Shown piece by piece: positions 1 to 64,000 of a stretch of 64,000 nt of DNA (position 1 is the stretch's first letter; each line of letters begins with the position of its first letter). This stretch comes from Legionella micdadei. Its GTDB lineage: Bacteria > Pseudomonadota > Gammaproteobacteria > Legionellales > Legionellaceae. The stretch is from assembly GCF_000953635.1 (NCBI RefSeq), contig NZ_LN614830.1, positions 1,665,001 through 1,729,000 on the forward strand. The letters run 5' to 3'. The notes below the pieces were generated by a model. The model was not told the origin of the DNA, did no database searches, and saw only the letters and a program-made list of their open reading frames with translations. The position numbers and the translations under genes are program-made.

Positions 1-39
1 AAGACAGCTAGGAAATAATCATGCTTTAATTTATATCAT

Positions 40-762
40 TTAAATTTCTTTAAACTCATTTTGATAAAAAATTACCCCACCTATAACAGCTGCAGGAATG
101 GTAATAAGGTTTAAGAAAGGGATAATGCTGACAAGACTAATACAACAGCCAAACCCCAATGAAACCATTCTCTTTTCCCGGATCTTATTTTGCATCTCCT
201 TAAACCCAACTAAGTTGTTATCCATTACAAAATCCAGATATTGAATACTGAGAATCCATGAGTTAAGCAAAAACCATATAAAAGGGAAAGCAGGGTGGAT
301 AAATGGTATAAAAAATAAAATCGTCACTCCCAAAAAACGAGGGAAAAAATACCATAAAAATTTTCCCTGGCGCTTCATGCTACGACAAGCTGTTTTAAGG
401 AAAGGCAAAGAGGGAATATCACTGTGATAAAATAAACGTTGAGCTTTTTCTGCTAATAACCCATTGAACGGGGAGGCTACCAGATTGAAAAGGACTGTAA
501 ATGTCACGAGAAAAATAAATAAAAAACTGATGCAAAAAAATACAATGAATAACCAATGTAAAAAACTCAACCAGGAGGGAAGGAGATTGATAAAATATTG
601 GGCATAGGATAGGAGATAATTATAGGCAAAGTAAAATAATCCAACAAATAACAAAAAATTAAAAATAATAGGTAGCAAAATAAAACGCCTAAGTCCTTTA
701 GTCTTGAGACGGCTTAAACCCAATAAAAAATAGCGTGTGCCACGAATAAACTCTCCCAACAT
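40..762 (-). CDS. cysZ: CysZ-like EI24-family inner membrane protein
   Basis: 240 aa polytopic membrane protein. The N-terminal LRRFILLPIIFNFLLF stretch and the central ASPFNGLLAEKAQ motif match what I know of CysZ, the proton-driven sulfate uptake protein that feeds cysteine synthesis, and length is close to E. coli CysZ (about 250 aa). Hydrophobic segments lie near residues 27-50, 66-95, 140-165 and 205-232. The gene stands alone and divergent from the PspC-domain gene at 888. No cys genes are nearby, so sulfate transport is inferred only from family membership. Confidence 0.82.
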   Translation of the reverse strand: MLGEFIRGTRYFLLGLSRLKTKGLRRFILLPIIFNFLLFVGLFYFAYNYLLSYAQYFINLLPSWLSFLHWLFIVFFCISFLFIFLVTFTVLFNLVASPFNGLLAEKAQRLFYHSDIPSLPFLKTACRSMKRQGKFLWYFFPRFLGVTILFFIPFIHPAFPFIWFLLNSWILSIQYLDFVMDNNLVGFKEMQNKIREKRMVSLGFGCCISLVSIIPFLNLITIPAAVIGGVIFYQNEFKEI

Positions 763-887
763 AACTCCTTGGCTCTAATGTCATAAATTATTTCGAAAAT
801 CGTTCTTTTTTATTGAAACCTCTTTATGTTTGACTGAAAATGATAAAATTTCTACAGGTTAATAAAAAAATTTAAAAATGAAATACT

Positions 888-1103
888 ATGACTAATATCT
901 TAAAACCCTATAGAAAATTATGGCGCTCGCGTAGAGAGCGGAAAATCGCCGGGATATGCGGTGGTCTGGCAATGTATTTTAATATAGATCCTTTTTGGAT
1001 TCGGTTTATATTTGTTATTTTTTTTCTTTTAGGAGGCTCAGCTCTTCTTGTGTATATCATAATGTGGATCCTCATCCCCCTTGAGCCGGCTGATTGGCGA
1101 TAA
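888..1103 (+). CDS. PspC-domain small membrane protein
   Basis: 71 aa. The basic N-terminus (residues 8-19, rich in Arg) is followed by KIAGICGGLAMYFNIDP, the hallmark of the PspC domain, then one strong transmembrane segment at about residues 38-62. In E. coli PspC belongs to the envelope-stress phage-shock response, but here there is no pspA, pspB or pspF, so this is one of the many stand-alone PspC proteins. Divergent from the cysZ-like gene, with a 125-base intergenic region that must hold both promoters. Confidence 0.85.
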   Translation: MTNILKPYRKLWRSRRERKIAGICGGLAMYFNIDPFWIRFIFVIFFLLGGSALLVYIIMWILIPLEPADWR

Positions 1104-1243
1104 GGTAATCCAGCATTTCGTACAAAAATTTTTAAATGGAAAACTGAGTAGACTCTAAAGTGGTTAACCCAGAAATCCAGTTTTTAAGCACAAGCTAAGT
1201 AATAAAACCGGTACTAGTGTCGTCATAATCCGAGCGATCCGAT

Positions 1244-4200
1244 TTAGTTGTTGTTGGTTACCTCAAATTTACCCGCTTTTCCATTTGCTCTGGTATTCGG
1301 ATCATACATTGCTTCGGCGAGGATTGCAGGTACAGTAAATGTTCCTGTGTTAATCGCCTTAATACGATAGATGATTTCTTTGGCGCTAGTGTCTACACCT
1401 GTAAAGAAAACCACGCGATCTTCACGGACATCTGTGTAATCCACATTTTCATTGTTCACAGAGTCACGCACAACCTCAAAACCGCCTGGTAACAGGTCAA
1501 CAATGGCTACGTTACTCAAATACGGGTTATCAGTTGAACGTACTTGAATATGTACTTCAATTTCTGTACCGAGGGTTGTATTGGTAATTGAATTACCTCT
1601 TTGGTCGCGATATTCCCTATACGCTTCAATCCCGTTTTTGACCTCCTGAGTGGGTAATGTTTTATCAAAGCCAGCTTGCGTCAGTTGATAGAAGTAGGTT
1701 TGCTGGGCAGGGTTATTAAAACTAACTTGCTTTACATTCTCATCCACACTCGCTTGCTCATAATTATTATTCAGCACTGTTAGGGTTTTTTCACTTTTAT
1801 CAGCAAAGATTTCTTGGATGGAAAGCGCAGTATTATTAGGGATAGGATTAGCCTGCGCGTAAGCACTTAGAGCTAGGCTGATATAGCCTGATAGTACTGT
1901 ATTGATGTCGCTGCTATTGATCGCTTTGACTAATTCCATAACAAGTGGATCACCCATTTTAGTCAAGCGTTCAGGGAAATGACGGGCAATCAAGTAGAGG
2001 TATTGGGCATCGGCAGTATTGTTATCGTAAAAATCGCTGGCGGGGGTTTGTGGATGCGGTTTATATTTATTAATCAATTGATTTGCTTCAGGAATACTCT
2101 TTAGCAATTGATAAGTTGCTGCAATATAGGCACCAGTGATGTCTTCTTGCCAGTTCGTTTGATTTTGATCTAAATAAAGTTGCAAGTTAGTTAAATAGTT
2201 CGTGGTGACGATTTCATTGCGTGTCAGAATATAAATCGCATAAGCCTGTATCCTAGCCTGACTTAAGTCGGTAGGCGTTTGGGTTGCTAAATCCCGTAAA
2301 AAACCTAAGCCTGCACTAAATAAATCACCCGGTACATTATAGCCCTGCGCCTTGGCTTCAGTTAAAAATTGCATGGCATAAACTGAGGCAAATGTATTGC
2401 TGGTGTTGTCCCCTAGACCAGGCCAATAACTGAATCCGCCATTTGACATTTGCCGCTGTCCTAGCATTTGGATCGTTGCAGTGATTTTATCAGTAATCTT
2501 TTGTGAATCATTGGCAAACCAGGTCTGGCCCGCCATTGCTAATAAAGGCAATGCCTCACTGGTCAATTGCTCAGTACAGCCATAAGGGTAACCTTCAAGG
2601 TAGCGCTGTAGGCCAGCTACTAAAATAAGTGGGCTTGAAGATATTGCAGCATGGACGTTTCGATACTCTGGATACAGATTGCGATCGACATCAACCAAGG
2701 TCTGTGCTTTTTTCGAGCTACCGCTCGTTACTGAAGTGATAAAGGCACTGGCGGGGCGGACGCTTAATGTGGCATCCATTTTGGAGGATTTACCAGAGGT
2801 ACTTGCTTCCAAATTGATTTGCGCTGAACCCAGTAGAGAATTAGCTCGCAACTTAAAGCGAACGGATTTTTCTTTACCTTCATCGATTGCTAATGTCTCG
2901 TGATCAGAGCCGAGAATTTCCAATTCAGGTGTGGTTTTTAAGTGCACTGAGACTGGCGCATTAGCACCGGAGCCTTGGACGTTGTTGGCAATGCTCGCTG
3001 TGATAACAAATTCATCTCCTGGGGCCACAAAAGTAGGGGGGTTGGGGTTGATTATAAAATTCCCGCGTATTTGTGATTTCTTCTCAGCCGAACCAACCGC
3101 ATCGCTAGCAACGGCAACAGCCATCACGCGCAGAGTACCGTTAAAATAATCCGGGATTTGATAGCTCACTTGCCGTGGTGTTGAATCGGTATCTATAATT
3201 CCTGACCAGTAGACGACAGGCAAATCGGTCTTACGCTTAAATGGGTTAAGATGGCTATTTAGGAGTTCTTCACCGCCATCACCACCTGCAGCAGAAAGTT
3301 CCCGATCTTGGATAAATTTGGGAAGAATTTGATCCACAGTTTGTTGTGTGATCACTTCCAACGCATGTTTTTGAAAAAAGAAGGCAAGCGGATCAGGGGT
3401 CGCAAAACGGGTGACCTGTAAAATTCCCTCATCAACGGCAAAAAGAATGATTTTTCCAGGTTTATCACTGCTGTAATTGATTGTAAATGGCTCTCCAGGA
3501 CGAGCTGAAGCCGGTGTATCCAAATTAATATGAACGGTTTGATTATCATGGTTTAGTGTGAAAGGTACTACACTATAGCTCAGCGGGCTTATAAAGATGT
3601 CTGGGGAATCCCAGTTGCGGACAAAGCTCACATTGACATATGCATTGCCTTGGAGATTATCCGTGATATGAATTTTTTGTACTGAACTGGTGGTGTCTGT
3701 TTTAAACCACTGGGTAGCGTAAACTTTATCACGCTCGATTGTAATTAAGCCTGCCCCTGTATAAGGTGCAGTAATTTGCAATTCAATGTCTTCACCAGCT
3801 TGGTATTCATTCTTATTCAATTTTACGCTGAGTTCAGCATTTCTGGGTAATGGTGCTTGGCTAGTGCCGACAATACTAAATTTGAGTTGACTCAACTCCG
3901 TATTGTTTTTGTCCAATACCTTGAGTGCAAAATCGCCAATTTGCTGTGTGGGCAAATTGTAGCTAGTTCCTTGCGCCTCAACAGTGAAAGGTTTGGTATC
4001 CAATATTGTGGATTGAATAATCGATTGATATTGGTAGGTTCCATCAGGTTTTTTGATGAGAGTCGTAACCGGATGTAAAGAGATGAGCTGGATTTGAAGA
4101 TCACTTACGTTTTGTTGATTTAATTGAGGATTCACCGCAATAAAATGAACAGATCGCTGACTGTCCTGCTTTATGTAAGCGAGATCACCATCAGGTTTAT

Positions 4201-7000
4201 AACCGACGAAATAGAGAAGTGGGCTAACTAATGCTGTTGATTGTGTTGCAACACTTCGTCCTCCTTCAGCTTCAAAACCCTCAGCAAAAAAGGTTAACTG
4301 ATATGTTGCTTTATCAAAGCGCTCCAGGTGTAAATTAAATTCAGCCTGACCATCTTCATTCGTCGTAGCATCAGCCAAAGTATCAGTATACACCTTGGCG
4401 GGTTTATTCGGATCAAGCAAGGGATCGGCGAAAACATACTCAGGGTATTTAGCAAACTGAACGCGTTTTGGTGCTAAGAGAATTTTTGCACTTACTTTCC
4501 GGTCAGCGGCAGGTGCACCATACAAATTCCATAAGCTTATTTTTGCATTTAGGTTAATTGGTGAAATCCAGCCTTGAGTTTGTTCTTGTGAAAAGGCTGA
4601 GGTAATCCGCATGCGATCGGGTTGAAATTCAGCAACGCGGATAGTAGTAGAGCCCAAGAGACTATCAGGACGTGAATCTTTAACAATGTAGAGGTTAATA
4701 GCGTATTGGCCTGTCGGGGATGTTTCATTCGTCTCAAAATCAAGGCTTAAATAACCCATTGGATCCAATGTAAATTTTTGATCTCGAATAGTCGTGCCGC
4801 GTGGATCCATAACTGTCACTTCTAATGGCAATCCAGCTGGCTGAGATTGTGCGTAGGCTTGTTTTACAATCATACCAAGATGCACTGTATCGCCAGGTCG
4901 ATAAATGCCTCTGTCAGAAAATAAATAAGCGCTTAAAGTATTTGATTCTGGAGTACTATAGAGTCCGCCTGTATCAAACCGAGAGTAATTGAGTTGGCGA
5001 CCAGACTTATTATAGGGGATGAACGAAACATCTGAGCCAAAGCTTGCTAAATACACAGTAGGTTCGCGATCATCCACGAAATCACGTAGAGTAGGGAAGT
5101 TTGCCCGTCCTTGGCCATCGGTCATGCGTGTTAAAACGGGTAAGCCGTTCTTACCTAAAATGGTTACTGTTGCATTGGTGATTGGTGTCCCTTGAGTAAT
5201 CGATTGAACAAACACGTCGTGAGAACCATCGCTGTTATCTTTAACAATTAATCCTAAATCGGTAATAAGAACTAAGCGATTTGCTGTCACATCGAGGGCT
5301 TGGTTATTCACCATATCCCAGCCTGTGGCTTGCAATAAGAATAAGCCTTGTGGCCCACCCGTGTTTGTAGTGGCAGCAAGATACTTAGAGAAATCCAAAG
5401 CAGTGTACTGTTGCTTGGTTAGATCTGAGGCATCGAATTGCTGAATTTCAGAGAAAATTTCGCTGATGTTTTGTTGGTTAAAACTTTGATTGATAAAATA
5501 AGGGTTATTAAAATCGCCTTCAGTCTGTGTCACTAATTGATTGACATTCTCAGGTAAGACACGAGCGAAATTAAATTTAACAGCAGGCACCCCGCGTATA
5601 AGCACAGAGAGTTTTTTTTCACCACTTAAAGCAAGCAGGGCGCCTTTATGGAGAAAATTTATTTCTCGGGGAAATTCAGGCACCTTTATGACGGCAACAA
5701 AATCATTCGATAACGCAAAATTGCCAAAACCACGCATCCCTTTATCAATTTTGAGGTAGAGATATTGAGGTGTTTGCGCTTTAAATTTGTAGCTGTGTAG
5801 CGTCGCATAGTGGCGATCAGCAGGAAGCGCTTGGGTAGACAGTGGTTTGGCCAGAGCTAGGATATTTGCAGTCACTTCTCCTGGGTTCTGCCATTCATAA
5901 TCCACTTTTTCGGGTTCGGATGCGGTTGCTGGATAATTACGCGGTAATAAATAGACATGCAAGGATTTGTTGAGCTCTGTTTCAGCAACCCCAATGCTGG
6001 ATTCGATAGTGAGTACTTGCTCAGGCCTATCTTGTTCATTACGGATAATCGAAGCTTGTGCTTTATCGATTTTTAGGTAATTACTGATATCTGGAATTAA
6101 AAGCGTTTGACTGACAGGACTCCATAATTCCCCTGAACCTGTGCTGGATTTAATTCCTTTGCCGAGGGTGAGCACTAAATAACGTGATACTTCGGGAACA
6201 GATAAATTTTCTGAGCGAAGATAAGCTGTCCGCTTATGTTCATCAAAAGTAACGGTGAATTGATATTGCTGAGCACTTAAGTCGCGTTTCTTATCTTTTA
6301 ATGCTTGTAGCATCAAAGAGGTTTTTGATTCAAAGCTATCGGCATCAACTGGAAAATTGAATGAAATAGTAGCCACAGCTTGTCTGGTTTTAGGGTTAAC
6401 AGGATCCTGGTAGAACTTAAATTCGTTAATTTTTGCCTGGAAGGGTTCTGTTGAAAAGCGATAATCATAGCTTGCCATTTTTGCATTAGCTGCAAAGACA
6501 TCTTTAGCGAAGTGAATCGAATAAATCTGTCCAGCCGGCCAATCCTGCTCAGGAGTAAAGACTAAACTACTGTCGCTAGACCAAACCCATTTTCCAGGCA
6601 TTGCGGGTGATAATTCGATTCCCTTAGTGATTTCTTTACCAATTAGATTAAGCGGAGCCACGGATTTGTTGATAAAATCATCGGCTGGGCCATTACCAAA
6701 ATTAAGCGTGAGGTTATCAGGAATAAGTTGTTCGGCCACAGGTGTGATTTTAGGCGGAGTAATTAATGCCTCTATTAATTGGGGGTGTGGTAAATTTTTA
6801 TACCAGTGATAACAGAAGCCAAGGGCGACAAACATGGCAATAATGACACTGGTTAGACCCCAAAATCGCTTTGGGTACGTTGACGCTTGTTGGCGTAGAT
6901 GATTTAACCAGGGTGGACTGTTCCAGTTAAACTGGCCAAATATGAGTGATAGGAGGTTACGGATTTTAATTGCTGTTCTATAAAAGAATGAATTGTTCAT
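1244..7000 (-). CDS. Bacterial alpha-2-macroglobulin family protein (YfhM type)
   Basis: 1918 aa, the largest gene here. One membrane anchor lies near residues 46-66, with no lipobox, so the protein is probably tethered in the inner membrane facing the periplasm rather than being a lipoprotein as in E. coli YfhM. Macroglobulin-like domains fill the first two thirds. The thioester motif C1475-T-E-Q1478 (bases about 2567-2578) is intact, followed by an alpha-helical thioester domain and a C-terminal receptor-binding-like domain. Members trap attacking proteases through the reactive thioester. It is divergent from pbpC at 7237, the standard genomic pairing: the penicillin-binding protein is thought to repair peptidoglycan when the envelope is breached. 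The function is inferred from the family and this pairing. Confidence 0.95.
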   Translation of the reverse strand: MNNSFFYRTAIKIRNLLSLIFGQFNWNSPPWLNHLRQQASTYPKRFWGLTSVIIAMFVALGFCYHWYKNLPHPQLIEALITPPKITPVAEQLIPDNLTLNFGNGPADDFINKSVAPLNLIGKEITKGIELSPAMPGKWVWSSDSSLVFTPEQDWPAGQIYSIHFAKDVFAANAKMASYDYRFSTEPFQAKINEFKFYQDPVNPKTRQAVATISFNFPVDADSFESKTSLMLQALKDKKRDLSAQQYQFTVTFDEHKRTAYLRSENLSVPEVSRYLVLTLGKGIKSSTGSGELWSPVSQTLLIPDISNYLKIDKAQASIIRNEQDRPEQVLTIESSIGVAETELNKSLHVYLLPRNYPATASEPEKVDYEWQNPGEVTANILALAKPLSTQALPADRHYATLHSYKFKAQTPQYLYLKIDKGMRGFGNFALSNDFVAVIKVPEFPREINFLHKGALLALSGEKKLSVLIRGVPAVKFNFARVLPENVNQLVTQTEGDFNNPYFINQSFNQQNISEIFSEIQQFDASDLTKQQYTALDFSKYLAATTNTGGPQGLFLLQATGWDMVNNQALDVTANRLVLITDLGLIVKDNSDGSHDVFVQSITQGTPITNATVTILGKNGLPVLTRMTDGQGRANFPTLRDFVDDREPTVYLASFGSDVSFIPYNKSGRQLNYSRFDTGGLYSTPESNTLSAYLFSDRGIYRPGDTVHLGMIVKQAYAQSQPAGLPLEVTVMDPRGTTIRDQKFTLDPMGYLSLDFETNETSPTGQYAINLYIVKDSRPDSLLGSTTIRVAEFQPDRMRITSAFSQEQTQGWISPINLNAKISLWNLYGAPAADRKVSAKILLAPKRVQFAKYPEYVFADPLLDPNKPAKVYTDTLADATTNEDGQAEFNLHLERFDKATYQLTFFAEGFEAEGGRSVATQSTALVSPLLYFVGYKPDGDLAYIKQDSQRSVHFIAVNPQLNQQNVSDLQIQLISLHPVTTLIKKPDGTYQYQSIIQSTILDTKPFTVEAQGTSYNLPTQQIGDFALKVLDKNNTELSQLKFSIVGTSQAPLPRNAELSVKLNKNEYQAGEDIELQITAPYTGAGLITIERDKVYATQWFKTDTTSSVQKIHITDNLQGNAYVNVSFVRNWDSPDIFISPLSYSVVPFTLNHDNQTVHINLDTPASARPGEPFTINYSSDKPGKIILFAVDEGILQVTRFATPDPLAFFFQKHALEVITQQTVDQILPKFIQDRELSAAGGDGGEELLNSHLNPFKRKTDLPVVYWSGIIDTDSTPRQVSYQIPDYFNGTLRVMAVAVASDAVGSAEKKSQIRGNFIINPNPPTFVAPGDEFVITASIANNVQGSGANAPVSVHLKTTPELEILGSDHETLAIDEGKEKSVRFKLRANSLLGSAQINLEASTSGKSSKMDATLSVRPASAFITSVTSGSSKKAQTLVDVDRNLYPEYRNVHAAISSSPLILVAGLQRYLEGYPYGCTEQLTSEALPLLAMAGQTWFANDSQKITDKITATIQMLGQRQMSNGGFSYWPGLGDNTSNTFASVYAMQFLTEAKAQGYNVPGDLFSAGLGFLRDLATQTPTDLSQARIQAYAIYILTRNEIVTTNYLTNLQLYLDQNQTNWQEDITGAYIAATYQLLKSIPEANQLINKYKPHPQTPASDFYDNNTADAQYLYLIARHFPERLTKMGDPLVMELVKAINSSDINTVLSGYISLALSAYAQANPIPNNTALSIQEIFADKSEKTLTVLNNNYEQASVDENVKQVSFNNPAQQTYFYQLTQAGFDKTLPTQEVKNGIEAYREYRDQRGNSITNTTLGTEIEVHIQVRSTDNPYLSNVAIVDLLPGGFEVVRDSVNNENVDYTDVREDRVVFFTGVDTSAKEIIYRIKAINTGTFTVPAILAEAMYDPNTRANGKAGKFEVTNNN

Positions 7001-7236
7001 ATTTGTGCCGATTTAACGGGGGGGTTGCACCTAGCTGTTAGAATTCTACATGATTTTGAGTAAGTTTTAATCTTTTTTAATTAATTTTGTTTTAATATAT
7101 ATCATCTGTTGAGTTGATCATGTGGCTGAACATAAATTTGAGTCAAACTTAAATTCCGGGACAACCGATCCTCTAACAGGATTCTTTTGCTTGATTGGCT
7201 CAGTAGAACATCCCATAAGGGAGGTAAAAAAAGACG

Positions 7237-9546
7237 TTGAGTATGATCCGCTTCCTAAAATTTTTTGGCTTTACCTTTATTTTACTGGGTATCATTACTT
7301 GGGGGATATTATTTTTTGCTCCGAAGCCTTCTTTATTCGATGATTATAGGTTTTCAACAGCAGTATATGACGAGCAGCAACACTTATTGCGCTTAACCCT
7401 TAGCCAAGATGAAAAATACCGTCTTTTTACACCATTATTTCAAATTTCTCCTGAACTCAAAGAAGCAACTCTATTGCAAGAAGATCAATATTTTTATTGG
7501 CATTATGGAGTAAATCCATTCGCGATGCTCAAAGCATGCTGGCAGACTTATGTGGTTAAATCCCGGCGGATTGGGGCATCAACAATTACCATGCAATTGG
7601 CCCGTATCCGGTTTGGAATTAATTCCAAACAATTATCAGGTAAATTGTTGCAAGTTTTCCGTGCATTACAGCTCGAAATGCATTACAGCAAAGATAAAAT
7701 TTTGGAAGCTTATTTAAATCTTGCTCCTTATGGAAACAATATAGAAGGGGTGGGGGCAGCTAGTTTAATTTATTTTGGTAAACCGGTGAATAAAATAAGC
7801 TTACCCGAAGCCCTTACTTTAAGTATTATCCCTCAAAATCCTGCACAGCGAATCCCTTCTAATACAAAGCTAAAAGAAATTCGTAATAAGCTTTTTACTC
7901 GATGGTTAGTCCAGCATCCTGAAGACAAGAACAAAGCGTCCGTTATTAACTTGCCTTTAGAAATGCTGACCCTTCGTTCACTTCCTTTCATTGCTCCACA
8001 TTTTGTGAATGCAGTATTACGAGACACCACGAAACAACAGCAAATTACAACTACTTTGGATTCCCGTTTGCAAGCTATTCTAAAGCGTGTGACCACTCAT
8101 TATTTAGCGCGTAAAAAATCAATCGGCGTTTACAATGCTGCTGTGTTATTAGTCGATACACGTGATATGTCGGTTAAAGGGGCAGTGGGATCCGCCGATT
8201 TCTTTAATCAACAAATCGGTGGGCAAATCAATGGGACAGATATAAAAAGGTCGCCAGGCTCCACCTTAAAGCCGTTTATTTATGGCTTGGCGATTGATCA
8301 GGGACTGATACATCCCAATACGGTCTTAAAAGATGTGCCTCATAGTTTTGGTAGTTATAATCCTGAAAATTTTGATTATGATTTTATGGGACCTATTAAA
8401 GCAAAAGATGCTTTAGTTCTAAGCCGAAACATCCCTGCGATTTATTTAGAGAGCCAACTTACTAAACCCAATCTTTATCAATTACTCGAAGAAGCTCAAG
8501 TAAGCCAACTGAAGTCTGAATCTTTTTATGGTTTGGCACTGAGTTTAGGCGGTGTTGAATTAACCATGAAAGAGCTCGCCAGTTTATATGCCATCCTAGT
8601 TAATGATGGCGTCTGGCATCCTTTACGCACACGCAAAGATGAACCAATGAATCCAGGTAAACGGCTTCTTAGCCCCGAAGCCAGCTTTTTGGTTTTAGAT
8701 ATGCTAAAACACACCCCTCGGCCTGAGGCACATGGTTCAACAATTAACTCATCCGTTTCATGGAAAACAGGCACCTCATCCGGTTATCGGGATGCATGGT
8801 CAGTAGGGGTGTTTGGACCTTATGTGTTAACTGTTTGGCTTGGTAATTTCGATAACAAAGCCAATCCTGCTTTCGTTGGAAAGAACCTTGCTGCCCCTTT
8901 ATTTTTTGAGTTAGTCGATGCAGTCCGGCATGAACGTGGACCTTTGCCGAGTATTGAAAAACGCCCTGAAACCATGCATTTAACACATGTTGAGGTCTGT
9001 AAAGCATCGGGGATGCTTCCAACACGTTATTGTCAGGATAGGGAAATGACTTGGTTTATTCCTGGTAAATCGCCTATTAAGACCGATACTATCTTTCGTG
9101 AGGTTGCCATTAACAAAAACACAGGATTGCGGACTTGTCATTTTAACGAGACCACTCATTTTGTGGTTTATGAGTTTTGGCCATCGGATTTGCTCAAAAT
9201 TTTCAAACAAGCAGGCATTCAACGTCGTGTTCCTCCGCTTTTTGAGCCCAATTGTAGCTTAACCCAGAATACAGTTGGGTTAAGCCCGCAAATTACTTCC
9301 CCTCAAACCGATCTGAGCTATATCATGCGGGCAAATGCACCGCAAAAAATGGAAATACCATTAACCGCTGTCACTGATGCAGATGTGGCTGAAATTTATT
9401 GGTTTATCAATGAGGGTTATTTAGCAAAAACGCGTCCTGATGAGCCGTTCCTATGGAAAGCAAAGCCGGGAAAATTTATACTGCGGGTGGTGGATGACCG
9501 TGGACGGTCTGATGCGCGGGATATTAATATACAAGTGGATCGTTAA
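7237..9546 (+). CDS. pbpC: Penicillin-binding protein 1C
   Basis: 769 aa bifunctional class A peptidoglycan synthase. An N-terminal membrane anchor (residues 5-27) is followed by the GT51 transglycosylase domain with EDQYFYWHYGVNP and GASTITMQLAR, then the transpeptidase domain with S342-T-L-K345 (active-site Ser), a later SRN triad and K510-T-G, and a C-terminal BiPBP_C domain (about residues 680-769) typical of PBP1C. The start is TTG at 7237 behind GGGAGG at 7219-7224; the ATG at 7243 is the alternative. Divergent from the alpha-2-macroglobulin gene, its usual partner. All catalytic motifs are present, so it should be active. Confidence 0.95.
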   Translation: MSMIRFLKFFGFTFILLGIITWGILFFAPKPSLFDDYRFSTAVYDEQQHLLRLTLSQDEKYRLFTPLFQISPELKEATLLQEDQYFYWHYGVNPFAMLKACWQTYVVKSRRIGASTITMQLARIRFGINSKQLSGKLLQVFRALQLEMHYSKDKILEAYLNLAPYGNNIEGVGAASLIYFGKPVNKISLPEALTLSIIPQNPAQRIPSNTKLKEIRNKLFTRWLVQHPEDKNKASVINLPLEMLTLRSLPFIAPHFVNAVLRDTTKQQQITTTLDSRLQAILKRVTTHYLARKKSIGVYNAAVLLVDTRDMSVKGAVGSADFFNQQIGGQINGTDIKRSPGSTLKPFIYGLAIDQGLIHPNTVLKDVPHSFGSYNPENFDYDFMGPIKAKDALVLSRNIPAIYLESQLTKPNLYQLLEEAQVSQLKSESFYGLALSLGGVELTMKELASLYAILVNDGVWHPLRTRKDEPMNPGKRLLSPEASFLVLDMLKHTPRPEAHGSTINSSVSWKTGTSSGYRDAWSVGVFGPYVLTVWLGNFDNKANPAFVGKNLAAPLFFELVDAVRHERGPLPSIEKRPETMHLTHVEVCKASGMLPTRYCQDREMTWFIPGKSPIKTDTIFREVAINKNTGLRTCHFNETTHFVVYEFWPSDLLKIFKQAGIQRRVPPLFEPNCSLTQNTVGLSPQITSPQTDLSYIMRANAPQKMEIPLTAVTDADVAEIYWFINEGYLAKTRPDEPFLWKAKPGKFILRVVDDRGRSDARDINIQVDR

Positions 9547-9558
9547 CAGGAGACAACA

Positions 9559-10068
9559 ATGAAATTAGAAGGATCTTGCCACTGCCAGTCGGTGCATTTC
9601 ACAGTAGAATCGCATACTCCTTACCCTTATGTGCATTGCTACTGTTCGATCTGTCGAAAAACAGCTGGGGGAGGGGGGTATGCCATCAATATTATGGGAC
9701 AAGCCAGGACCTTACAGGTCACAGGCAAGGAATTTTTAACTGTCTATCGGGCAATCATGGCGCGGGACGCACAAGGCCATCCCACAGAAATAAGTGATGG
9801 ACAGCGTCATTTTTGTAAACAATGCGGCAGCTGTTTGTGGATTTTTGACCCGCACTGGTCTGAATGGGTTTATCCTTTTGCTTCAGCGATTGATACTCCA
9901 CTACCAAAGCCGCCTGAGAAAATGCATATTTTATTAGACTACGCAGTTAAGTGGTGTGAAATTCCTAAATCACAGCATGATCATTGGTTTTCTCAATTTC
10001 CGGAAGAGTCAATCGAAGAATGGCATAGGCGCCATCATTTATACGATAACCCAAATCTTAATACATAA
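9559..10068 (+). CDS. GFA-family zinc-binding protein
   Basis: 169 aa soluble protein of the glutathione-dependent formaldehyde-activating enzyme (Gfa/CENP-V) fold. The zinc ligands are visible as CHC near residues 7-9, CYCSIC near 28-33 and CKQCGSC near 90-96. Members are usually annotated as S-(hydroxymethyl)glutathione synthase, but most are uncharacterised and the enzymatic claim is weak for the family. It follows pbpC by only 12 bases behind AGGAG, so it is probably co-transcribed. Confidence 0.85.
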   Translation: MKLEGSCHCQSVHFTVESHTPYPYVHCYCSICRKTAGGGGYAINIMGQARTLQVTGKEFLTVYRAIMARDAQGHPTEISDGQRHFCKQCGSCLWIFDPHWSEWVYPFASAIDTPLPKPPEKMHILLDYAVKWCEIPKSQHDHWFSQFPEESIEEWHRRHHLYDNPNLNT

Positions 10069-10218
10069 GCCGTTACGGTGATGCCTTTTGTTTATATGCA
10101 TCAAAATATGATTATCCCCTAATAAGCGTCAATTACTACTTCTATTTTTTTGTTTATAGTGTTAGCATTCTGCCTATTTTTTAATTTTGGTAAATACGAT
10201 TTATCCGAAGGTGGAACT

Positions 10219-11394
10219 ATGTTAAGAGCATTAAACAAAGCCAGTGGCGCATTAGCAGGGGGCATTTTGTACCCGATTAAGTCCCTATTTGTTAACGCAT
10301 TATTTATAACAGGAACCGCTCTACTGGCATTGGTGCTTCTCATTGGTTTACCGATTCTCTTTGCTGTCGCAACTTATCAGGCAGTTGAGGAAAACAAGTT
10401 CCGAGAGGCTTTTTTTTCTTGGTTAGCAATTGGTTTTTTAGCTGTTGTTGTAGGACTGCCAATTTTAGCAGCAATCTTTATAGCAGAGATTTATTTAACC
10501 TACAAAGACCTAATCAGAAGCTTTGTATTTGGCATTGTTGATGGGTATGAAGAGGGATTATTCTTTCATGTAATCAATCGCGCTATAACCAGTTTTCTTG
10601 TGTTTAGTAAGCCTTTACAACTCATCACAGTTTTTGTGATTTTGTTAGTAAGATCAAGCACATATAGAGACGCTTCTGCTCAAATGAATGGTAATGCTTT
10701 TGCTCAACTAATGGAGCCAGCAAAAGAAGGGGTCGATTTTACCCCTCTTTCGAGGGAAGAAATTGAGCTTGCGAATGGGAATTCTGAACTTAAAGATCTG
10801 CTTGCCCGATACAAAGACTTACATCAAAGGCTGAAAAACCTAGATGACTTGATAGGGAAAAGAGCGGAAAGCGCAAACGATACACAAGATCTTAATCAAG
10901 TAGCACTTGATTATGAAGCAATATCTGATGAACTTACCCAACTAGAAATTTTTAAACCTGCTTTAATTGTTAAGCTGTATGAGGCAGCGGATGGTACATG
11001 GTGCACTGTACCTGGAACCACTAAAATCATTGATCATACTAATCTACAAAAATGGGTAGAGAAAAGTAATACTCATCCTGAAACACGGGAGCCCCTGGAT
11101 AATGCGGACCCTCATCAAGGCTTTAGGACGCGTTATGCTATTGTCCCTTACACAAACGGCATGAAATCTGCGCAGGAGCTCGTAGAAACAGCGGTTCTGA
11201 TTCGTAATGAGCTTAAAAAAACGAGTTTAGATAATATGCCGACGCCAAGTGAAATCGTAAAGGGCTCATTAGCTCAAATTAAAGATCGATTCTTCTCAAG
11301 TGAAGCGGCTGCGAATGATGAAACTGACTCAAAAACACCTGCACCAGAACACTCTGGCGGAACTGTACCTCCATCGTATACACAGCCAAATTGA
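10219..11394 (+). CDS. Tandem membrane paralogue 1, unknown function
   Basis: 391 aa with the start at ATG 10219, chosen because GGTGG lies 7 bases upstream and because the N-terminus then aligns with the next gene. Hydrophobic helices lie at about residues 22-50, 66-92 and 118-150. The cytoplasmic remainder contains a coiled-coil-like stretch (about 180-240) and a Pro/Thr-rich tail. It shares with the gene at 11523 the N-terminal ALNKASGALAG-like start, a DGYEEGLFFHV motif, FTPLSREEIELA and a C-terminal PTPSEIV motif. I do not recognise the family. Tandem membrane orphans of this kind are common among Legionella effectors, but no secretion signal is proven and no PmrA box was found upstream. 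Confidence 0.75.
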   Translation: MLRALNKASGALAGGILYPIKSLFVNALFITGTALLALVLLIGLPILFAVATYQAVEENKFREAFFSWLAIGFLAVVVGLPILAAIFIAEIYLTYKDLIRSFVFGIVDGYEEGLFFHVINRAITSFLVFSKPLQLITVFVILLVRSSTYRDASAQMNGNAFAQLMEPAKEGVDFTPLSREEIELANGNSELKDLLARYKDLHQRLKNLDDLIGKRAESANDTQDLNQVALDYEAISDELTQLEIFKPALIVKLYEAADGTWCTVPGTTKIIDHTNLQKWVEKSNTHPETREPLDNADPHQGFRTRYAIVPYTNGMKSAQELVETAVLIRNELKKTSLDNMPTPSEIVKGSLAQIKDRFFSSEAAANDETDSKTPAPEHSGGTVPPSYTQPN

Positions 11395-11522
11395 AAATTA
11401 CCACTTATATGAGCAAGCGGATATAGCGATCTGTTTGCTCAAATCGCATTGTAGATATCTACCTTTCTTTTTCCCAGCTCCCTCTGTATGATGCAATAAC
11501 TCAATATCTTTTGTTATTAATC

Positions 11523-12362
11523 ATGTTTCGTCAACTCAATAAAATTGGCGGGGCGTTGGCAGCTCCTGTCTTGTATCCCGCTAAATCACTATTTATCAAT
11601 ATACTTATTGCCATTGGTACAGTTTTCGTAGCGTTAATTGCATTAGTGGGCTTACCAATCCTTTTTGCACGGGTAGCTTATGAATTAGCTCCCAAAAATA
11701 AATGGCGCGATGCCTTAATTTGGGGAATTAGTAGCTGGTTTGTATTGCTTATTGCAGTACCAGTAGTAACAGCCTTTATCCTTGCTATCCAAATTAAAGA
11801 TGCGTTGCTTGATTTACCCATTAATTTTTTGTATGGACTTGTCGATGGTTATAAAGAAGGCTTATTTTTTCATGTGTTATATCAAACGCTAACTTGTTTT
11901 ACAGTTTTCAGTAATTCGTTAAGAACGCTTGTTTTTGATACCCGCAATATAGCCATCGATGATCAAAATAAAGAAGATACGATTTCACAAACAACAAATT
12001 TCGTTTCAGAGACATTCACTCCGCTGACGAGTGAAGAAATTGAGTTAGCCGAGCGAATGGGGCTGAGTGATACCATTGATCGGTATCAGTTTGAGTGCAA
12101 AGAAGTCAATAAAGCTGAAGGTGAGCAGGGTGAGATACTGCAAAAACTGAAAGAAGAAACGGCAGTTCTTCGTGAAAAGCTTGCACCAGCCCGGCCAAGT
12201 AACCTACCCACTCCACATCAAATTGTTTTAGGGATTAAAGAAGGGATTGCCCATTCATTTTTTACCTTACCCACATCGACTCAGTCCTTTATCATTGAAG
12301 AGCGAGGCGATATAGAATATTTAGGAACAAGCTCTGAGCAAATAATGCCGTATAGTTTATAG
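11523..12362 (+). CDS. Tandem membrane paralogue 2, unknown function
   Basis: 279 aa from ATG 11523; a TTG four codons upstream is the alternative, and neither has a strong ribosome-binding site. It is a shorter version of the preceding gene with the same membrane half (DGYKEGLFFHV, FTPLTSEEIELA) and the same PTPHQIV motif near the C-terminus, but lacking about 90 residues of the middle region. The pair clearly arose by tandem duplication and then diverged, with the indel in the cytoplasmic part. It ends head-to-head with, and overlaps by 6 bases, the Mth938-domain gene on the other strand. Function unknown. Confidence 0.75.
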   Translation: MFRQLNKIGGALAAPVLYPAKSLFINILIAIGTVFVALIALVGLPILFARVAYELAPKNKWRDALIWGISSWFVLLIAVPVVTAFILAIQIKDALLDLPINFLYGLVDGYKEGLFFHVLYQTLTCFTVFSNSLRTLVFDTRNIAIDDQNKEDTISQTTNFVSETFTPLTSEEIELAERMGLSDTIDRYQFECKEVNKAEGEQGEILQKLKEETAVLREKLAPARPSNLPTPHQIVLGIKEGIAHSFFTLPTSTQSFIIEERGDIEYLGTSSEQIMPYSL

Positions 12363-12722
12363 AATAAGCCCAATTACCACTTCGCGCAGTTCGCTTAGCA
12401 AGATGTTAAACGTACGGCAGGCTGCGCCAATCGACATGCACTCTAAAGCTATTCGTTTTTTAGATAGCGCTGTAAGAGTGGAAAGAGGGGGGAACTGTCC
12501 TTGTTGATTGTGGCCGATCAACACAATATTGGGATTATATTGAAGTAGTGGCACTAAAGACTCCTCATTAAGCTCTAGGATACTGTCGATATTCCAATTA
12601 GGAATTATCCCATGGCTGCTCACAATGATATTAGTTTGATAGACGATGGAATCTACCTTTATTTCATTGTCGCTGTAGGATTGAATACTGTGCTTGTCGG
12701 CTGTTTCCAGGTTAATATGCAT
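12357..12722 (-). CDS. Mth938-domain (DUF498) protein
   Basis: 121 aa. The pattern of an N-terminal beta region, VLIGHNQQGQFPP, then RIALECMSIGAACRTFNILLSELREV matches the Mth938-like/Xcc1710 fold, related to the human NDUFAF3 assembly factor. In bacteria the role is not established. It stands alone between the membrane paralogue (convergent, 6-base overlap) and alaC (divergent). The length is normal for the family. Confidence 0.75.
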   Translation of the reverse strand: MHINLETADKHSIQSYSDNEIKVDSIVYQTNIIVSSHGIIPNWNIDSILELNEESLVPLLQYNPNIVLIGHNQQGQFPPLSTLTALSKKRIALECMSIGAACRTFNILLSELREVVIGLIL

Positions 12723-12839
12723 GGTGTTTAAACGGGTAATAATTTATAATTTATTTTATACCCTTTATCGCTGAGTTTTAAGCATTTGTTCGATCAGTTG
12801 TATGGGTACATCCACAAGTATATCACAGAGGTAGAAAAC

Positions 12840-14033
12840 ATGAGTCAATTTCCACGCATAAAACGGTTGCCCCCTTATGTGTTCAATACATTGAACCAGC
12901 TAAAGTCAGAGGCACGAGCGCGTGGAGAAGACATAATTGATTTTGGCATGGGAAATCCTGATCAACCCACACCCCCACACATTGTGGACAAATTAATCGA
13001 AACAGTTCGGCGCCCTGATACGCATCGCTATTCTATGTCGAAAGGCATTCCACGATTACGCCGGGCAATGGCAACCTGGTATCAGCGAAATTACCAAGTT
13101 ACGCTTGATAGCGAGACTCAAGTGCTAACCACAATTGGTTCAAAAGAAGGGTTAGCGCATTTAGCCTTAGCGATTAGCGGACCTGGGGACACTGTGCTGG
13201 TTCCTGATCCTGCTTATCCTATCCATACCTATGGTTTTATTATTGCCGGTGCAAATGTCAAACAGATTCCATTGATTGATGAAAAGCAATTCTTAGAGGC
13301 TGTGGAAGTAGCAATAGAACAAACTTGGCCCCGGCCTAAGGCTTTAGTAATAAGCTTTCCTGCCAATCCAAGTACTCACTGCGTCGACTACGAGTTTTTT
13401 GAGCGAGTCGTTGCTTTGGGTAAGCGGCATGGAATCTGGATTATCCATGATTTAGCATACGCAGATATCGTTTTCGATGGTTATAAAGCGCCTTCAATTT
13501 TACAAGTTCCTGGTGCTACGGATATTGCAATTGAAACTTACTCCATGTCTAAATCATACAATATGCCAGGTTGGCGAGTCGGTTTTGCCTGCGGAAACGA
13601 GGAACTCGTTGGGGCACTCACCCGTCTCAAATCATATTTGGATTATGGAACGTTTACGCCTATCCAAGTGGCTGCGATTGCTGCTTTAGAAGGGCCTGAT
13701 GATTGCGTTCTTGAGATTAGATCAATGTATGAACAGCGACGTAATGTCTTATGCGATGGTTTGCAAGACATTGGCTGGTATGTAGAACGACCCAAGGCAA
13801 CCATGTTTGTTTGGGCGCCAATTCCCGCCCATTATAGGCATATGGGATCACTTGAGTTTTCAAAATACTTGCTGAAAGAAGCTTATGTTGCAGTTTCTCC
13901 TGGCATTGGTTTTGGCCCTCAGGGCGATAATTTTGTCCGGTTTGGTTTAATCGAAAATCAACAACGAACTCGTCAAGCTTTACGTAACTTAAAGGCATTA
14001 TTTCGACGCGACGGTTACTTGCAGGCTGTGTAA
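12840..14033 (+). CDS. alaC: Alanine transaminase (AlaC type)
   Basis: 397 aa class I/II PLP aminotransferase. The start is ATG 12840 behind AGAGGT at 12827-12832; an upstream in-frame ATG at 12786 would add 18 residues that do not look like the family. The N-terminal [10 protein letters not shown], the [16 protein letters not shown] motif and the Schiff-base Lys238 in [18 protein letters not shown] fit AlaC, which makes alanine from pyruvate with glutamate as donor. It is followed after 3 bases by the RpfE-like gene, so it probably heads an alaC-rpfE-recJ operon. Confidence 0.9.
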
Positions 14034-14036
14034 GCC

Positions 14037-14840
14037 ATGGATGTCATCATCAATGACGTAAAAGACGACTTCCCTAGCGGTAGTGAGCCTCTGCAGAGCC
14101 AAGAGGATTACTACCTAAATATTCTAATCGGTTTAGGCTATAAACCAGGTAATTTACCCTTGGCACCATTGCTCGCCGCCTATCATCAGTTACCTGGGCG
14201 CTGGGTGATTGCTAGTCCTATTCACTGGGAAGCGACCCACAATGATGCCATGATTATTGCCTCAGGAAAGGAGCTTGAATTAACTGAAAATGAATCCCTT
14301 CGCTGGTTTTCTGAAGTTACGCAATTTCTCCATGCGGATCATTTCCAATGCTTTTTTCAAGACCCACAAAAATGGCTCTTCAACATAGATAATAAACCAA
14401 AAATTACAAGCTGTTCTATTCAATCTGTTTTACACCGTTCAATGATGCCTATTCTAAACAGATTGGATGAGTCCTTCTATTGGCAACGGTTAATTACAGA
14501 GTTGCAAATGTACCTTAGCTCACATCCCTTAAATAAAATGCGGGAAGGGAAGTTATCCATCAATGGATTATGGTTTTGGGGTGAGGGTGAATTGGCTGTC
14601 CCCACTAAAAGGCCAATCGCAACGGATGACGAAATACTCCTTAAACTTGGACTCCCCATTAGCCCTTTGACACCAACAATGAGCCTGAAACAGGATCATC
14701 TGCTGATTATTAATGATGTTAAACAAATTGAGTTTTGTAATTTAGAAGATAAAATGCGTAAAAATAAAATTCACTGGTACTGGAATAACTTGGCTTATTC
14801 CTCTCCAGCGACCCATTGGTGGTCTAGACTATGGAGATAA
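14037..14840 (+). CDS. RpfE-like protein upstream of recJ
   Basis: 267 aa. The INGLWFWGEGEL motif near residues 175-186 and the location directly before recJ match the RpfE/cofactor-independent phosphoglycerate mutase-like family found beside recJ in Xanthomonas and many other gammaproteobacteria. Biochemical function is not established, and the phosphatase-superfamily link is remote. It starts 3 bases after alaC and ends 7 bases before recJ, indicating an operon. Confidence is high that it is a gene and moderate for the family name. Confidence 0.75.
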   Translation: MDVIINDVKDDFPSGSEPLQSQEDYYLNILIGLGYKPGNLPLAPLLAAYHQLPGRWVIASPIHWEATHNDAMIIASGKELELTENESLRWFSEVTQFLHADHFQCFFQDPQKWLFNIDNKPKITSCSIQSVLHRSMMPILNRLDESFYWQRLITELQMYLSSHPLNKMREGKLSINGLWFWGEGELAVPTKRPIATDDEILLKLGLPISPLTPTMSLKQDHLLIINDVKQIEFCNLEDKMRKNKIHWYWNNLAYSSPATHWWSRLWR

Positions 14841-14847
14841 AAAAAAC

Positions 14848-16578
14848 ATGCGCATTAAACAACGGGAACTTCCACGGTCATTGCCCTCGTTTTCAAGTTA
14901 TCCTCCTGTTTTGCAACGAATTTATGCCTTACGCGGTTTAAATGATGAATCACAGCTAGACAAAAGTTTCCAAGCCTTATTACCATTTAACACCCTCACT
15001 GACATTGATAAAGCCTGCGTTCGTTTGGAACAAGCGATAAGAGATCAACAACGCATCCTTATCGTCGGCGATTTTGATGCTGATGGAGCAACGTCGACAG
15101 CGTTGGCGATTTCAGCTCTGCGCGCAATGGGAGCATCACATGTTGAGTTTCTTGTGCCCAATCGGTTTGAGTTTGGTTATGGATTAACTCCAGCTATCAT
15201 TGAAGTTGCTAAAAAATGGAAACCTAATCTGATCATCACAGTTGACAATGGTATTGCCAGCTTAGATGGGGTTGCTGCTGCGTTTAAAGCTGGGATCGAT
15301 GTCATTATTACTGATCACCATTTGCCAGCTGAACACTTGCCTAAAGCCTGCGCTATTGTTAATCCAAACCAGCCGGGTGATTTATTTAAGAGTAAATCGA
15401 TTGCTGGAGTGGGTGTTATTTTCTATGTGATGCTTGCATTAAGACGCCACTTAATTAATGTGGGCTGGTTTCATTCTCAAGGTTTGACAGAACCTAATAT
15501 GGCGCAGTTACTTGATTTAGTGGCGCTCGGTACAGTTGCTGATGTGGTAGCACTGGACCAAAATAACCGTATTTTAGTGAATCAAGGACTTGCACGCATT
15601 CGACAGGGGCAATGTCGCCCGGGTATTAAAGCATTAATCGAAATTTCGGGAAGAAATTGTGCCCGCCTTCGTGAAAGTGATTTAGGCTTTGCCATTGCAC
15701 CTAGATTAAATGCCGCAGGGCGATTGGATGATATGTCGCTTGGTATAGAATGTTTACTCAGTGATAATGATGAAAAAGCGATCATGCTTGCTAAAAGCCT
15801 CGATGAATTAAATCAAGAACGGCGCATTATCGAAGCAGAAATGAAAGAACAAGCTGTGTTAGCAATCGATAAACTGACTAAAAGAATCGAAAATGCGCAT
15901 CAATTACCGGTTGCTTTATGCATGATGGATTCGAGCTGGCATCAAGGCGTCATTGGTATTCTCGCCGGACGTTTAAAAGAACGCTACCACCGCCCAGTCA
16001 TTGCCTTTGCAAAAGTAAGTGGCGATGAGTTAAAAGGTTCCGCACGTTCAGTACCTGTTTTGAATATACGGGATGCGCTCGCAGCAGTTGATCGGGATAA
16101 CCCAGGGTTAATCGCTAAATTTGGCGGCCATGCAATGGCAGCGGGGTTAAGTATCCATCCGCAAGCATTCAATAATTTTCAACAGGCTTTTATTGCTGAA
16201 GTTGCTAAACACGTGGATATTTCACAATGTGAAGGGGAACTATGGACTGATGGACCATTACAGCTTACAGAAATCACGATAGAAACAGCAAATTTGCTAC
16301 ACCAAGCGGGTCCTTGGGGACAGCAATTTCCTGAACCTTGTTTTGATAACATCTTTGAAATTCTCGATCAACGGTTAGTTGGCCAGCATCATCTCAAATT
16401 AAGTTTGGTTCATCCCGATGGCGGGAACCCAATCGATGCAATTGCTTTTAATGTGGATCTCAATCAATGGCCAAATTATCGCGCCAGACAGGCACATATT
16501 GCCTATAGATTGGATGTTAACTTTTATCAAGGTAAATCACGTTTGCAGTTGTTGGTGGAGGCTATGCAGGTAATTTAG
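14848..16578 (+). CDS. recJ: Single-stranded-DNA-specific exonuclease RecJ
   Basis: 576 aa, the normal length. DHH-family metal motifs are visible: D75-F-D77-A-D79, VDNGIA, the ITDHHLPAEHLP motif and GVGVIFYVMLAL, with the DHHA1 nucleic-acid-binding part ending in KFGGHAMAAGLS and a C-terminal OB fold. RecJ degrades single strands 5' to 3' in RecF recombination, mismatch repair and base excision repair. It is last in the alaC-rpfE-recJ run, 7 bases after the RpfE-like gene. Confidence 0.97.
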   Translation: MRIKQRELPRSLPSFSSYPPVLQRIYALRGLNDESQLDKSFQALLPFNTLTDIDKACVRLEQAIRDQQRILIVGDFDADGATSTALAISALRAMGASHVEFLVPNRFEFGYGLTPAIIEVAKKWKPNLIITVDNGIASLDGVAAAFKAGIDVIITDHHLPAEHLPKACAIVNPNQPGDLFKSKSIAGVGVIFYVMLALRRHLINVGWFHSQGLTEPNMAQLLDLVALGTVADVVALDQNNRILVNQGLARIRQGQCRPGIKALIEISGRNCARLRESDLGFAIAPRLNAAGRLDDMSLGIECLLSDNDEKAIMLAKSLDELNQERRIIEAEMKEQAVLAIDKLTKRIENAHQLPVALCMMDSSWHQGVIGILAGRLKERYHRPVIAFAKVSGDELKGSARSVPVLNIRDALAAVDRDNPGLIAKFGGHAMAAGLSIHPQAFNNFQQAFIAEVAKHVDISQCEGELWTDGPLQLTEITIETANLLHQAGPWGQQFPEPCFDNIFEILDQRLVGQHHLKLSLVHPDGGNPIDAIAFNVDLNQWPNYRARQAHIAYRLDVNFYQGKSRLQLLVEAMQVI

Positions 16579-16704
16579 TAAGTGCGCAGTCCGGTCTGGT
16601 GCCCGTATTTGGCGCCTCTTGTGAAAAAATTACATTCAAATCCAGCGTTCGAGCAGCACATTGGGCGCTGAGTTATTACGGTAGTTTAACTTTATAAAAT
16701 TGGG

Positions 16705-16710
16705 TATAAT
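16705..16710 (+). promoter_or_regulatory. Candidate -10 box for dusA
   Basis: A perfect TATAAT preceded by TGGG, 29 bases before the GTG start of dusA. No good -35 hexamer is seen at 16-18 bases, so only the -10 element is proposed. Confidence 0.35.
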
Positions 16711-16738
16711 TGCCGGTTTTAAGTTGTAGTACGATTTT

Positions 16739-17740
16739 GTGAATTTGCCAAAACCAGCTTTAATTTCACCTCTTTCAATTGCCCCAATGATCGATTGGAC
16801 TTACACGCATTTTCGCGTGTTCATGCGTCATATCGCCCCAAATGCCCTCTTATATACCGAAATGCAAACCGCTGGTGCGATTGAAAATAACCCTAATCGT
16901 GCTTTATCGTTCAAATCCATGGAACATCCCTTAGCTTTGCAACTCGGCGGCGCTGATAAACAAAAATTAGCGCATTGTGCAAAAATCGCCGAGGAAAAAG
17001 GGTTTGCAGAGATTAATTTAAATTTAGGTTGTCCAAGCGATCGGGTGCAAGCCGGCCGGTTTGGCGCTTGCTTAATGGCAGAACCTGAACTGGTCGCCGA
17101 TTGTATAGTAAATTTAAAACAAGCTGTTTCAATTCCAGTAACTGCAAAGACGCGTATTGGAATTGACCATCAAGACAGTTATGAGTTTTTCTCCACCTTT
17201 GTCCACAAACTCATCGCGGCGGGTTGTGATAAATTAATCGTGCATGCGCGCAAGGCATGGCTTCGTGGTTTAAATCCGAAGCAAAACCGTACTATTCCGC
17301 CAGTCCATTATGATTTTGTTTATCGAATTAAAGAAGAAATTCCCAAAATCCCTGTGGTCATTAATGGGAATATTAATACTGTGCATGAAATTAATAATCA
17401 TATGGACTATGTCGATGGCGTAATGCTAGGGCGATTGGCTTGTCAAAATCCTTATGCATTAATGGCAATTCAGCATTATTTTTTTCCTGAAACAGCAATT
17501 CGCTCACGAACAGAAATTTTCAGTGAATATATGGATTACGTTCGAACGCAACTCGAAGAAGGCATCGCGTTAGGTTTATTGTTAAAACCTGTGTTTAATT
17601 TAGCTTATGGTTTGCCTGGTGCAAAACATTGGAAAGAGTTACTTATCCAAGCGCAACAACAAAAAGAGGTCGAAAAGTTAGCACAAGCAATTTCGATGCT
17701 GGCGCAATTGGAGCAAGAAAGCAGGGTGGGGGAAGTCTAG
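16739..17740 (+). CDS. dusA: tRNA-dihydrouridine(20/20a) synthase DusA
   Basis: 333 aa FMN-dependent TIM-barrel enzyme. The N-terminal SIAPMIDWTYTHFR, the catalytic Cys98 in LGCPSDRVQAGRFGACLM and the HARKAWLRGLNPKQNR segment are the DusA signature rather than DusB or DusC. It reduces uridines in the tRNA D-loop. The start is GTG at 16739 without a clear Shine-Dalgarno sequence. The final G of its TAG stop is the first base of the GTG of the small secreted protein that follows. Confidence 0.95.
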   Translation: MNLPKPALISPLSIAPMIDWTYTHFRVFMRHIAPNALLYTEMQTAGAIENNPNRALSFKSMEHPLALQLGGADKQKLAHCAKIAEEKGFAEINLNLGCPSDRVQAGRFGACLMAEPELVADCIVNLKQAVSIPVTAKTRIGIDHQDSYEFFSTFVHKLIAAGCDKLIVHARKAWLRGLNPKQNRTIPPVHYDFVYRIKEEIPKIPVVINGNINTVHEINNHMDYVDGVMLGRLACQNPYALMAIQHYFFPETAIRSRTEIFSEYMDYVRTQLEEGIALGLLLKPVFNLAYGLPGAKHWKELLIQAQQQKEVEKLAQAISMLAQLEQESRVGEV

Positions 17741-17952
17741 TGAAAAAATTCATTATCTTTAGCCTTCTCCTTAGCTTTATGTCGATTGCACACGCTTTTT
17801 TTTGTCTACCAGGATATCATTACAGTGATAAGTATTCGTTTGAATCGGTATGCGAATTTTATCGCACAAGGGATATGCTAAATGGAAAGACTTATAATCT
17901 CGCATGCGATAAAGGACTTATTTTTTACTATTATTGTATAAAAGACGAGTAA
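17740..17952 (+). CDS. Small secreted Cys-containing protein, unknown function
   Basis: 70 aa from GTG 17740, overlapping the dusA stop by one base and preceded by a purine-rich GGGTGGGGGAAG. An N-terminal signal peptide (KKFIIFSLLLSFMSIAHA, cleavage likely after residue 18) is followed by a roughly 50-residue mature domain with four Cys and many aromatic residues. I do not recognise it. It lies between dusA and secA, 119 bases before secA. A secreted small protein directly before secA recalls the position of SecM in E. coli, but no SecM arrest motif is visible and the length is far shorter. Confidence 0.65.
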   Translation: MKKFIIFSLLLSFMSIAHAFFCLPGYHYSDKYSFESVCEFYRTRDMLNGKTYNLACDKGLIFYYYCIKDE

Positions 17953-18071
17953 AGTCTGGAAACTTGGCTACTCGTGCCAGTTTACCCCTCGGTTTGCGTG
18001 GCATTTTTATCAAAATTCTAGTAAATTAAGCGCTTTTAAAGCTGAAATTCTCAAGAGGATTACCCAAGGCT

Positions 18072-20765
18072 ATGCTGAATACGTTAATGAAAAAAATGTT
18101 TGGTAGTCGCAATGAACGCACTTTGCGGCGAATGGAAAAAACAGTAATGGCCATTAATGCCTTCGAACCCCAGATGCAAGTGTTGTCTAACGAAGATTTA
18201 GCTGCTAAGACTGCGGAGTTTAAAAAGCGTTACGCCGAAGGTGAAACATTAGATGAAATGCTTGCTGAAGCATTTGCAGTGGTACGTGAAGCTTCTGTAC
18301 GTACCTTGGGATTACGGCATTTCGATGTTCAGCTTATTGGCGGGATGGTGTTGCATGAAGGCAACATCGCTGAAATGCGTACAGGCGAAGGTAAAACACT
18401 TGTGGCTACCTTACCAGCCTATCTCAATGCAATCAGTGGCCAAGGTGTCCATATTGTCACTGTAAACGATTACCTTGCCAAACGCGATAGTCAATGGATG
18501 AAACCTATTTATGAATTCCTAGGATTAACAGTCGGTGTTATTTTTCCTGACATGCCGCATCAAGAAAAGCAAATCGCTTATCGTGCTGATATTGTCTATG
18601 GCACCAATAATGAATTTGGCTTCGATTATTTACGCGATAATATGGCATTTAGCCTAACTGACAAAGTCCAGCGTCAATTGAATTTTGCTGTTGTTGATGA
18701 GGTTGATTCGATCCTTATTGATGAAGCAAGAACCCCATTGATTATTTCAGGTGCAGCCGAAGGAAGTTCCGATCTTTATGCTAAAGTGAATCGATTAATT
18801 CCACATCTTGTAAAACAAGAACAAGAAGGTGATGAAGGTGACTACACCGTTGATGAAAAGCAAAAACAGGCTCATTTAACGGAAATTGGTCACCAACATA
18901 TTGAAGAGCTTTTAGTTAAAGAAAACCTGCTTGATCCGGGCGAAAGTTTATATCACGCCAGCAATATCATGTTAATGCACCATGTGAATGCAGCTCTTAA
19001 AGCCCACGCCATGTTCCATCGTGATATCGACTATATTGTCAAGGATAATCAAGTCATTATCGTCGATGAGCATACCGGCCGTACTATGGCAGGCCGTCGT
19101 TGGTCGGAAGGATTGCATCAAGCCGTTGAAGCGAAAGAAAATGTCCCTATTCAGCAGGAAAACCAAACCCTTGCCTCGATCACGTTCCAAAATTACTTCC
19201 GGATTTATAACAAATTAGCAGGTATGACGGGAACAGCCGATACCGAGGCTTATGAGTTTCAACAAATTTATAACCTTGAAGTGGTTGTAATTCCTACTAA
19301 TAAGGCAATGCGGCGGAGAGATGAACCCGATTTGGTTTATTTAACACAAGAAGATAAATACCAAGCCATTATTGAAGATGTTAAAGATTGTCTGGCGAGA
19401 AAACAACCCGTTCTCGTAGGTACTACTTCAATTGAAGCGTCGGAATTAGTCAGCCGGCTACTAAAAAAAGCAGGCATAAAGCACCAAGTATTGAATGCCA
19501 AGTTTCATGAAAAAGAAGCACAAATTATCGCCGAAGCAGGTAGGCCCGGAGTCGTTACTATTGCGACCAATATGGCTGGACGGGGTACAGACATTGTGTT
19601 AGGGGGCAGCTTGTCGGCTGAGTTGGCTGCCTTACCTACGGACGCCAGTGAGGCTGAGCGTGAAGCAATCAAGAAGGATTGGCAAGCACGTCATGAGGCA
19701 GTCCTTGCCGCAGGAGGCTTGCGAATAATTGGTTCGGAGCGCCATGAATCAAGGCGTATCGATAACCAGCTTCGCGGTCGTGCGGGGCGGCAAGGCGATC
19801 CTGGAAGCAGCCGTTTCTATCTTTCTCTGGAAGATAATTTAATGCGGATTTTTGCCTCTGAGCGAGTTGCTGCAATGATGCGCCGTTTGGGTATGAAACC
19901 TGGGGAACCTATTGAACATACCCTGGTGACGAAAGCCATTGAAAATGCACAACGCAAATTGGAAGGCCATCATTTTGACGTACGTAAACAGCTTCTTGAT
20001 TATGACAATGTGGCTAATGATCAGAGAAAAGTGATTTATACGCAACGCGCAGCAATCATGGCGATGACTGATCCACAAGAAGTTGTGGAAGCAATGCGCG
20101 AAGAGGTCATTTTTAACCTGGTGGATAATTTTATACCCCCACAAAGTCTTGAAGATCAATGGGATCTGGATGGCTTATCACAGACCTTATCTGAAGATTT
20201 TCAAATTAAAGTGAACATTAAGCAATGGGTAGAAGAGGATCACAGCATCCAGCCGGAGCAAATTAAAGCGCGAATTTTTGAACTTTGTGTCAATCGTTAC
20301 CATGAAAAGGAAAAAATTGCAGGAAGGGAGGTTCTGGCTCAATTCGAAAAATCAGTAATCTTACAAACATTGGATAACCACTGGCGCGAACATTTAGCTT
20401 CCATGGATTATCTGCGTCAAGGTATTCATTTACGTGGCTATGCACAAAAAGATCCAAAACAAGAATATAAGCGAGAAGCCTTTTCTTTGTTTAAATCAAT
20501 GCTTGATAACCTTAAGTACGACATCATTCGCTTGTTAACTGCAATCGAAGTGCAAACTGAAGAGGATGTCAATGCAGTTGAACAACAACGTCGTGCTGAG
20601 CAAGTACAAAAAATGAATTTCCTCCATCAGGATGACATTGGCGAGGCCAATGAAGCAAATGCCGAATTGACTTTTAGACGTTCAGAAAGGAAGGTAGGGC
20701 GTAATGATCCTTGCCCTTGCGGTTCGGGTAAAAAATATAAGCTCTGCCATGGAAGTTTAGTGTGA
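18072..20765 (+). CDS. secA: Preprotein translocase ATPase SecA
   Basis: 897 aa, full length. Walker A GEGKT lies at residues 105-109, the [23 protein letters not shown]-box region and the [17 protein letters not shown] helicase motif VI region are present, and the C-terminal zinc-binding tail [18 protein letters not shown] is intact, which binds SecB and phospholipid. SecA drives unfolded proteins through SecYEG. It overlaps the following mutT-type gene by 4 bases (GTGA), so the two are translationally coupled, as in many gammaproteobacteria. Confidence 0.99.
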
Positions 20766-21145
20766 AAGTAGCGGTTGCAGTGATTTACGATAATCAAAAT
20801 CGTGTTCTCATCACCCAAAGGGCCTTGCATGCCGCCCATGGCGGCATGTGGGAATTTCCGGGTGGGAAACTTGAAGCAGAAGAGCTTCCTACATCAGCCC
20901 TTATCAGAGAAATAAAAGAAGAAGTTGGAATTGATATTCTTGAATATTCATTTTTAGACGAAATCACCCACAATTATGGCCAAATAACGGTCCATTTATT
21001 AGTCTTTTGTGTTAAAAAATTTTGCGGGGAAGCACTGCGTTGTGAATCACAACTCGACATACGCTGGGTTGAATTGGATAAACTCGTTGATTATTGCTTT
21101 CCTGAAGCGAATAACAAAATTATTGAACTCATCACGAAAAATTAA
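20762..21145 (+). CDS. mutT: 8-oxo-dGTP diphosphatase, Nudix MutT type
   Basis: 127 aa. The Nudix box is complete: G35-x5-E41-x7-R49-E-I-K-E-E54-V-G56. The length and the position directly after secA match MutT, which cleans 8-oxo-dGTP from the nucleotide pool. It starts with GTG inside the secA stop (GTGA). Substrate is inferred from size and synteny. Confidence 0.88.
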
Positions 21146-21245
21146 TTCTGGCCAAATTACATCTAGCACTTTAATTTTAAAAGTGGTTTACTATAGAACA
21201 CCTCCAACATAACCTTTTCCTATTAAATATAATTTCGAGAAAAAC

Positions 21246-21743
21246 ATGTTTGATGATTTGATAGAAATCTGTAATAAACATATTGTCCAATTAAGAAAAA
21301 ATATAATGGATTATTTTAATGAATTAAAAAAGAGAAGCCGTATTGAGGATGATGATTTGGTTATGGACTGTGATGCAATCATTAACAAGGCAAATTCTGG
21401 ACTTTCCCTTATATGGAATTGTGGGCATTCAAGTGAACACTCAAGCGCAATATGTCCTGAGCTTCATTTAGCGATAAGAAAACATAATTTAGTATCTTCC
21501 ATGTTGGTTGAATTAAATGATTCGCAGACTACTGCCGAACATAAACGAGAAGCATTAGCCGGATTCTTGACTCAAGAAAATAAGAGAATTTTAAAGGAAC
21601 CTTATTCATCTTCAATAAAATCAAAATTATTTAAAACTGAAGGTGAGATCTTTTTAAAAGCAGTACAAAAAAATTGCAAAAAAATTGAAGCTAGGTTAGA
21701 AATTGAGAAGCAATCTACTCTTTTTGAAAATGCATCAATATAA
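21246..21743 (+). CDS. Hypothetical soluble protein
   Basis: 165 aa, charged and predicted mostly helical, without signal peptide or membrane segment. Four Cys occur (for example NCGHSSEH and CPELH near residues 58-77), which could bind metal. I do not recognise a family. GAGAAA precedes the start. AT content is higher than in the neighbouring housekeeping genes, and the next genes are also orphans, so this may be a small accessory patch after mutT. Confidence 0.6.
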   Translation: MFDDLIEICNKHIVQLRKNIMDYFNELKKRSRIEDDDLVMDCDAIINKANSGLSLIWNCGHSSEHSSAICPELHLAIRKHNLVSSMLVELNDSQTTAEHKREALAGFLTQENKRILKEPYSSSIKSKLFKTEGEIFLKAVQKNCKKIEARLEIEKQSTLFENASI

Positions 21744-21888
21744 TAGGGATCGTGAGGGATAGTCTAATTCTGAGTTATCTAATTTGAGACTTTCAATCTA
21801 TGCTATAGTTTATTTAGTTTTAATAGTCGTTTCTTCATCCAACACTTCAAATGCATATAATATGGATATTGAGATAAGGAATAATTCT

Positions 21889-22326
21889 ATGGATAGTCTT
21901 GCTAAATATTTTGTGGTGCTTGTTCTTAGTACTGCCGTCTTCGCATTAGGAACAACAAACTCCTATGCAAACACAGCTTACCTTACTGTATCTAATGATG
22001 CAGAAAATTATACTTTTGCTTATAAAGTAAATCAGGGAGATTGTTCAGCAGACTTGATGGGCGTCGCTGGAATTATTGAACCTAAAAAGTGGGCTCAAAT
22101 CGGTGGGGCTGCGTTATCCAGTTTATGTGGGACTAATACTGCGAATTGTAAGATTGATTTTTACATGTCTAAAAATAAAACTTGTGAAGATAAGCCTGTT
22201 GGGACAGCCCTCTTTGATGTCAACAAAGGACTTGTTTCTTTAACCAACAATAAAGTAAATGGTTTTTTTGTTGTTAAGAGTGGCGCTAATTCTGTCTCTA
22301 TCTCAGGTGGGCCCATTAAGAAATAA
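21889..22326 (+). CDS. Hypothetical secreted protein
   Basis: 145 aa from ATG 21889, chosen because AAGGA at 21876-21880 gives proper spacing. A signal peptide spans residues 1-27 (cleavage after NSYA). The mature part of about 118 residues has five Cys, is rich in Asn, Ser and Val, and looks like a small beta-rich extracytoplasmic domain. No family recognised. An in-frame TTG at 21784 would add 35 residues but has no ribosome-binding site. Confidence 0.65.
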   Translation: MDSLAKYFVVLVLSTAVFALGTTNSYANTAYLTVSNDAENYTFAYKVNQGDCSADLMGVAGIIEPKKWAQIGGAALSSLCGTNTANCKIDFYMSKNKTCEDKPVGTALFDVNKGLVSLTNNKVNGFFVVKSGANSVSISGGPIKK

Positions 22327-22358
22327 TTTGAGATTCAAGGAACTCTACTAATCGGTAT

Positions 22359-22373
22359 GTAATTGCGAGTAAA
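22359..22373 (+). promoter_or_regulatory. Weak CpxR-like direct repeat
   Basis: GTAAT-N5-GTAAA, one mismatch from the CpxR consensus GTAAA-N5-GTAAA, about 87 bases upstream of the nitroreductase gene. Such a short motif occurs by chance in AT-rich DNA. Confidence 0.2.
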
Positions 22374-22459
22374 TGCCTTTATAGCATGGCAAAAAAATAG
22401 TTATATTGACGATAGGTTACTAAAATTCAACATTTTTTATATCTAATGGACAGACTAAT

Positions 22460-23152
22460 ATGGACATATTCGAGTTGATTAAAAGTAGACGGGCTGTGCG
22501 GAACTTTAATTCAAAAGAACTGGATGAGCAAACCCTCGAGAAAATACTTGAAGCAGGACGTTTTGCCCCAAGTCCTCTTAATTGTCAGCCTTGGCACTTT
22601 ACTTTAGTCCGAAATAGAGAGAGCTTGAATCACTTGGCTGGCACATCACCACATGCTAGCTTCTTATCCAAAGCACAACTTATGATTATTGTGACCGTCA
22701 GCAAAGAAATTGAAATTGATGACTGGTTAGTTCTGCATAAGCAACATTTTTATAGTGGTGCTGCTGCGATGCAGAATATGTGGTTAGTTGCATCGAGTCT
22801 GGGTGTCGGTTGTTGTTGGGTCACGCTTGATGAAAAGGCCACTCGTCAACTTATTTCTATACCTGAAAATCAAGAAATAATAGGTGCACTTGTTTTAGGG
22901 TATCCGGATGAAAAAATAAAGCCTCAAGACGTCACAGAAAGAAAGCCTTTATGCTTGATGACCTCATTTGAACAATTTGGCAAAGGGGAAGATGAGGAGA
23001 CAGAAAGCTGTTATGCATGCCTCAAGCTTATCCCTAAATCAGCTGCCATGTCATCAGAAGGGGAAGATTATATCAAGTATTTTTGTGGGCAAGAATGTTA
23101 TGCGGAATGGCAAAAGCGAACCCAAAAATGGCTTGAAGATAAGAAGGATTAA
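22460..23152 (+). CDS. Nitroreductase family protein with C-terminal Cys cluster
   Basis: 230 aa. Residues 1-165 are an FMN-binding nitroreductase domain: SRRAVRNFNSKEL near residue 9, RFAPSPLNCQPWHF near 34 and LGVGCCWVTLD near 113. After the domain an added tail of about 50 residues carries C184-x2-C187 and YFC209-x3-C213, spaced like a small TRASH/FCS-type zinc finger. This tail is not part of ordinary nitroreductases. Substrate unknown. The gene is single, convergent with the AlkA gene. Confidence 0.85.
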   Translation: MDIFELIKSRRAVRNFNSKELDEQTLEKILEAGRFAPSPLNCQPWHFTLVRNRESLNHLAGTSPHASFLSKAQLMIIVTVSKEIEIDDWLVLHKQHFYSGAAAMQNMWLVASSLGVGCCWVTLDEKATRQLISIPENQEIIGALVLGYPDEKIKPQDVTERKPLCLMTSFEQFGKGEDEETESCYACLKLIPKSAAMSSEGEDYIKYFCGQECYAEWQKRTQKWLEDKKD

Positions 23153-23203
23153 TTATAGTAATCAAATCATAGGTAATGGAATAGAAACCAATTTTAAGTC
23201 AAA

Positions 23204-24121
23204 TCAACCCAAAGCGGCAGATAATTTTTGCAATAGTAAATGGAAATAGATGAATCCTTCATAAGGATGCCATTGTGCAGTAATTTTTAATGTTTTTTTA
23301 TAATCCAGCTTCTCATCAAGATGAAGCCACTTTTGTAAATTATTTTGTGCGCCAATGTCATCGCCCGGAAAGACTTCCATCCGTCCTAATCCACGCAATA
23401 AAACATATTCAGCTGTCCAACGGCCTACACCCTTAAATTGGCATAAAAAATGAACCAGTTCCTCGTTTGGCATATTTTCTAAGCGATCGAAATCGTATTG
23501 TTTTTCTTTTAGTGTGGCAGACACGCGGATAATCGTTTCGCTCTTTTGAGTGCTATAACCTATTTTTTTTAGTTCATCAACTGAACAATGGCAAACGTCA
23601 TCCGGTATCGGAAATGCGTAGAATATTCCATTTTTACTTTGGATCCTTTTTCCTACGTGCTGAATTAATCGATTTTGAATTTGCAAACCGACATCAAGCG
23701 ATATTTGTTGGCAGGAAATTGCGTTGATCAGTGTTTCAAAAAGTGAAGGAAAACGAGGTGGTTTGACCCCCATAAATTTTAGTACTAACGAATTCAACCT
23801 GGCATCATTTTTGGCAATGTTATAAAAAGGACTTAAATCCCGTTTTAGGCTAAACATCATCTCTATGAGATGGGAGATTTTGTCGTGAAGGATAGGAGTA
23901 ATCGGTTGGTTTAGCAATACAAGAAGTTCAGGGCTGTTGTGGCTATTAATTTGCTCAATTGTTACTTTAATAAGCTCATTGTCAATGTTAAATACCCGCG
24001 TGTAATATTTGCCATCCCAACAGTCAATGATGTTTTTACTCCTTCTGCGCAGTGCTAAAACAGTATAATCGAGCCTAAATGGGGCAATAGGGTGTAATGA
24101 AAATGAGGTGTTAATGTCCAT
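23204..24121 (-). CDS. alkA: DNA-3-methyladenine glycosylase II (AlkA-like)
   Basis: 305 aa base-excision repair glycosylase. ISCQQISLDVG near residue 135 and the helix-hairpin-helix CQFKGVGRWTAEY (about 227-239) are clear, and FPGDDIG holds the expected catalytic Asp255, equivalent to Asp238 of E. coli AlkA. It removes alkylated purines. No ada gene is adjacent. It is divergent from the His-rich gene at 24214, sharing a 92-base intergenic region with a palindrome. Confidence 0.88.
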   Translation of the reverse strand: MDINTSFSLHPIAPFRLDYTVLALRRRSKNIIDCWDGKYYTRVFNIDNELIKVTIEQINSHNSPELLVLLNQPITPILHDKISHLIEMMFSLKRDLSPFYNIAKNDARLNSLVLKFMGVKPPRFPSLFETLINAISCQQISLDVGLQIQNRLIQHVGKRIQSKNGIFYAFPIPDDVCHCSVDELKKIGYSTQKSETIIRVSATLKEKQYDFDRLENMPNEELVHFLCQFKGVGRWTAEYVLLRGLGRMEVFPGDDIGAQNNLQKWLHLDEKLDYKKTLKITAQWHPYEGFIYFHLLLQKLSAALG

Positions 24122-24157
24122 TTTTCAAAAAGTACTAATCATCCTTTATTTGGTCAG

Positions 24158-24171
24158 ATAATGATCATTAT
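24158..24171. promoter_or_regulatory. Perfect 14-base palindrome, Fur-like operator candidate
   Basis: ATAATGATCATTAT, preceded by G, resembles a shortened Fur box (GATAATGAT joined to a CATTAT half-site). It sits between the divergent alkA-like and His-rich genes, 14 bases before a TATAAT at 24185-24190, where a repressor would cover the -35 region of the His-rich gene. Confidence 0.4.
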
Positions 24172-24184
24172 AGGTGAAATTGTC

Positions 24185-24190
24185 TATAAT
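24185..24190 (+). promoter_or_regulatory. -10 box of the His-rich gene
   Basis: A perfect TATAAT 23 bases before the ATG, followed by AAGGAG at 24202-24207. The -35 region coincides with the palindrome at 24158-24171. Confidence 0.45.
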
Positions 24191-24213
24191 TTAAAAAAGA
24201 TAAGGAGATTGAG

Positions 24214-24552
24214 ATGAGTACTACAGGAAGGTTATTTTTGAACATGGCAAAAATTAGCTCTCTATCGACAGCGCTTCTATTACTCCCTGGATTAAGTCTG
24301 GCAAACTCGAGTGCAGGATTGTTATCAAATGATACTAATAACATACAACTAGCCGATAATGGTTGGCATCACGGCCATCATGGTGGCCATCACGGCCATC
24401 ACGGCCATCACGGCGGGAATGGCGGCGGCTACTGGGGGCCTTGGATTATCTATGGTCCAGGTGTTTTTTTTAATACTCATAATTGCGTCAAGCGTTGTCA
24501 TTGGCATCATGGCCATCATAGATGCAAAGTTCGTTGTTTTGAGTATTATTGA
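24214..24552 (+). CDS. His/Gly-rich secreted protein, possible metal binder
   Basis: 112 aa with AAGGAG 6 bases before the start. A hydrophobic N-terminal signal (about residues 12-31, likely cleaved after SLA) is followed by a run of His-Gly repeats (about residues 49-72) and a C-terminal CVKRCHWHHGHHRCKVRC cluster. The repeats are encoded by a short tandem DNA repeat (24366-24418). Such composition suggests binding of Ni, Zn, Cu or Fe in the periplasm or on the surface; this is inference, and no family is recognised. The palindromic operator-like site upstream fits metal control. Confidence 0.7.
   Translation: MSTTGRLFLNMAKISSLSTALLLLPGLSLANSSAGLLSNDTNNIQLADNGWHHGHHGGHHGHHGHHGGNGGGYWGPWIIYGPGVFFNTHNCVKRCHWHHGHHRCKVRCFEYY
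24366..24418 (+). repeat. Short tandem repeat coding His-Gly
   Basis: A degenerate 9-base unit (GGCCATCAC and variants) repeated about five times inside the His-rich gene. It could expand or contract by slippage in whole codons without shifting the frame. Confidence 0.6.
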
Positions 24553-24613
24553 TGCCAATTTAGCCATGGCTATACCTCATGTTTGATGGTAGCGGGCAAA
24601 GTGACAGCACCTA

Positions 24614-24642
24614 TGGATACCGCGATTTGTTCGTGGTATCCA
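24614..24642. other. Inverted repeat after the His-rich gene
   Basis: TGGATACC (24614-24621) pairs perfectly with GGTATCCA (24635-24642) around a 13-base loop. No T-run follows on the plus strand, so it is not a textbook terminator; it may end the His-rich transcript or stabilise its 3' end. The 293 bases from 24553 to 24845 hold nothing else except a second hairpin. Confidence 0.35.
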
Positions 24643-24796
24643 AGCTACAATCAAAAGCGCGCTGAAGTTATATACATTGAGTGATTGATGTCTTGATAAA
24701 TAGAGTAAATCTATATTTTCAATTGCAAAAAAATCAAAACAATTTATAAGCGCAGCCGAGTCACTTTATTACCTATATATACCAGTCGTATAAACT

Positions 24797-24820
24797 CCCT
24801 CTCCTGTTTACGAGAGAGGG
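24797..24820 (-). terminator. Possible weak terminator of the DMT transporter gene
   Basis: CCCTCTC pairs with GAGAGGG over a 10-base loop, 26 bases beyond the stop of the transporter gene on the minus strand. Only a short AGTTTAT follows on that strand, so termination would be weak. Confidence 0.35.
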
Positions 24821-24845
24821 TAAAATGGTGCCTACTATCTTTATA

Positions 24846-25775
24846 TTATTCCTCAATGAAATGGGAAACCTTATTGAGAGCTTCATTAGGAACACTAAAT
24901 TTATTTTTCTTATCAAAACGATTATTCAACAGACTAAGTAAGGCACCAGAGAGAAGAATAATGACGCCTATAGCCTGGGTGAGATTAACTTCCTCACCTA
25001 AAAGAAGGATGCCAAAAATTACAACGAATACGGGTTCTAAAACAGACAGTATCGATGCTTGGAGTGAGCTAATTTGCTTTAAACCTTTCAAAAGCAGAAC
25101 AATGGGTAGCGCAGTACAAATAATACCTATCCCACAAATATTTGCCCAAATATGCATATTGAGAGGTAGAGTAAAGGTATTTTCAATGAGCGCCGCGATT
25201 AAGCAGGTAAATGCGGATCCAAAGGATACCCACAGTGTCGAAATAAGAGGGGGGACAGGGCTGGCTTTGCTGGCAATGATGTATAAAGCATAGAAGAGCG
25301 CAGATAATACTGCCATAGTCAGTCCCATCAGATTAAAACTAAAGTGACTTCCACGAACCAAACAAAGCATTCCGATTAAAATGATTAATAAGGCTAGATA
25401 ATAAACCCTGCTGATTTTTTGTTTATAAAATATAAAATTGATTAACATGACAATGGCCGGATAAGTGAAAAATAAAACCATTGCTAAACCTGAACCAATG
25501 TAGATAGCGGCAACGAAATAAAAAATAGAAGTACCACCATAAAAAGCGATGCCGTAAAAAAAGACTTTCGCGATTTCATTGAACCCATATTTTAAGCTGT
25601 TTAACTGAGGTAATAACAAAAGAAAAATAAACAGACCTGATACCAAAAAACGCCAAAAGAGCATCGTAGAAACCGAAATATTAGCGTTGATGACACTCAC
25701 ACCAAAATAGCCGATTAGGCCAAAAAGAAGGCCTGAGAGTGCAGCATAAAATGCCCCATAATTTTTTATAGACAA
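24846..25775 (-). CDS. EamA/DMT-family transporter
   Basis: 309 aa with about ten hydrophobic helices in two EamA repeats (residues about 8-140 and 150-285). The C-terminal LEPVFVVIFGILLLGEEVNLTQAIGVIIILSG-like region is typical of drug/metabolite exporters. Substrate cannot be predicted; related proteins export amino acids or nucleotide-like metabolites. Monocistronic. Confidence 0.88.
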   Translation of the reverse strand: MSIKNYGAFYAALSGLLFGLIGYFGVSVINANISVSTMLFWRFLVSGLFIFLLLLPQLNSLKYGFNEIAKVFFYGIAFYGGTSIFYFVAAIYIGSGLAMVLFFTYPAIVMLINFIFYKQKISRVYYLALLIILIGMLCLVRGSHFSFNLMGLTMAVLSALFYALYIIASKASPVPPLISTLWVSFGSAFTCLIAALIENTFTLPLNMHIWANICGIGIICTALPIVLLLKGLKQISSLQASILSVLEPVFVVIFGILLLGEEVNLTQAIGVIILLSGALLSLLNNRFDKKNKFSVPNEALNKVSHFIEE

Positions 25776-25883
25776 GAAAAATATCCCTTCATTAAGCTCA
25801 GTATGTAAGCAATTTTATCAGATTTTCACTTTCTTAGCTCATGGCTTATTCAGTGCAGAACAGCGCATGATTGGCCGAGAGTG

Positions 25884-26273
25884 CTATTTGCTTGCTTTTT
25901 TCTTTGAGCTATTCATTTTATTATTTGTAAAAGTTAGGTTTGGTCCTTTTTTCATCATTTGATCCATGGCTGCTTGAGCTCTATTCATCCCTTCATTTAT
26001 GTTTTTCATTGCTTCATCAGAACTAAGAAACCAATTACGTTCAAAAATTTCAGCTGCATGTTGAAAATAGTCGAGCATTTTATGTCCATTATCAACAAAC
26101 ATTTTCATGCTCTTATCAAGAATATCTTGGGGATGCTTGATATTTGCCCATTCATTGGGATTAAGGTAGGACAAATTTCTTAGCGTTCTCATATTCAATT
26201 CCATTAATTCGGGAACCGGGTTTTTCACACGATTAAAGAGGTTTTTCATGGGGGTTAATGCGTTAGGTTGCAT
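25884..26273 (-). CDS. Phasin-family protein
   Basis: 129 aa, Met-rich and helical with a basic Lys-rich tail. The layout (LMELNMRTLRNL, then QDILDKSMKMFVDNGHKMLDYFQHAAEIFE) is that of phasin-2 domain proteins, which coat polyhydroxyalkanoate granules. GGAGAG precedes the ATG. No pha synthase is in the window, though a thiolase of the kind that feeds PHA synthesis is encoded at 54992. Assignment by pattern, moderately sure. Confidence 0.65.
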   Translation of the reverse strand: MQPNALTPMKNLFNRVKNPVPELMELNMRTLRNLSYLNPNEWANIKHPQDILDKSMKMFVDNGHKMLDYFQHAAEIFERNWFLSSDEAMKNINEGMNRAQAAMDQMMKKGPNLTFTNNKMNSSKKKASK

Positions 26274-26370
26274 GGCACTCTCCTTATGCTAAAGTAAGTC
26301 TAAGCTTAGTTTCTGGTTTGTTTTTAGTCAAATCAAGAGGGTAGCTCGTATTTGCGTTCGAGTGAAAAAT

Positions 26371-27117
26371 TTATAGCTGGCAAAGGGCTAAATAAAGCTT
26401 AGCTTCGGTTTCACGTACTTCACGCATCGTGCTTACTTCACATAACCTAAGGCTAAGGCCATGATGCCCTAATTGCATACGTGGAACTATTCCAAACGAT
26501 TTATCCATTTTTAACAAGATGAGATGGCATAGCGATTTTGGAGGCAAAGGGCGTTGGTAATAGCCATTGCGCATATCGATTTTATCAAATTGTGCAGTAT
26601 TCCTGATTAAAGATAAGTAAAGGTCAACAGTTGTGTTTAAGGTGCGAAAATTGCTTAGCCAAATGGCAAAATCACGCTGTCTAATAATAGGATTAGATTC
26701 CAACCACAATAAAAGCTGCGGGGAATACATTTCAAAATCATTAGAATGTGAAGGTTGAGAGAGTTTTATTGATTGCAAAAAAGGGTTGTTGTGTATATTT
26801 TCGCCAAAACGACCCACTGTATGAGTTAAAATTTGAATTTGATTGTATAAATCCCGATATAGTTCTTCAGAAGTATTTTGTGGCGACTTATTCAATGAAT
26901 GCTCTATTCGCATTAATTCTTTGAGAAAGCGACTTTTAAGCTCAGGTTTTTCAATTAAATTAATTATTTCTATGATATTTTTTAAAGCATAGTGATGGAT
27001 AACTGGGTGTACTTCTTCGCAAGCTTGGTGGATAGTGCGATATAAATACTCAAGCCGCAGAGCGATTTTTGGCAGGAAGTGCGTGGCTAATTCAAAGGTG
27101 ATTATCTCTTCTTGCAT
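26371..27117 (-). CDS. zapD: Cell division protein ZapD
   Basis: 248 aa. The N-terminal ITFELATHFLPKIALRLEYLY and the later LWLESNPIIRQRDFAIWLSNFRTLNTTVDLYLSLIR region and NGYYQ match ZapD, the FtsZ bundling factor at the Z-ring, and the length is right. It lies 114 bases downstream of coaE, the conserved coaE-zapD order of gammaproteobacteria. No yacG follows. Confidence 0.9.
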   Translation of the reverse strand: MQEEIITFELATHFLPKIALRLEYLYRTIHQACEEVHPVIHHYALKNIIEIINLIEKPELKSRFLKELMRIEHSLNKSPQNTSEELYRDLYNQIQILTHTVGRFGENIHNNPFLQSIKLSQPSHSNDFEMYSPQLLLWLESNPIIRQRDFAIWLSNFRTLNTTVDLYLSLIRNTAQFDKIDMRNGYYQRPLPPKSLCHLILLKMDKSFGIVPRMQLGHHGLSLRLCEVSTMREVRETEAKLYLALCQL

Positions 27118-27231
27118 AAAAAATTGCTGTCCTTAGCCGGCGTTAGCCCGTTTTGTTGTAGTCATATTTCACTGTTGATGGAATTTGAGTGAAAAATTCA
27201 GTTTTGACAATTGTTCACAGAATTTCTGCTA

Positions 27232-27834
27232 TCATGACTTTTGACTTGCAAATTGTAAATACTGCTCATGCAAAATTCCAACTTTTTTTGCTAAGTTTTC
27301 AAGTGTATCATCATTAATAATGATATCATCTGCAAATTCTCGGTGAATTGCTTCATTAGCCTGAGTTGCCAATATCGCTTCAGCTTGTTCGCGAGTTATT
27401 TGATCTCGAGCTTTGACACGTGAAATTTTTTGTTCATGTCCGGCAACAACAAGCAAAATCCTATCTAAGTAGGGGTAATCGGAACGTTTATTCAAAAGTG
27501 GAATCTCAATGATAACATAAGGTCCGCTAGATTTTTTAATTTTATCCCGTATATGTTGTCTAATTAGTGGATGGAGCAATTGTTCTAACCAGATTCGTTG
27601 TTTGGGATCACTGAAAATCATTTCCCGCAAAGCTAGACGATTGAGTTCTCCGCCGGCATCAATAATGGATTGACCAAAATGTTCTGCTATGGACAATAAA
27701 GCAGGTTGGTTAGCGGCAGTGAGTTCGCGAGCAGCTTCATCTGCGCTGATCACAGCAATGCCAAACTCTTTAAAATAGCGGCTAACTGTCGATTTACCGC
27801 TGGCAATATTACCTGTTAACCCCACACAATACAT
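27232..27834 (-). CDS. coaE: Dephospho-CoA kinase
   Basis: 200 aa. The P-loop G8-NIASGKS15, ISADEAAREL with the substrate-binding Asp, and IEIPLLNKRSDYPYLDRILLV are the CoaE signature. It performs the last step of coenzyme A synthesis. It begins 9 bases after the secreted Cys-rich gene, so it probably belongs to the same transcript as the EAL gene and possibly bioA. Confidence 0.97.
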   Translation of the reverse strand: MYCVGLTGNIASGKSTVSRYFKEFGIAVISADEAARELTAANQPALLSIAEHFGQSIIDAGGELNRLALREMIFSDPKQRIWLEQLLHPLIRQHIRDKIKKSSGPYVIIEIPLLNKRSDYPYLDRILLVVAGHEQKISRVKARDQITREQAEAILATQANEAIHREFADDIIINDDTLENLAKKVGILHEQYLQFASQKS

Positions 27835-27843
27835 AAGTTTAAT

Positions 27844-28281
27844 TTACTCTCTTGAATTTAAATTTTTACAGGTCATTAAATTGATGTAGCATGTATCTGG
27901 AAAAGCGCTATTTTGCTCGCAATAGGCTTTTGCCGCTATTGCCGCATCATCTCGATGCGTATAAACATTACTAAGCCATGTTTTTGCCATCTGGTCAAGA
28001 GCAGTGCATCGCCACATTGGTCGAGTTGATTTTCCATTTACAAAGGCTTCGCAGGCTTCTTTAGCTGTTTTACAACTAGAAGGAACCTTACTTTGTTTTT
28101 TGCATTCCTCAAAGGCTTTGTTGACTGCAGAAATTTCATAGCTACTATCGACAGTCCATTCCTTATCTTCTCCATCAAAGGCCGTGCAGCGCCAGAAGCT
28201 GCCTTCGAGAGTTTCAGCTGAAACTGTTGTAGAGAGCACCGAGTTAATTATGATAAGCATCGTCATTAAAGTTTTGTTCAT
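27844..28281 (-). CDS. Secreted Cys-rich protein with two internal repeats
   Basis: 145 aa from the ATG at 28281, chosen because GGAGAG lies just upstream and a signal peptide (about residues 1-23, ending VSA) then starts the protein. The mature part is two copies of a roughly 55-residue unit: FWRCTAFD..K.W...Y and MWRCTALD..K.W...Y, each followed by Ala/Cys-rich helices and two or three Cys. The spacing recalls DUF4189-like domains. Its ATG overlaps the stop of the EAL gene (ATGA), so the two are translationally coupled, which suggests a shared envelope role. Function unknown. Confidence 0.75.
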   Translation of the reverse strand: MNKTLMTMLIIINSVLSTTVSAETLEGSFWRCTAFDGEDKEWTVDSSYEISAVNKAFEECKKQSKVPSSCKTAKEACEAFVNGKSTRPMWRCTALDQMAKTWLSNVYTHRDDAAIAAKAYCEQNSAFPDTCYINLMTCKNLNSRE

Positions 28282-29846
28282 CCTGACTCTCCTTCGATCA
28301 TTTGAACCAAACGTTCGTAAGACAAGGCTTTTGCAAAATACCATCCTTGCATAAAATTGATTCTATTCTTTAGTAGAAACTTAAACTGTTCTTCTGTTTC
28401 AACACCTTCTGCAATGATATTGAGCTCCATATGGTGTGCCAAATGAATAATTGCTTGGTTAAGTGTTTCAGTAATAGCTCCTGTGCCGATTGCTTGTACA
28501 AAAATTCTATCAATTTTAAGGTAGTTAAATGGAAAATGTTGCAAGTACTGTATGCTTGCATGCCCCGTACCAAAATCGTCAATTGCCAAAGAATATCCTT
28601 TTGCTCTTAAATCGTGCATCTTGGCTACAATATCAGTGTTGTTTTGATCTAAAAGCTCTCTTTCAGTCAATTCCAACATGAGTTGCTGAGGCGGGATCTT
28701 GAAATCCATGCATAATTCATAAAATTGAATAAAAAAATCTTTATCGGAAAAATGGTTGGCCGATAGATTAAACGAGAGATAGAAATGGCGGTGCCGCTTT
28801 AGGAAACTGTGCATTTGATGGAATGTTTTAGCAATAAGCTGCAAAGTAATAGGAACAATTAATCCAGATCGTTCGGCATCTCCGATAAATGAATCGGGCA
28901 TAATAATTTCATTTGAATCAGTTTGCCAACGAAGCAGAATTTCTGCTCCACAAAATCGGTTTCCAAAATGGTCTCGAATAGGCTGATACGCTGGTTGAAA
29001 ATGGTTTTGCTTGAGCGCATTAGAAAGCGCGTAATGCAATGAGTAGCGATTATTAAGTATCCAGCGAAATTTAAAATAAATAAGCAAAGAAACCAGCGAG
29101 ATAACAAGGAGGAAAGGTAGTTCTTCATAGAGAAAATTGATATTGGGTTTAATTGGGCTTCCTACAATGAGTATTTTTATATTGGCTATGCTTTGTAAGT
29201 TTGCGCTTGCTGTGCTTTGCGAGTGTGAATAGGCGGTATGTATTAATAAGGATTTATTACCAATTTCGAGCAGATTTTTCATTCGGTTATTATCAACCAG
29301 TATGATCAACTTATCATGAAATGAAACCGATTTTAAAATGTCTGCAAATACTTTCTGTAAAATATAAACGCCAAGGTAATATTTGCCCAGACGTTGCTGC
29401 AGCAAAAAAGCAGGAGCCCTACTTGAATCTATGAGTAGAGGGCCATATAGAAAAGGGGTTCGTTCTGGCGGTTTCGGAAGTTTCGGGAAAAAGTTAAACG
29501 TTGAACAAATCACTTTGTTGTTATTGTCACTAATTACTGATGCTGAAATGAAAGGATTATTAAAACTAAGCGTAGATAAAATAGGCATTAGGTCACTCTG
29601 GCAATTTTTAATTTCTTGACCGTATAAGGGCAAGGAATAAATTGAATGAAATATAGGGTCAAGCAGATTGTCTAATTTGACACTAAGTTCGTTTGCATCA
29701 AGCTGGAGTTGCTGTTGCTGTAGTAAACGATAATTTTGCCATTGAAGAAAGAGCACGATTGCTAATAGTAAAATTGTTAAAGAGAACCATGTTAAATTTA
29801 ATGTTCTTCGCGCTTTATCGTGTTTGCGATAACTATTGCTTTTCAT
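28278..29846 (-). CDS. Membrane c-di-GMP phosphodiesterase (CSS-EAL)
   Basis: 522 aa. Two membrane helices (about residues 19-34 and 244-258) bracket a periplasmic sensor loop with C82 and C114-S-T, the CSS motif of redox-sensing PDEs such as E. coli PdeB/PdeC. The EAL domain follows: E302-I-L, D423-D424-FGTG, K444 and E480, all metal or catalytic positions present, so hydrolysis of c-di-GMP to pGpG is expected. There is no GGDEF domain. The start codon directly abuts the bioA stop, and the end overlaps the secreted Cys-rich gene, which may affect the periplasmic redox input. Function is from family knowledge. Confidence 0.92.
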   Translation of the reverse strand: MKSNSYRKHDKARRTLNLTWFSLTILLLAIVLFLQWQNYRLLQQQQLQLDANELSVKLDNLLDPIFHSIYSLPLYGQEIKNCQSDLMPILSTLSFNNPFISASVISDNNNKVICSTFNFFPKLPKPPERTPFLYGPLLIDSSRAPAFLLQQRLGKYYLGVYILQKVFADILKSVSFHDKLIILVDNNRMKNLLEIGNKSLLIHTAYSHSQSTASANLQSIANIKILIVGSPIKPNINFLYEELPFLLVISLVSLLIYFKFRWILNNRYSLHYALSNALKQNHFQPAYQPIRDHFGNRFCGAEILLRWQTDSNEIIMPDSFIGDAERSGLIVPITLQLIAKTFHQMHSFLKRHRHFYLSFNLSANHFSDKDFFIQFYELCMDFKIPPQQLMLELTERELLDQNNTDIVAKMHDLRAKGYSLAIDDFGTGHASIQYLQHFPFNYLKIDRIFVQAIGTGAITETLNQAIIHLAHHMELNIIAEGVETEEQFKFLLKNRINFMQGWYFAKALSYERLVQMIEGESG

Positions 29847-31157
29847 TTAATTTTTACTATAAACCATCCTTATAGAGTTTAGGGTGATCTCAGCTAATTT
29901 CTCAATGGTTTTGTTATCTATATTCAATGGAGGAAACCAGTATAAGGTATTTCCTAATGGTCTTAAGAGGGCACCGAGTCTTAGCGCTTCTTGATAGAGC
30001 TGATAGCCAACTCGTTGGATGCCGCAGTCCGCTAAATCTGCTGCTGCAATGGCCCCAACTGATCTAAGGTTGTTTAGTTTGCCGGTAATGGAGGCAATTT
30101 CGTGCAGGTGTTGTAGCATTATCTGACTAAGGCCCTGTACACGCTCATTTATTTTTTCTTTTTCCATCACTTTAATTGTCGCAAGGGCTGCACTAATTCC
30201 TAAAGCATTTCCGCTGAAGGTATGCGAGTGCATGAAGGTTTTCCCTTTATCAAAATCATCATAGAAAAGTTCGTAAATAGGGTGGTCGATAAGAACACAG
30301 CTAAAGGGAATCGTACCAGATGTTAAACCTTTTGATAAGCAAACTAAATCAGGTGTTATATTGGCATGATGACTCGCAAGCCATTTCCCTGTTCTTCCCA
30401 TGCCTGTCATGATTTCGTCGGCAATGAAATAAACTTCATTTTTTTTCGCCCAAGTGGCCAATTTTTTTAAAAAATCAGCACTGTAGCAGCGCATGCCATT
30501 CGCACCTTGAACAATAGGTTCAACAACAATTGCACAGAGTTTTTCTTTAAGTAGTTCCAACTGTTCAAAAGTAGAGAGCCAATAATCCTCACAATCATGC
30601 CATAAGGGATCATCTGGACTAGAAACATAAGGTAATGGATTAAGAAAATGACATTGAACGCCATAGTTTTCGTAAGGTTTTTTAAATTTACCTAAATCGC
30701 TAATGCTTAGTGTCCCTAACGTTTCGCCATGATAACTATTTTGTAGAGAAACGAATTGATTGCGGTGTGACATGCCTTTCAATTGATTCGCATGAAGTGC
30801 GAGTTTCATGGCTATCTCAACAGCACAGGAACCATCGCTGGCAAAAAAAACATGCTGAAGCTGACTGAGTTCAGCCATTTTTTCGCCAAACTCAACCATT
30901 AGTGGGTGGGTTGTGTGAGCGGAAATGACATGTTCAAAGGAATCAAGTTGATCTTTGATCGCGGCGATAACAGCGGGATGGCCGTGACCTAAGGATTTAC
31001 ACCACCAACTGGAAATGGCATCAATTACTGGACCTTTCTCCGTATAAAGATAATTACCTTTGGCATGCGTGACGACTAAAGGGGGGCATTGCTCAAAATC
31101 TTTCATTTGCGTGCAAGGATGCCAAATATGTCTTAGATCTCTCTCAATGAATTCCAT
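29847..31157 (-). CDS. bioA: Adenosylmethionine-8-amino-7-oxononanoate aminotransferase
   Basis: 436 aa from the ATG at 31157 (AAAGG upstream); 21 additional in-frame codons upstream would run through the operator and are unlikely. The N-terminal RDLRHIWHPCTQMKD, SWWCKSLGHGHP and the PLP Lys276 in CLSKGLTSGTIPFSC are clear. It converts KAPA to DAPA in biotin synthesis using S-adenosylmethionine as amino donor. Divergent from bioBFHD with a BirA-like operator between, as in E. coli. Confidence 0.97.
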   Translation of the reverse strand: MEFIERDLRHIWHPCTQMKDFEQCPPLVVTHAKGNYLYTEKGPVIDAISSWWCKSLGHGHPAVIAAIKDQLDSFEHVISAHTTHPLMVEFGEKMAELSQLQHVFFASDGSCAVEIAMKLALHANQLKGMSHRNQFVSLQNSYHGETLGTLSISDLGKFKKPYENYGVQCHFLNPLPYVSSPDDPLWHDCEDYWLSTFEQLELLKEKLCAIVVEPIVQGANGMRCYSADFLKKLATWAKKNEVYFIADEIMTGMGRTGKWLASHHANITPDLVCLSKGLTSGTIPFSCVLIDHPIYELFYDDFDKGKTFMHSHTFSGNALGISAALATIKVMEKEKINERVQGLSQIMLQHLHEIASITGKLNNLRSVGAIAAADLADCGIQRVGYQLYQEALRLGALLRPLGNTLYWFPPLNIDNKTIEKLAEITLNSIRMVYSKN

Positions 31158-31158
31158 T

Positions 31159-31190
31159 ATGTTAACCTTTTTTAAAATTTTGGTTGACAA
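31159..31190. promoter_or_regulatory. BirA-type biotin operator
   Basis: ATGTTAACC (31159-31167), a 14-base AT-rich spacer, and GGTTGACAA (31182-31190). The halves match as an inverted repeat at 7 of 9 positions and resemble the BirA consensus TTGTAAACC-N-GGTTTACAA. It lies between divergent bioA and bioB and covers the -35 box of bioB, so biotinyl-AMP-loaded BirA should repress both directions. Confidence 0.75.
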
Positions 31191-31211
31191 GAAATGACAC
31201 GACTCTATCAT
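31184..31211 (+). promoter_or_regulatory. Promoter of the bioB operon
   Basis: A perfect -35 TTGACA (31184-31189), a 16-base spacer and TATCAT (31206-31211) as -10. The -35 is inside the right half of the BirA-like operator, which explains repression. The bioB GTG lies 30 bases downstream. Confidence 0.7.
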
Positions 31212-31241
31212 GTTCGGCATGATAAAAAAAAGGGGTAAACA

Positions 31242-32195
31242 GTGAGTAAAGAGACCAATCGTTGGACATTAGCAGAAGTAACCGCCATTTATGAGCAACC
31301 TTTTAACACACTTCTCTACACGGCTCACAGTATCCACAAAGAAAACCATGATGCGAATGCGCTACAGTTAGCAAAATTACTAAGCATTAAAACAGGAGCT
31401 TGTCCAGAAAATTGCGGTTATTGTGCGCAAAGCGGGCATTACGCGACACATGTTGAAAAAGAAAAACTCATGACTGTGGACCAAGTGTTAGCCAAAGCTG
31501 CTGAAGCCAAGGAAAACGGGGCTAAGCGGTTTTGTATGGGGGCTGCATGGCGTTGCCCACCCGATAAAGCTATGCCTGAATTAAAGGCAATGATTGAAGG
31601 GGTAAAGTCAATGGGTTTGGAAACCTGCATGACTTTAGGCATGCTCGAAAAAGATCAAGCTGAAGCATTAAAAGAAGCAGGCTTAGATTTTTATAACCAT
31701 AATATTGATACCTCACCTTCTTACTATGACAAAGTGGTTACTACACGGTGTTTTAGTGATCGATTAGAAACTCTTGAAAATGTGCGGAAAGCAGGAATCA
31801 AAGTATGTTGTGGCGGTATTTTAGGATTAGGAGAAACACGTGAAGATCGCATAGAGTTTCTATTTACCTTGGCAAACATGGAGACACCGCCAGAAAGTGT
31901 GCCTATTAACCGATTGATCCCTGTTGAAGGTACGCCACTCGCTAGCGCAAAACAGGTTGAAGGCATTGAGCTCGTGCGAACAATTGCAACTGCCCGAATA
32001 TTAATGCCTAAAAGTGCAATACGTTTAACAGCAGGACGAACCGAAATGGGCGACGAATTGCAGGCGCTTTGCTATTTTGCCGGAGCGAATTCGGTTTTTA
32101 TTGGTGGGAAACTCTTGACAGAAGCAAACCCTGAGTGCGATGAAGATCGCATTTTATTCAACAAATTAGGATTAAAGGCTTTTGCTGAAGCATGA
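31242..32195 (+). CDS. bioB: Biotin synthase
   Basis: 317 aa radical-SAM enzyme. C54-x3-C58-x2-C61 binds the 4Fe-4S cluster; NHNIDTSPSYY and GGILGLGETREDR are conserved BioB segments. It inserts sulfur into dethiobiotin. Starts with GTG behind AGGGG and ends in a 4-base ATGA overlap with bioF. Confidence 0.98.
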   Translation: MSKETNRWTLAEVTAIYEQPFNTLLYTAHSIHKENHDANALQLAKLLSIKTGACPENCGYCAQSGHYATHVEKEKLMTVDQVLAKAAEAKENGAKRFCMGAAWRCPPDKAMPELKAMIEGVKSMGLETCMTLGMLEKDQAEALKEAGLDFYNHNIDTSPSYYDKVVTTRCFSDRLETLENVRKAGIKVCCGGILGLGETREDRIEFLFTLANMETPPESVPINRLIPVEGTPLASAKQVEGIELVRTIATARILMPKSAIRLTAGRTEMGDELQALCYFAGANSVFIGGKLLTEANPECDEDRILFNKLGLKAFAEA

Positions 32196-33388
32196 TCAAT
32201 CAACCACTTATTGAATATCTGTCTAAACTTAAGCATCGAGGTCTTCATCGTAAGCGCATATTAACTAGTGTTGGTGAGAGTGTCATTAACTTTAGTTCTA
32301 ACGATTACCTTTCGTTATCTGAAGAATGGTGCATTCGTAACGCTTTCCAAAAAGGTTTTGCTCATCATGCTTCAGGTAGTGGCGGATCGATGGTGATTTG
32401 TGGATATCATAAAAGCCATCGGGAATTAGAGCATGCATTTTCACAAGCGTTAGGCGTGGACGATGCGCTTCTATTCAGTTCAGGCTATGCTGCTAATCTG
32501 GGTATAGTGTCATTATTCGCCTATTTTAATGCTCATTTTTTTCTTGATAAAGGCACTCATGCTTCGTTCTATGATGGTTTGCGGCTAGCAAATGGCAACT
32601 ATACTCGCTACCCTCACAATGATATTCAAAATTTAACCAATAAGCTACAAACACAACCATCAAATCCCGTTGTGATTGCTGAAAGTGTGTATAGTATGAG
32701 CGGTCAAGAAACAGATTTGCGCAAGATGTCTGAACTATGCTCGAACTATAACGCAGATTGCGTTGTTGATGAAGCACATGCATTTGGCATTTTAGGCGAA
32801 CAAGGCCTAGGTGCTATAAAACGATATGGCTTAAGCCAACAAGAAATTCCGTTAAGAATAATCCCTCTGGGGAAAGCGTTTGCTTTCCAGGGAGCCGTGG
32901 TGGCGGGACAAGGGGAGTGGATTGATGCGCTATTACAATTAGCTCGTTCTCATATTTATTCGACTGCAGTTAGCCCCGCGCTCGCCTATGGATTGCTAGA
33001 GACTTTAGCTTTCATTCAAAAAGCCGATGATAGGCGACAAAAACTCCATGATTTAATTGATTATTTTCAGTCAGCCATTAAAAATTCGCCGCTGAAATGG
33101 CGAAGCTCTACAACGCCCATTCAACAATTGCAACTTGGTTGCCCCTACAAGGCATTAAATTTCGCGACTGAGTTGCGCCGTAGAGGAATTTTTTGTCAGG
33201 CGATGCGTGAACCAACAGTGAACAGAAAGGACACAGGACTAAGAGTAGTTTTAAATTTTCACCATGAACCAGAAGATATTGATAGATTGCTCAGTGAGCT
33301 TCAGCAAATTGCACATATGGAGCAGGGTAAAAAAGCGAGGGGCACTTTTAATAAAGTGCATAGCACTGACGCTTATGGTGTTATTTAG
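32192..33388 (+). CDS. bioF: 8-amino-7-oxononanoate synthase
   Basis: 398 aa PLP enzyme of the alpha-oxoamine synthase family. FSSNDYLSLS, HHASGSGGSMVICGYHKSHRELE and the PLP Lys228 in IIPLGKAFAFQGA are present. It joins pimeloyl-ACP and alanine to give KAPA. Second gene of the bioB-bioF-bioH-bioD operon. Its ATG overlaps the bioB stop. Confidence 0.96.
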   Translation: MINQPLIEYLSKLKHRGLHRKRILTSVGESVINFSSNDYLSLSEEWCIRNAFQKGFAHHASGSGGSMVICGYHKSHRELEHAFSQALGVDDALLFSSGYAANLGIVSLFAYFNAHFFLDKGTHASFYDGLRLANGNYTRYPHNDIQNLTNKLQTQPSNPVVIAESVYSMSGQETDLRKMSELCSNYNADCVVDEAHAFGILGEQGLGAIKRYGLSQQEIPLRIIPLGKAFAFQGAVVAGQGEWIDALLQLARSHIYSTAVSPALAYGLLETLAFIQKADDRRQKLHDLIDYFQSAIKNSPLKWRSSTTPIQQLQLGCPYKALNFATELRRRGIFCQAMREPTVNRKDTGLRVVLNFHHEPEDIDRLLSELQQIAHMEQGKKARGTFNKVHSTDAYGVI

Positions 33389-33451
33389 GAAATCGTCAGT
33401 GCTGCGCCAACACTTCGGATTCCTGCCTAACATGAAACAAAACGGTTATTT

Positions 33452-34171
33452 ATGAATTTACATGTCATCATCAAAGGTCAGGGACGACCGTTAGTTCTCT
33501 TCCATGGATGGGGGTTTGACCATAATATATGGTTACAGCTTGCTCACCAAATTGATAGAGAATATCAGCTTTTTCTAGTTGACCTACCAGGCTTTGGCTT
33601 GAGTTCCCAAATGAGCTGGGAAATTTTCAAACAAAATTTACTTAAGTACTTACCCCAACAATTTAGCGTAGTTGGTTGGTCTATGGGGGGGCTTTTTGCT
33701 ACAAGGTTAGCCATAGAAGAACCGAATCGAGTAATCCGATTGGTGAATATTGCGTCTTCTCCTCGCTTTATTAAAGAACAAGATTGGCCGGGAGTTGAAC
33801 AAGCTGTTTTTGAACAATTTTTTATGAATTTGGCAACTTCCCCCCGGCAAACCATTACAGAATTTATTGGCCTGCAGCTAAAAGATCAGACCTATCGATG
33901 TACTAATACGCCCATGCCAGATGCAACAAGCTTAAAAAAAGGTTTAGAAATCTTAAAAAATTGGGATTTAAGGGAGCAACTTCATTCTTATACTAAGCCT
34001 GCTTATTTTTTATTTGGCCGTCTTGATGCGATCACCCCAAGATCAACCATGGCTGTGATGCAAAAAATCTACCCGCAATTTCGCTATTTTATGTTTGCTA
34101 AAGCGGCGCATATGCCTTTTTTATCCCATGAGAATGAATTTATCGCCCTCTTGAAGGATATATTGCCATGA
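33452..34171 (+). CDS. bioH: Pimeloyl-ACP methyl ester carboxylesterase
   Basis: 239 aa alpha/beta hydrolase with the nucleophile Ser77 in VGWSMGG, acid in FGRLDAITP and His in AKAAHMPFLSH. Its place between bioF and bioD identifies it as BioH, which removes the methyl group that BioC adds and frees pimeloyl-ACP. bioC itself is not in the window. It ends in an ATGA overlap with bioD. A 7-codon ORF (33432-33455) ends in an ATGA overlap with its start and might help reinitiation. Confidence 0.92.
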   Translation: MNLHVIIKGQGRPLVLFHGWGFDHNIWLQLAHQIDREYQLFLVDLPGFGLSSQMSWEIFKQNLLKYLPQQFSVVGWSMGGLFATRLAIEEPNRVIRLVNIASSPRFIKEQDWPGVEQAVFEQFFMNLATSPRQTITEFIGLQLKDQTYRCTNTPMPDATSLKKGLEILKNWDLREQLHSYTKPAYFLFGRLDAITPRSTMAVMQKIYPQFRYFMFAKAAHMPFLSHENEFIALLKDILP

Positions 34172-34824
34172 AAATCTACTTTATTACCGGTACCGATACG
34201 GATAGTGGTAAAACCTATGTAACTTGCCAACTATTGGATTTTTTTAACAAGCGAAATAAAAAAGCGTTAGCACTTAAACCTGTCGCTTCCGGATGCGATG
34301 TGAAAGATGGCCAATTGCTCAGTCAAGATGTCTTAAATTTGCAAAAATACAATTATGATTCGGCATTAGAAATTAATTGCTGGAAATTTGCACCACCAAT
34401 CTCACCTCATATTGCAGCCAACGAATTGAATTTACCTATAACAGCACAAAAAATTGCTGATTTCTGTTTAGAAAAGCAATTTTCGACGTTTGATTATCTG
34501 TTTATCGAAGGGGCAGGGGGCTTAATGGCTCCTCTGAATGAGGAAGAAACTTGGCTTGATTTTTTAAAATGGACACAAATTCCGGCCATCGTTGTGGTGG
34601 GTATGCAACTTGGCTGCTTAAATCATGCATTGCTTACTGATGCGGTATTAAAACACAACCGGATAACTTGTGCGGGTTGGATAGCGAACTGTTTAGATAA
34701 AAACATGTTAGCTAGAGAGGAAAATATCAAAACACTCTCTTTAAGAATGCATATGCCGCAATTGACAACTATTTCCTATCAAGGAATGCTATCGGATGAA
34801 AGTATTCTGCAGAAACTACAGTAA
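34168..34824 (+). CDS. bioD: Dethiobiotin synthetase
   Basis: 218 aa ATP-dependent carboxylase. The P-loop G8-TDTDSGK15-T16 and LFIEGAGGLMAPLNEEETW are diagnostic. It closes the ureido ring of dethiobiotin before BioB. Last gene of the operon. No clear terminator follows within the 190-base gap to the fmdB-type gene. Confidence 0.97.
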   Translation: MKIYFITGTDTDSGKTYVTCQLLDFFNKRNKKALALKPVASGCDVKDGQLLSQDVLNLQKYNYDSALEINCWKFAPPISPHIAANELNLPITAQKIADFCLEKQFSTFDYLFIEGAGGLMAPLNEEETWLDFLKWTQIPAIVVVGMQLGCLNHALLTDAVLKHNRITCAGWIANCLDKNMLAREENIKTLSLRMHMPQLTTISYQGMLSDESILQKLQ

Positions 34825-34851
34825 AGACTGCCGTTAATTTACACAGCTACA

Positions 34852-34881
34852 TTGTCCATACCTTATTTAATAAGCTATAAT
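34852..34881 (+). promoter_or_regulatory. Promoter of the fmdB-DUF502-aspS operon
   Basis: TTGTCC (34852-34857), 18-base spacer, perfect TATAAT (34876-34881). It would give a leader of about 125 bases before the fmdB-type start. Confidence 0.55.
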
Positions 34882-34891
34882 GATAAGTTTT

Positions 34892-34985
34892 CAAGCCTAC
34901 ACAGGAAAACACAACGGTTGCGGTTTACTCGGATTATCCAGCAAGCCTGCAAATCAAGGTGTGGAGGCAGGTTGTGTGGGGCTTA
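34892..34985 (+). ncRNA. Possible structured leader before the fmdB-type gene
   Basis: The 5' end AAGCCTACACA pairs with the 3' end TGTGTGGGGCTT through two 5-bp blocks around a small internal loop, and an inner CCTGC/GCAGG hairpin lies inside. This could be a folded 5' leader or a small RNA. It lacks the GGAAGGAAGC core of bacterial SRP RNA, and I recognise no riboswitch class. Confidence 0.3.
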
Positions 34986-35015
34986 TTGTAAAAACAGTTG
35001 AATGGAGATTCGTTG

Positions 35016-35303
35016 ATGCCAATTTATGAGTATGAATGCACAAGTTGCCATCATCACTTCGATTTAATGCAAAAAATTAGCGATGCGCCTGTAAGGCAAT
35101 GTCCTCAATGCTTTGAAAACACCGCAGTACGCTTGGTTTCTGCTGCTGGATTTCAATTAAAGGGAAGTGGTTGGTATGTGACTGATTTTAAAAATAATAA
35201 AAAATCAGAGACAAAAAAAGAAACCACTACCGATACGAAGGCTGAAGGCAGTAAAACTACAGATACCAAAGCGACTACTGGTACAAAAGGTGGTTCTGAG
35301 TGA
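35016..35303 (+). CDS. FmdB-type zinc ribbon protein
   Basis: 95 aa from ATG 35016 behind GGAG (35004-35007). N-terminal MPIYEYECTSCHHHFDLMQK and CPQC form the CxxC-CxxC zinc ribbon (residues 9-12 and about 29-32), the FmdB/regulatory-domain family. The Lys/Thr-rich tail is disordered. In many proteobacteria this gene precedes aspS. Function unknown. It overlaps the DUF502 gene by 4 bases. Confidence 0.9.
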   Translation: MPIYEYECTSCHHHFDLMQKISDAPVRQCPQCFENTAVRLVSAAGFQLKGSGWYVTDFKNNKKSETKKETTTDTKAEGSKTTDTKATTGTKGGSE

Positions 35304-35923
35304 AATCCAAATCGTTGCGCAGTTATCTTCTCACAGGCTTAGTAGTATGGTTACCGATTGTGGTAACCTTCGTTGTACTGCGCTTTATTGTTGATATTTT
35401 AGACAACACCATGGCTTTATTGCCCAAGGCTTATCAGCCTGAGCAAGTCTTTGGAGTCCATATTCCTGGACTTGGTGTGATTCTTTCATTGATCTTACTC
35501 CTTGTTACTGGTGTGTTTGCAACCAATTTTTTTGGCCAGCGCATTATGGCTTGGGGGGAAGCGGTATTAGTTAGAATTCCTTTAGTCCGTTCAATTTACA
35601 ATGCAGCAAAGCAAATAATCCAAGCTGTTTTTGCGACTAACAGCCAAGCTTTTCGCAAGGTATTGATGGTTGAATACCCACGAAAGGGATTATGGACAAT
35701 TGCTTTTCTTACTGGGGCACCACATCCGGAGATGAATTCGCTTGCTGGGGAGGAAATGGTATCCATTTTTGTGCCGACAACACCAAACCCAACATCGGGA
35801 TTTTTCATGATGATTCCTAAGCAGGATGCTATCGAACTGTCGATGACAATTGACGAAGCATTGAAACTGATCATTTCTCTAGGCGTAATGCAAACTGGAT
35901 TGCAATTGCAGCTTGAGAAATAA
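35300..35923 (+). CDS. DUF502-family membrane protein
   Basis: 207 aa with two strong membrane helices (about residues 8-34 and 54-78), then PLVRSIYNAAKQIIQAVF and SIFVPTTPNPTSGFFMMIP, the DUF502 signature. Function unknown. Starts at GTG 35300 in the fmdB stop and ends 26 bases before aspS, so fmdB-DUF502-aspS form one operon, a conserved grouping. Confidence 0.92.
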   Translation: MKSKSLRSYLLTGLVVWLPIVVTFVVLRFIVDILDNTMALLPKAYQPEQVFGVHIPGLGVILSLILLLVTGVFATNFFGQRIMAWGEAVLVRIPLVRSIYNAAKQIIQAVFATNSQAFRKVLMVEYPRKGLWTIAFLTGAPHPEMNSLAGEEMVSIFVPTTPNPTSGFFMMIPKQDAIELSMTIDEALKLIISLGVMQTGLQLQLEK

Positions 35924-35949
35924 ATAAAAATTATTAAGACAGGTGGCGT

Positions 35950-37731
35950 ATGAGATCACATTATTGTGCAAATGTTAATGAAACGATGACAGGCAAGTCA
36001 GTGAGTGTATGCGGTTGGGTACATAATCGTCGTGACCATGGCGGTGTGATTTTTTTAGACATACGCGATCGATCTGGCTTAGTTCAAGTTGTTTATGAAC
36101 CTGAACTTGCCAGTGTTTTTACCATTGCAGAAAAATTGCGTCACGAGTATGTTGTGCGTGTTCATGGGACTGTTCGTCCAAGACCAGCAGGGATGATCAA
36201 TGAAAAAATGGAAACTGGCCGCATTGAAATCCTGGGAGTGGAGCTGGAAATATTAAACCAGGCACAAACGCCCCCATTTTTGCCTGATGAGCATCAAGCG
36301 GTGAGTGAAGATCATCGCTATCGCTACCGTTACATTGATTTAAGACGAAGCGAAATGCAAAATAATTTAATTCTTCGCCACAATATGAACCGCATAATAC
36401 GAGAATATTTAAACGCGCAAGGTTTTCTTGATATTGAAACCCCGATGCTGACTAAGGCAACGCCCGAAGGAGCAAGGGATTACCTGGTTCCTTCACGAGT
36501 CCATCCAGGCCAATTTTATGCGCTGCCACAATCCCCGCAATTATTTAAACAGCTGCTTATGATGTCTGGTTTTGATAAGTATTACCAAATTGTGCGTTGT
36601 TTTCGTGATGAAGATTTACGCGCTGACAGACAGCCTGAATTTACTCAGCTCGACTTAGAGATGTCCTTTATTGATGAAAATGTGATTCAGCAATTGATTG
36701 AGGGTATGCTGCAAAAGGTATTTAAGGGTATTTTGGATGTTGAGATAACTAATCCTTTACCTAGAATGACTTATAGTGAGGCAATACGGAGATTTGGAAG
36801 TGATAAACCTGATCTTCGCATTCCGTTGGAATTGGTGGACATTGCTGATTTAGTAAAAAATTGCGACTTTAATGTCTTTGCCTCAGCCGCTGAAAATAAA
36901 GAAGGTAGGGTAGTTGCACTAAAATTGCCAAATGGTTGTGCTCTTAGTCGCAAAGAGCTAGATGATTACGGCTTGTTTGTTGGCATTTATGGGGCGAAAG
37001 GTTTGGCTTATATTAAAGTAAATGATCGAAGTAAGGGAATTGAAGGCCTTCAATCACCTATTATTAAATTCCTTTCCGAAGATTGTGTTAACGCCATCCT
37101 CGATCGAGTTGAAGCAAAAACAGGTGATGTCATTTTCTTCGGGGCGGGTCATCACCAAATCGTTAACGAATCCATGGGCGCATTGCGGATAAAATTAGGC
37201 CATGATCGCAATCTTGTTGAGCCAGGCTGGCGTTTGCTGTGGATTGTTGATTGGCCTATGTTCGAAATGGACATAAAAGCGAATCAATTGGTTGCAATGC
37301 ATCATCCTTTTACTTCGCCTCAGGAATTGTCCATTGATTCCCTCAAACAAAATCCGACACAAACCCTTGCTAAGGCATATGATATTGTAATCAACGGATA
37401 TGAAATTGGTGGGGGTTCAATTCGGATCCATCAAACTGCGATGCAGCAAGCAGTGTTTGATTTACTTGGAATCGGAGAAGAAGAGGCCAATGAGAAATTT
37501 GGCTTTCTACTCGATGCCTTACAATATGGCTGTCCCCCACACGGTGGTATTGCATTAGGGATTGACCGGTTGGCCATGCTATTAACCAATTCAAATTCAA
37601 TTCGTGATGTCATTGCCTTTCCAAAAACCCAGTCGGCATCTTGTCTGCTGACCGATGCGCCGTCAGCAGTTGGTAATCCGCAACTTAATGAGTTAGGAAT
37701 TCGCCTTGCACCCTCTTCGCAAACAAAATAG
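35950..37731 (+). CDS. aspS: Aspartyl-tRNA synthetase
   Basis: 593 aa class II synthetase of bacterial length. N-terminal OB-fold anticodon domain ([19 protein letters not shown]), motif 2 region ([23 protein letters not shown]), the GAD insertion domain and motif 3 ([13 protein letters not shown]) are visible. It charges tRNA-Asp. The 3' end overlaps the start of the MscS-type channel gene by 26 bases. Confidence 0.98.
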
Positions 37732-40675
37732 CTCGAAACGATCTAATGCCAGTGTGAATAGCTGGCATCGGTTGTGGTTTTATTTGATGGTTGGGCTGGC
37801 TTTATTTTGGCCAAGCTTAACCCCGCTTTATGCAAAATCAGATGGAAGTGCTAATAAATTAATTGAATACCTTGTTCAGGAAAAAAACAACTTAACGCAA
37901 GGCCTCAATGAAACTAAGCTAGTTGCTCCTCCAGCAAATCAAGCAGAATACGATAAGAGCATGCAAGAAAACAAAGCCATGCTAGCATTAAATCGTGCAA
38001 AAATAACAAGTCTAGAGAGCTTTCTTGTCAATCAGAAAAAATTACAACAAGATTTCACTTTGCGGCTAAAACGGTTGCAACAAACCCCCTTATCAGATAG
38101 CGATCAGATAAACGCACAGCAACGAATATCAAATTTAAATACCCTGCTTGATATCAATAAAAAGGGGATTGAATTAATCACTGAAGATTTAGCTTTAGCA
38201 AATCGCTATCAGGATGCTTTGACTGTGCAATCGCAACAATTGGAATTATGGAAATCCAAAAATCAGATGCATCAGCAATTGGAAAAATTGCGCGCTCAAG
38301 AAGATAGGCTTCGCGAATCATTAGAAAAGCTTTATGAGAATAGTATCAAGTTACAGCAACAAGCCAAATCAAGTACCTATTCGGTACCCAATTATACTTT
38401 AGAAGCAAGGTTATTATTAAACAATCAAGTTATTAATTTAACTCAATACAAAATTGCTGAAATTGATTTACAGAAAAAATTAGTAAAAGCGGATTATAAG
38501 TTAGAAAAAAGTCCTGATATCAGAACATTACAAGCGGTCACAGAAACTTATAAAAATGCCATTACCCAATTGGTTGAAATGGAAGAATCATTAAAAAAAA
38601 TGGTGAGTATGCTCACTAATGAGCAACTACAATTTACTGATGCTAATCTGAAACAGCAATTTTCTGCTTTAATGCGTATAATTAAGTCGAAAATTGAAGG
38701 GATTGTTATTCAACAACAAACGCTTCAGGAAGATCTTGAAAACCATGAACAAGAGCTGAAAAAGCAATTATCAGTTCGACAAAGTTTATCTGAATATCGA
38801 ATCGACAGTTGGCCAACGATCATCGAGCAAATTTCAAAAATTCCAAGTCAATTTTATCACTACATCAAATCATTAGTCCTTAAAGTTAAGGATAATTATT
38901 TATGGCAAGATGTACTTCCAGCTACATTATTATGGGTAGCGCTTTTTTCTGTCATTCTTGTTTCCCTCGGCCTTCATCGAATACTGAAACACTTAACGCG
39001 AGATAAAGAACGTTCACGCTTATCGGGACATTTATATACTGGTACTTTAACACTTTTGAGTCGTAATTTACCCCATTTGACTTTTGCTACAAGTATTATA
39101 CTTCTTCTCTACCTTAACCATGTCCTATTTGCTAACTATCAATTATTGCTTAATTTAATTGGAGTGTGGCTTACGTTTCGTACCCTCATATTAATTGCCA
39201 GCTTAGCTTTGTTAGAACGCGTAAGCGATGCATCAGGGAAAGATGTGAGTCTCTTCTACCGGCTTAAATGGCTCCTTCTCACTGGGGGTTGGGCAACAGC
39301 TCTGATGGTTATTTCAAATGAGCTGCCTTTGTCATCAATCCTACAAGATATCTTCAGCCGTTTGTTTATGTTGTTTTTAGTTGCAGTTTCAGTAGTGGGA
39401 TGGCGTTCGAAAGAGGTCATTACCCATATTCTCCACCCGTTAATGAAATCTAAGAAACGGTATTTTCGCAATGCCGCTATGTTACTTGTAGTTCTAATTC
39501 CACTCACGCTCTTTACTACTGCAATGATAGGGCTTGTTGGATACATCAACCTTGCCTGGACAATGAGCCGCTATCAAATGCAAATCCTTCTACTGATAAC
39601 TGGCTATGTTTTAATCCGCGGTATGCTGTTTGACGCGTTAGAGCTCCTATCGGAATGGATGATTTCTACGCTGAGCAATGGTTGGTTATGGATAGAGGTT
39701 GTATTGAAGCCGCTGGATAAAATATTCCGTGTGTTGTTGTTTATCGCGAGCCTCTATGTCTTATTCCAGTTGTGTGGCTGGTATTCAGATTCTGCAGTCA
39801 TTTTGACTTTGCGAGAGTATAGTGAATACCCTCTTGTCAATCTATCGGGTATTCATATTACCCCGCTTAGCGCCCTTGAATTTATTATTTTACTTTCGAT
39901 TTTTGTTTGGGCAGCGAAGTGGACTCGTGAGTTTTGCTATCGATGGCTTTATCGAGATGCAAGAGATGCTGGTATTCGTAATAGCTTATCGGTGTTTACC
40001 CAATACGCCGTTATTTTAATTGGAAGCTTAATTACGTTACGCGTTTTAGGCCTCGATTTTAGCGGAATGTCTATGGTTATTGGTGGACTTGCAGTAGGAA
40101 TGGGATTCGGGCTGCGTGATTTTGCTTCCAATATTGTTGGTGGCATTATGCTGCTTATTGAGAGACCCGTGCGCGAGGGGGATTTAATTACTATAGGTAG
40201 TTACGAAGGACGAGTGGCTCATATTGGCATTCGCTCAATGCGCGTTTCATCATGGGATAACATGGAAGTGCTTATACCTAATGCGGAAACCTTTAATAAA
40301 CCCTTCACCAATTGGACGCATCAAGACAGCATAGTTCGCACCGTTGTTCCAATCAAGGTAAGCAGGGCCGATGATCCGGAAATGATTCAGCAGATCATTT
40401 TTGATGCATTGGCTAGTATTCCTGAAATTGTCCTTGACCCGCCTGCGCAGGTATTCTTAAAGCAAATTGATGATGCTTTAATTGAATTCGAGGTGCGTTA
40501 TTTTATCAATGTGCAAATTCATACTCGCTTTGAAATTCGCTCCAAACTTTTATTTGATATTATGGCAAGATTCAAGGCCGCGGGAGTTAAACCGCCTATA
40601 CCGCCCATCAGTATAGAATTAAAAGAAGGCGAAGATGAATCACCAGTGCTTATTAAGAAGAAAGTTGAACAATGA
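37706..40675 (+). CDS. Large MscS-family mechanosensitive channel (MscK/MscM type)
   Basis: 989 aa. The TTG start at 37706 is backed by AGGA 7 bases upstream; GTG 37754 is an alternative that also leaves the signal peptide (ending LYAKS near residue 46). A long periplasmic coiled-coil region (about 50-390) is followed by around ten membrane helices and the C-terminal MscS pore and beta domains: [29 protein letters not shown] (about 795-823) and the cytoplasmic cage. Architecture and size match MscK/YjeP-type channels that release solutes at hypo-osmotic shock. It overlaps aspS upstream and mutH downstream. Confidence 0.92.
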
Positions 40676-41309
40676 AGAAGAGCTTTTGGAGCAATGCCGT
40701 TTAATTGAGGGGCTAAGCTTTGCTCAATTGGCAGATTTCTTACAAATTGCCATTCCAGCTGAAAAACATCGCCGCAAAGGTTGGGCTGGTACTGCCATTG
40801 AACTTGCCTTGGGCACCACTGCTGGAACAAAATCCATACCTGATTTTACGGAACTGGGTATTGAGCTTAAAACTTTGCCTTTGAATGACAAAGGAAAACC
40901 AGCCGAATCTACCTTTGTGACGAGTATCCCCTTGCTTACTATTCATCAACAAGACTGGCCGACTTCGCAATGCTATGCCAAATTAAAACGCGTTTTATGG
41001 CTGCCTATCGAGGGAGATAGAAGAATCCCTTTTGAACATCGTCGTATAGGTCGAGGTTTCCTATGGTCTCCAAATCAAGATGAACAAACAATCTTGTCAG
41101 AGGATTGGCACGAACTCGTGTCCATGATTGGGATGGGACGTTTGGATGAGATTCATGCAGGTATTGGACAGTATTTACAGGTAAGGCCTAAGGCCGCTAA
41201 TGCCAAATCACTTTGTTATGGTTTTGATAGTCAAGGATCAAAGATCTTAACCTTACCCCGCGGTTTTTATTTGCGAAGTCGTTTCACTGGACAAATTGTA
41301 AAATCTTAA
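40635..41309 (+). CDS. mutH: DNA mismatch repair endonuclease MutH
   Basis: 224 aa. The catalytic triad is seen as D70, E77 and K79 in DFTELGIELKT, and LKRVLWLPIEGDR, RRIGRGFLWSPN and YLQVRPKAANAKSL match MutH well. MutH nicks the unmethylated strand at hemimethylated GATC. It overlaps the channel gene by 41 bases; a TTG at 40665 is a possible later start. MutH normally goes with Dam methylation; no dam gene is in the window. Confidence 0.95.
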   Translation: MNHQCLLRRKLNNEEELLEQCRLIEGLSFAQLADFLQIAIPAEKHRRKGWAGTAIELALGTTAGTKSIPDFTELGIELKTLPLNDKGKPAESTFVTSIPLLTIHQQDWPTSQCYAKLKRVLWLPIEGDRRIPFEHRRIGRGFLWSPNQDEQTILSEDWHELVSMIGMGRLDEIHAGIGQYLQVRPKAANAKSLCYGFDSQGSKILTLPRGFYLRSRFTGQIVKS

Positions 41310-41437
41310 ATTGATCCTGGTTTTTATTCTGTCCTGTTCCCTTACCAAGGGTCTCCACTCATTTAGGACATAAAATCATAACTATTTTTTACATCCAAAG
41401 TTATTGTTCTTCGGTTTATGCTGGTGTTATTGTCGTT

Positions 41438-41470
41438 CTTAATATTCTGTTAATTATATTCATTCATAAT
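41438..41470 (+). promoter_or_regulatory. PmrA box and -10 of the 41508 gene
   Basis: CTTAAT-N5-GTTAAT (41438-41454) fits the PmrA direct repeat (YTTAAK-N5-YTTAAK) used by Legionella to switch on Dot/Icm effector genes. CATAAT at 41465-41470 lies 10 bases beyond the box, the same spacing as in the second site at 58460-58492. Confidence 0.6.
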
Positions 41471-41507
41471 ATTGTGAAATATTTGCCGAAATTTAAAACC
41501 GCTTTAT

Positions 41508-43172
41508 ATGAAAATTTCTGTGGCGCAAGCTCTCTTAATTCTTATAGACAATAAATCAAAAATTTTAGCTGAACAGTTGAAAATTGCAAAAGATTCAAAA
41601 GAAAAAAATTTAAATAAAGAATCAATAGAAAGCATAAAATTGCAAATAGATAAGTTAAAAAAACTCTACTTATGTGGCGCTATAGATGATGAAAATCGAT
41701 TGGAAATTGCTAATTATCTAAAAGATCCAATTCTAAATTTATATGAAGTATCCTTCGAGCCAGATGTTATTGATAATGACAGCTCACGCCGATATTTTGA
41801 AACACATCTTGCTTATGAAACACTTGCAAGTCAACTGGATAAATTAACTCTCATTGAGCTAGAAAAGCATTTGCAGTTGGTGAAGGAAACGGCTCCTGAT
41901 TATTATAGTGATCTATACACCATTGTTTTAACTATAAAGCAACAAAGTTTTGGCGATAACACAGAAAAGGAATATGGGTTTTATTTAAAAAAATTAAGAG
42001 ATAACGAAATATTCACTGAATTTTCTGAGGAATCAAGAAAAAAATTAGCTGCTTTAGTCTCTTCTGCTTTTGTGGCGATGATTATTGCTGATAGCAATCC
42101 AAATTTATTCCCATTAGATATCTATGGAGAGGGTATTTACCGTCCGGAAGAAAGAGGGAAAAAAGTTAGGGCTGCCGATAAAAAGACATCTACAAGTGCG
42201 CTTGGACTCCTAAAAAGCCATATGCCTCTAGCAAGGGATGATGCAGCATTGATGCAGAAACCTCAAAATTTCTTAAAACCATCTGATCAGTCAACTTTTA
42301 AACCAGATGCCCCATGGGTAAGAGATAATTTTTCAAGATTAGTGCATCCATTTTCAAACTCCATCTCAGGTACATTGCTTTGCCAACTCCGAGCATTGCT
42401 TAAAATAAAGGGCACTCCACCGCCGAATAATTCACAAGTTGAGAGTATCTATTCTTCAACGGATAAAATGAAAACTTTTTTAACCGTATTTATCGCTGCC
42501 CTTTTATTTAATTCTGGCGGGCATAGTCTTCATGAATTTGTATCTCCCTTGGGGTTGGATAAAGTAAAGGATGCCTTTGCTGATATCCAACGATTTGACA
42601 CATTTACTCTTGAAGAACTTTTTTTGACAAACAATCAAGATGCATTCGATGTGGCGTTAAGTAAAGCAATTGATTATAACAATCAAATTTTAAAAATAAC
42701 TGCGGTCAATGAAGAAATAAAGCAACTTAAGAAAGAATACGACAAACGGACATTAGAGGTAGCGATCAATACCTCAACTTTTAAGGCTGAGACAAGGAGT
42801 AATTTTTTACATCAACTTGAGACTAACATTGATAGCTTGAAAATATGTTTTGAATTGTCGGTTAAAATGCAAAATTTGATTGTTGAGAACCGGACAAGAG
42901 TAAGTGGTGAATACTTTTCTTTTTATCGGCAGGGCGTAATAAGGCATCAATTACTAGAAAAAAAGCTTAATGGGATAATTGAGGCGCTTAGCCACGGTAA
43001 TTTAACTGGTGCAACGAAACTAATCGAAGAGACTGTCACCGACTTAGAAACGTTTAAGTCAAGTTTATTTCTTAGTAAAAAAATACCAGAATTAGCAGCG
43101 CTTGTTGCTATCCAGAAATCTCTTCGAGGTGTTGTTGATGCATGCCAGCAAATGGAAATAGGTAAACCCTAG
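41508..43172 (+). CDS. Large orphan protein, candidate Dot/Icm effector
   Basis: 554 aa, Lys/Glu-rich and mostly helical with coiled-coil stretches near residues 20-55 and 395-430, no signal peptide. A conserved-looking core (about residues 265-350) holds HPFSNSISGTLLCQLRALL and LFNSGGHSLHEFVSPL, a hydrophobic patch that could insert in or bind membranes. I believe similar segments occur in other Legionella orphan proteins but cannot verify this here. No enzymatic motif is seen. The PmrA-type box upstream is the main reason to propose that it is a translocated effector. AT-rich compared with mutH upstream. Confidence 0.75.
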   Translation: MKISVAQALLILIDNKSKILAEQLKIAKDSKEKNLNKESIESIKLQIDKLKKLYLCGAIDDENRLEIANYLKDPILNLYEVSFEPDVIDNDSSRRYFETHLAYETLASQLDKLTLIELEKHLQLVKETAPDYYSDLYTIVLTIKQQSFGDNTEKEYGFYLKKLRDNEIFTEFSEESRKKLAALVSSAFVAMIIADSNPNLFPLDIYGEGIYRPEERGKKVRAADKKTSTSALGLLKSHMPLARDDAALMQKPQNFLKPSDQSTFKPDAPWVRDNFSRLVHPFSNSISGTLLCQLRALLKIKGTPPPNNSQVESIYSSTDKMKTFLTVFIAALLFNSGGHSLHEFVSPLGLDKVKDAFADIQRFDTFTLEELFLTNNQDAFDVALSKAIDYNNQILKITAVNEEIKQLKKEYDKRTLEVAINTSTFKAETRSNFLHQLETNIDSLKICFELSVKMQNLIVENRTRVSGEYFSFYRQGVIRHQLLEKKLNGIIEALSHGNLTGATKLIEETVTDLETFKSSLFLSKKIPELAALVAIQKSLRGVVDACQQMEIGKP

Positions 43173-43201
43173 CCATTCTAATTCATAACTAATCCTATAA
43201 A

Positions 43202-43231
43202 TTGCTCTAAGTGATAAAATTTTGTTATACT
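43202..43231 (+). promoter_or_regulatory. Promoter of the 2H phosphoesterase-like gene
   Basis: TTGCTC (43202-43207), 18-base spacer, TATACT (43226-43231), 29 bases before the proposed start. Confidence 0.45.
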
Positions 43232-43259
43232 GGGAAACTAATTTTGGATAGCTAGTCGA

Positions 43260-43985
43260 ATGTTCGGGAATTATATGCAGCGGATTGATAGGGATGGTAA
43301 CTATACTGCATTTCCAGGTGTCACAGTCATTGCTGGAATCGGGGACAAGCATATCTCATTTTGGCAAAGTGTTTACCACTTTCTCAGTCAATCCGAATTG
43401 ATATGTAAATATTATAAGCCGCTGCCATATGAAAGCTATCATATGACGACTTGCAATCTTTATACTAAAGAACAGCACCCAAATGATTGGCCAGCGATCA
43501 TCACAAGGAAGCGCAGTTTTTTGCAAAAAATTCATGCTGTCCTCAGTGAAATGCTATTAACTCCAAAGGTTTCTATCGACTATATTAGTATCCCTGAGGT
43601 TTTACAGTTATATGTCTCGTTACCTGCAGAGCAAGAAGAGTTAATTAAAGCCATAGCCCGTGAATTTGAGTTAGAGGAATATGTTCCTACAAGTTTCCAT
43701 ATCACTTTGGCTTATGAATATAATCCCATAGTAGATCAAGAAGCATACGATGCGATTAAAAATGAATGCGCCAATCTTCTTCATATTTGCCAAAAGGAAG
43801 GAAATATTATCCTTGATTGTCCTAAGTTATCTTTTTTTAACAGCATGGAAAAATTTATTCCATGGGATGGGAGAGCTAACCCTTTCATTGAGCATACAAC
43901 AAATCAAGCTGGTTTTTTTAGAACCCCACAACTCAGCTCTTTTGTAGATACAATTTCATCATGCTTTTCTTGTAAATTTTTTTGA
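43260..43985 (+). CDS. 2H phosphoesterase-like protein (DUF1868 type)
   Basis: 241 aa. Two HxT motifs, H61-M-T63 in ESYHMTT and H147-I-T149 in PTSFHITLAY, lie about 85 residues apart, the hallmark of 2H phosphoesterases (RNA 2',3'-cyclic phosphodiesterase, 2',5'-oligoadenylate phosphodiesterase and relatives). The N-terminal DRDGNYTAFPGVTVIAGI fits the DUF1868 branch. ATG 43275 (GGGA upstream) is an alternative start. Substrate unknown. It sits next to a candidate effector, so a role on a host nucleotide is possible but unproven. Confidence 0.72.
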   Translation: MFGNYMQRIDRDGNYTAFPGVTVIAGIGDKHISFWQSVYHFLSQSELICKYYKPLPYESYHMTTCNLYTKEQHPNDWPAIITRKRSFLQKIHAVLSEMLLTPKVSIDYISIPEVLQLYVSLPAEQEELIKAIAREFELEEYVPTSFHITLAYEYNPIVDQEAYDAIKNECANLLHICQKEGNIILDCPKLSFFNSMEKFIPWDGRANPFIEHTTNQAGFFRTPQLSSFVDTISSCFSCKFF

Positions 43986-44090
43986 ATTAGTACGTGGGCA
44001 ATGTTAATAAAGCGGAGTATTTCATACTTGCATTAAGCGTAAAATTAGGATTACATAGTTACTAACTTATTCATTTTATGGAGTTATGCT

Positions 44091-44486
44091 ATGAAAAAGC
44101 TGTTTATGTTGGGACTTTCTTCTTTGGCTATTGCAAGCGCTTCTACTTTTGCATCTGATGGTTCTCCCGGCCAATTGTCAGGTTCGCCTACGGAGCAAAT
44201 TATGCAGTTAAATACACAGATCCAAAACCAATTTAACCAGATACAATCGCAAGAGCAAAAGCAAATGGATAAGCTGAACACGCAAATTCAAAACCAACTT
44301 AAGCAAATGCAATCCCAGATACAAGACCAAATGCAAAAAATGAACTCTCAACTCCAAAATCAAATAAAGCAAGTGCAGTCAAATCTTCAGGAACAGATTA
44401 AACAGGTTCAACAACAAGCGACACAACAGCAACAGCAGCAACCGCAACAACCATCACAACAACCAGCAACTCCAAGTAAAAGCTAA
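44091..44486 (+). CDS. Secreted Gln-rich coiled-coil protein
   Basis: 131 aa with a signal peptide (residues 1-22, cleavage after FA). The mature part is a heptad-like array of QIQNQ/QMQSQ repeats (about residues 38-105) ending in a poly-Gln/Pro tail. It should form a long amphipathic helix that oligomerises, perhaps like small Lpp-type periplasmic spacers. There is no lipobox Cys. No known family. Confidence 0.72.
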   Translation: MKKLFMLGLSSLAIASASTFASDGSPGQLSGSPTEQIMQLNTQIQNQFNQIQSQEQKQMDKLNTQIQNQLKQMQSQIQDQMQKMNSQLQNQIKQVQSNLQEQIKQVQQQATQQQQQQPQQPSQQPATPSKS

Positions 44487-44555
44487 TGTGAGATATTAAA
44501 CGCTTGCCCTCACTTTGTTTTGTTATATCTAGCTTAGTTTAAAATAACTCCATGT

Positions 44556-44579
44556 TCCCTGCAGTGGAAACTGCAGGGA
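44556..44579. other. Perfect hairpin after the coiled-coil gene
   Basis: TCCCTGCAG pairs with CTGCAGGGA over a 6-base loop. No T-run follows on either strand. The rest of 44487-44753 shows only the hsp20 ribosome-binding site. Confidence 0.4.
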
Positions 44580-44753
44580 TTAACCAGCAATTCCTGGGAA
44601 AAACTTGCGACTTCCAATGTGATCTAAAACAATGCAATATTGATAAATTTCAGCCATAAGCTAAAATTACTAGAGCTTACTCTCATTGAGCAGCCATCCA
44701 TTATAAACCCAGAGAGTAATCGAAAGGAGTTACAACCATTTAAGGAGAAAAAC

Positions 44754-45251
44754 ATGGGTAGTCTTGAAAGAAGCAATAAGGGAACTCCAATAGCTATTGA
44801 GCGCACAATGAGTCCTTTTTTCCAAATGCACAAAGCAGTGGATGAGGCTATGAAAAATTTTTACCACATGTTCGAAGCGCCTGAATTTAGTTTTGAACGA
44901 TTGGAAAACTTAAGCATTTTTCCCGCAATGGACTTAGTGGAAGCAAATGATCATTATACTTTTGAATTCGAAATGCCTGGGATGGGTGAAGAAGACATCA
45001 ATGTGAGCGTTAATGAAAATCGCCTTACCGTTAAAGGTGAAAAATCAAGCTCCAAGCAGCACAAAGATAAAAACTTCATTAACCGTGAAATAAGGTATGG
45101 AAGTTATGAACGAAGTATAGACTTACCACCCTCTGTGGATGCAGAGAAGGCAACTGCTTCATTCAAAAAAGGAATGCTATGGGTAAAAATTCCCAAGAAA
45201 GCAGGCAGTAAAAGTGCTTCACGCAAGGTTAAGGTTGAAAAAGCTTCATGA
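44754..45251 (+). CDS. Small heat shock protein, Hsp20 family
   Basis: 165 aa from ATG 44754, chosen because AAGGAG lies at 44742-44747; 38 upstream in-frame codons are not like the family. The alpha-crystallin domain spans about residues 57-150: PAMDLVEANDHYTFEFEMPGM, then GSYERSIDLPPSVDAEKATASFKKGMLWVKIPK. It holds unfolding proteins. No sigma-32 promoter was found. Followed by a host-attachment-type gene, a pairing often seen with stress-inducible loci. Confidence 0.93.
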   Translation: MGSLERSNKGTPIAIERTMSPFFQMHKAVDEAMKNFYHMFEAPEFSFERLENLSIFPAMDLVEANDHYTFEFEMPGMGEEDINVSVNENRLTVKGEKSSSKQHKDKNFINREIRYGSYERSIDLPPSVDAEKATASFKKGMLWVKIPKKAGSKSASRKVKVEKAS

Positions 45252-45276
45252 TAAGAGCTAATTCTATACGTTAAGA

Positions 45277-45310
45277 ACCACCTCTTCCCCCTGAAATTGG
45301 GAAAGGTGGT
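45277..45310. other. Intergenic hairpin between hsp20 and the next gene
   Basis: ACCACCT-C-TTCCC pairs with GGGAA-AGGTGGT (12 bp with one bulge) around a 9-base loop. It lacks a T-run, ends 8 bases before the first ATG of the next gene and could attenuate transcription or affect translation there. Confidence 0.4.
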
Positions 45311-45329
45311 CCCAAAAATGGAGTTTAAA

Positions 45330-45776
45330 ATGAAAGATAAGCACGCAACATGGTTGTTGATTTTTGATTCAACTCATTGCCGCATTTATGACTATACAAA
45401 ACACAAAATTGACTTAATTAAAGAAATACAGCATCCAGAAAATAAATTAAGAGACATTGAAATTACCTCAGATAAACCAGGACGCTACCAGGTAATGGGC
45501 CAGGCTCATGGGACATACTCGCAACAGTCTGATCCCAAAGAAATAAAGATTGAACATTTCTCCAAGGAAATTGCCGATGTCCTTGAAAACAATAATGCTA
45601 TTCATGCTTATGAAAAATTAATTCTGGTGGCCCCACCGCATATCCATGGTCTTTTACTCAAGCATCTCGACAAGCAGATCACAAACCGGATAACACACAA
45701 TATAGAAAAAGATTTAATCCACGTCTCTGAGGATCAGTTATTAAGTCATTTAAATGAGATTTTAGAGAGGGAATAA
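45330..45776 (+). CDS. Host attachment family protein (PF10116 type)
   Basis: 148 aa from ATG 45330 behind GGAG at 45320-45323; ATG 45318 is an alternative. TWLLIFDSTHCRIYDYTKHK at the start and KLILVAPPHIHGLLLKHLDKQI in the middle match the family first described in Agrobacterium as needed for attachment to plant cells; the fold resembles eRF1/Baeplc domains. The biochemical role is not known. It probably shares a transcript with hsp20. Confidence 0.8.
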   Translation: MKDKHATWLLIFDSTHCRIYDYTKHKIDLIKEIQHPENKLRDIEITSDKPGRYQVMGQAHGTYSQQSDPKEIKIEHFSKEIADVLENNNAIHAYEKLILVAPPHIHGLLLKHLDKQITNRITHNIEKDLIHVSEDQLLSHLNEILERE

Positions 45777-45935
45777 ATTTTTCTTAAAAGTGCAATTGCT
45801 ATCTCTGCTTGATGTTTTCATTAGTGGAATTTTACAGTGCAATAACTTAACAAGAAGTGCTATCCTATCCGCATTGCCTAAGATTGGTTTGCCCCACAAT
45901 TTCATTAGTCTAAGCTAGAGATAAGGAAGTCCATA

Positions 45936-48275
45936 ATGAACTTAGCACAAGATAGGGTTGTCAGTGATGCGGATAAAGTTTCGAATGTCCTTAAATGGAT
46001 TTTACTTATAACAGCAATTACCTGTTTTGCCGGGCTTATTTGGGGTACTTACAAAACTTATCAGCTTGCCCCACCTCTCCCGCAACAATTTCTCACCTCT
46101 TCGGCAAAAGTCGTTATGACATCAGATGACATTATTGCAGGCAAAGCCGGTTTCCAACGTGCAGATCTAATGGATTATGGCAGTTTATATGGAATGGGAT
46201 CTTATTTTGGGGAAGACTATACGGCTAAATATCTAGTGAGATTAGGTCAATTAACTGAAGAAGAAATAGGGCAGCAACGTTTTGGTCAATCATTCATAAA
46301 TCTATCCGAAGAGGAGCAGTATATTTCTCGTAAAACGATGCAGCAAGCGTTACAACAAATCAACTTAAGTCAACAAACAACTGTTTTGCCTGATCCAGTT
46401 GCAACAGCCATTTTTAAATTGCAATCTGAGATTTCACAAAGTTTACTCAATCATAATTTAGAAACAGGTTGGACAAAAGCTTATAGTTTGGATGCACAAA
46501 GTGCCTTGCAAACAGCTGATTTTCTTATTTATTCTTCTCTGACAACAGTTGCGCACAGGCCACATCAAAACAGTTCATACACCAATAATTGGCCATACGA
46601 ACCTACGGTGGGAAATAACCCGACTTCATCCACCTTTTATTGGACTTGGGTTTCTTTCTGTTTCGTATTCTTCGGTTTCGGCGCTATCCTGTACATTTAT
46701 CATCGATACCTCGCTATCCCCGATAATGCAGCAAAAACACCTATTTTATTGGAATTTAAACCACTCACAGCAAGTCAGAGAAAAGTTGGCCAATATTTTG
46801 TGATTGTAGCCTTAGTTTTATTGGCACAGATTGGTGTTGGTGCAATTATGGCTCACTATTATACCGAGCGTACTGGATTTTATGGGATAAACATTAATGG
46901 TTTTTTGCCATTCAACTTTTTACGCGATGTGCATATTCAAACGCCTATTGTCTGGATAGCGCTATCTTGGATAAGTTCAGCTGTTTTTCTTGCACCTATC
47001 ATCAGTAAACAAGAAGCAAAAGGGCAAGGGTTTTTAGTTGATCTGCTGTTTTGGGTCACCCTCTTTATTGTTGGTGGGGCAATTGTTGGTAATTACTTGG
47101 GGATTATGGGCTATGTTAATCAATCTTGGTTTTGGATTGGTAATCAAGGGTTATCGTACATACAATTAGGCCGATTGTGGCAAATCGGATTTTGCCTTGG
47201 TTTATTCCTTTGGAGTTTCATTGTTTTCCGGGGAATGTGGCCAACCTGGGAGCAACTAAAAACTGCGACCGCTGAATTTTGGACAGGTCGCATTAGATTA
47301 GAGCATATGCTTTGGGCAAGTACGATCAACGTTGCAGTGTTATACTGCTTTGGCATGATTCCTCTGACCGGAATAGAGAAATCCTTCACGATCACCGATT
47401 TTTGGCGTTGGTGGGTGGTACATCTTTGGGTTGAACAATCGTTTGAATTTTTTGCTGCTGCTGCTACAGCTTATCTTCTGATGGGAACAGGCTTAGTTTC
47501 CCGACTTCTCGCTGAACGGACTATGTATTTTGAGACAATTCTTATTTTTCTAGGCGGTGTTATTGGTACAGGACATCACTGGTATTGGACTGGGACACCA
47601 GATATTTGGGTGCCACTCGGATCGATGTTTTCTTTCATTGAGGTATTGCCTTTAGTACTTCTTATTATTGATGCTATTGAACATCACCAACTGATTAAGC
47701 GGCAAGGTTCTTTTACTTATAATTTGGCTTGTTTATATCTTTTTGGAGCGGCTTTTTGGAATTTTGTGGGAGCTGGTGTGTTTGGTGGGGGTACACTTAA
47801 TGCGCCACTGGTAAATTATTATGAGCATGGAACATTTTTAACTTTGAATCATGCACATACAGCATTATTTGGTGCATTCGGATTACTTGGTCTTGGGTTA
47901 ATTTATTTTTGTTTACGTTATGCTGCCGGTGAGCGTCTGCCTTGGGATGAACGATTAGGTATCTGGGCATTTTGGCTCTATAACATTGGCCTTTTATTAT
48001 GGATTGTTTTAAATTTCTTCCCCGTTGGCTGGGCACAGTTAATGGATGTTTATGAGCATGGTTTAGCGCATGCGAGAAGTCTTGAATTTTATAATACAAC
48101 ATTGCTATGGCAATGGTTACGCTTGCCTGGTGATGTTATTTTTGCCTTAGGCGCATTACTAATGACTTACGATTTTTTTAAAAAGCTTAAGCCCTTTTTC
48201 CCTAGACTAGCGAAAATGAATCGCGAACAAGAAATACAATTTCGTTCATTTGATAAGAATGCGAATTTGCAGTAA
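45936..48275 (+). CDS. norB: Quinol-dependent nitric oxide reductase (qNor)
   Basis: 779 aa heme-copper oxidase superfamily protein. The fused N-terminal region (helix at about 20-40 followed by a periplasmic domain) marks the quinol-dependent single-subunit type (norB/norZ). His ligands are seen in VVHLWVEQSFEFF, GTGHHWYWTG and LNHAHTALFGAFG. It reduces NO to N2O, in a pathogen mainly to survive host NO rather than to respire. No norC, norD, norQ or regulator is adjacent. It is followed by the GG-leader peptide array. Confidence 0.96.
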   Translation: MNLAQDRVVSDADKVSNVLKWILLITAITCFAGLIWGTYKTYQLAPPLPQQFLTSSAKVVMTSDDIIAGKAGFQRADLMDYGSLYGMGSYFGEDYTAKYLVRLGQLTEEEIGQQRFGQSFINLSEEEQYISRKTMQQALQQINLSQQTTVLPDPVATAIFKLQSEISQSLLNHNLETGWTKAYSLDAQSALQTADFLIYSSLTTVAHRPHQNSSYTNNWPYEPTVGNNPTSSTFYWTWVSFCFVFFGFGAILYIYHRYLAIPDNAAKTPILLEFKPLTASQRKVGQYFVIVALVLLAQIGVGAIMAHYYTERTGFYGININGFLPFNFLRDVHIQTPIVWIALSWISSAVFLAPIISKQEAKGQGFLVDLLFWVTLFIVGGAIVGNYLGIMGYVNQSWFWIGNQGLSYIQLGRLWQIGFCLGLFLWSFIVFRGMWPTWEQLKTATAEFWTGRIRLEHMLWASTINVAVLYCFGMIPLTGIEKSFTITDFWRWWVVHLWVEQSFEFFAAAATAYLLMGTGLVSRLLAERTMYFETILIFLGGVIGTGHHWYWTGTPDIWVPLGSMFSFIEVLPLVLLIIDAIEHHQLIKRQGSFTYNLACLYLFGAAFWNFVGAGVFGGGTLNAPLVNYYEHGTFLTLNHAHTALFGAFGLLGLGLIYFCLRYAAGERLPWDERLGIWAFWLYNIGLLLWIVLNFFPVGWAQLMDVYEHGLAHARSLEFYNTTLLWQWLRLPGDVIFALGALLMTYDFFKKLKPFFPRLAKMNREQEIQFRSFDKNANLQ

Positions 48276-48376
48276 AAGGAACGGCATAAGTTGTGCCCAA
48301 CTTACTCTTTGGCAGGTTCGCTTAGATTGAACTAAACTTAATTGAAGTTGGTAATCTTTAGCTGGGGATGAGTAGT

Positions 48377-48610
48377 ATGAAACATGAAAAATTGATTCGG
48401 CATTTGGTATCTGAATTTAAACACAAACTGAATGGATTATCATCTGAACAATTAGCGAATTTCAACTTGCAAATTAAGCTTATCCCTACAGTGGGAGAGG
48501 AGGCGGGTGGCGCAATGAATGCTCGCCGAGTCAAAACTGAGCCTTCAACCCGATTAGATCCTCTAATACCAGGTAATAGATCTCTTTCTGATTTAAAGAA
48601 AGCAAGGTAA
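48377..48610 (+). CDS. GG-leader peptide 1
   Basis: 77 aa from ATG 48377; ATG 48368 is possible, but the start chosen aligns with the three sister genes. A 45-residue leader ends in VGEEAGG. The remaining 32 residues are a basic tail with LIPGNRSL and ending KKAR. The leader is the most diverged of the four. The sharp change from conserved to unrelated sequence at Gly-Gly is the pattern of double-glycine leader peptides cut by C39 peptidase/ABC exporters, or of RiPP precursors. No export or modification enzyme is in the window. Function is inferred. Confidence 0.7.
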   Translation: MKHEKLIRHLVSEFKHKLNGLSSEQLANFNLQIKLIPTVGEEAGGAMNARRVKTEPSTRLDPLIPGNRSLSDLKKAR

Positions 48611-48685
48611 TTAAATTGTTTAACCCGAAAGAATTAAACTAATTTTTAAGCAATATTATAGGTGCAACATTGGTGGAGGTGGGGT

Positions 48686-48865
48686 ATGGAACGTAAACAA
48701 CTTATTCAGACTTTGGTGACTCAGTTTGAAGAGCAAATTAGGAGTTTGCCAGAACAAAAATTAAAGGATTTAGAATCTGGTAAATTAGAAATAAGTTTAA
48801 CACAAGCTGTAGGAAAGGAAGCGGGTGGCAAAGCGGCTTCAACAAAATATAGAAAACTAATATAA
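48686..48865 (+). CDS. GG-leader peptide 2
   Basis: 59 aa from ATG 48686 with a strong GGAGGTGGGG just before it. A 48-residue leader nearly identical to copies 3 and 4 ends in VGKEAGG; the tail is only 11 residues, basic (AASTKYRKLI). The tail end KYRKL can be lined up with GNRDL of copy 3. Same proposed role as its neighbours: a precursor cut after Gly48. Confidence 0.7.
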   Translation: MERKQLIQTLVTQFEEQIRSLPEQKLKDLESGKLEISLTQAVGKEAGGKAASTKYRKLI

Positions 48866-48953
48866 GTTCAAATACTTATTGAATAGGTCGTTATATTTCA
48901 ATTGGTTCACTCTATTTTTTCTTTTCAGAAAGAAGGGGATTTAGGAGTAAGTA

Positions 48954-49157
48954 ATGAATCGTAAAAAATTAATCGAAACGTTGGTGTCTCAATTTGAAGA
49001 ACAAATTAGAAAATTACCAGAGCAAAAATTACAAGAACTTGAATCTGGCAAATTGGAGATAAGACTAACGCAGGCTATAGGAAAAGAAGCAGGTGGTTTC
49101 GTCGAGGCTATACCAGCAGGACCAGGGCCTATTGGACCAGGAAATAGAGACTTGTAA
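48954..49157 (+). CDS. GG-leader peptide 3
   Basis: 67 aa; AGGAG at 48943-48947 gives ideal spacing. The 48-residue leader (LIETLVSQFEEQIRKLPEQ as an amphipathic helix, then LESGKLEI and IGKEAGG) is followed by a 19-residue tail rich in Gly and Pro (AIPAGPGPIGPGNRDL). Some 35 bases upstream of its start are shared with copy 4, showing recent duplication of gene plus leader region. Confidence 0.72.
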   Translation: MNRKKLIETLVSQFEEQIRKLPEQKLQELESGKLEIRLTQAIGKEAGGFVEAIPAGPGPIGPGNRDL

Positions 49158-49187
49158 TGAAAAATAGTAGCAATTTAAAAAAACAGT

Positions 49188-49262
49188 GCTACTGCTTCTT
49201 ACCTGATTGATAACTGCAATTCTCTGAGTCTATCGCTTCTGGCTTGATTGTTATTTCTATGT
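49188..49262 (-). pseudogene. Decayed 3' fragment of the SDR gene
   Basis: The stretch GCTACTG..TTCTTACCTG..ATAA.TGCAA..TGGC.TGATTGT.ATTTCT aligns with the 3' end of the SDR gene at about 49678-49752 (roughly 70 percent by eye, with a 3-base gap). It no longer reads in frame. It sits between peptide copies 3 and 4, which implies that a unit containing a peptide gene and the adjoining SDR end was duplicated. Confidence 0.55.
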
Positions 49263-49348
49263 ATAAGTTCAGAAATTTATAGGGTGGTTAGATTGCAGTA
49301 CTTTTAATTATTTCATTTTCAAAAAAGATGGGATTTTAGGAGTAAGTG

Positions 49349-49567
49349 ATGAACCGTAGAAAATTAATCGAAACGTTGGTGTCTCAATTCGAAGAACAAA
49401 TTAGAAAATTACCAGAGCAAAAATTACAAGGGCTTGAATCTGGCAAATTAGAGATAAGTTTAATACAGGCTATTGGAAAGGAGGCAGGAGGGTTAACTGA
49501 TTACAATATTCCAGTTAAAAGCTGGCCTGCCCCCTCCCGAACTCCAAGTCCAAGAGGTGGGAGATAG
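49349..49567 (+). CDS. GG-leader peptide 4
   Basis: 72 aa from ATG 49349 behind AGGAG. The 48-residue leader differs from copy 3 at only four positions. The 24-residue tail is Pro/Ser/Arg-rich (SWPAPSRTPSPRGGR). Directly after the stop, another reading frame encodes DRPGNRF, the Pro-Gly-Asn-Arg motif found in the tails of copies 1 and 3, so this tail has probably been changed by a frameshift. It is convergent with the SDR gene. Confidence 0.72.
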   Translation: MNRRKLIETLVSQFEEQIRKLPEQKLQGLESGKLEISLIQAIGKEAGGLTDYNIPVKSWPAPSRTPSPRGGR

Positions 49568-49678
49568 ACCTGGAAATAGATTTCGCAGAGAAATAGTTAG
49601 CTTAACAACAGGGCTTTAACCTGATGCAATTTACACTGGGCTAGTTACCCCTATGATAGCCTCAAAGCAAAGTGAAGG

Positions 49679-50461
49679 CTACTGTAGTTTCTTACCTGTC
49701 CTATAAATGCAACTCGCTGAAGCTTGCGCAGTTGGCATGATTGTCATTTCTGCAATATCAACGTGAAGAGGGCGAGTTGCACAAAAGTAAACGGCATCAG
49801 CAATGTCTTCTGCGTATAAAGGGTTAAAATCTTCATAAAAAGCTTTTGCTTTCTCTTTATCATTCCAACGCACCTCACTGAACTCTGTTTCTACCGCTCC
49901 TGGAGCAATCTCAGTCACCCTAATAGGGCTGCCGAGTAAATCCATACGCATTGATTTTGTCAGCGCCCTAACCGCGTGTTTTGTAGCGCAATAGACGTTA
50001 CCATTGGGATAGCACTCTTGTCCGGCGATTGAGCCTATATTAATAATATGTCCTTCTTCACGGGCTAGCATTCCCGGCAAAATGGCGCGTGTGACATAAA
50101 GTAACCCTTTTACATTAGTATCAATCATTGTTTCCCAATTGCTAATGGAGCCTTGTTGTATCGAATCGGTTGATAAAGCGAGGCCGGCATTGTTAATTAG
50201 CACACTAATTTTTTGCCACTCTGAGGGTAAAGAACTTAAAGCGGATTCAACTTTTGCTTTATCCCTTACATCCAACACAATGGGTAAGCAGTGTATACCA
50301 TGCATTGTTTGCAAATCATTGGCAAGATGCTCTATTCGATCTTGTCGTCGTGCGCAAAGAATAAGATTTGCTCCATTTTGCGCAAAAAGCCGAGCACAAG
50401 CTTGACCAATACCACTTGAAGCGCCAGTTATTAATACAATTTTATTTTGTAAATTTACCAT
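49679..50461 (-). CDS. SDR-family oxidoreductase (YdfG type)
   Basis: 260 aa from the ATG at 50461 (AGGAG upstream); 22 further in-frame codons upstream are unlikely. G13-ASSGIG19 binds the cofactor, NNAGLAL and the catalytic Ser144, Tyr157 and Lys161 are present. The sequence, with ITEIAPGAVETEFSEVR, resembles YdfG, an NADP-dependent 3-hydroxy acid dehydrogenase acting on serine-like substrates. It follows the PNPOx-type gene by 23 bases and is probably co-transcribed. Confidence 0.88.
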   Translation of the reverse strand: MVNLQNKIVLITGASSGIGQACARLFAQNGANLILCARRQDRIEHLANDLQTMHGIHCLPIVLDVRDKAKVESALSSLPSEWQKISVLINNAGLALSTDSIQQGSISNWETMIDTNVKGLLYVTRAILPGMLAREEGHIINIGSIAGQECYPNGNVYCATKHAVRALTKSMRMDLLGSPIRVTEIAPGAVETEFSEVRWNDKEKAKAFYEDFNPLYAEDIADAVYFCATRPLHVDIAEMTIMPTAQASASCIYRTGKKLQ

Positions 50462-50484
50462 ATAGGTCTCCTGATACCTCTTTG

Positions 50485-51141
50485 TTAGGGAGATAAAATG
50501 CGTTGATGCCATTGTTCGTTTTGCCAATTATATTCAAGGACATCGGATAATTCGTCTGAACGTAAGGAATAAAATATAAACTTTGAAGGTCTGATTCGAA
50601 ATCCACAGTAGTAAGGACTTAAGGGTAATTTTTTGTCAATATATTCCTTTTCAATCGCTGCTTTTTTATCTTCGATCACTTTTTTGGAAGGGATTGGCTG
50701 CATTGATGTTGGTGCGTAAGCGGTAAACCTCAACTGGGCTGATTGTGGATTAGTATCCCAATAATGCACTACTTCTGCTTGTGATAAAGGTTCAACAACA
50801 CCGTCAAGAACCACTTCTCTTTGTTTGATTTCAAACCAAAAAGTCAGTGATACTTGTGGATTCTGAATAATATCATTTACCTTTTTTGTCCCTTTTTGAG
50901 TGAAAAAGATAAGTTCGCTTACCGTAATTTCTCTTATAGCAACAACACGACTGTGCGGAATGCCATTTAAAGTTGCTGTGGCTAAGACCGCATGCTGAGG
51001 GTTGGAAGCACCTGCATTTTTTTCTTCCATAATCCATTGATTTAAAAGTCTAAAGGGCATTCTTTTGATCTCTATTTGTTTGAAATTCTTAATAATCGAT
51101 GAGGCATACAAAGTGTAGTCGAAAATAGGGAATGCTGACAA
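50485..51141 (-). CDS. Pyridoxamine 5'-phosphate oxidase family protein
   Basis: 218 aa FMN split-barrel protein. HAVLATATLNGIPHSRVVAIRE, IFFTQKGTKKVNDIIQNPQVSLTFWF and the C-terminal YYCGFRIRPSKFIFY line up with PdxH domain by domain, including length. Divergence from E. coli PdxH is considerable, so it could be the true PdxH (pyridoxal phosphate supply) or a paralogue; the symbol is withheld. It heads a two-gene unit with the SDR gene. Confidence 0.75.
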   Translation of the reverse strand: MSAFPIFDYTLYASSIIKNFKQIEIKRMPFRLLNQWIMEEKNAGASNPQHAVLATATLNGIPHSRVVAIREITVSELIFFTQKGTKKVNDIIQNPQVSLTFWFEIKQREVVLDGVVEPLSQAEVVHYWDTNPQSAQLRFTAYAPTSMQPIPSKKVIEDKKAAIEKEYIDKKLPLSPYYCGFRIRPSKFIFYSLRSDELSDVLEYNWQNEQWHQRILSP

Positions 51142-51163
51142 TTGCCGCCATTTTGATTAGGGT

Positions 51164-53047
51164 CTAATGATAGAACCGATTAACATCATGCAAAATTGAT
51201 ATTAGTTGCTTACTATCAGGTTTACTATTAGGTAAAGGCTCAACATTCGAATTTTGTATCTCGAAATCTCCAGAAGGGAATAAGTTGGTGATGGTTGTCG
51301 GAGTCACATAGCTTATATTGTAATTCCCACTGACGATGATAGGATAGCGGTTATTACTATCAAAGAAATTCATGCCATAACTGTAATCAGAATAAGGTGT
51401 TTTACAGCCTAATGCGTCTGACATGAGGGTGGGCACAACGTCATAATGGGTAGTCACATAATTCAATTGCTGTTGTGTTTTACCTGGCCAATGAACGATA
51501 AAAGGGACTTTGATTTGATAATTGCTAAAATTGCTTGCATGGCCCCAATAATTCTGTTTATTGTCATTAAATTCTTCACCATGATCTGCACTGATAATAA
51601 TTATCGAATTATCCCATAAATTAGCTTTCTTGATTCCGGCTAATACTTGGGCAATTTGTTGATCCACAAAATTAACGGAATTTAAATACCGATTTATTAA
51701 TGGTTGTGCATTATAGCCATTATTAAAAAGATAGCGGCTACAAGACGAAAGTTCCGGCTGAAAAGGGCCTTTATAATTTCTATTCTCACAATATTCATGG
51801 GCTGAATCATAAAATAAAAAAGAAAAGATTGGTTGAGCAGGCTTTCGGTTGTCTAAGAATGAAAGAAATCGCTTTGTAATTTCTTGATCCCTTTGATAGG
51901 CCCAACCTTTGGGAGGCGAAGGCAAATTAGGTATTTTGTTAAAAATAGTAGAGGCAAAATCAGGTATAGTTAAGCTTGCACTTCCAAATATACCGAATTG
52001 ATAATTTTTATTAATCAGCTGATTAATAAAAACAGGACTCTTTTTTTGTTCAAAAATGGCTGTCCAATAGGATGCGGGCAAGCCATAAAAAAATGAAAAA
52101 ATACCAGGCTGCGTTGCATTGCCGCCGCTAAGATGATCTTGGAATTTAAGATTTTCTGAAGCAAAACGATAAATAGTTGGTGTAGCTTCCTTATTCATGG
52201 CATCGTAACGCCAAGTATCAATTAAAATCACAAAGATATTAAGCGGACGTGTTTTTTGACTGCATTGTATTGGGTTAATTGGATAAGATAATTGATGATC
52301 GGGGAATTTTGATTGAGAAAAATAGTGGCTATAGACATAATAATTCATGTCTTCTTTCGAAACATAAAATAGGTGACGCACTATTTCGGTATAATAAGGG
52401 AAGATAGTGCTCTGTCTAATAAAATATTTATTACCCACCACTGTGGAACAGAATGAGACGATAATTAGGATAATGGATACGCAAATAAATTGCATAATCC
52501 ATTTTGAAAGATTGATGACATTATTAAACCATAAAATCAACGCAATTAATCCCTCAACCAAAAAAATAGAAGCCACAACCAGATAAAATACGAACCATTC
52601 ATTTTTGGAAAAATAAAAGATTTGATCGCTGTACTGGCTGAAGAGCATTTTGAGAACTAATGAGTTTAGGTGAAATCGATATAACCTAAATACATACAAA
52701 TCGATTACTAGATATAAAACAAAACAACTTATGAAAAGAACACTAATACAAATTGTAAGCCAATTTTTTGACGTAAATTTGGAAAACAGATAAGGGATAA
52801 GCAATGACAAAATAGTTAAAAAAGCAAAATAACTAATATAAGTGATTAAAAGATATAAACTGACAATCGAGCGCGTGAAAAAAGTAGCCTCTTCAAATCC
52901 GTTTGTTCCAAAATTAAAGAGTTTAATTGCAAAAGCATCAGCGACATAGTTGCAAGAAAGAGCATAAACTACAATTAAATTGATAAAGAAAAAATGTAAG
53001 AGCCATTTGTCAATTATGGCTTGATTTACCTCATTATCTTTCCTCAT
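51164..53047 (-). CDS. YejM/LapC-like inner membrane protein with sulfatase fold
   Basis: 627 aa. Five membrane helices (about residues 16-36, 55-85, 92-118, 150-175 and 184-205) precede a periplasmic alkaline phosphatase/sulfatase-like domain: FVILIDTWRYDAM, GGNATQPGIFSFFYG and IISADHGEEFNDN. This is the layout of YejM (PbgA/LapC), which in E. coli senses periplasmic LPS and controls LpxC through LapB; an active phosphoethanolamine- or phosphoglycerol-transferase is the alternative. The ATG overlaps the lpxO stop (ATGA), tying it to lipid A biology. Confidence 0.82.
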   Translation of the reverse strand: MRKDNEVNQAIIDKWLLHFFFINLIVVYALSCNYVADAFAIKLFNFGTNGFEEATFFTRSIVSLYLLITYISYFAFLTILSLLIPYLFSKFTSKNWLTICISVLFISCFVLYLVIDLYVFRLYRFHLNSLVLKMLFSQYSDQIFYFSKNEWFVFYLVVASIFLVEGLIALILWFNNVINLSKWIMQFICVSIILIIVSFCSTVVGNKYFIRQSTIFPYYTEIVRHLFYVSKEDMNYYVYSHYFSQSKFPDHQLSYPINPIQCSQKTRPLNIFVILIDTWRYDAMNKEATPTIYRFASENLKFQDHLSGGNATQPGIFSFFYGLPASYWTAIFEQKKSPVFINQLINKNYQFGIFGSASLTIPDFASTIFNKIPNLPSPPKGWAYQRDQEITKRFLSFLDNRKPAQPIFSFLFYDSAHEYCENRNYKGPFQPELSSCSRYLFNNGYNAQPLINRYLNSVNFVDQQIAQVLAGIKKANLWDNSIIIISADHGEEFNDNKQNYWGHASNFSNYQIKVPFIVHWPGKTQQQLNYVTTHYDVVPTLMSDALGCKTPYSDYSYGMNFFDSNNRYPIIVSGNYNISYVTPTTITNLFPSGDFEIQNSNVEPLPNSKPDSKQLISILHDVNRFYH

Positions 53048-53964
53048 ATAATAAATAAGGCAATTAAACTAATAAAAAGAGCATATTTAATTATATAGTA
53101 TAGATTTTTATTGTAGCTTTTTAGTTTCTTGCCCACTAAACGTATTTGATAAATGTAGGTGAATAATTTATTAATTAAGCCTACACGCTCATTAGGTAAA
53201 TTTTTGCTCGAAGCGGCTTTCATTACTGTTCGACTAAAAAAACGATTAAATCGGTTAGCGAGGGCATTGTTGAGAGGGCGTTGGATATCACAGAAAAGAA
53301 TAATACGATCCTGGGATGTTTTGTTCTCAGCGTGATGCACATAAGTTTCATCGAAAAGGACATCCTGTCCATCTTGCCAAAAATAAGGTTCACCATCCAC
53401 GTAGATGCAACACTCTTTAGAATTAGGGGTGATTAACCCTAAATGATAACGAAGCGAGCCTGCATAAGGATCACGGTGTTTAAATAGAAAGCTATCTTTA
53501 GGGAGAAGGGTGAACATCGCAGCATTGATATTGGGAATTTTTTCAATTAACTCGAGCGATTTGGGGCAAAGTGTTTGTGCGGAATGCATAGGCTCTTGAT
53601 ACCATTTTAAATAAAAACGCTTCCATCCCCGTCTAAAAAATGAGTTAAATCCGATATCGTCATATTTTTCAGACGCTGATATATAACCTTCCTTGTATAA
53701 GTACTCTGCTTCTTCACGGATTGTTTGCCAATTATCTCGTAATAGTTTTAACTCTGGAAAATTAGCCAAATCAAGAAAAGGCGTTTTGGGAACTGAAGAA
53801 AAAAGATACATGATGGCATTCACTGGTGCCATAAGACTTGAGTGATCAGTCAGCTGGTGTAAAAACTTTAAGCGTACCTTTCCCCGCAAATGAGTGTAAG
53901 CAATAGAGAAAATATAGCTTGCGAAAAATAACGTTTTAAAGTTTAAAATCGAGAGGTAAGTCAT
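53044..53964 (-). CDS. lpxO: Lipid A 2-hydroxylase LpxO
   Basis: 306 aa, close to Salmonella LpxO (302 aa). The N-terminal membrane helix with YTHLRGKVR, YDDIGFNSFFRRGWKRFYLKWY, the Fe(II) ligand region KHRDPYAGSLRYHLGL and FDETYVHHAEN, and a C-terminal membrane helix all match. LpxO is a Fe(II)/2-oxoglutarate dioxygenase at the inner membrane that adds a 2-OH to a lipid A acyl chain. It is coupled to the YejM-like gene by a 4-base overlap. Confidence 0.92.
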   Translation of the reverse strand: MTYLSILNFKTLFFASYIFSIAYTHLRGKVRLKFLHQLTDHSSLMAPVNAIMYLFSSVPKTPFLDLANFPELKLLRDNWQTIREEAEYLYKEGYISASEKYDDIGFNSFFRRGWKRFYLKWYQEPMHSAQTLCPKSLELIEKIPNINAAMFTLLPKDSFLFKHRDPYAGSLRYHLGLITPNSKECCIYVDGEPYFWQDGQDVLFDETYVHHAENKTSQDRIILFCDIQRPLNNALANRFNRFFSRTVMKAASSKNLPNERVGLINKLFTYIYQIRLVGKKLKSYNKNLYYIIKYALFISLIALFII

Positions 53965-54123
53965 AAAAATCCATTCGGTGACAATCGGTTATTTCGTACA
54001 AGCTATAATCTCCATTAAAACTTGTCAATCAGAGAATGCATCAATAAATAGAGTTGGTGAGTTAAATGAAATCCTATGACATACTTAAAGGTATTTAAAA
54101 TAAAATGCCTTTAAGTGTGTCAA

Positions 54124-54897
54124 ATGAATTCAATCTTAAAAGTCAACGCCTTTATTGGGCCAAATCAATTGGGTAATCCTGCAGCAGTTATCGTTTCAGA
54201 ACAATCAATGGATACCCAAACTTGCCAAATTATTGCCGCTAAAAATCAATTACCGGTTACTGCATTTATTTGGAAGCAAGATGATACTTTTTTTATACGG
54301 TGGTTTACTCCTTTGTCTGAATTATCCCTTTGCGGTCATGGCACCCTAGCTGCTGCTTATGTTATCTTTCAGAAAAGCCTCACTACGAGGTCCGAAATAA
54401 CTTTTAATTCTCCACACTGTGGTGAATTAAAAGCAAAACTGAAAGAAAATATTATCTTTTTAAATTTTCCAGCAAAACCAATAACTCGAATAAAATGCCC
54501 AGACAATTTAGTCGAAGGACTAGCGGGTATAAAACCAAGAAGCGTTTATGAGACTAAAGATCGTTTAGTCGTTATTCTAGCAAAATCTCAAGAAGTTAAA
54601 GAAATAACACCCCAAGTCGAGATTCTAAAGACTTTATCCTATCCAGGAATTGTTGTTACTGCTCGCGGAGAACAGGTCGATTTTGTGTCGCGTACATTCT
54701 ATCCTCAAAAACCTAATTGGGAAGATGCGGTTACTGGGGCTTCTCACTGCGCTTTAGTTCCTTATTGGGCTGCATTGCTTGAGAAAGATAGTTTGCATGC
54801 CCATCAACTTTCGCAACGCGGGGGAGAGTTGTTTTGTGTTAATCAGCCTAATCGAGTATTAATAGGTGGGAGAGCCAGTTGGGCAAAGATTACTTAA
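54124..54897 (+). CDS. PhzF-family protein
   Basis: 257 aa from ATG 54124; a GTG three codons upstream is possible. VNAFIGPNQLGNPAAVI, the RWFTPLSELSLCGHGTLAAAYV block and EDAVTGASHCALVPYW are the PhzF (diaminopimelate epimerase-like) signature. PhzF itself isomerises in phenazine synthesis, but no phz genes are nearby and most relatives have unknown substrates. Single gene. Confidence 0.9.
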   Translation: MNSILKVNAFIGPNQLGNPAAVIVSEQSMDTQTCQIIAAKNQLPVTAFIWKQDDTFFIRWFTPLSELSLCGHGTLAAAYVIFQKSLTTRSEITFNSPHCGELKAKLKENIIFLNFPAKPITRIKCPDNLVEGLAGIKPRSVYETKDRLVVILAKSQEVKEITPQVEILKTLSYPGIVVTARGEQVDFVSRTFYPQKPNWEDAVTGASHCALVPYWAALLEKDSLHAHQLSQRGGELFCVNQPNRVLIGGRASWAKIT

Positions 54898-54991
54898 AAT
54901 GGTAGCGATATTTTAGTAAGCGTCTGATTTCCATTTCACAATTAAAACGTCTATGCTTAATAATTATCTTAGGGAAGGATAAGGACTAGCC

Positions 54992-56185
54992 ATGACAACT
55001 GACATTTTCATTTGTTCGCCAACGCGTACAGCTATTGGAACCTTTAATGGTACGTTGAAAAACACATCTGCTCCTCAACTGGGTGCAGCTGTTATCAAGG
55101 AAACGCTTAGGCGTGCGAAACTTTCACCAGACAAAGTAGAAGCAGTCGTAATGGGTCAGGTTGTCCAGGCTGGAGCAGGCATGAATCCAGCTCGTCAAGC
55201 AGCTGTCCATGGAGGAATTCCTGTTGATGTACCTGCTTACACAGTGAATCGGGTGTGCGGTTCAGGTGCTCAAGCTATTGTCTCTGCTTATTTAGAAGTC
55301 GTCAGCGGCAATATCCATTGTGCAATTGCCGGAGGCATGGAAAACATGGATCTTTGTCCTTATCTTCTAACCTCAGCACGCTGGGGATATCGGATGGGCG
55401 ATAGCAAGATCATTGATAGCATGCTATTGGATGGTTTGCATGATGTGTTCTCAGGAAATCATTCGGGTTGGCATACTGAAGATCTTGCAGAAAAATATTC
55501 GATTTCCCGCAATGAACAGGATTCATGGGCACTGCGCTCTCAACAACGTTTTTCCAAGGCGCAAGCAGAGGGTAAATTTGATGCTGAAATTACTCCCATA
55601 GAAATCAGTAATCGTAAAGGAACCGAATTATTCCAAAAAGATGAACATAATCGTCCTGATACAACTGCAGAAACCCTTGCGAAACTAAAACCAGCTTTTC
55701 GCAAAGAAGGCACTATTACGGCAGGTAATGCGCCAGGATTGAACAGTGGTGCAGTCGCTATGATTATTGCGGATGCCGATTTTATTTCCTCGCATCACCT
55801 TAAGCCAATGGCCCGCATCGTAGCCTATGGAGTCGGTGCTGTTGAACCAGGTATGTTTGGCATCGGCCCGGTTTCTGCTGTTTTGCAGGCATTGCAACGA
55901 GCAAAATGGAAATTGCCTGACATTCAGCGAGTGGAAATTAATGAAGCGTTTGCAGCAATTGCTATCGCAGTGACGCGTGAGATTGGATTCAATGAAGAAA
56001 TTGTCAATGTCGAAGGTGGGGCTATTGCCCATGGCCATCCTATTGGTGCAACTGGTGCCATTTTAACTACACGCTTATTGTATTCGATGAAACGTGACGG
56101 ATTAAAACGCGGCATGGTTACATTATGCATTGGCGGTGGCCAAGGGATTGCTCTGGCCCTAGAGATCTGCAATGAGAATACGTGA
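54992..56185 (+). CDS. Acetyl-CoA C-acetyltransferase (thiolase)
   Basis: 397 aa. The acyl-accepting Cys89 in VNRVCGSGAQAI, NEAFAA, GGAIAHGHPIGATGA and the C-terminal CIGGGQG with the second active Cys are all present. A biosynthetic or degradative acetoacetyl-CoA thiolase; in this organism it may feed polyhydroxybutyrate or the mevalonate route. GGAAGGATAAGG precedes the start. No further acyl-CoA genes adjacent. Confidence 0.95.
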   Translation: MTTDIFICSPTRTAIGTFNGTLKNTSAPQLGAAVIKETLRRAKLSPDKVEAVVMGQVVQAGAGMNPARQAAVHGGIPVDVPAYTVNRVCGSGAQAIVSAYLEVVSGNIHCAIAGGMENMDLCPYLLTSARWGYRMGDSKIIDSMLLDGLHDVFSGNHSGWHTEDLAEKYSISRNEQDSWALRSQQRFSKAQAEGKFDAEITPIEISNRKGTELFQKDEHNRPDTTAETLAKLKPAFRKEGTITAGNAPGLNSGAVAMIIADADFISSHHLKPMARIVAYGVGAVEPGMFGIGPVSAVLQALQRAKWKLPDIQRVEINEAFAAIAIAVTREIGFNEEIVNVEGGAIAHGHPIGATGAILTTRLLYSMKRDGLKRGMVTLCIGGGQGIALALEICNENT

Positions 56186-56277
56186 TGCGGTTCTCAGCGT
56201 TTGTTATAAGGAGCGCTAATCGCGCGCTCCTCGCTGACACCTTTCAGTAAAATTTCTCATGGATGGCACTGCTTTTT

Positions 56278-57309
56278 TTAGGATAGCCTTGACTCAGTTC
56301 TTTTTATTCCAGCAACGATGACATCATCATTATCGTTATTACTACCTTTCGCAGCTTTCTTGGCAAATTTATGATAAAACATTTTACAGGGCATTTCCTC
56401 GATGGCGCCTTCTTTATTGACATCAAAACGGGAACAATGTGAGCCATTATCCTTTTTTTCGATATAAATTTGATGCCTGTCTTGTAAACCGTCATCTCGG
56501 ACAACTGGATAAGTAATTAGCGCTTGATCAAATTTATCCAGCAACGTTTCCACTTGTTGCTCGCTTTCTAGCTCTCGAGCTTTTACTGTTTTTTGATTGT
56601 AGGGAATATTATGATCTACGAATACTGCATGTAAACCGTCCTTTCCTTGCTTAATAAGTTCAATTTGGTGCTTTTCTTCTTTTTCCGCTTCTTGGAAAAT
56701 ATGGGAGGCACTGCCTTTTCTAAAACTGTCATTACGCAAGCCTAGCTGCTCTTCAAAGTATAAATTGACCATCGGGGAACAAATGCCATCATCAGGACCG
56801 GCACCAACTTCTTCTAGGATTTCATCTTGATTGGTAAATGGTTTTTCAGCACTGGTGTTTCCTTCATCAGACAGGGATGTCATTATTTTTTGTGTTGAGG
56901 TTGGGCTTCTTTCAGATGCGTCATCTGATTGTGCGCAATGAGAATCTGAATGTCCTAAAACAGCATTTTTTAAAGCGGTTAATTGGGTTGTAGCAAAATT
57001 GACAACATAACTGACTGGTGTAACTAGGAATTTAGCCCCCGCCCAATGCTCTGAGGGCGGGCTACTAGCATTATCGCCACTTGAATTTGAAGAGGATTCA
57101 TAACTAGTCTCAGATACTTCATAAAAGCTAGGGAGATCCCCATATTTCTCTTGGAGCTCAACTTCTACTTGATTGTAATCCGTATCACAATAGTCATCCC
57201 AGGAAATGCCGCCTTGACTATCTGTCTCAAGCGGCAAAGTTGTATTAGCAACAGGAAGGGTCGCTTTAGCATCTTCTACAACGTTTGGATCTCCAAATGC
57301 ATCTTCCAT
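56278..57309 (-). CDS. Orphan paralogue B, candidate effector
   Basis: 343 aa, acidic and Ser/Asn/Glu-rich, no signal peptide. Residues 38-64 (DDYCDTDYNQ..EL..YGDLPSFYE) are shared with the upstream paralogue at 57382. A moderately hydrophobic stretch follows at about residues 94-120. The rest has no family match known to me. It starts 72 bases after its paralogue and is probably transcribed from the same PmrA-box promoter. A Dot/Icm effector is inferred from this promoter and from the tandem orphan pattern. Confidence 0.72.
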   Translation of the reverse strand: MEDAFGDPNVVEDAKATLPVANTTLPLETDSQGGISWDDYCDTDYNQVEVELQEKYGDLPSFYEVSETSYESSSNSSGDNASSPPSEHWAGAKFLVTPVSYVVNFATTQLTALKNAVLGHSDSHCAQSDDASERSPTSTQKIMTSLSDEGNTSAEKPFTNQDEILEEVGAGPDDGICSPMVNLYFEEQLGLRNDSFRKGSASHIFQEAEKEEKHQIELIKQGKDGLHAVFVDHNIPYNQKTVKARELESEQQVETLLDKFDQALITYPVVRDDGLQDRHQIYIEKKDNGSHCSRFDVNKEGAIEEMPCKMFYHKFAKKAAKGSNNDNDDVIVAGIKRTESRLS

Positions 57310-57381
57310 AGTGGCTTCCTCGTACAGTTATTTCATGGAAAGCTTAATTTTAACACAATAATAAACTTAATAGTTGAGGGG

Positions 57382-58416
57382 TTAATTATTTCCTAATTTT
57401 ATTGGGTTTGCTTCAACAAAACCAGGATCGTTAGTGACACCACCTGTTCCTTCATAGAGGTCTAAAGCTGCCATTTCCATTACTTTCTTTCCTGAATGAA
57501 TTAAGCTTCCAGCCTTATCATAATGATCGTCACCCTTACCAAATTCATAAGCAATTTCACCTTCTTTCCTTGCATGATAAATAGCGTCACTTGGCGCCAT
57601 TGCAGTATCAGTTTGTGCCTGCTGTTTTGTCTCAGCGTGTTTTTTCAATTTTTTGCGGGCTCCAGGTAATAATGCTTTCTCACGTCTATCAAGATAAACA
57701 TTGACCTGTGCCATTTCTGTATTCTCTGGACCACCTGTTTTTTTATGAAGTTTTTCTCTCTCTTTGCATTTAAATTCGTGGTTTTCGCAGTCTTCACGAC
57801 TCGTGGTTGCAGCACCATGAACGGTGTCCATCATGGCAATTATAATTTTATTCGGTGAATCAAGATCTTTTTGGTGCTCAAAATAGTCCTTTTCATGTAA
57901 ATGACCATCTGCTTGTGGCTCTGGAACCACATCTACCGTTGAGGTTTTTGAAGATTGCTCTGAAGGGCTAGGAACCGTAGTTTTCGATCCACTAAATGGA
58001 GATACAACAAAACTTATCAGGGAACTAATGGATGAATAGACAAATTTAGGTACTGCAAATGAGTCATGATTTTTCTCAGATTTGCTTAATTCTGAGGATG
58101 GTTTCGTGTCATCATTTGATTCGTAAAAGCTAGGTAGATGCCCATAGTCTTTTTCAAGTTCCATCGCTGTTTGGTTATAATCAGTGTCACAATAGTCTTC
58201 AAAGGTAAACCCTGAATTCTCACTACTCGTTGATTCTGGACTAGTGGAACTACTTTCGATAGAGGACTCGCTTACTTCACTATGAGTTTGGCTAACTTCT
58301 GTTTGCGTCTCGCTCGTTGCTGGGGAGCTTGTAGTGCTCTCTATTTTTTCCTCACTGCTATTTTGAGTTTCTGGAGATAAATCAATTCCCATATCACCTG
58401 CATACCTTGAAAACAT
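57382..58416 (-). CDS. Orphan paralogue A, candidate effector
   Basis: 344 aa. A Ser/Thr/Glu-rich, probably disordered N-terminus (residues 14-68) precedes EDYCDTDYNQ..EL..YGHLPSFYE at 73-99, the motif shared with the downstream paralogue. A hydrophobic stretch lies near 122-143. The C-terminal half is charged (Lys/Glu/His). AGGTGG lies 7 bases before the ATG. The PmrA-type box at 58476-58492 with a TACAAT -10 suggests PmrA-controlled effector expression. No catalytic motif recognised. Confidence 0.75.
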   Translation of the reverse strand: MFSRYAGDMGIDLSPETQNSSEEKIESTTSSPATSETQTEVSQTHSEVSESSIESSSTSPESTSSENSGFTFEDYCDTDYNQTAMELEKDYGHLPSFYESNDDTKPSSELSKSEKNHDSFAVPKFVYSSISSLISFVVSPFSGSKTTVPSPSEQSSKTSTVDVVPEPQADGHLHEKDYFEHQKDLDSPNKIIIAMMDTVHGAATTSREDCENHEFKCKEREKLHKKTGGPENTEMAQVNVYLDRREKALLPGARKKLKKHAETKQQAQTDTAMAPSDAIYHARKEGEIAYEFGKGDDHYDKAGSLIHSGKKVMEMAALDLYEGTGGVTNDPGFVEANPIKLGNN

Positions 58417-58459
58417 ATTTTACCACCTAAGGACAAATTGAATAATGAGTGTACGGAAG

Positions 58460-58492
58460 ATTGTAATTGATTAATATTAAGACAATATTAAT
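58460..58492 (-). promoter_or_regulatory. PmrA box and -10 of the orphan pair
   Basis: On the minus strand ATTAAT-N5-CTTAAT (58492 down to 58476), then 10 bases, then TACAAT (58465 down to 58460). Repeat, spacing and distance to the -10 match the site before the 41508 gene. The surrounding sequence is very rich in TTAAT, which raises the chance of coincidence. Confidence 0.6.
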
Positions 58493-58634
58493 ATTAATTA
58501 ATCATTTTGCTTGAAGATGAATTCTGCTAGAAGTGGCTGGGCGGAATGTAGGAAAACTGAACAAAGGAATAGCAGGGCGTTAATTGTCCTCAATGAAAGA
58601 TGATTATAGACGAAGGGTTTACAACGAATAAACG

Positions 58635-60605
58635 TTAAATAATCAATGGATTCTTATATTGCTGCAAATAAAGTTTGGCAAATTGATAGGAGGCATAATC
58701 AGTAATATGTGCCACATCTCGGAACACTGGAACACCATTAATATCGGCTCTGCATCGGCCATTTGTGCATTGGACTTTTCTTGGGTCAATGATAATTAGT
58801 TGACTGTATTTTTTTTGCATCTTTAAGAATAAACTGTCGAGCCAAGGGTCAACCTCAGTCTGTAAATTAAAATCGCACTGCTCTGGGTGATATTTTTTTC
58901 TTTGCTTGACATGCTTAAAAAAGCAATCTCGCAAATTCGATGTCGATGAGGCTGTCGCTTTAATGATTACAGGAATAGACCCAGAATCAGTAATCGTATG
59001 TAGAGCTTTATCTAGCGCGATCTTGATTCGTTTTTTCGTCAAGGGGACAGAACGCTCATCATTGAGCCGGTTAATTACATTAGTTCCTAAATATCCACCC
59101 CAGGATTGTCCGATAATCACGAAATCATAATGATTTGCCTTAATCATATCGTAATAGCGTTTAGTTTCTTGATGGCATTCGTGATAAACCGTATTTTTAT
59201 GGGTTGACCAATCGTAAAGATAAATCCCCGGCAGAGCAAGGCAGCCTGGTGTTGCTTGGGCGAGAACAGAAACATTTGCTTCTTTAGCTAGTGTATCAAT
59301 AAAACGCCAGGAATGATTGGAAAAGGAATCACCGATCATAAGGCTGGTTTTACTATTCGGATTTTTTGCACCAAAAGTACAATAGCTATTGATATCAACA
59401 CTATGTTTACCCAAGCACTTTTCTCTTTGAATTACATCATATTGTTTGAGTTGCTCGAAAACGTTCACGACTTCATTGCTAAAACGATGCGGAAAACCTG
59501 AGTAGTTTTTAATCAAAACGCTATTTAAGTGCATTAAACCGATAGGCAAAGCCAATAAAAAGATGAGTGTATACCCAAATTTTAAATGATTTAATTTTCG
59601 CGCAGGTTTCTCAATAAATCGCCAGGAAAGATAAGCCAGAATCAAGCTCACGAGAAGTGCAATAAAAATGGTTCGGTTTGTATTTTCAATGCCTAAATAA
59701 TGAATAAAAGCAAAAACAGGCCAATGCCAAATGTAGAGGGAATAAGATATTAAACCTATAAAGACGAGAGGCTTAGTGGCAAGGCATTTAGTCACGAGGG
59801 ACTGGGGATGGTTGCCTGTTGCAATTAAGGTACCAGCAGCGACACAAAGAAGCAGGGCATACCCATTGGGGAAACCAAAACTGATATGAGTGCGTGTTGC
59901 GACATAAAATAAGGCTAGCAGTGCAAGCAGATTAATTAAATTTAAGACGATTTTGTTTAAGGGGATTTGTCGTGGTATTAGAGCTACGCAAGAACCTATC
60001 AAGAATTCAAAAATACGGCTTGAAAATTGATAGTAAGTTTTAGCGGCATTGTGAGTAGAGAAATAAAGGGCCAGGGCTAAAAAAAGCAGTGTAAGCCCAA
60101 AAATGATTTTGCTTAAGTGGCGTTTCGCAACTCCCTTATTGAGTAAATAAATAACCACGGGCAAAATGAAATAACATTGCCACTCAATCGATAAAGACCA
60201 AGTATGCAATAAAGGCAATTGATTGCTGTCTGCTGCAAAATAACCAGTGGTAACCCGGGAAAAATAACTGTTCGAGGTGAAAATTGACGTTTTTCGTGCA
60301 CTCTTAGCGTATTGCACTAAATCATCAGGTAAATAGAAAAGTAAAGCGAGAAGGGTGACAACCACTAATAAACAAATAAAAACTGGTTGTAGACGCCATA
60401 ACCGTCGGTTATAAAACTCGATGAATGAAAAATGGTTGTTTTGAATAGACTCATGAATAATGCTGGTGATTAAAAATCCAGAAATAACAAAAAATAAATC
60501 AACGCCAACGAAACCAGAAGGGAATAGCTTCAGACCGCTGTGGAAAAATAAAACAAATAGAATAGCAACTGCTCGTAAGCCATCAACGTCTGGACGATAT
60601 TTCAT
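58635..60605 (-). CDS. O-acyltransferase OafA-like with SGNH domain
   Basis: 656 aa from the ATG at 60605, three codons inside a possible ATG at 60614 whose ribosome-binding site would be too close. An acyltransferase-3 membrane domain (about residues 1-335: YRPDVDGLRAVAILFVLFFHSG, SIEWQCYFILPV, with about ten helices) is followed by a periplasmic SGNH hydrolase-like domain: IGDSFSNHSW near 425, IIGQSWGGYLG near 495 and DVAHITDYAS near 635. Such fusions acetylate LPS O-antigen or other surface glycans. Confidence 0.9.
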   Translation of the reverse strand: MKYRPDVDGLRAVAILFVLFFHSGLKLFPSGFVGVDLFFVISGFLITSIIHESIQNNHFSFIEFYNRRLWRLQPVFICLLVVVTLLALLFYLPDDLVQYAKSARKTSIFTSNSYFSRVTTGYFAADSNQLPLLHTWSLSIEWQCYFILPVVIYLLNKGVAKRHLSKIIFGLTLLFLALALYFSTHNAAKTYYQFSSRIFEFLIGSCVALIPRQIPLNKIVLNLINLLALLALFYVATRTHISFGFPNGYALLLCVAAGTLIATGNHPQSLVTKCLATKPLVFIGLISYSLYIWHWPVFAFIHYLGIENTNRTIFIALLVSLILAYLSWRFIEKPARKLNHLKFGYTLIFLLALPIGLMHLNSVLIKNYSGFPHRFSNEVVNVFEQLKQYDVIQREKCLGKHSVDINSYCTFGAKNPNSKTSLMIGDSFSNHSWRFIDTLAKEANVSVLAQATPGCLALPGIYLYDWSTHKNTVYHECHQETKRYYDMIKANHYDFVIIGQSWGGYLGTNVINRLNDERSVPLTKKRIKIALDKALHTITDSGSIPVIIKATASSTSNLRDCFFKHVKQRKKYHPEQCDFNLQTEVDPWLDSLFLKMQKKYSQLIIIDPRKVQCTNGRCRADINGVPVFRDVAHITDYASYQFAKLYLQQYKNPLII

Positions 60606-60728
60606 CCCCAACATGCCCTTTCAAATAAATCAGCCTTTATATCATAATTTCTTTTGAGCTTGAAGAAATGTTGGTTATTGATGCATGGGAAAGCCGCAGC
60701 TATAGAGGGTTGTATATTGATATATAGG

Positions 60729-61823
60729 CTATTTTAAATCTAAATTTAAATCCCATCGTTTGCCATCGACTGTATAAACCTGCAGTAGATAACTTCCTGC
60801 ACTAAGGGTAATTTGTTGTTGTTCTGGAAGCGAAACTTCCGCTTTTGCACTTTCGGGTGCTATTAAGCCATACATGCCTGTATCAATTTTATTGTAACTG
60901 TAACTATTGATAATGGAAGTTTTCGACAAGGAGCGGAGGGTCGCAGCAGGCCATGTTTCTATAATTTTGTTTGATGAGTCCAATAGATCAACACGTACAA
61001 TATAAATAGGAACAGTACTCGGTCCTGCATCCACATTTAATTTAAAGCGTACAGAACCATTAGAAGATAAATGTCCATCACTTAAACTTAAGTGAAACAC
61101 ATCAGCACTCACGGGGCCTGTATGATAGCGTGAAAGGACTGCACCACGGTAAAAATCATACGTACCGACTGTAAAAAACACAGTAAAGATAAAAAACGCA
61201 ATTGCTGTTCGCCGCAGTGATATAAACGACCATGGGCCACTGTTTAACAGCAAAAACCATTGTTTTTGCAATAATTTGGGGTGGCGTTTCATGAGCCATA
61301 CATCGAACGAATAAACAGAACCCCCAGTTAAAACCAGTGTTAATCCCATTGCTAAATTAGAAACAGCCATGGTCCATTCATCCAGACAAGTACTTCCTTG
61401 CCAACCAAACAGGAGCATAAGTATGATGCTGATTAACGCGGTGGCCATTGCGCAAGCCCGTGTGCAAAAACCGAAAATGAGACCTAAACCACTTAGCAGT
61501 TCTAGCAGACTGAAACAAATTATGGCGATATAAAGGAAGATAAAATGGTGCAATAAGAAGCTAACAACCGAAGTAAGATCGAATAGGGCGCCTGGCATTG
61601 CGCTTTGAATTTTATTGGCCATCCACTGTGGGGCATAGGGGTTAAGTTTTTGCGGATCGTAAATGAATCGCCGCGATCCACCCCCCCAAAAAATCCAACC
61701 TTGGACAAATCGGATAGAGAGACTCATCCATCCAATGAGTTGCCAGTTCAAATTCCCAGATAGCAATTGTTTTTTGCGCACGTTTTTCTCAACTTTTGTT
61801 TTTGAAGAGCTTAATTTATTCAA
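60729..61823 (-). CDS. DoxD-DoxA fusion, thiosulfate:quinone oxidoreductase type
   Basis: 364 aa. The N-terminal half is a DoxD-like membrane domain (RFVQGWIFWGGGSRRFIYDPQKLNP near residues 37-60, four or so helices to about 175). After one more helix (about 204-224), the C-terminal half is a DoxA-like extracytoplasmic beta domain. This DoxDA fusion is the thiosulfate:quinone oxidoreductase of sulfur oxidisers, which makes tetrathionate and passes electrons to quinone. In a likely heterotroph the natural substrate is uncertain. Single gene upstream of the acyltransferase. Confidence 0.8.
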   Translation of the reverse strand: MNKLSSSKTKVEKNVRKKQLLSGNLNWQLIGWMSLSIRFVQGWIFWGGGSRRFIYDPQKLNPYAPQWMANKIQSAMPGALFDLTSVVSFLLHHFIFLYIAIICFSLLELLSGLGLIFGFCTRACAMATALISIILMLLFGWQGSTCLDEWTMAVSNLAMGLTLVLTGGSVYSFDVWLMKRHPKLLQKQWFLLLNSGPWSFISLRRTAIAFFIFTVFFTVGTYDFYRGAVLSRYHTGPVSADVFHLSLSDGHLSSNGSVRFKLNVDAGPSTVPIYIVRVDLLDSSNKIIETWPAATLRSLSKTSIINSYSYNKIDTGMYGLIAPESAKAEVSLPEQQQITLSAGSYLLQVYTVDGKRWDLNLDLK

Positions 61824-61857
61824 TTTTATAGCAATTATGTTAAGGGGTTTCGTTTAG

Positions 61858-63006
61858 TTAAATGGGTTCATCAAAACCCTTAATAATGCTTTTTATCAGT
61901 GATTCTACTGGCATCGTTTGAGTGAGAAAATTCCTGCACACAGCGCCTATAGTTGAGTTGACAAACATCATCTTGGCTAGACGGCGGGAATCGTTTTGCG
62001 CCCGTTCAACCCTTGCTCGACGGCGTTTCTCAAATAGCATTAATGTGTGTGGTATAAATTCAACGCCCGTTCGAGAAAGCATATCATTTAATACCGCCGC
62101 TGATTCCAATGCCATAGATGCACCAACGCCAGCTGTAGGTAAAAAAGCTGCCGCTGAATCTCCAAGCAAAACAACGCGATTTGAATGCCATGTCATTGAT
62201 CGTTGATCATTTAAAGGCCAGAAGAAAATTGAGGCATCATCTGCCGGTAAATTTTCAAAAAAATGAGGGTATTTTTGTAAGAGAGTCGAGAATTTTTTCT
62301 CAATGTAGCGTGCACGGCTAATTCCTTGCAATGCAACCTCAGCTGTTGGGCAATTAACTGCCGCAATCAGACCTACTTTCCCTTTAACTGGATAAGTACC
62401 GAAAAAGCGGCCTGCTCCCCAAAATTCTTGAATCGTGTGGGTCGTTGCTGAATTTTCTTTAGACCACCATACCCAGCCACCCCAACCAGTATCGAAATAT
62501 TGGTATTGATCATTCGTTAAGATAAGACTTCTGGTTTGCGAGTGTAATCCGTCGGCACCAACAACCAAATCAAAAGTTCCTTCAGTTTTGTTACTAAAGC
62601 GAACAGTCACTTCGTGCTCGTTTTGATGCAAAGAGTCAATTTGAGTATTAAATTGGATTGCCAGATCACCACAGGATTTGTGAATAAGGTTCAGAAGTTC
62701 ATAACGACTAATCAATTGATAGGGTCCATATTTCCTTACTATGGGCGAAAATGAAAACTGTTTAAGCAGTTTTCCCTCACTCGTGTAAGCCTGATACCAT
62801 TCACCAGCTACCGAGCATTCAAGGTATTGATCATAACAGTCGAGGGCGCGTAATACATTGGCACCGGTAGGGTATAACCCCAGCATATAGCCTACATCAT
62901 CAAGAGATGTTGCTCTGTCAATGACGAAAGGAGTGACACCTCTTTGTTTAAGTAGCCCAGCTAAAGACAACCCAGCGATTCCCGCCCCGATGATCAGTAC
63001 TCTCAT
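61858..63006 (-). CDS. FAD-dependent monooxygenase
   Basis: 382 aa from the ATG at 63006, which puts the FAD-binding RVLIIGAGIAGLSLAG at the very N-terminus; AGGG lies 9 bases upstream. VGADGLHSQTR and GDSAAAFLPTAGVGASMALE complete the aromatic-ring hydroxylase (UbiH/salicylate hydroxylase) signature. Substrate unknown. It ends 34 bases before the DoxDA gene and could be co-transcribed with it. Confidence 0.87.
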   Translation of the reverse strand: MRVLIIGAGIAGLSLAGLLKQRGVTPFVIDRATSLDDVGYMLGLYPTGANVLRALDCYDQYLECSVAGEWYQAYTSEGKLLKQFSFSPIVRKYGPYQLISRYELLNLIHKSCGDLAIQFNTQIDSLHQNEHEVTVRFSNKTEGTFDLVVGADGLHSQTRSLILTNDQYQYFDTGWGGWVWWSKENSATTHTIQEFWGAGRFFGTYPVKGKVGLIAAVNCPTAEVALQGISRARYIEKKFSTLLQKYPHFFENLPADDASIFFWPLNDQRSMTWHSNRVVLLGDSAAAFLPTAGVGASMALESAAVLNDMLSRTGVEFIPHTLMLFEKRRRARVERAQNDSRRLAKMMFVNSTIGAVCRNFLTQTMPVESLIKSIIKGFDEPI

Positions 63007-63090
63007 GAATGGCATCCCTGTTATTTGCGCTCTTACAATTATTAATATACCTTTAAATAATAGGCAACACAGGGTTAAAGGATTAAAAAA

Positions 63091-63183
63091 ATGAATCAAA
63101 AATTAGTTGTCATTATCTCCTTACTCATAATCGTGGCTACGCTCTATTTATTTTTTCCAGACACAGCAAATGCAACTACATAA
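63091..63183 (+). CDS. 30-residue single-helix membrane peptide
   Basis: A short ORF: NQKLVVIISLLIIVATLYLFF, then PDTANATT. AAAGGA lies 8 bases upstream of the ATG. One strong membrane helix with a short periplasmic end, or a bare signal peptide. It lies 48 bases before ku. It could be a real small membrane protein; chance cannot be excluded. Confidence 0.45.
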   Translation: MNQKLVVIISLLIIVATLYLFFPDTANATT

Positions 63184-63231
63184 ACCCCTAAACTATACTT
63201 AAGGGATAAACTATCTCATTGAGGAATAATG

Positions 63232-64000
63232 ATGCGAGCCATCTGGAAAGGCGATATTTCTTTTGGATTAGTTACTATTCCTATACAAATTATACCTGTT
63301 GAAGAAAGGAATGAATTGAAATTCCATTTATTGGATTCCCGTGATCACGCTCGCATTCGCTATAAACGGGTTAATAGTGAAACTGACAAAGAAGTCCCTT
63401 GGGAAAATATTGTTAAAGGGTATGAATATGATAAGGGAGCCTATATTGTTATTGATGAGCAAGCTTTCGAAGACGCAAGTCCTGATTTGTATAAATCCAT
63501 CGATATAGAAGAATTTGTTGACCTTAATGAAATAGACAATTTGTATTTCGAAAAACCGTACTATGCACTTCCCGATTCAAAAAATCAAAAAGCATATGTT
63601 CTTTTAAGGGAAGCATTAAAAAAAACTCGAAAAGTAGGGGTGGCAAAAGCAATTATTCGGACAAAAGAGTACATCAGCCTAGTGATGGCTCACGATAAAG
63701 CCCTTGTCCTGTACCTTATCCATTTTGACGAAACGATACGTAAAGAAGATGATTTTAAGCTTCCAACCGAATCGCTTAATACTTACAAGATCAGTGCGCG
63801 TGAAATGGAAGTGGCAGTTAATCTTATTAATGACCTTAGCGCTAAATGGGAGCCTCAAAAATATCACGATGAATACCGTGAGGCCATGAATAAATGGCTC
63901 GAAAAAAAGGCAAAAGAAGTTCAAAAAGAGGCAGGAAAGAAAGTCACTGCCCGTCGCCGAACACCTGAAGATGTAGTGGATTTTATTACTTTACTAAAAA
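63232..64000 (+). CDS. ku: Ku protein of bacterial non-homologous end joining (partial)
   Basis: 256 codons are visible; the gene runs past the window end. RAIWKGDISFGLVTIPIQI at the N-terminus, LDSRDHARIRYKRVN, KAYVLLREALKKTRKVGVAK and a basic Lys-rich region near the end match bacterial Ku, the homodimer that binds double-strand ends and recruits LigD. The start is ATG 63232 with GAGG 7 bases upstream; ATG 63229 is possible. ligD is not visible and may follow. Confidence 0.95.
   Translation, partial: MRAIWKGDISFGLVTIPIQIIPVEERNELKFHLLDSRDHARIRYKRVNSETDKEVPWENIVKGYEYDKGAYIVIDEQAFEDASPDLYKSIDIEEFVDLNEIDNLYFEKPYYALPDSKNQKAYVLLREALKKTRKVGVAKAIIRTKEYISLVMAHDKALVLYLIHFDETIRKEDDFKLPTESLNTYKISAREMEVAVNLINDLSAKWEPQKYHDEYREAMNKWLEKKAKEVQKEAGKKVTARRRTPEDVVDFITLLK

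What the first reader, a model, noticed from the sequence alone, without database searches (positions are those of the whole stretch)
48377..49567. Array of four small genes with constant double-Gly leaders and variable tails
Four consecutive ORFs (77, 59, 67 and 72 aa) share a leader of 45-48 residues (K-LI-LVSQFEEQI.LPEQKL, LESGKLEI, IGKEAGG). Copies 2-4 are almost identical up to Gly-Gly. Immediately after it the sequences are unrelated in length (32, 11, 19, 24 residues) and composition. Each has its own ribosome-binding site. That is the expected layout of secreted peptide precursors (double-Gly bacteriocins or signals, or RiPP substrates) with cleavage after GG. I know of no described Legionella family like this, and no maturation or export gene is within the window, so export in trans would be needed.
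Basis: partly seen in the sequence, partly recalled or inferred. Interest (0 to 1): 0.88.

Follow-up and report, generated by a model that had tools for sequence, protein, structure and literature searches.

The report
Legionella exported peptides with interchangeable tails
Four small neighbouring genes in a Legionella-family genome look like precursors of exported peptides: a constant front part that ends in Gly-Gly, followed by mostly unrelated short, positively charged tails, with a matching cut-and-export machine elsewhere in the same genome.

Summary
Four + strand ORFs (48377-49567) share a 45-48-residue leader ending in EAGG, then mostly unrelated tails of 32, 11, 19 and 24 residues. The DNA homology of copies 3 and 4 stops 2 nt after the Gly-Gly codons. 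The genome holds nine such genes in four places. Three lie beside a four-gene cassette (cNMP-binding protein, HlyD, C39-peptidase ABC transporter, second ABC transporter) of NHLM bacteriocin-export kind. The leader occurs in 10 of 143 genomes of the order; all 10 have this exporter within about 6.5 kb of a precursor, and their C39 transporters form one clade with intact catalytic triad. Leaders are under purifying selection. Tails are no more alike than shuffled ones, yet 37 of 39 are net positive, and as a set Pro/Ala/Lys/Arg-rich and nearly Cys-free. No modification enzyme or dedicated immunity gene was seen. Best reading: unmodified, leader-cleaved, microcin-like peptides exported in trans; antibacterial use is inferred. 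NHLP-type exporters in Legionella were published in 2020; I found no report of these substrates. New variant of a known kind.

The parts
48332..48338 (+). promoter-like element CTAAACT, 45 nt upstream of copy 1 (resembles the sigma-S extended -10, recalled)
   Evidence: motif chosen after looking
48377..48610 (+). precursor copy 1, 77 aa: leader 48377-48511, tail 48512-48607 (AMNARRVKTEPSTRLDPLIPGNRSLSDLKKAR)
   Evidence: by eye a similar tail recurs in L038:9171-9404 and L035:9425-9664
48686..48865 (+). precursor copy 2, 59 aa: leader 48686-48829, tail 48830-48862 (KAASTKYRKLI)
48922..49099 (+). repeat unit (end of the upstream region plus leader) of copy 3, repeated at 48654-48831 (68%) and 49317-49494 (88%); ends 2 nt after the Gly-Gly codons
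48954..49157 (+). precursor copy 3, 67 aa: leader 48954-49097, tail 49098-49154 (FVEAIPAGPGPIGPGNRDL)
49349..49567 (+). precursor copy 4, 72 aa: leader 49349-49492, tail 49493-49564 (LTDYNIPVKSWPAPSRTPSPRGGR)

Best explanation
The four genes encode double-glycine precursor peptides. The conserved 45-48-residue leader is an export address recognised by one particular clade of NHLM-type exporter. In this genome that exporter lies at about 1.121-1.127 Mb, some 586 kb from the array, next to three more precursors. Its C39 peptidase cuts after Gly-Gly, and the short, mostly cationic Pro/Ala/Lys/Arg-rich tail is released, unmodified, through the HlyD adaptor and a TolC-type channel. One exporter serves nine precursors, so the cell ships a cocktail of peptides whose tails change much faster than their leaders. 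The most likely use of the tails is microcin-like attack on competing bacteria. Shown by sequence: leader conservation, the break at GG, the exporter, its intact catalytic triad and the leader-exporter match. Inferred: cleavage, export, absence of modification, and function. I put the export-and-cleavage part at about 0.9 and the antibacterial use at about 0.5.
For: Leader family in 10 of 143 genomes of the order. NHLM HlyD family TIGR03794 in 39 of 143: all 10 carriers and 29 of the 133 others. In each of the 10 carriers at least one precursor is within about 6.5 kb of the cassette. Family assignment of own and G024 cassettes: HlyD over the curated cut-off (221 and 212 vs 156 bits); the two ABC proteins have NHLM models as best hit but below cut-off (775 and 747 vs 853; 627 and 605 vs 709). 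C39 domain PF03412; Cys31/His105/Asp121 kept in 39 of 39 transporters compared. C39 transporters of the 10 carriers are one side of a branch, 100/100, among 39 (midpoint root). Only two C39 transporters in the whole own genome. Leader dN/dS median 0.19, below 1 in all 225 usable pairs of 741. Tail identity 0.28 vs 0.27 shuffled; tail charge mean +4.1 vs +0.30 +/- 0.37 in control C-termini; Pro 11.6% vs 5.2%; Lys/Arg 0.41 in the last five residues vs 0.17 elsewhere, 0 of 5000 shuffles; 38 of 39 with Lys/Arg there. A TolC homologue over cut-off.
Against: No candidate immunity gene: the gaps in the window array (75, 88, 191 nt) hold none, and the small membrane protein found beside precursors in four genomes occurs in 22 of 22 genomes of the genus, carriers or not. 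Tails of 9-39 residues are shorter than known class II microcin cores (length recalled). The ABC proteins fall below the NHLM equivalog cut-offs. Window copy 3 has net charge -1, one G105 tail 0, and 10 of 39 tails have no Pro. Copies outside the cassette locus have no exporter beside them, so their export by it rests on the shared leader. No expression or peptide data were available.
Confidence: 0.82

Rival explanations
1. The tails are cell-cell signals (peptide pheromones): same export route, but read by kin rather than used as weapons.
For: Short size (9-39 residues) and a basic C-terminus (38 of 39 with K/R in the last five) would suit a receptor-read end; no immunity gene is needed; a cNMP-binding protein opens the cassette in the nine carriers where it could be checked.
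Against: Nine genes with differing tails in one genome and no conserved core. I noticed no receptor or response regulator gene recurring beside the precursors in the ORF lists (by eye), though G024 alone has a response regulator with a cyclase domain next to its cassette.
Confidence: 0.2
2. The tails act on the amoeba host or its compartment rather than on bacteria.
For: Members of this family live in amoebae (general knowledge); cationic Pro-rich peptides can act on eukaryotic cells (general knowledge).
Against: The family is patchy (10 of 143 genomes) and the tails differ even between close species, which does not suggest one conserved host target.
Confidence: 0.12
3. Precursors of modified peptides (RiPPs) whose enzymes lie elsewhere in the genome.
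For: The NHLM exporter families were defined together with precursors read as post-translationally modified peptides (Haft 2010, PMC2887384, passages seen).
Against: 1 Cys in 928 tail residues; no modifying enzyme among the 24 non-cassette proteins scanned with Pfam in carrier loci and the window or recognised by eye in the ORF lists. The rest of the genome was not searched for such enzymes.
Confidence: 0.1
4. Not exported: a small cytoplasmic protein family with a disordered tail.
For: No direct evidence of cleavage or export here.
Against: The break at GG, the 10 of 10 match with one exporter clade and the intact C39 triad.
Confidence: 0.05

Closest known systems
NHLM/NHLP and Nif11 peptide export systems (Haft, Basu and Mitchell 2010, PMC2887384; passages seen)
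   Same: Same three exporter families (TIGR03794, 03796, 03797); leader conserved up to Gly-Gly and hypervariable after it; several precursors per genome.
   Different: The leader shows no relation to nitrile hydratase or Nif11 (no such hit among 39 members; nothing in a profile comparison with one NHLP-like leader). Cargo is Pro/Ala/Lys/Arg-rich and nearly Cys-free rather than rich in heterocyclizable residues. No modifying enzymes seen. A one-domain cNMP-binding protein opens the cassette.
Legionella bacteriocin secretion systems LB2SS and LB3SS (Brown et al. 2020, PMC6959600; abstract, outline and passages seen)
   Same: Putative NHLP-type bacteriocin exporters with a C39 peptidase (LB2SS with two ABC proteins at one locus) in Legionella species (9 and 11 of 45 genomes in that paper).
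   Different: In the passages seen that paper names no substrates for them. Which of the two corresponds to the cassette here could not be told (supplement not open to me).
Class II microcins of enterobacteria, e.g. microcin V (PMC9746304, passages seen)
   Same: Double-glycine leader, C39 transporter with Cys/His/Asp triad, membrane-fusion protein, TolC; highly variable core.
   Different: Longer leader (45-48 residues) and shorter, mostly strongly cationic tails (microcin lengths recalled), an extra ABC protein and a cNMP-binding protein, and no immunity gene seen.
Proline-rich antimicrobial peptides of animals (PMC11549390, listing and start of abstract only)
   Same: Short, cationic, Pro/Arg-rich; a tail such as RFVREPYRPIRNR resembles the C-termini of insect peptides such as pyrrhocoricin (recalled, not tested).
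   Different: Bacterial origin, double-glycine leader, no tested homology or activity; 10 of 39 tails have no Pro.

Membership tests
NHLM-type export system | HlyD of family TIGR03794 | tested here: met
   221 and 212 bits vs cut-off 156 for own and G024 cassettes. Of 39 genomes of the order with a match, 38 are over the cut-off, 9 of the 10 leader carriers among them; the exception, G115, has the gene in two ORFs.
NHLM-type export system | C39 peptidase-ABC transporter of TIGR03796 | tested here: inconclusive
   Best model by far, full length, but 775 and 747 bits vs curated cut-off 853 (two cassettes scanned).
NHLM-type export system | second ABC transporter of TIGR03797 | tested here: inconclusive
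   Best model, full length, but 627 and 605 bits vs cut-off 709 (two cassettes scanned).
NHLP precursor family | leader related to nitrile hydratase alpha (TIGR03793) | tested here: not met
   No NHLP, Nif11 or nitrile hydratase hit at E <= 1 for any of 39 members in NCBIfam or Pfam; hhalign probability 1.4% with an NHLP-like leader from G031 (that leader was classed by eye).
NHLP precursor family | Gly-Gly cleavage motif at the end of conservation | tested here: met
NHLP precursor family | core rich in heterocyclizable residues (Cys, Ser, Thr) | tested here: not met
   Cys 1 of 928; Ser 7.4%, Thr 6.1%.
Class II microcin | precursor with double-glycine leader | tested here: met
Class II microcin | C39 transporter with Cys/His/Asp triad | tested here: met
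   C31/H105/D121 of L033:5409-7592, kept in 39 of 39 compared; 307 bits to solved transporter 4ry2.
Class II microcin | membrane-fusion protein and TolC | tested here: met
   HlyD in the cassette; TolC 322 bits vs cut-off 225 at C1:2571978 (own genome only).
Class II microcin | cognate immunity protein near the precursor | tested here: not met
   No candidate in the window gaps; small ORFs of ten regions listed and read by eye; the conserved 65-aa membrane protein is in 22 of 22 genus genomes. A distant immunity gene is not excluded.
Class II microcin | antibacterial activity | not testable with these tools
   No activity data.
Proline-rich antimicrobial peptide | ribosome-binding or antibacterial Pro/Arg-rich peptide | not tested
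   Composition only.

The most novel reading that the evidence does not exclude
Legionellaceae use NHLM-type exporters to release bacterially made proline/arginine-rich antimicrobial peptides that need no chemical modification. Several unrelated leader types have been coupled to the same kind of cargo, and the tails are replaced as units right behind the Gly-Gly codons.
Probability: 0.2. Interest if true: 0.85.

Novelty: new variant of a known kind. Interest (0 to 1): 0.62.

Why it matters
[quoted passage not shown] This finding supplies likely cargo for one clade of such exporters: a defined, multi-gene peptide family with up to nine members per genome, a new leader type, and tails that seem free to vary except for charge and a basic C-terminus. 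It turns the open question of how these aquatic bacteria compete or communicate into a list of exact peptide sequences. It also suggests an NHLM-type exporter that handles unmodified peptides.

Tried and rejected
RiPP or TOMM substrate: rejected as leading reading (almost no Cys, no enzymes seen among the proteins scanned). Link to NHLP or Nif11 leaders: no hit. Link to the short K-rich ...VSGG leaders of other Legionellaceae NHLM loci: hhalign probability 0.8% with one of them. Mobile element or phage origin: the protein of copy 4 has no match in 72,556 plasmid and 50,697 phage records, and a nine-row leader alignment none in viral contigs. Family outside the order: 369 genomes of the class drawn evenly (at most 15 candidates scored per genome) gave only the own genome. 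A 65-aa two-helix membrane protein beside precursors as immunity gene: rejected, in 22 of 22 genus genomes. The named-genome scan gave only Legionella maceachernii (it leaves out records very near the window's genome). Terminators: none found; promoter-like sites at chance level in the generic scan. Structure prediction of the precursors (ticket) had not finished at any later look, so nothing rests on it. One search was meant to list the window's own ORFs too, but the script picked the wrong record and printed none; four window neighbours were scanned instead. Literature searches on which the 'not in print' remarks rest; the library lacks most subscription journals and (on the promoter element) gave nothing used.

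Full report
What is there. The window carries four + strand ORFs, 48377-48610, 48686-48865, 48954-49157 and 49349-49567, between a nitric oxide reductase gene (45936-48275) and a short-chain dehydrogenase on the other strand. Each begins with the same kind of leader ending in EAGG, followed by a tail of its own. Copies 3 and 4 are 88% identical over a 178-nt unit that includes upstream DNA and the whole leader; the gapped DNA alignment starts at 48861 and 49262 and stops 2 nt after the Gly-Gly codons. The tails of copies 1 and 3 share PGNR, so not every pair is unrelated.

Copies in the genome and beyond. The genome is one contig of 3,310,028 bases, and the window is C1:1665001-1729000. It holds nine copies: four here, three at 1127.5-1128.7 kb, one at 2181 kb, one at 2322 kb. 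Among 143 genomes of the order, 10 carry the family: four of the own genus (22 genomes searched in it), five of another genus, one of a third. A wider profile of 39 rows found the same 10. A draw of 369 genomes of the class found only the own one. One carrier, G020, is Legionella maceachernii ATCC 35300, judged by matching contig lengths; the own genome is probably its near relative L. micdadei (recalled, not shown).

The exporter. Beside the three-copy locus lies a divergent cassette of four genes (L033: 8859-9308, 7585-8862, 5409-7592, 3232-5412, all - strand): a 149-aa cNMP-binding protein, an HlyD adaptor, a C39-peptidase ABC transporter and a second ABC transporter. HlyD is over the NHLM cut-off; the ABC proteins have NHLM models as best hit but stay below their cut-offs, so this is a diverged NHLM system. 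The NHLM HlyD family occurs in 39 of 143 genomes: in all 10 leader carriers and in 29 of the 133 non-carriers. In all 10 carriers a precursor lies within about 6.5 kb of the cassette. By my own arithmetic the chance of 10 of 10 is near 1e-6 if genomes were independent, which they are not. In the C39-transporter tree of 39 sequences the 10 carriers lie on one side of a branch (100/100); with the midpoint root, which is for drawing only, they are sister to nine other cassettes with a cNMP-binding protein. In nine carriers the cNMP-binding protein is 68-100% identical to the own one, and at most 43% in the nine other cassettes that have it (for G116 it lay outside the stretch fetched). The own genome has only two C39 transporters, and the second NHLM locus has its second ABC gene in two ORFs. 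So the exporter at 1.125 Mb is the natural carrier for the window array. Cys31, His105 and Asp121 of its C39 domain correspond to the catalytic residue types quoted for CvaB (Cys32, His105, Asp121; PMC9746304, passage seen), align with a solved C39 transporter, 4ry2, and are kept in 39 of 39.

Leader against tail. Over 39 precursors (of 43 hits) leader identity averages 0.57, and tail identity is 0.28 against 0.27 for shuffled tails. Leader dN/dS has a median of 0.19 and is below 1 in all 225 pairs with usable dS, of 741. The tails are constrained in kind, not in sequence: 37 of 39 net positive (mean +4.1; control C-termini of 125 ORFs +0.30 +/- 0.37, maximum 1.51 in 2000 draws), Pro 11.6% against 5.2%, Ala 15.7% against 6.3%, one Cys in 928. 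Lys/Arg fill 0.41 of the last five positions against 0.17 elsewhere (0 of 5000 shuffles), and 38 of 39 have one there. Against the general picture: window copy 3 has net charge -1, one G105 tail has net charge 0, and 10 of 39 tails have no Pro. Related tails count more than once in these figures.

Other leaders, similar cargo. I fetched NHLM loci for 23 of the 29 non-carrier genomes, plus the own second locus, a second locus of carrier G104, and one genome outside the order (G051). By pattern and eye, about 20 of the 29 loci scanned hold short double-glycine ORFs with quite different leaders. Several have Pro/Arg-rich tails, for example in G022, G154, G008, G147, G149, G151 and G155; others do not, such as the Asn-rich one at the own second locus and the DPSPGII type of G148, G152 and G153. 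Among the nine cassettes nearest to the carriers' in the tree, such ORFs were seen at six. There was no control for these picks, so this is a lead.

Mechanism. Shown: conserved leader, break at Gly-Gly, matching exporter clade, intact peptidase residues. Inferred: the leader docks on the C39 transporter, is cut after Gly-Gly, and the bare tail leaves through HlyD and TolC (a TolC homologue is present). Antibacterial use is the best guess (about 0.5) because rapidly changing, multi-copy, cationic exported peptides suit competition. Against it, no immunity gene was found. Signalling and host-directed roles remain.

Relation to known work. Haft 2010 (passages) defined the exporter families and the NHLP precursors. 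The present leader fails the NHLP membership test and the core fails the heterocyclizable-residue criterion, so it goes with an NHLM-like exporter but is not an NHLP precursor. Brown 2020 (abstract, outline and passages) reported NHLP-type LB2SS and LB3SS in Legionella; no substrate for them is named in what I saw. Tobias 2016 (passages) reports antiSMASH bacteriocin clusters, not described further in the passages seen, in every Legionella species it analysed, so some of these loci may be flagged there; L. micdadei and L. maceachernii are not mentioned in its main text. The searches listed in Tried and rejected gave no paper on these peptides.

Verdict. New leader and new cargo type on a known kind of exporter.

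Noticed in passing
upstream of 24 of 39 precursors; window 48332-48338 for copy 1: A promoter-like element CTAWA(C/G)T, resembling the sigma-S extended -10 (recalled), sits within 150 nt upstream of 24 of 39 precursors, against 3 of 39 on the opposite strand, 8 of 118 control ORFs and a mean of 1.7 in shuffles. It was seen by eye before counting, and paralogues inflate the count; in the window only copy 1 has it.
   Followed up: partly
L083, L084, L085, L086, L088, L089, upstream of precursors: A hairpin GCATCTTGA...TTGATGC lies just before the ribosome-binding site in 13 sequences of the second genus; only one of seven pairs shows a change on both sides.
   Followed up: partly
L056:12472-13167 and 13208-14590: The own genome has a second NHLM locus whose second ABC gene lies in two ORFs; beside it an ORF (L056:8771-8980) would give MNILKDEELVDIVGG plus an Asn/Pro-rich tail.
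   Followed up: no
L058, L060, L119, L120, L122-L126, L128: Other NHLM loci of Legionellaceae hold short double-glycine ORFs with unrelated, mostly K-rich leaders and in several cases Pro/Arg-rich tails.
   Followed up: partly
L112:7632-7883, 8149-8397 and L115:10887-11135, 11402-11653; L110, L113, L116: Two more leader types: MNYLPDEDLNQIVGG-like, and MSISLLEDKDVEVICGG-like, the latter with a tail that is alike (DPSPGII...) across three genomes.
   Followed up: no
L043:16859-18157 and L037:2416-3108: Next to the cassette of G024 lies a response regulator with a nucleotide cyclase domain, and next to a precursor of G020 a second cNMP-binding protein; both might tie in with the cassette's own cNMP-binding protein.
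   Followed up: no
L083, L086, L088, L089: Two alpha/beta-hydrolase genes lie between cassette and precursors in four genomes of the second genus (ORF lists; Pfam for the L083 pair), but not in G104 (L084).
   Followed up: no
window 49196-49257 and 49689-49750: A 62-nt direct repeat (74% identical) flanks copy 4: one copy lies between copies 3 and 4, the other at the end of the neighbouring dehydrogenase gene.
   Followed up: no
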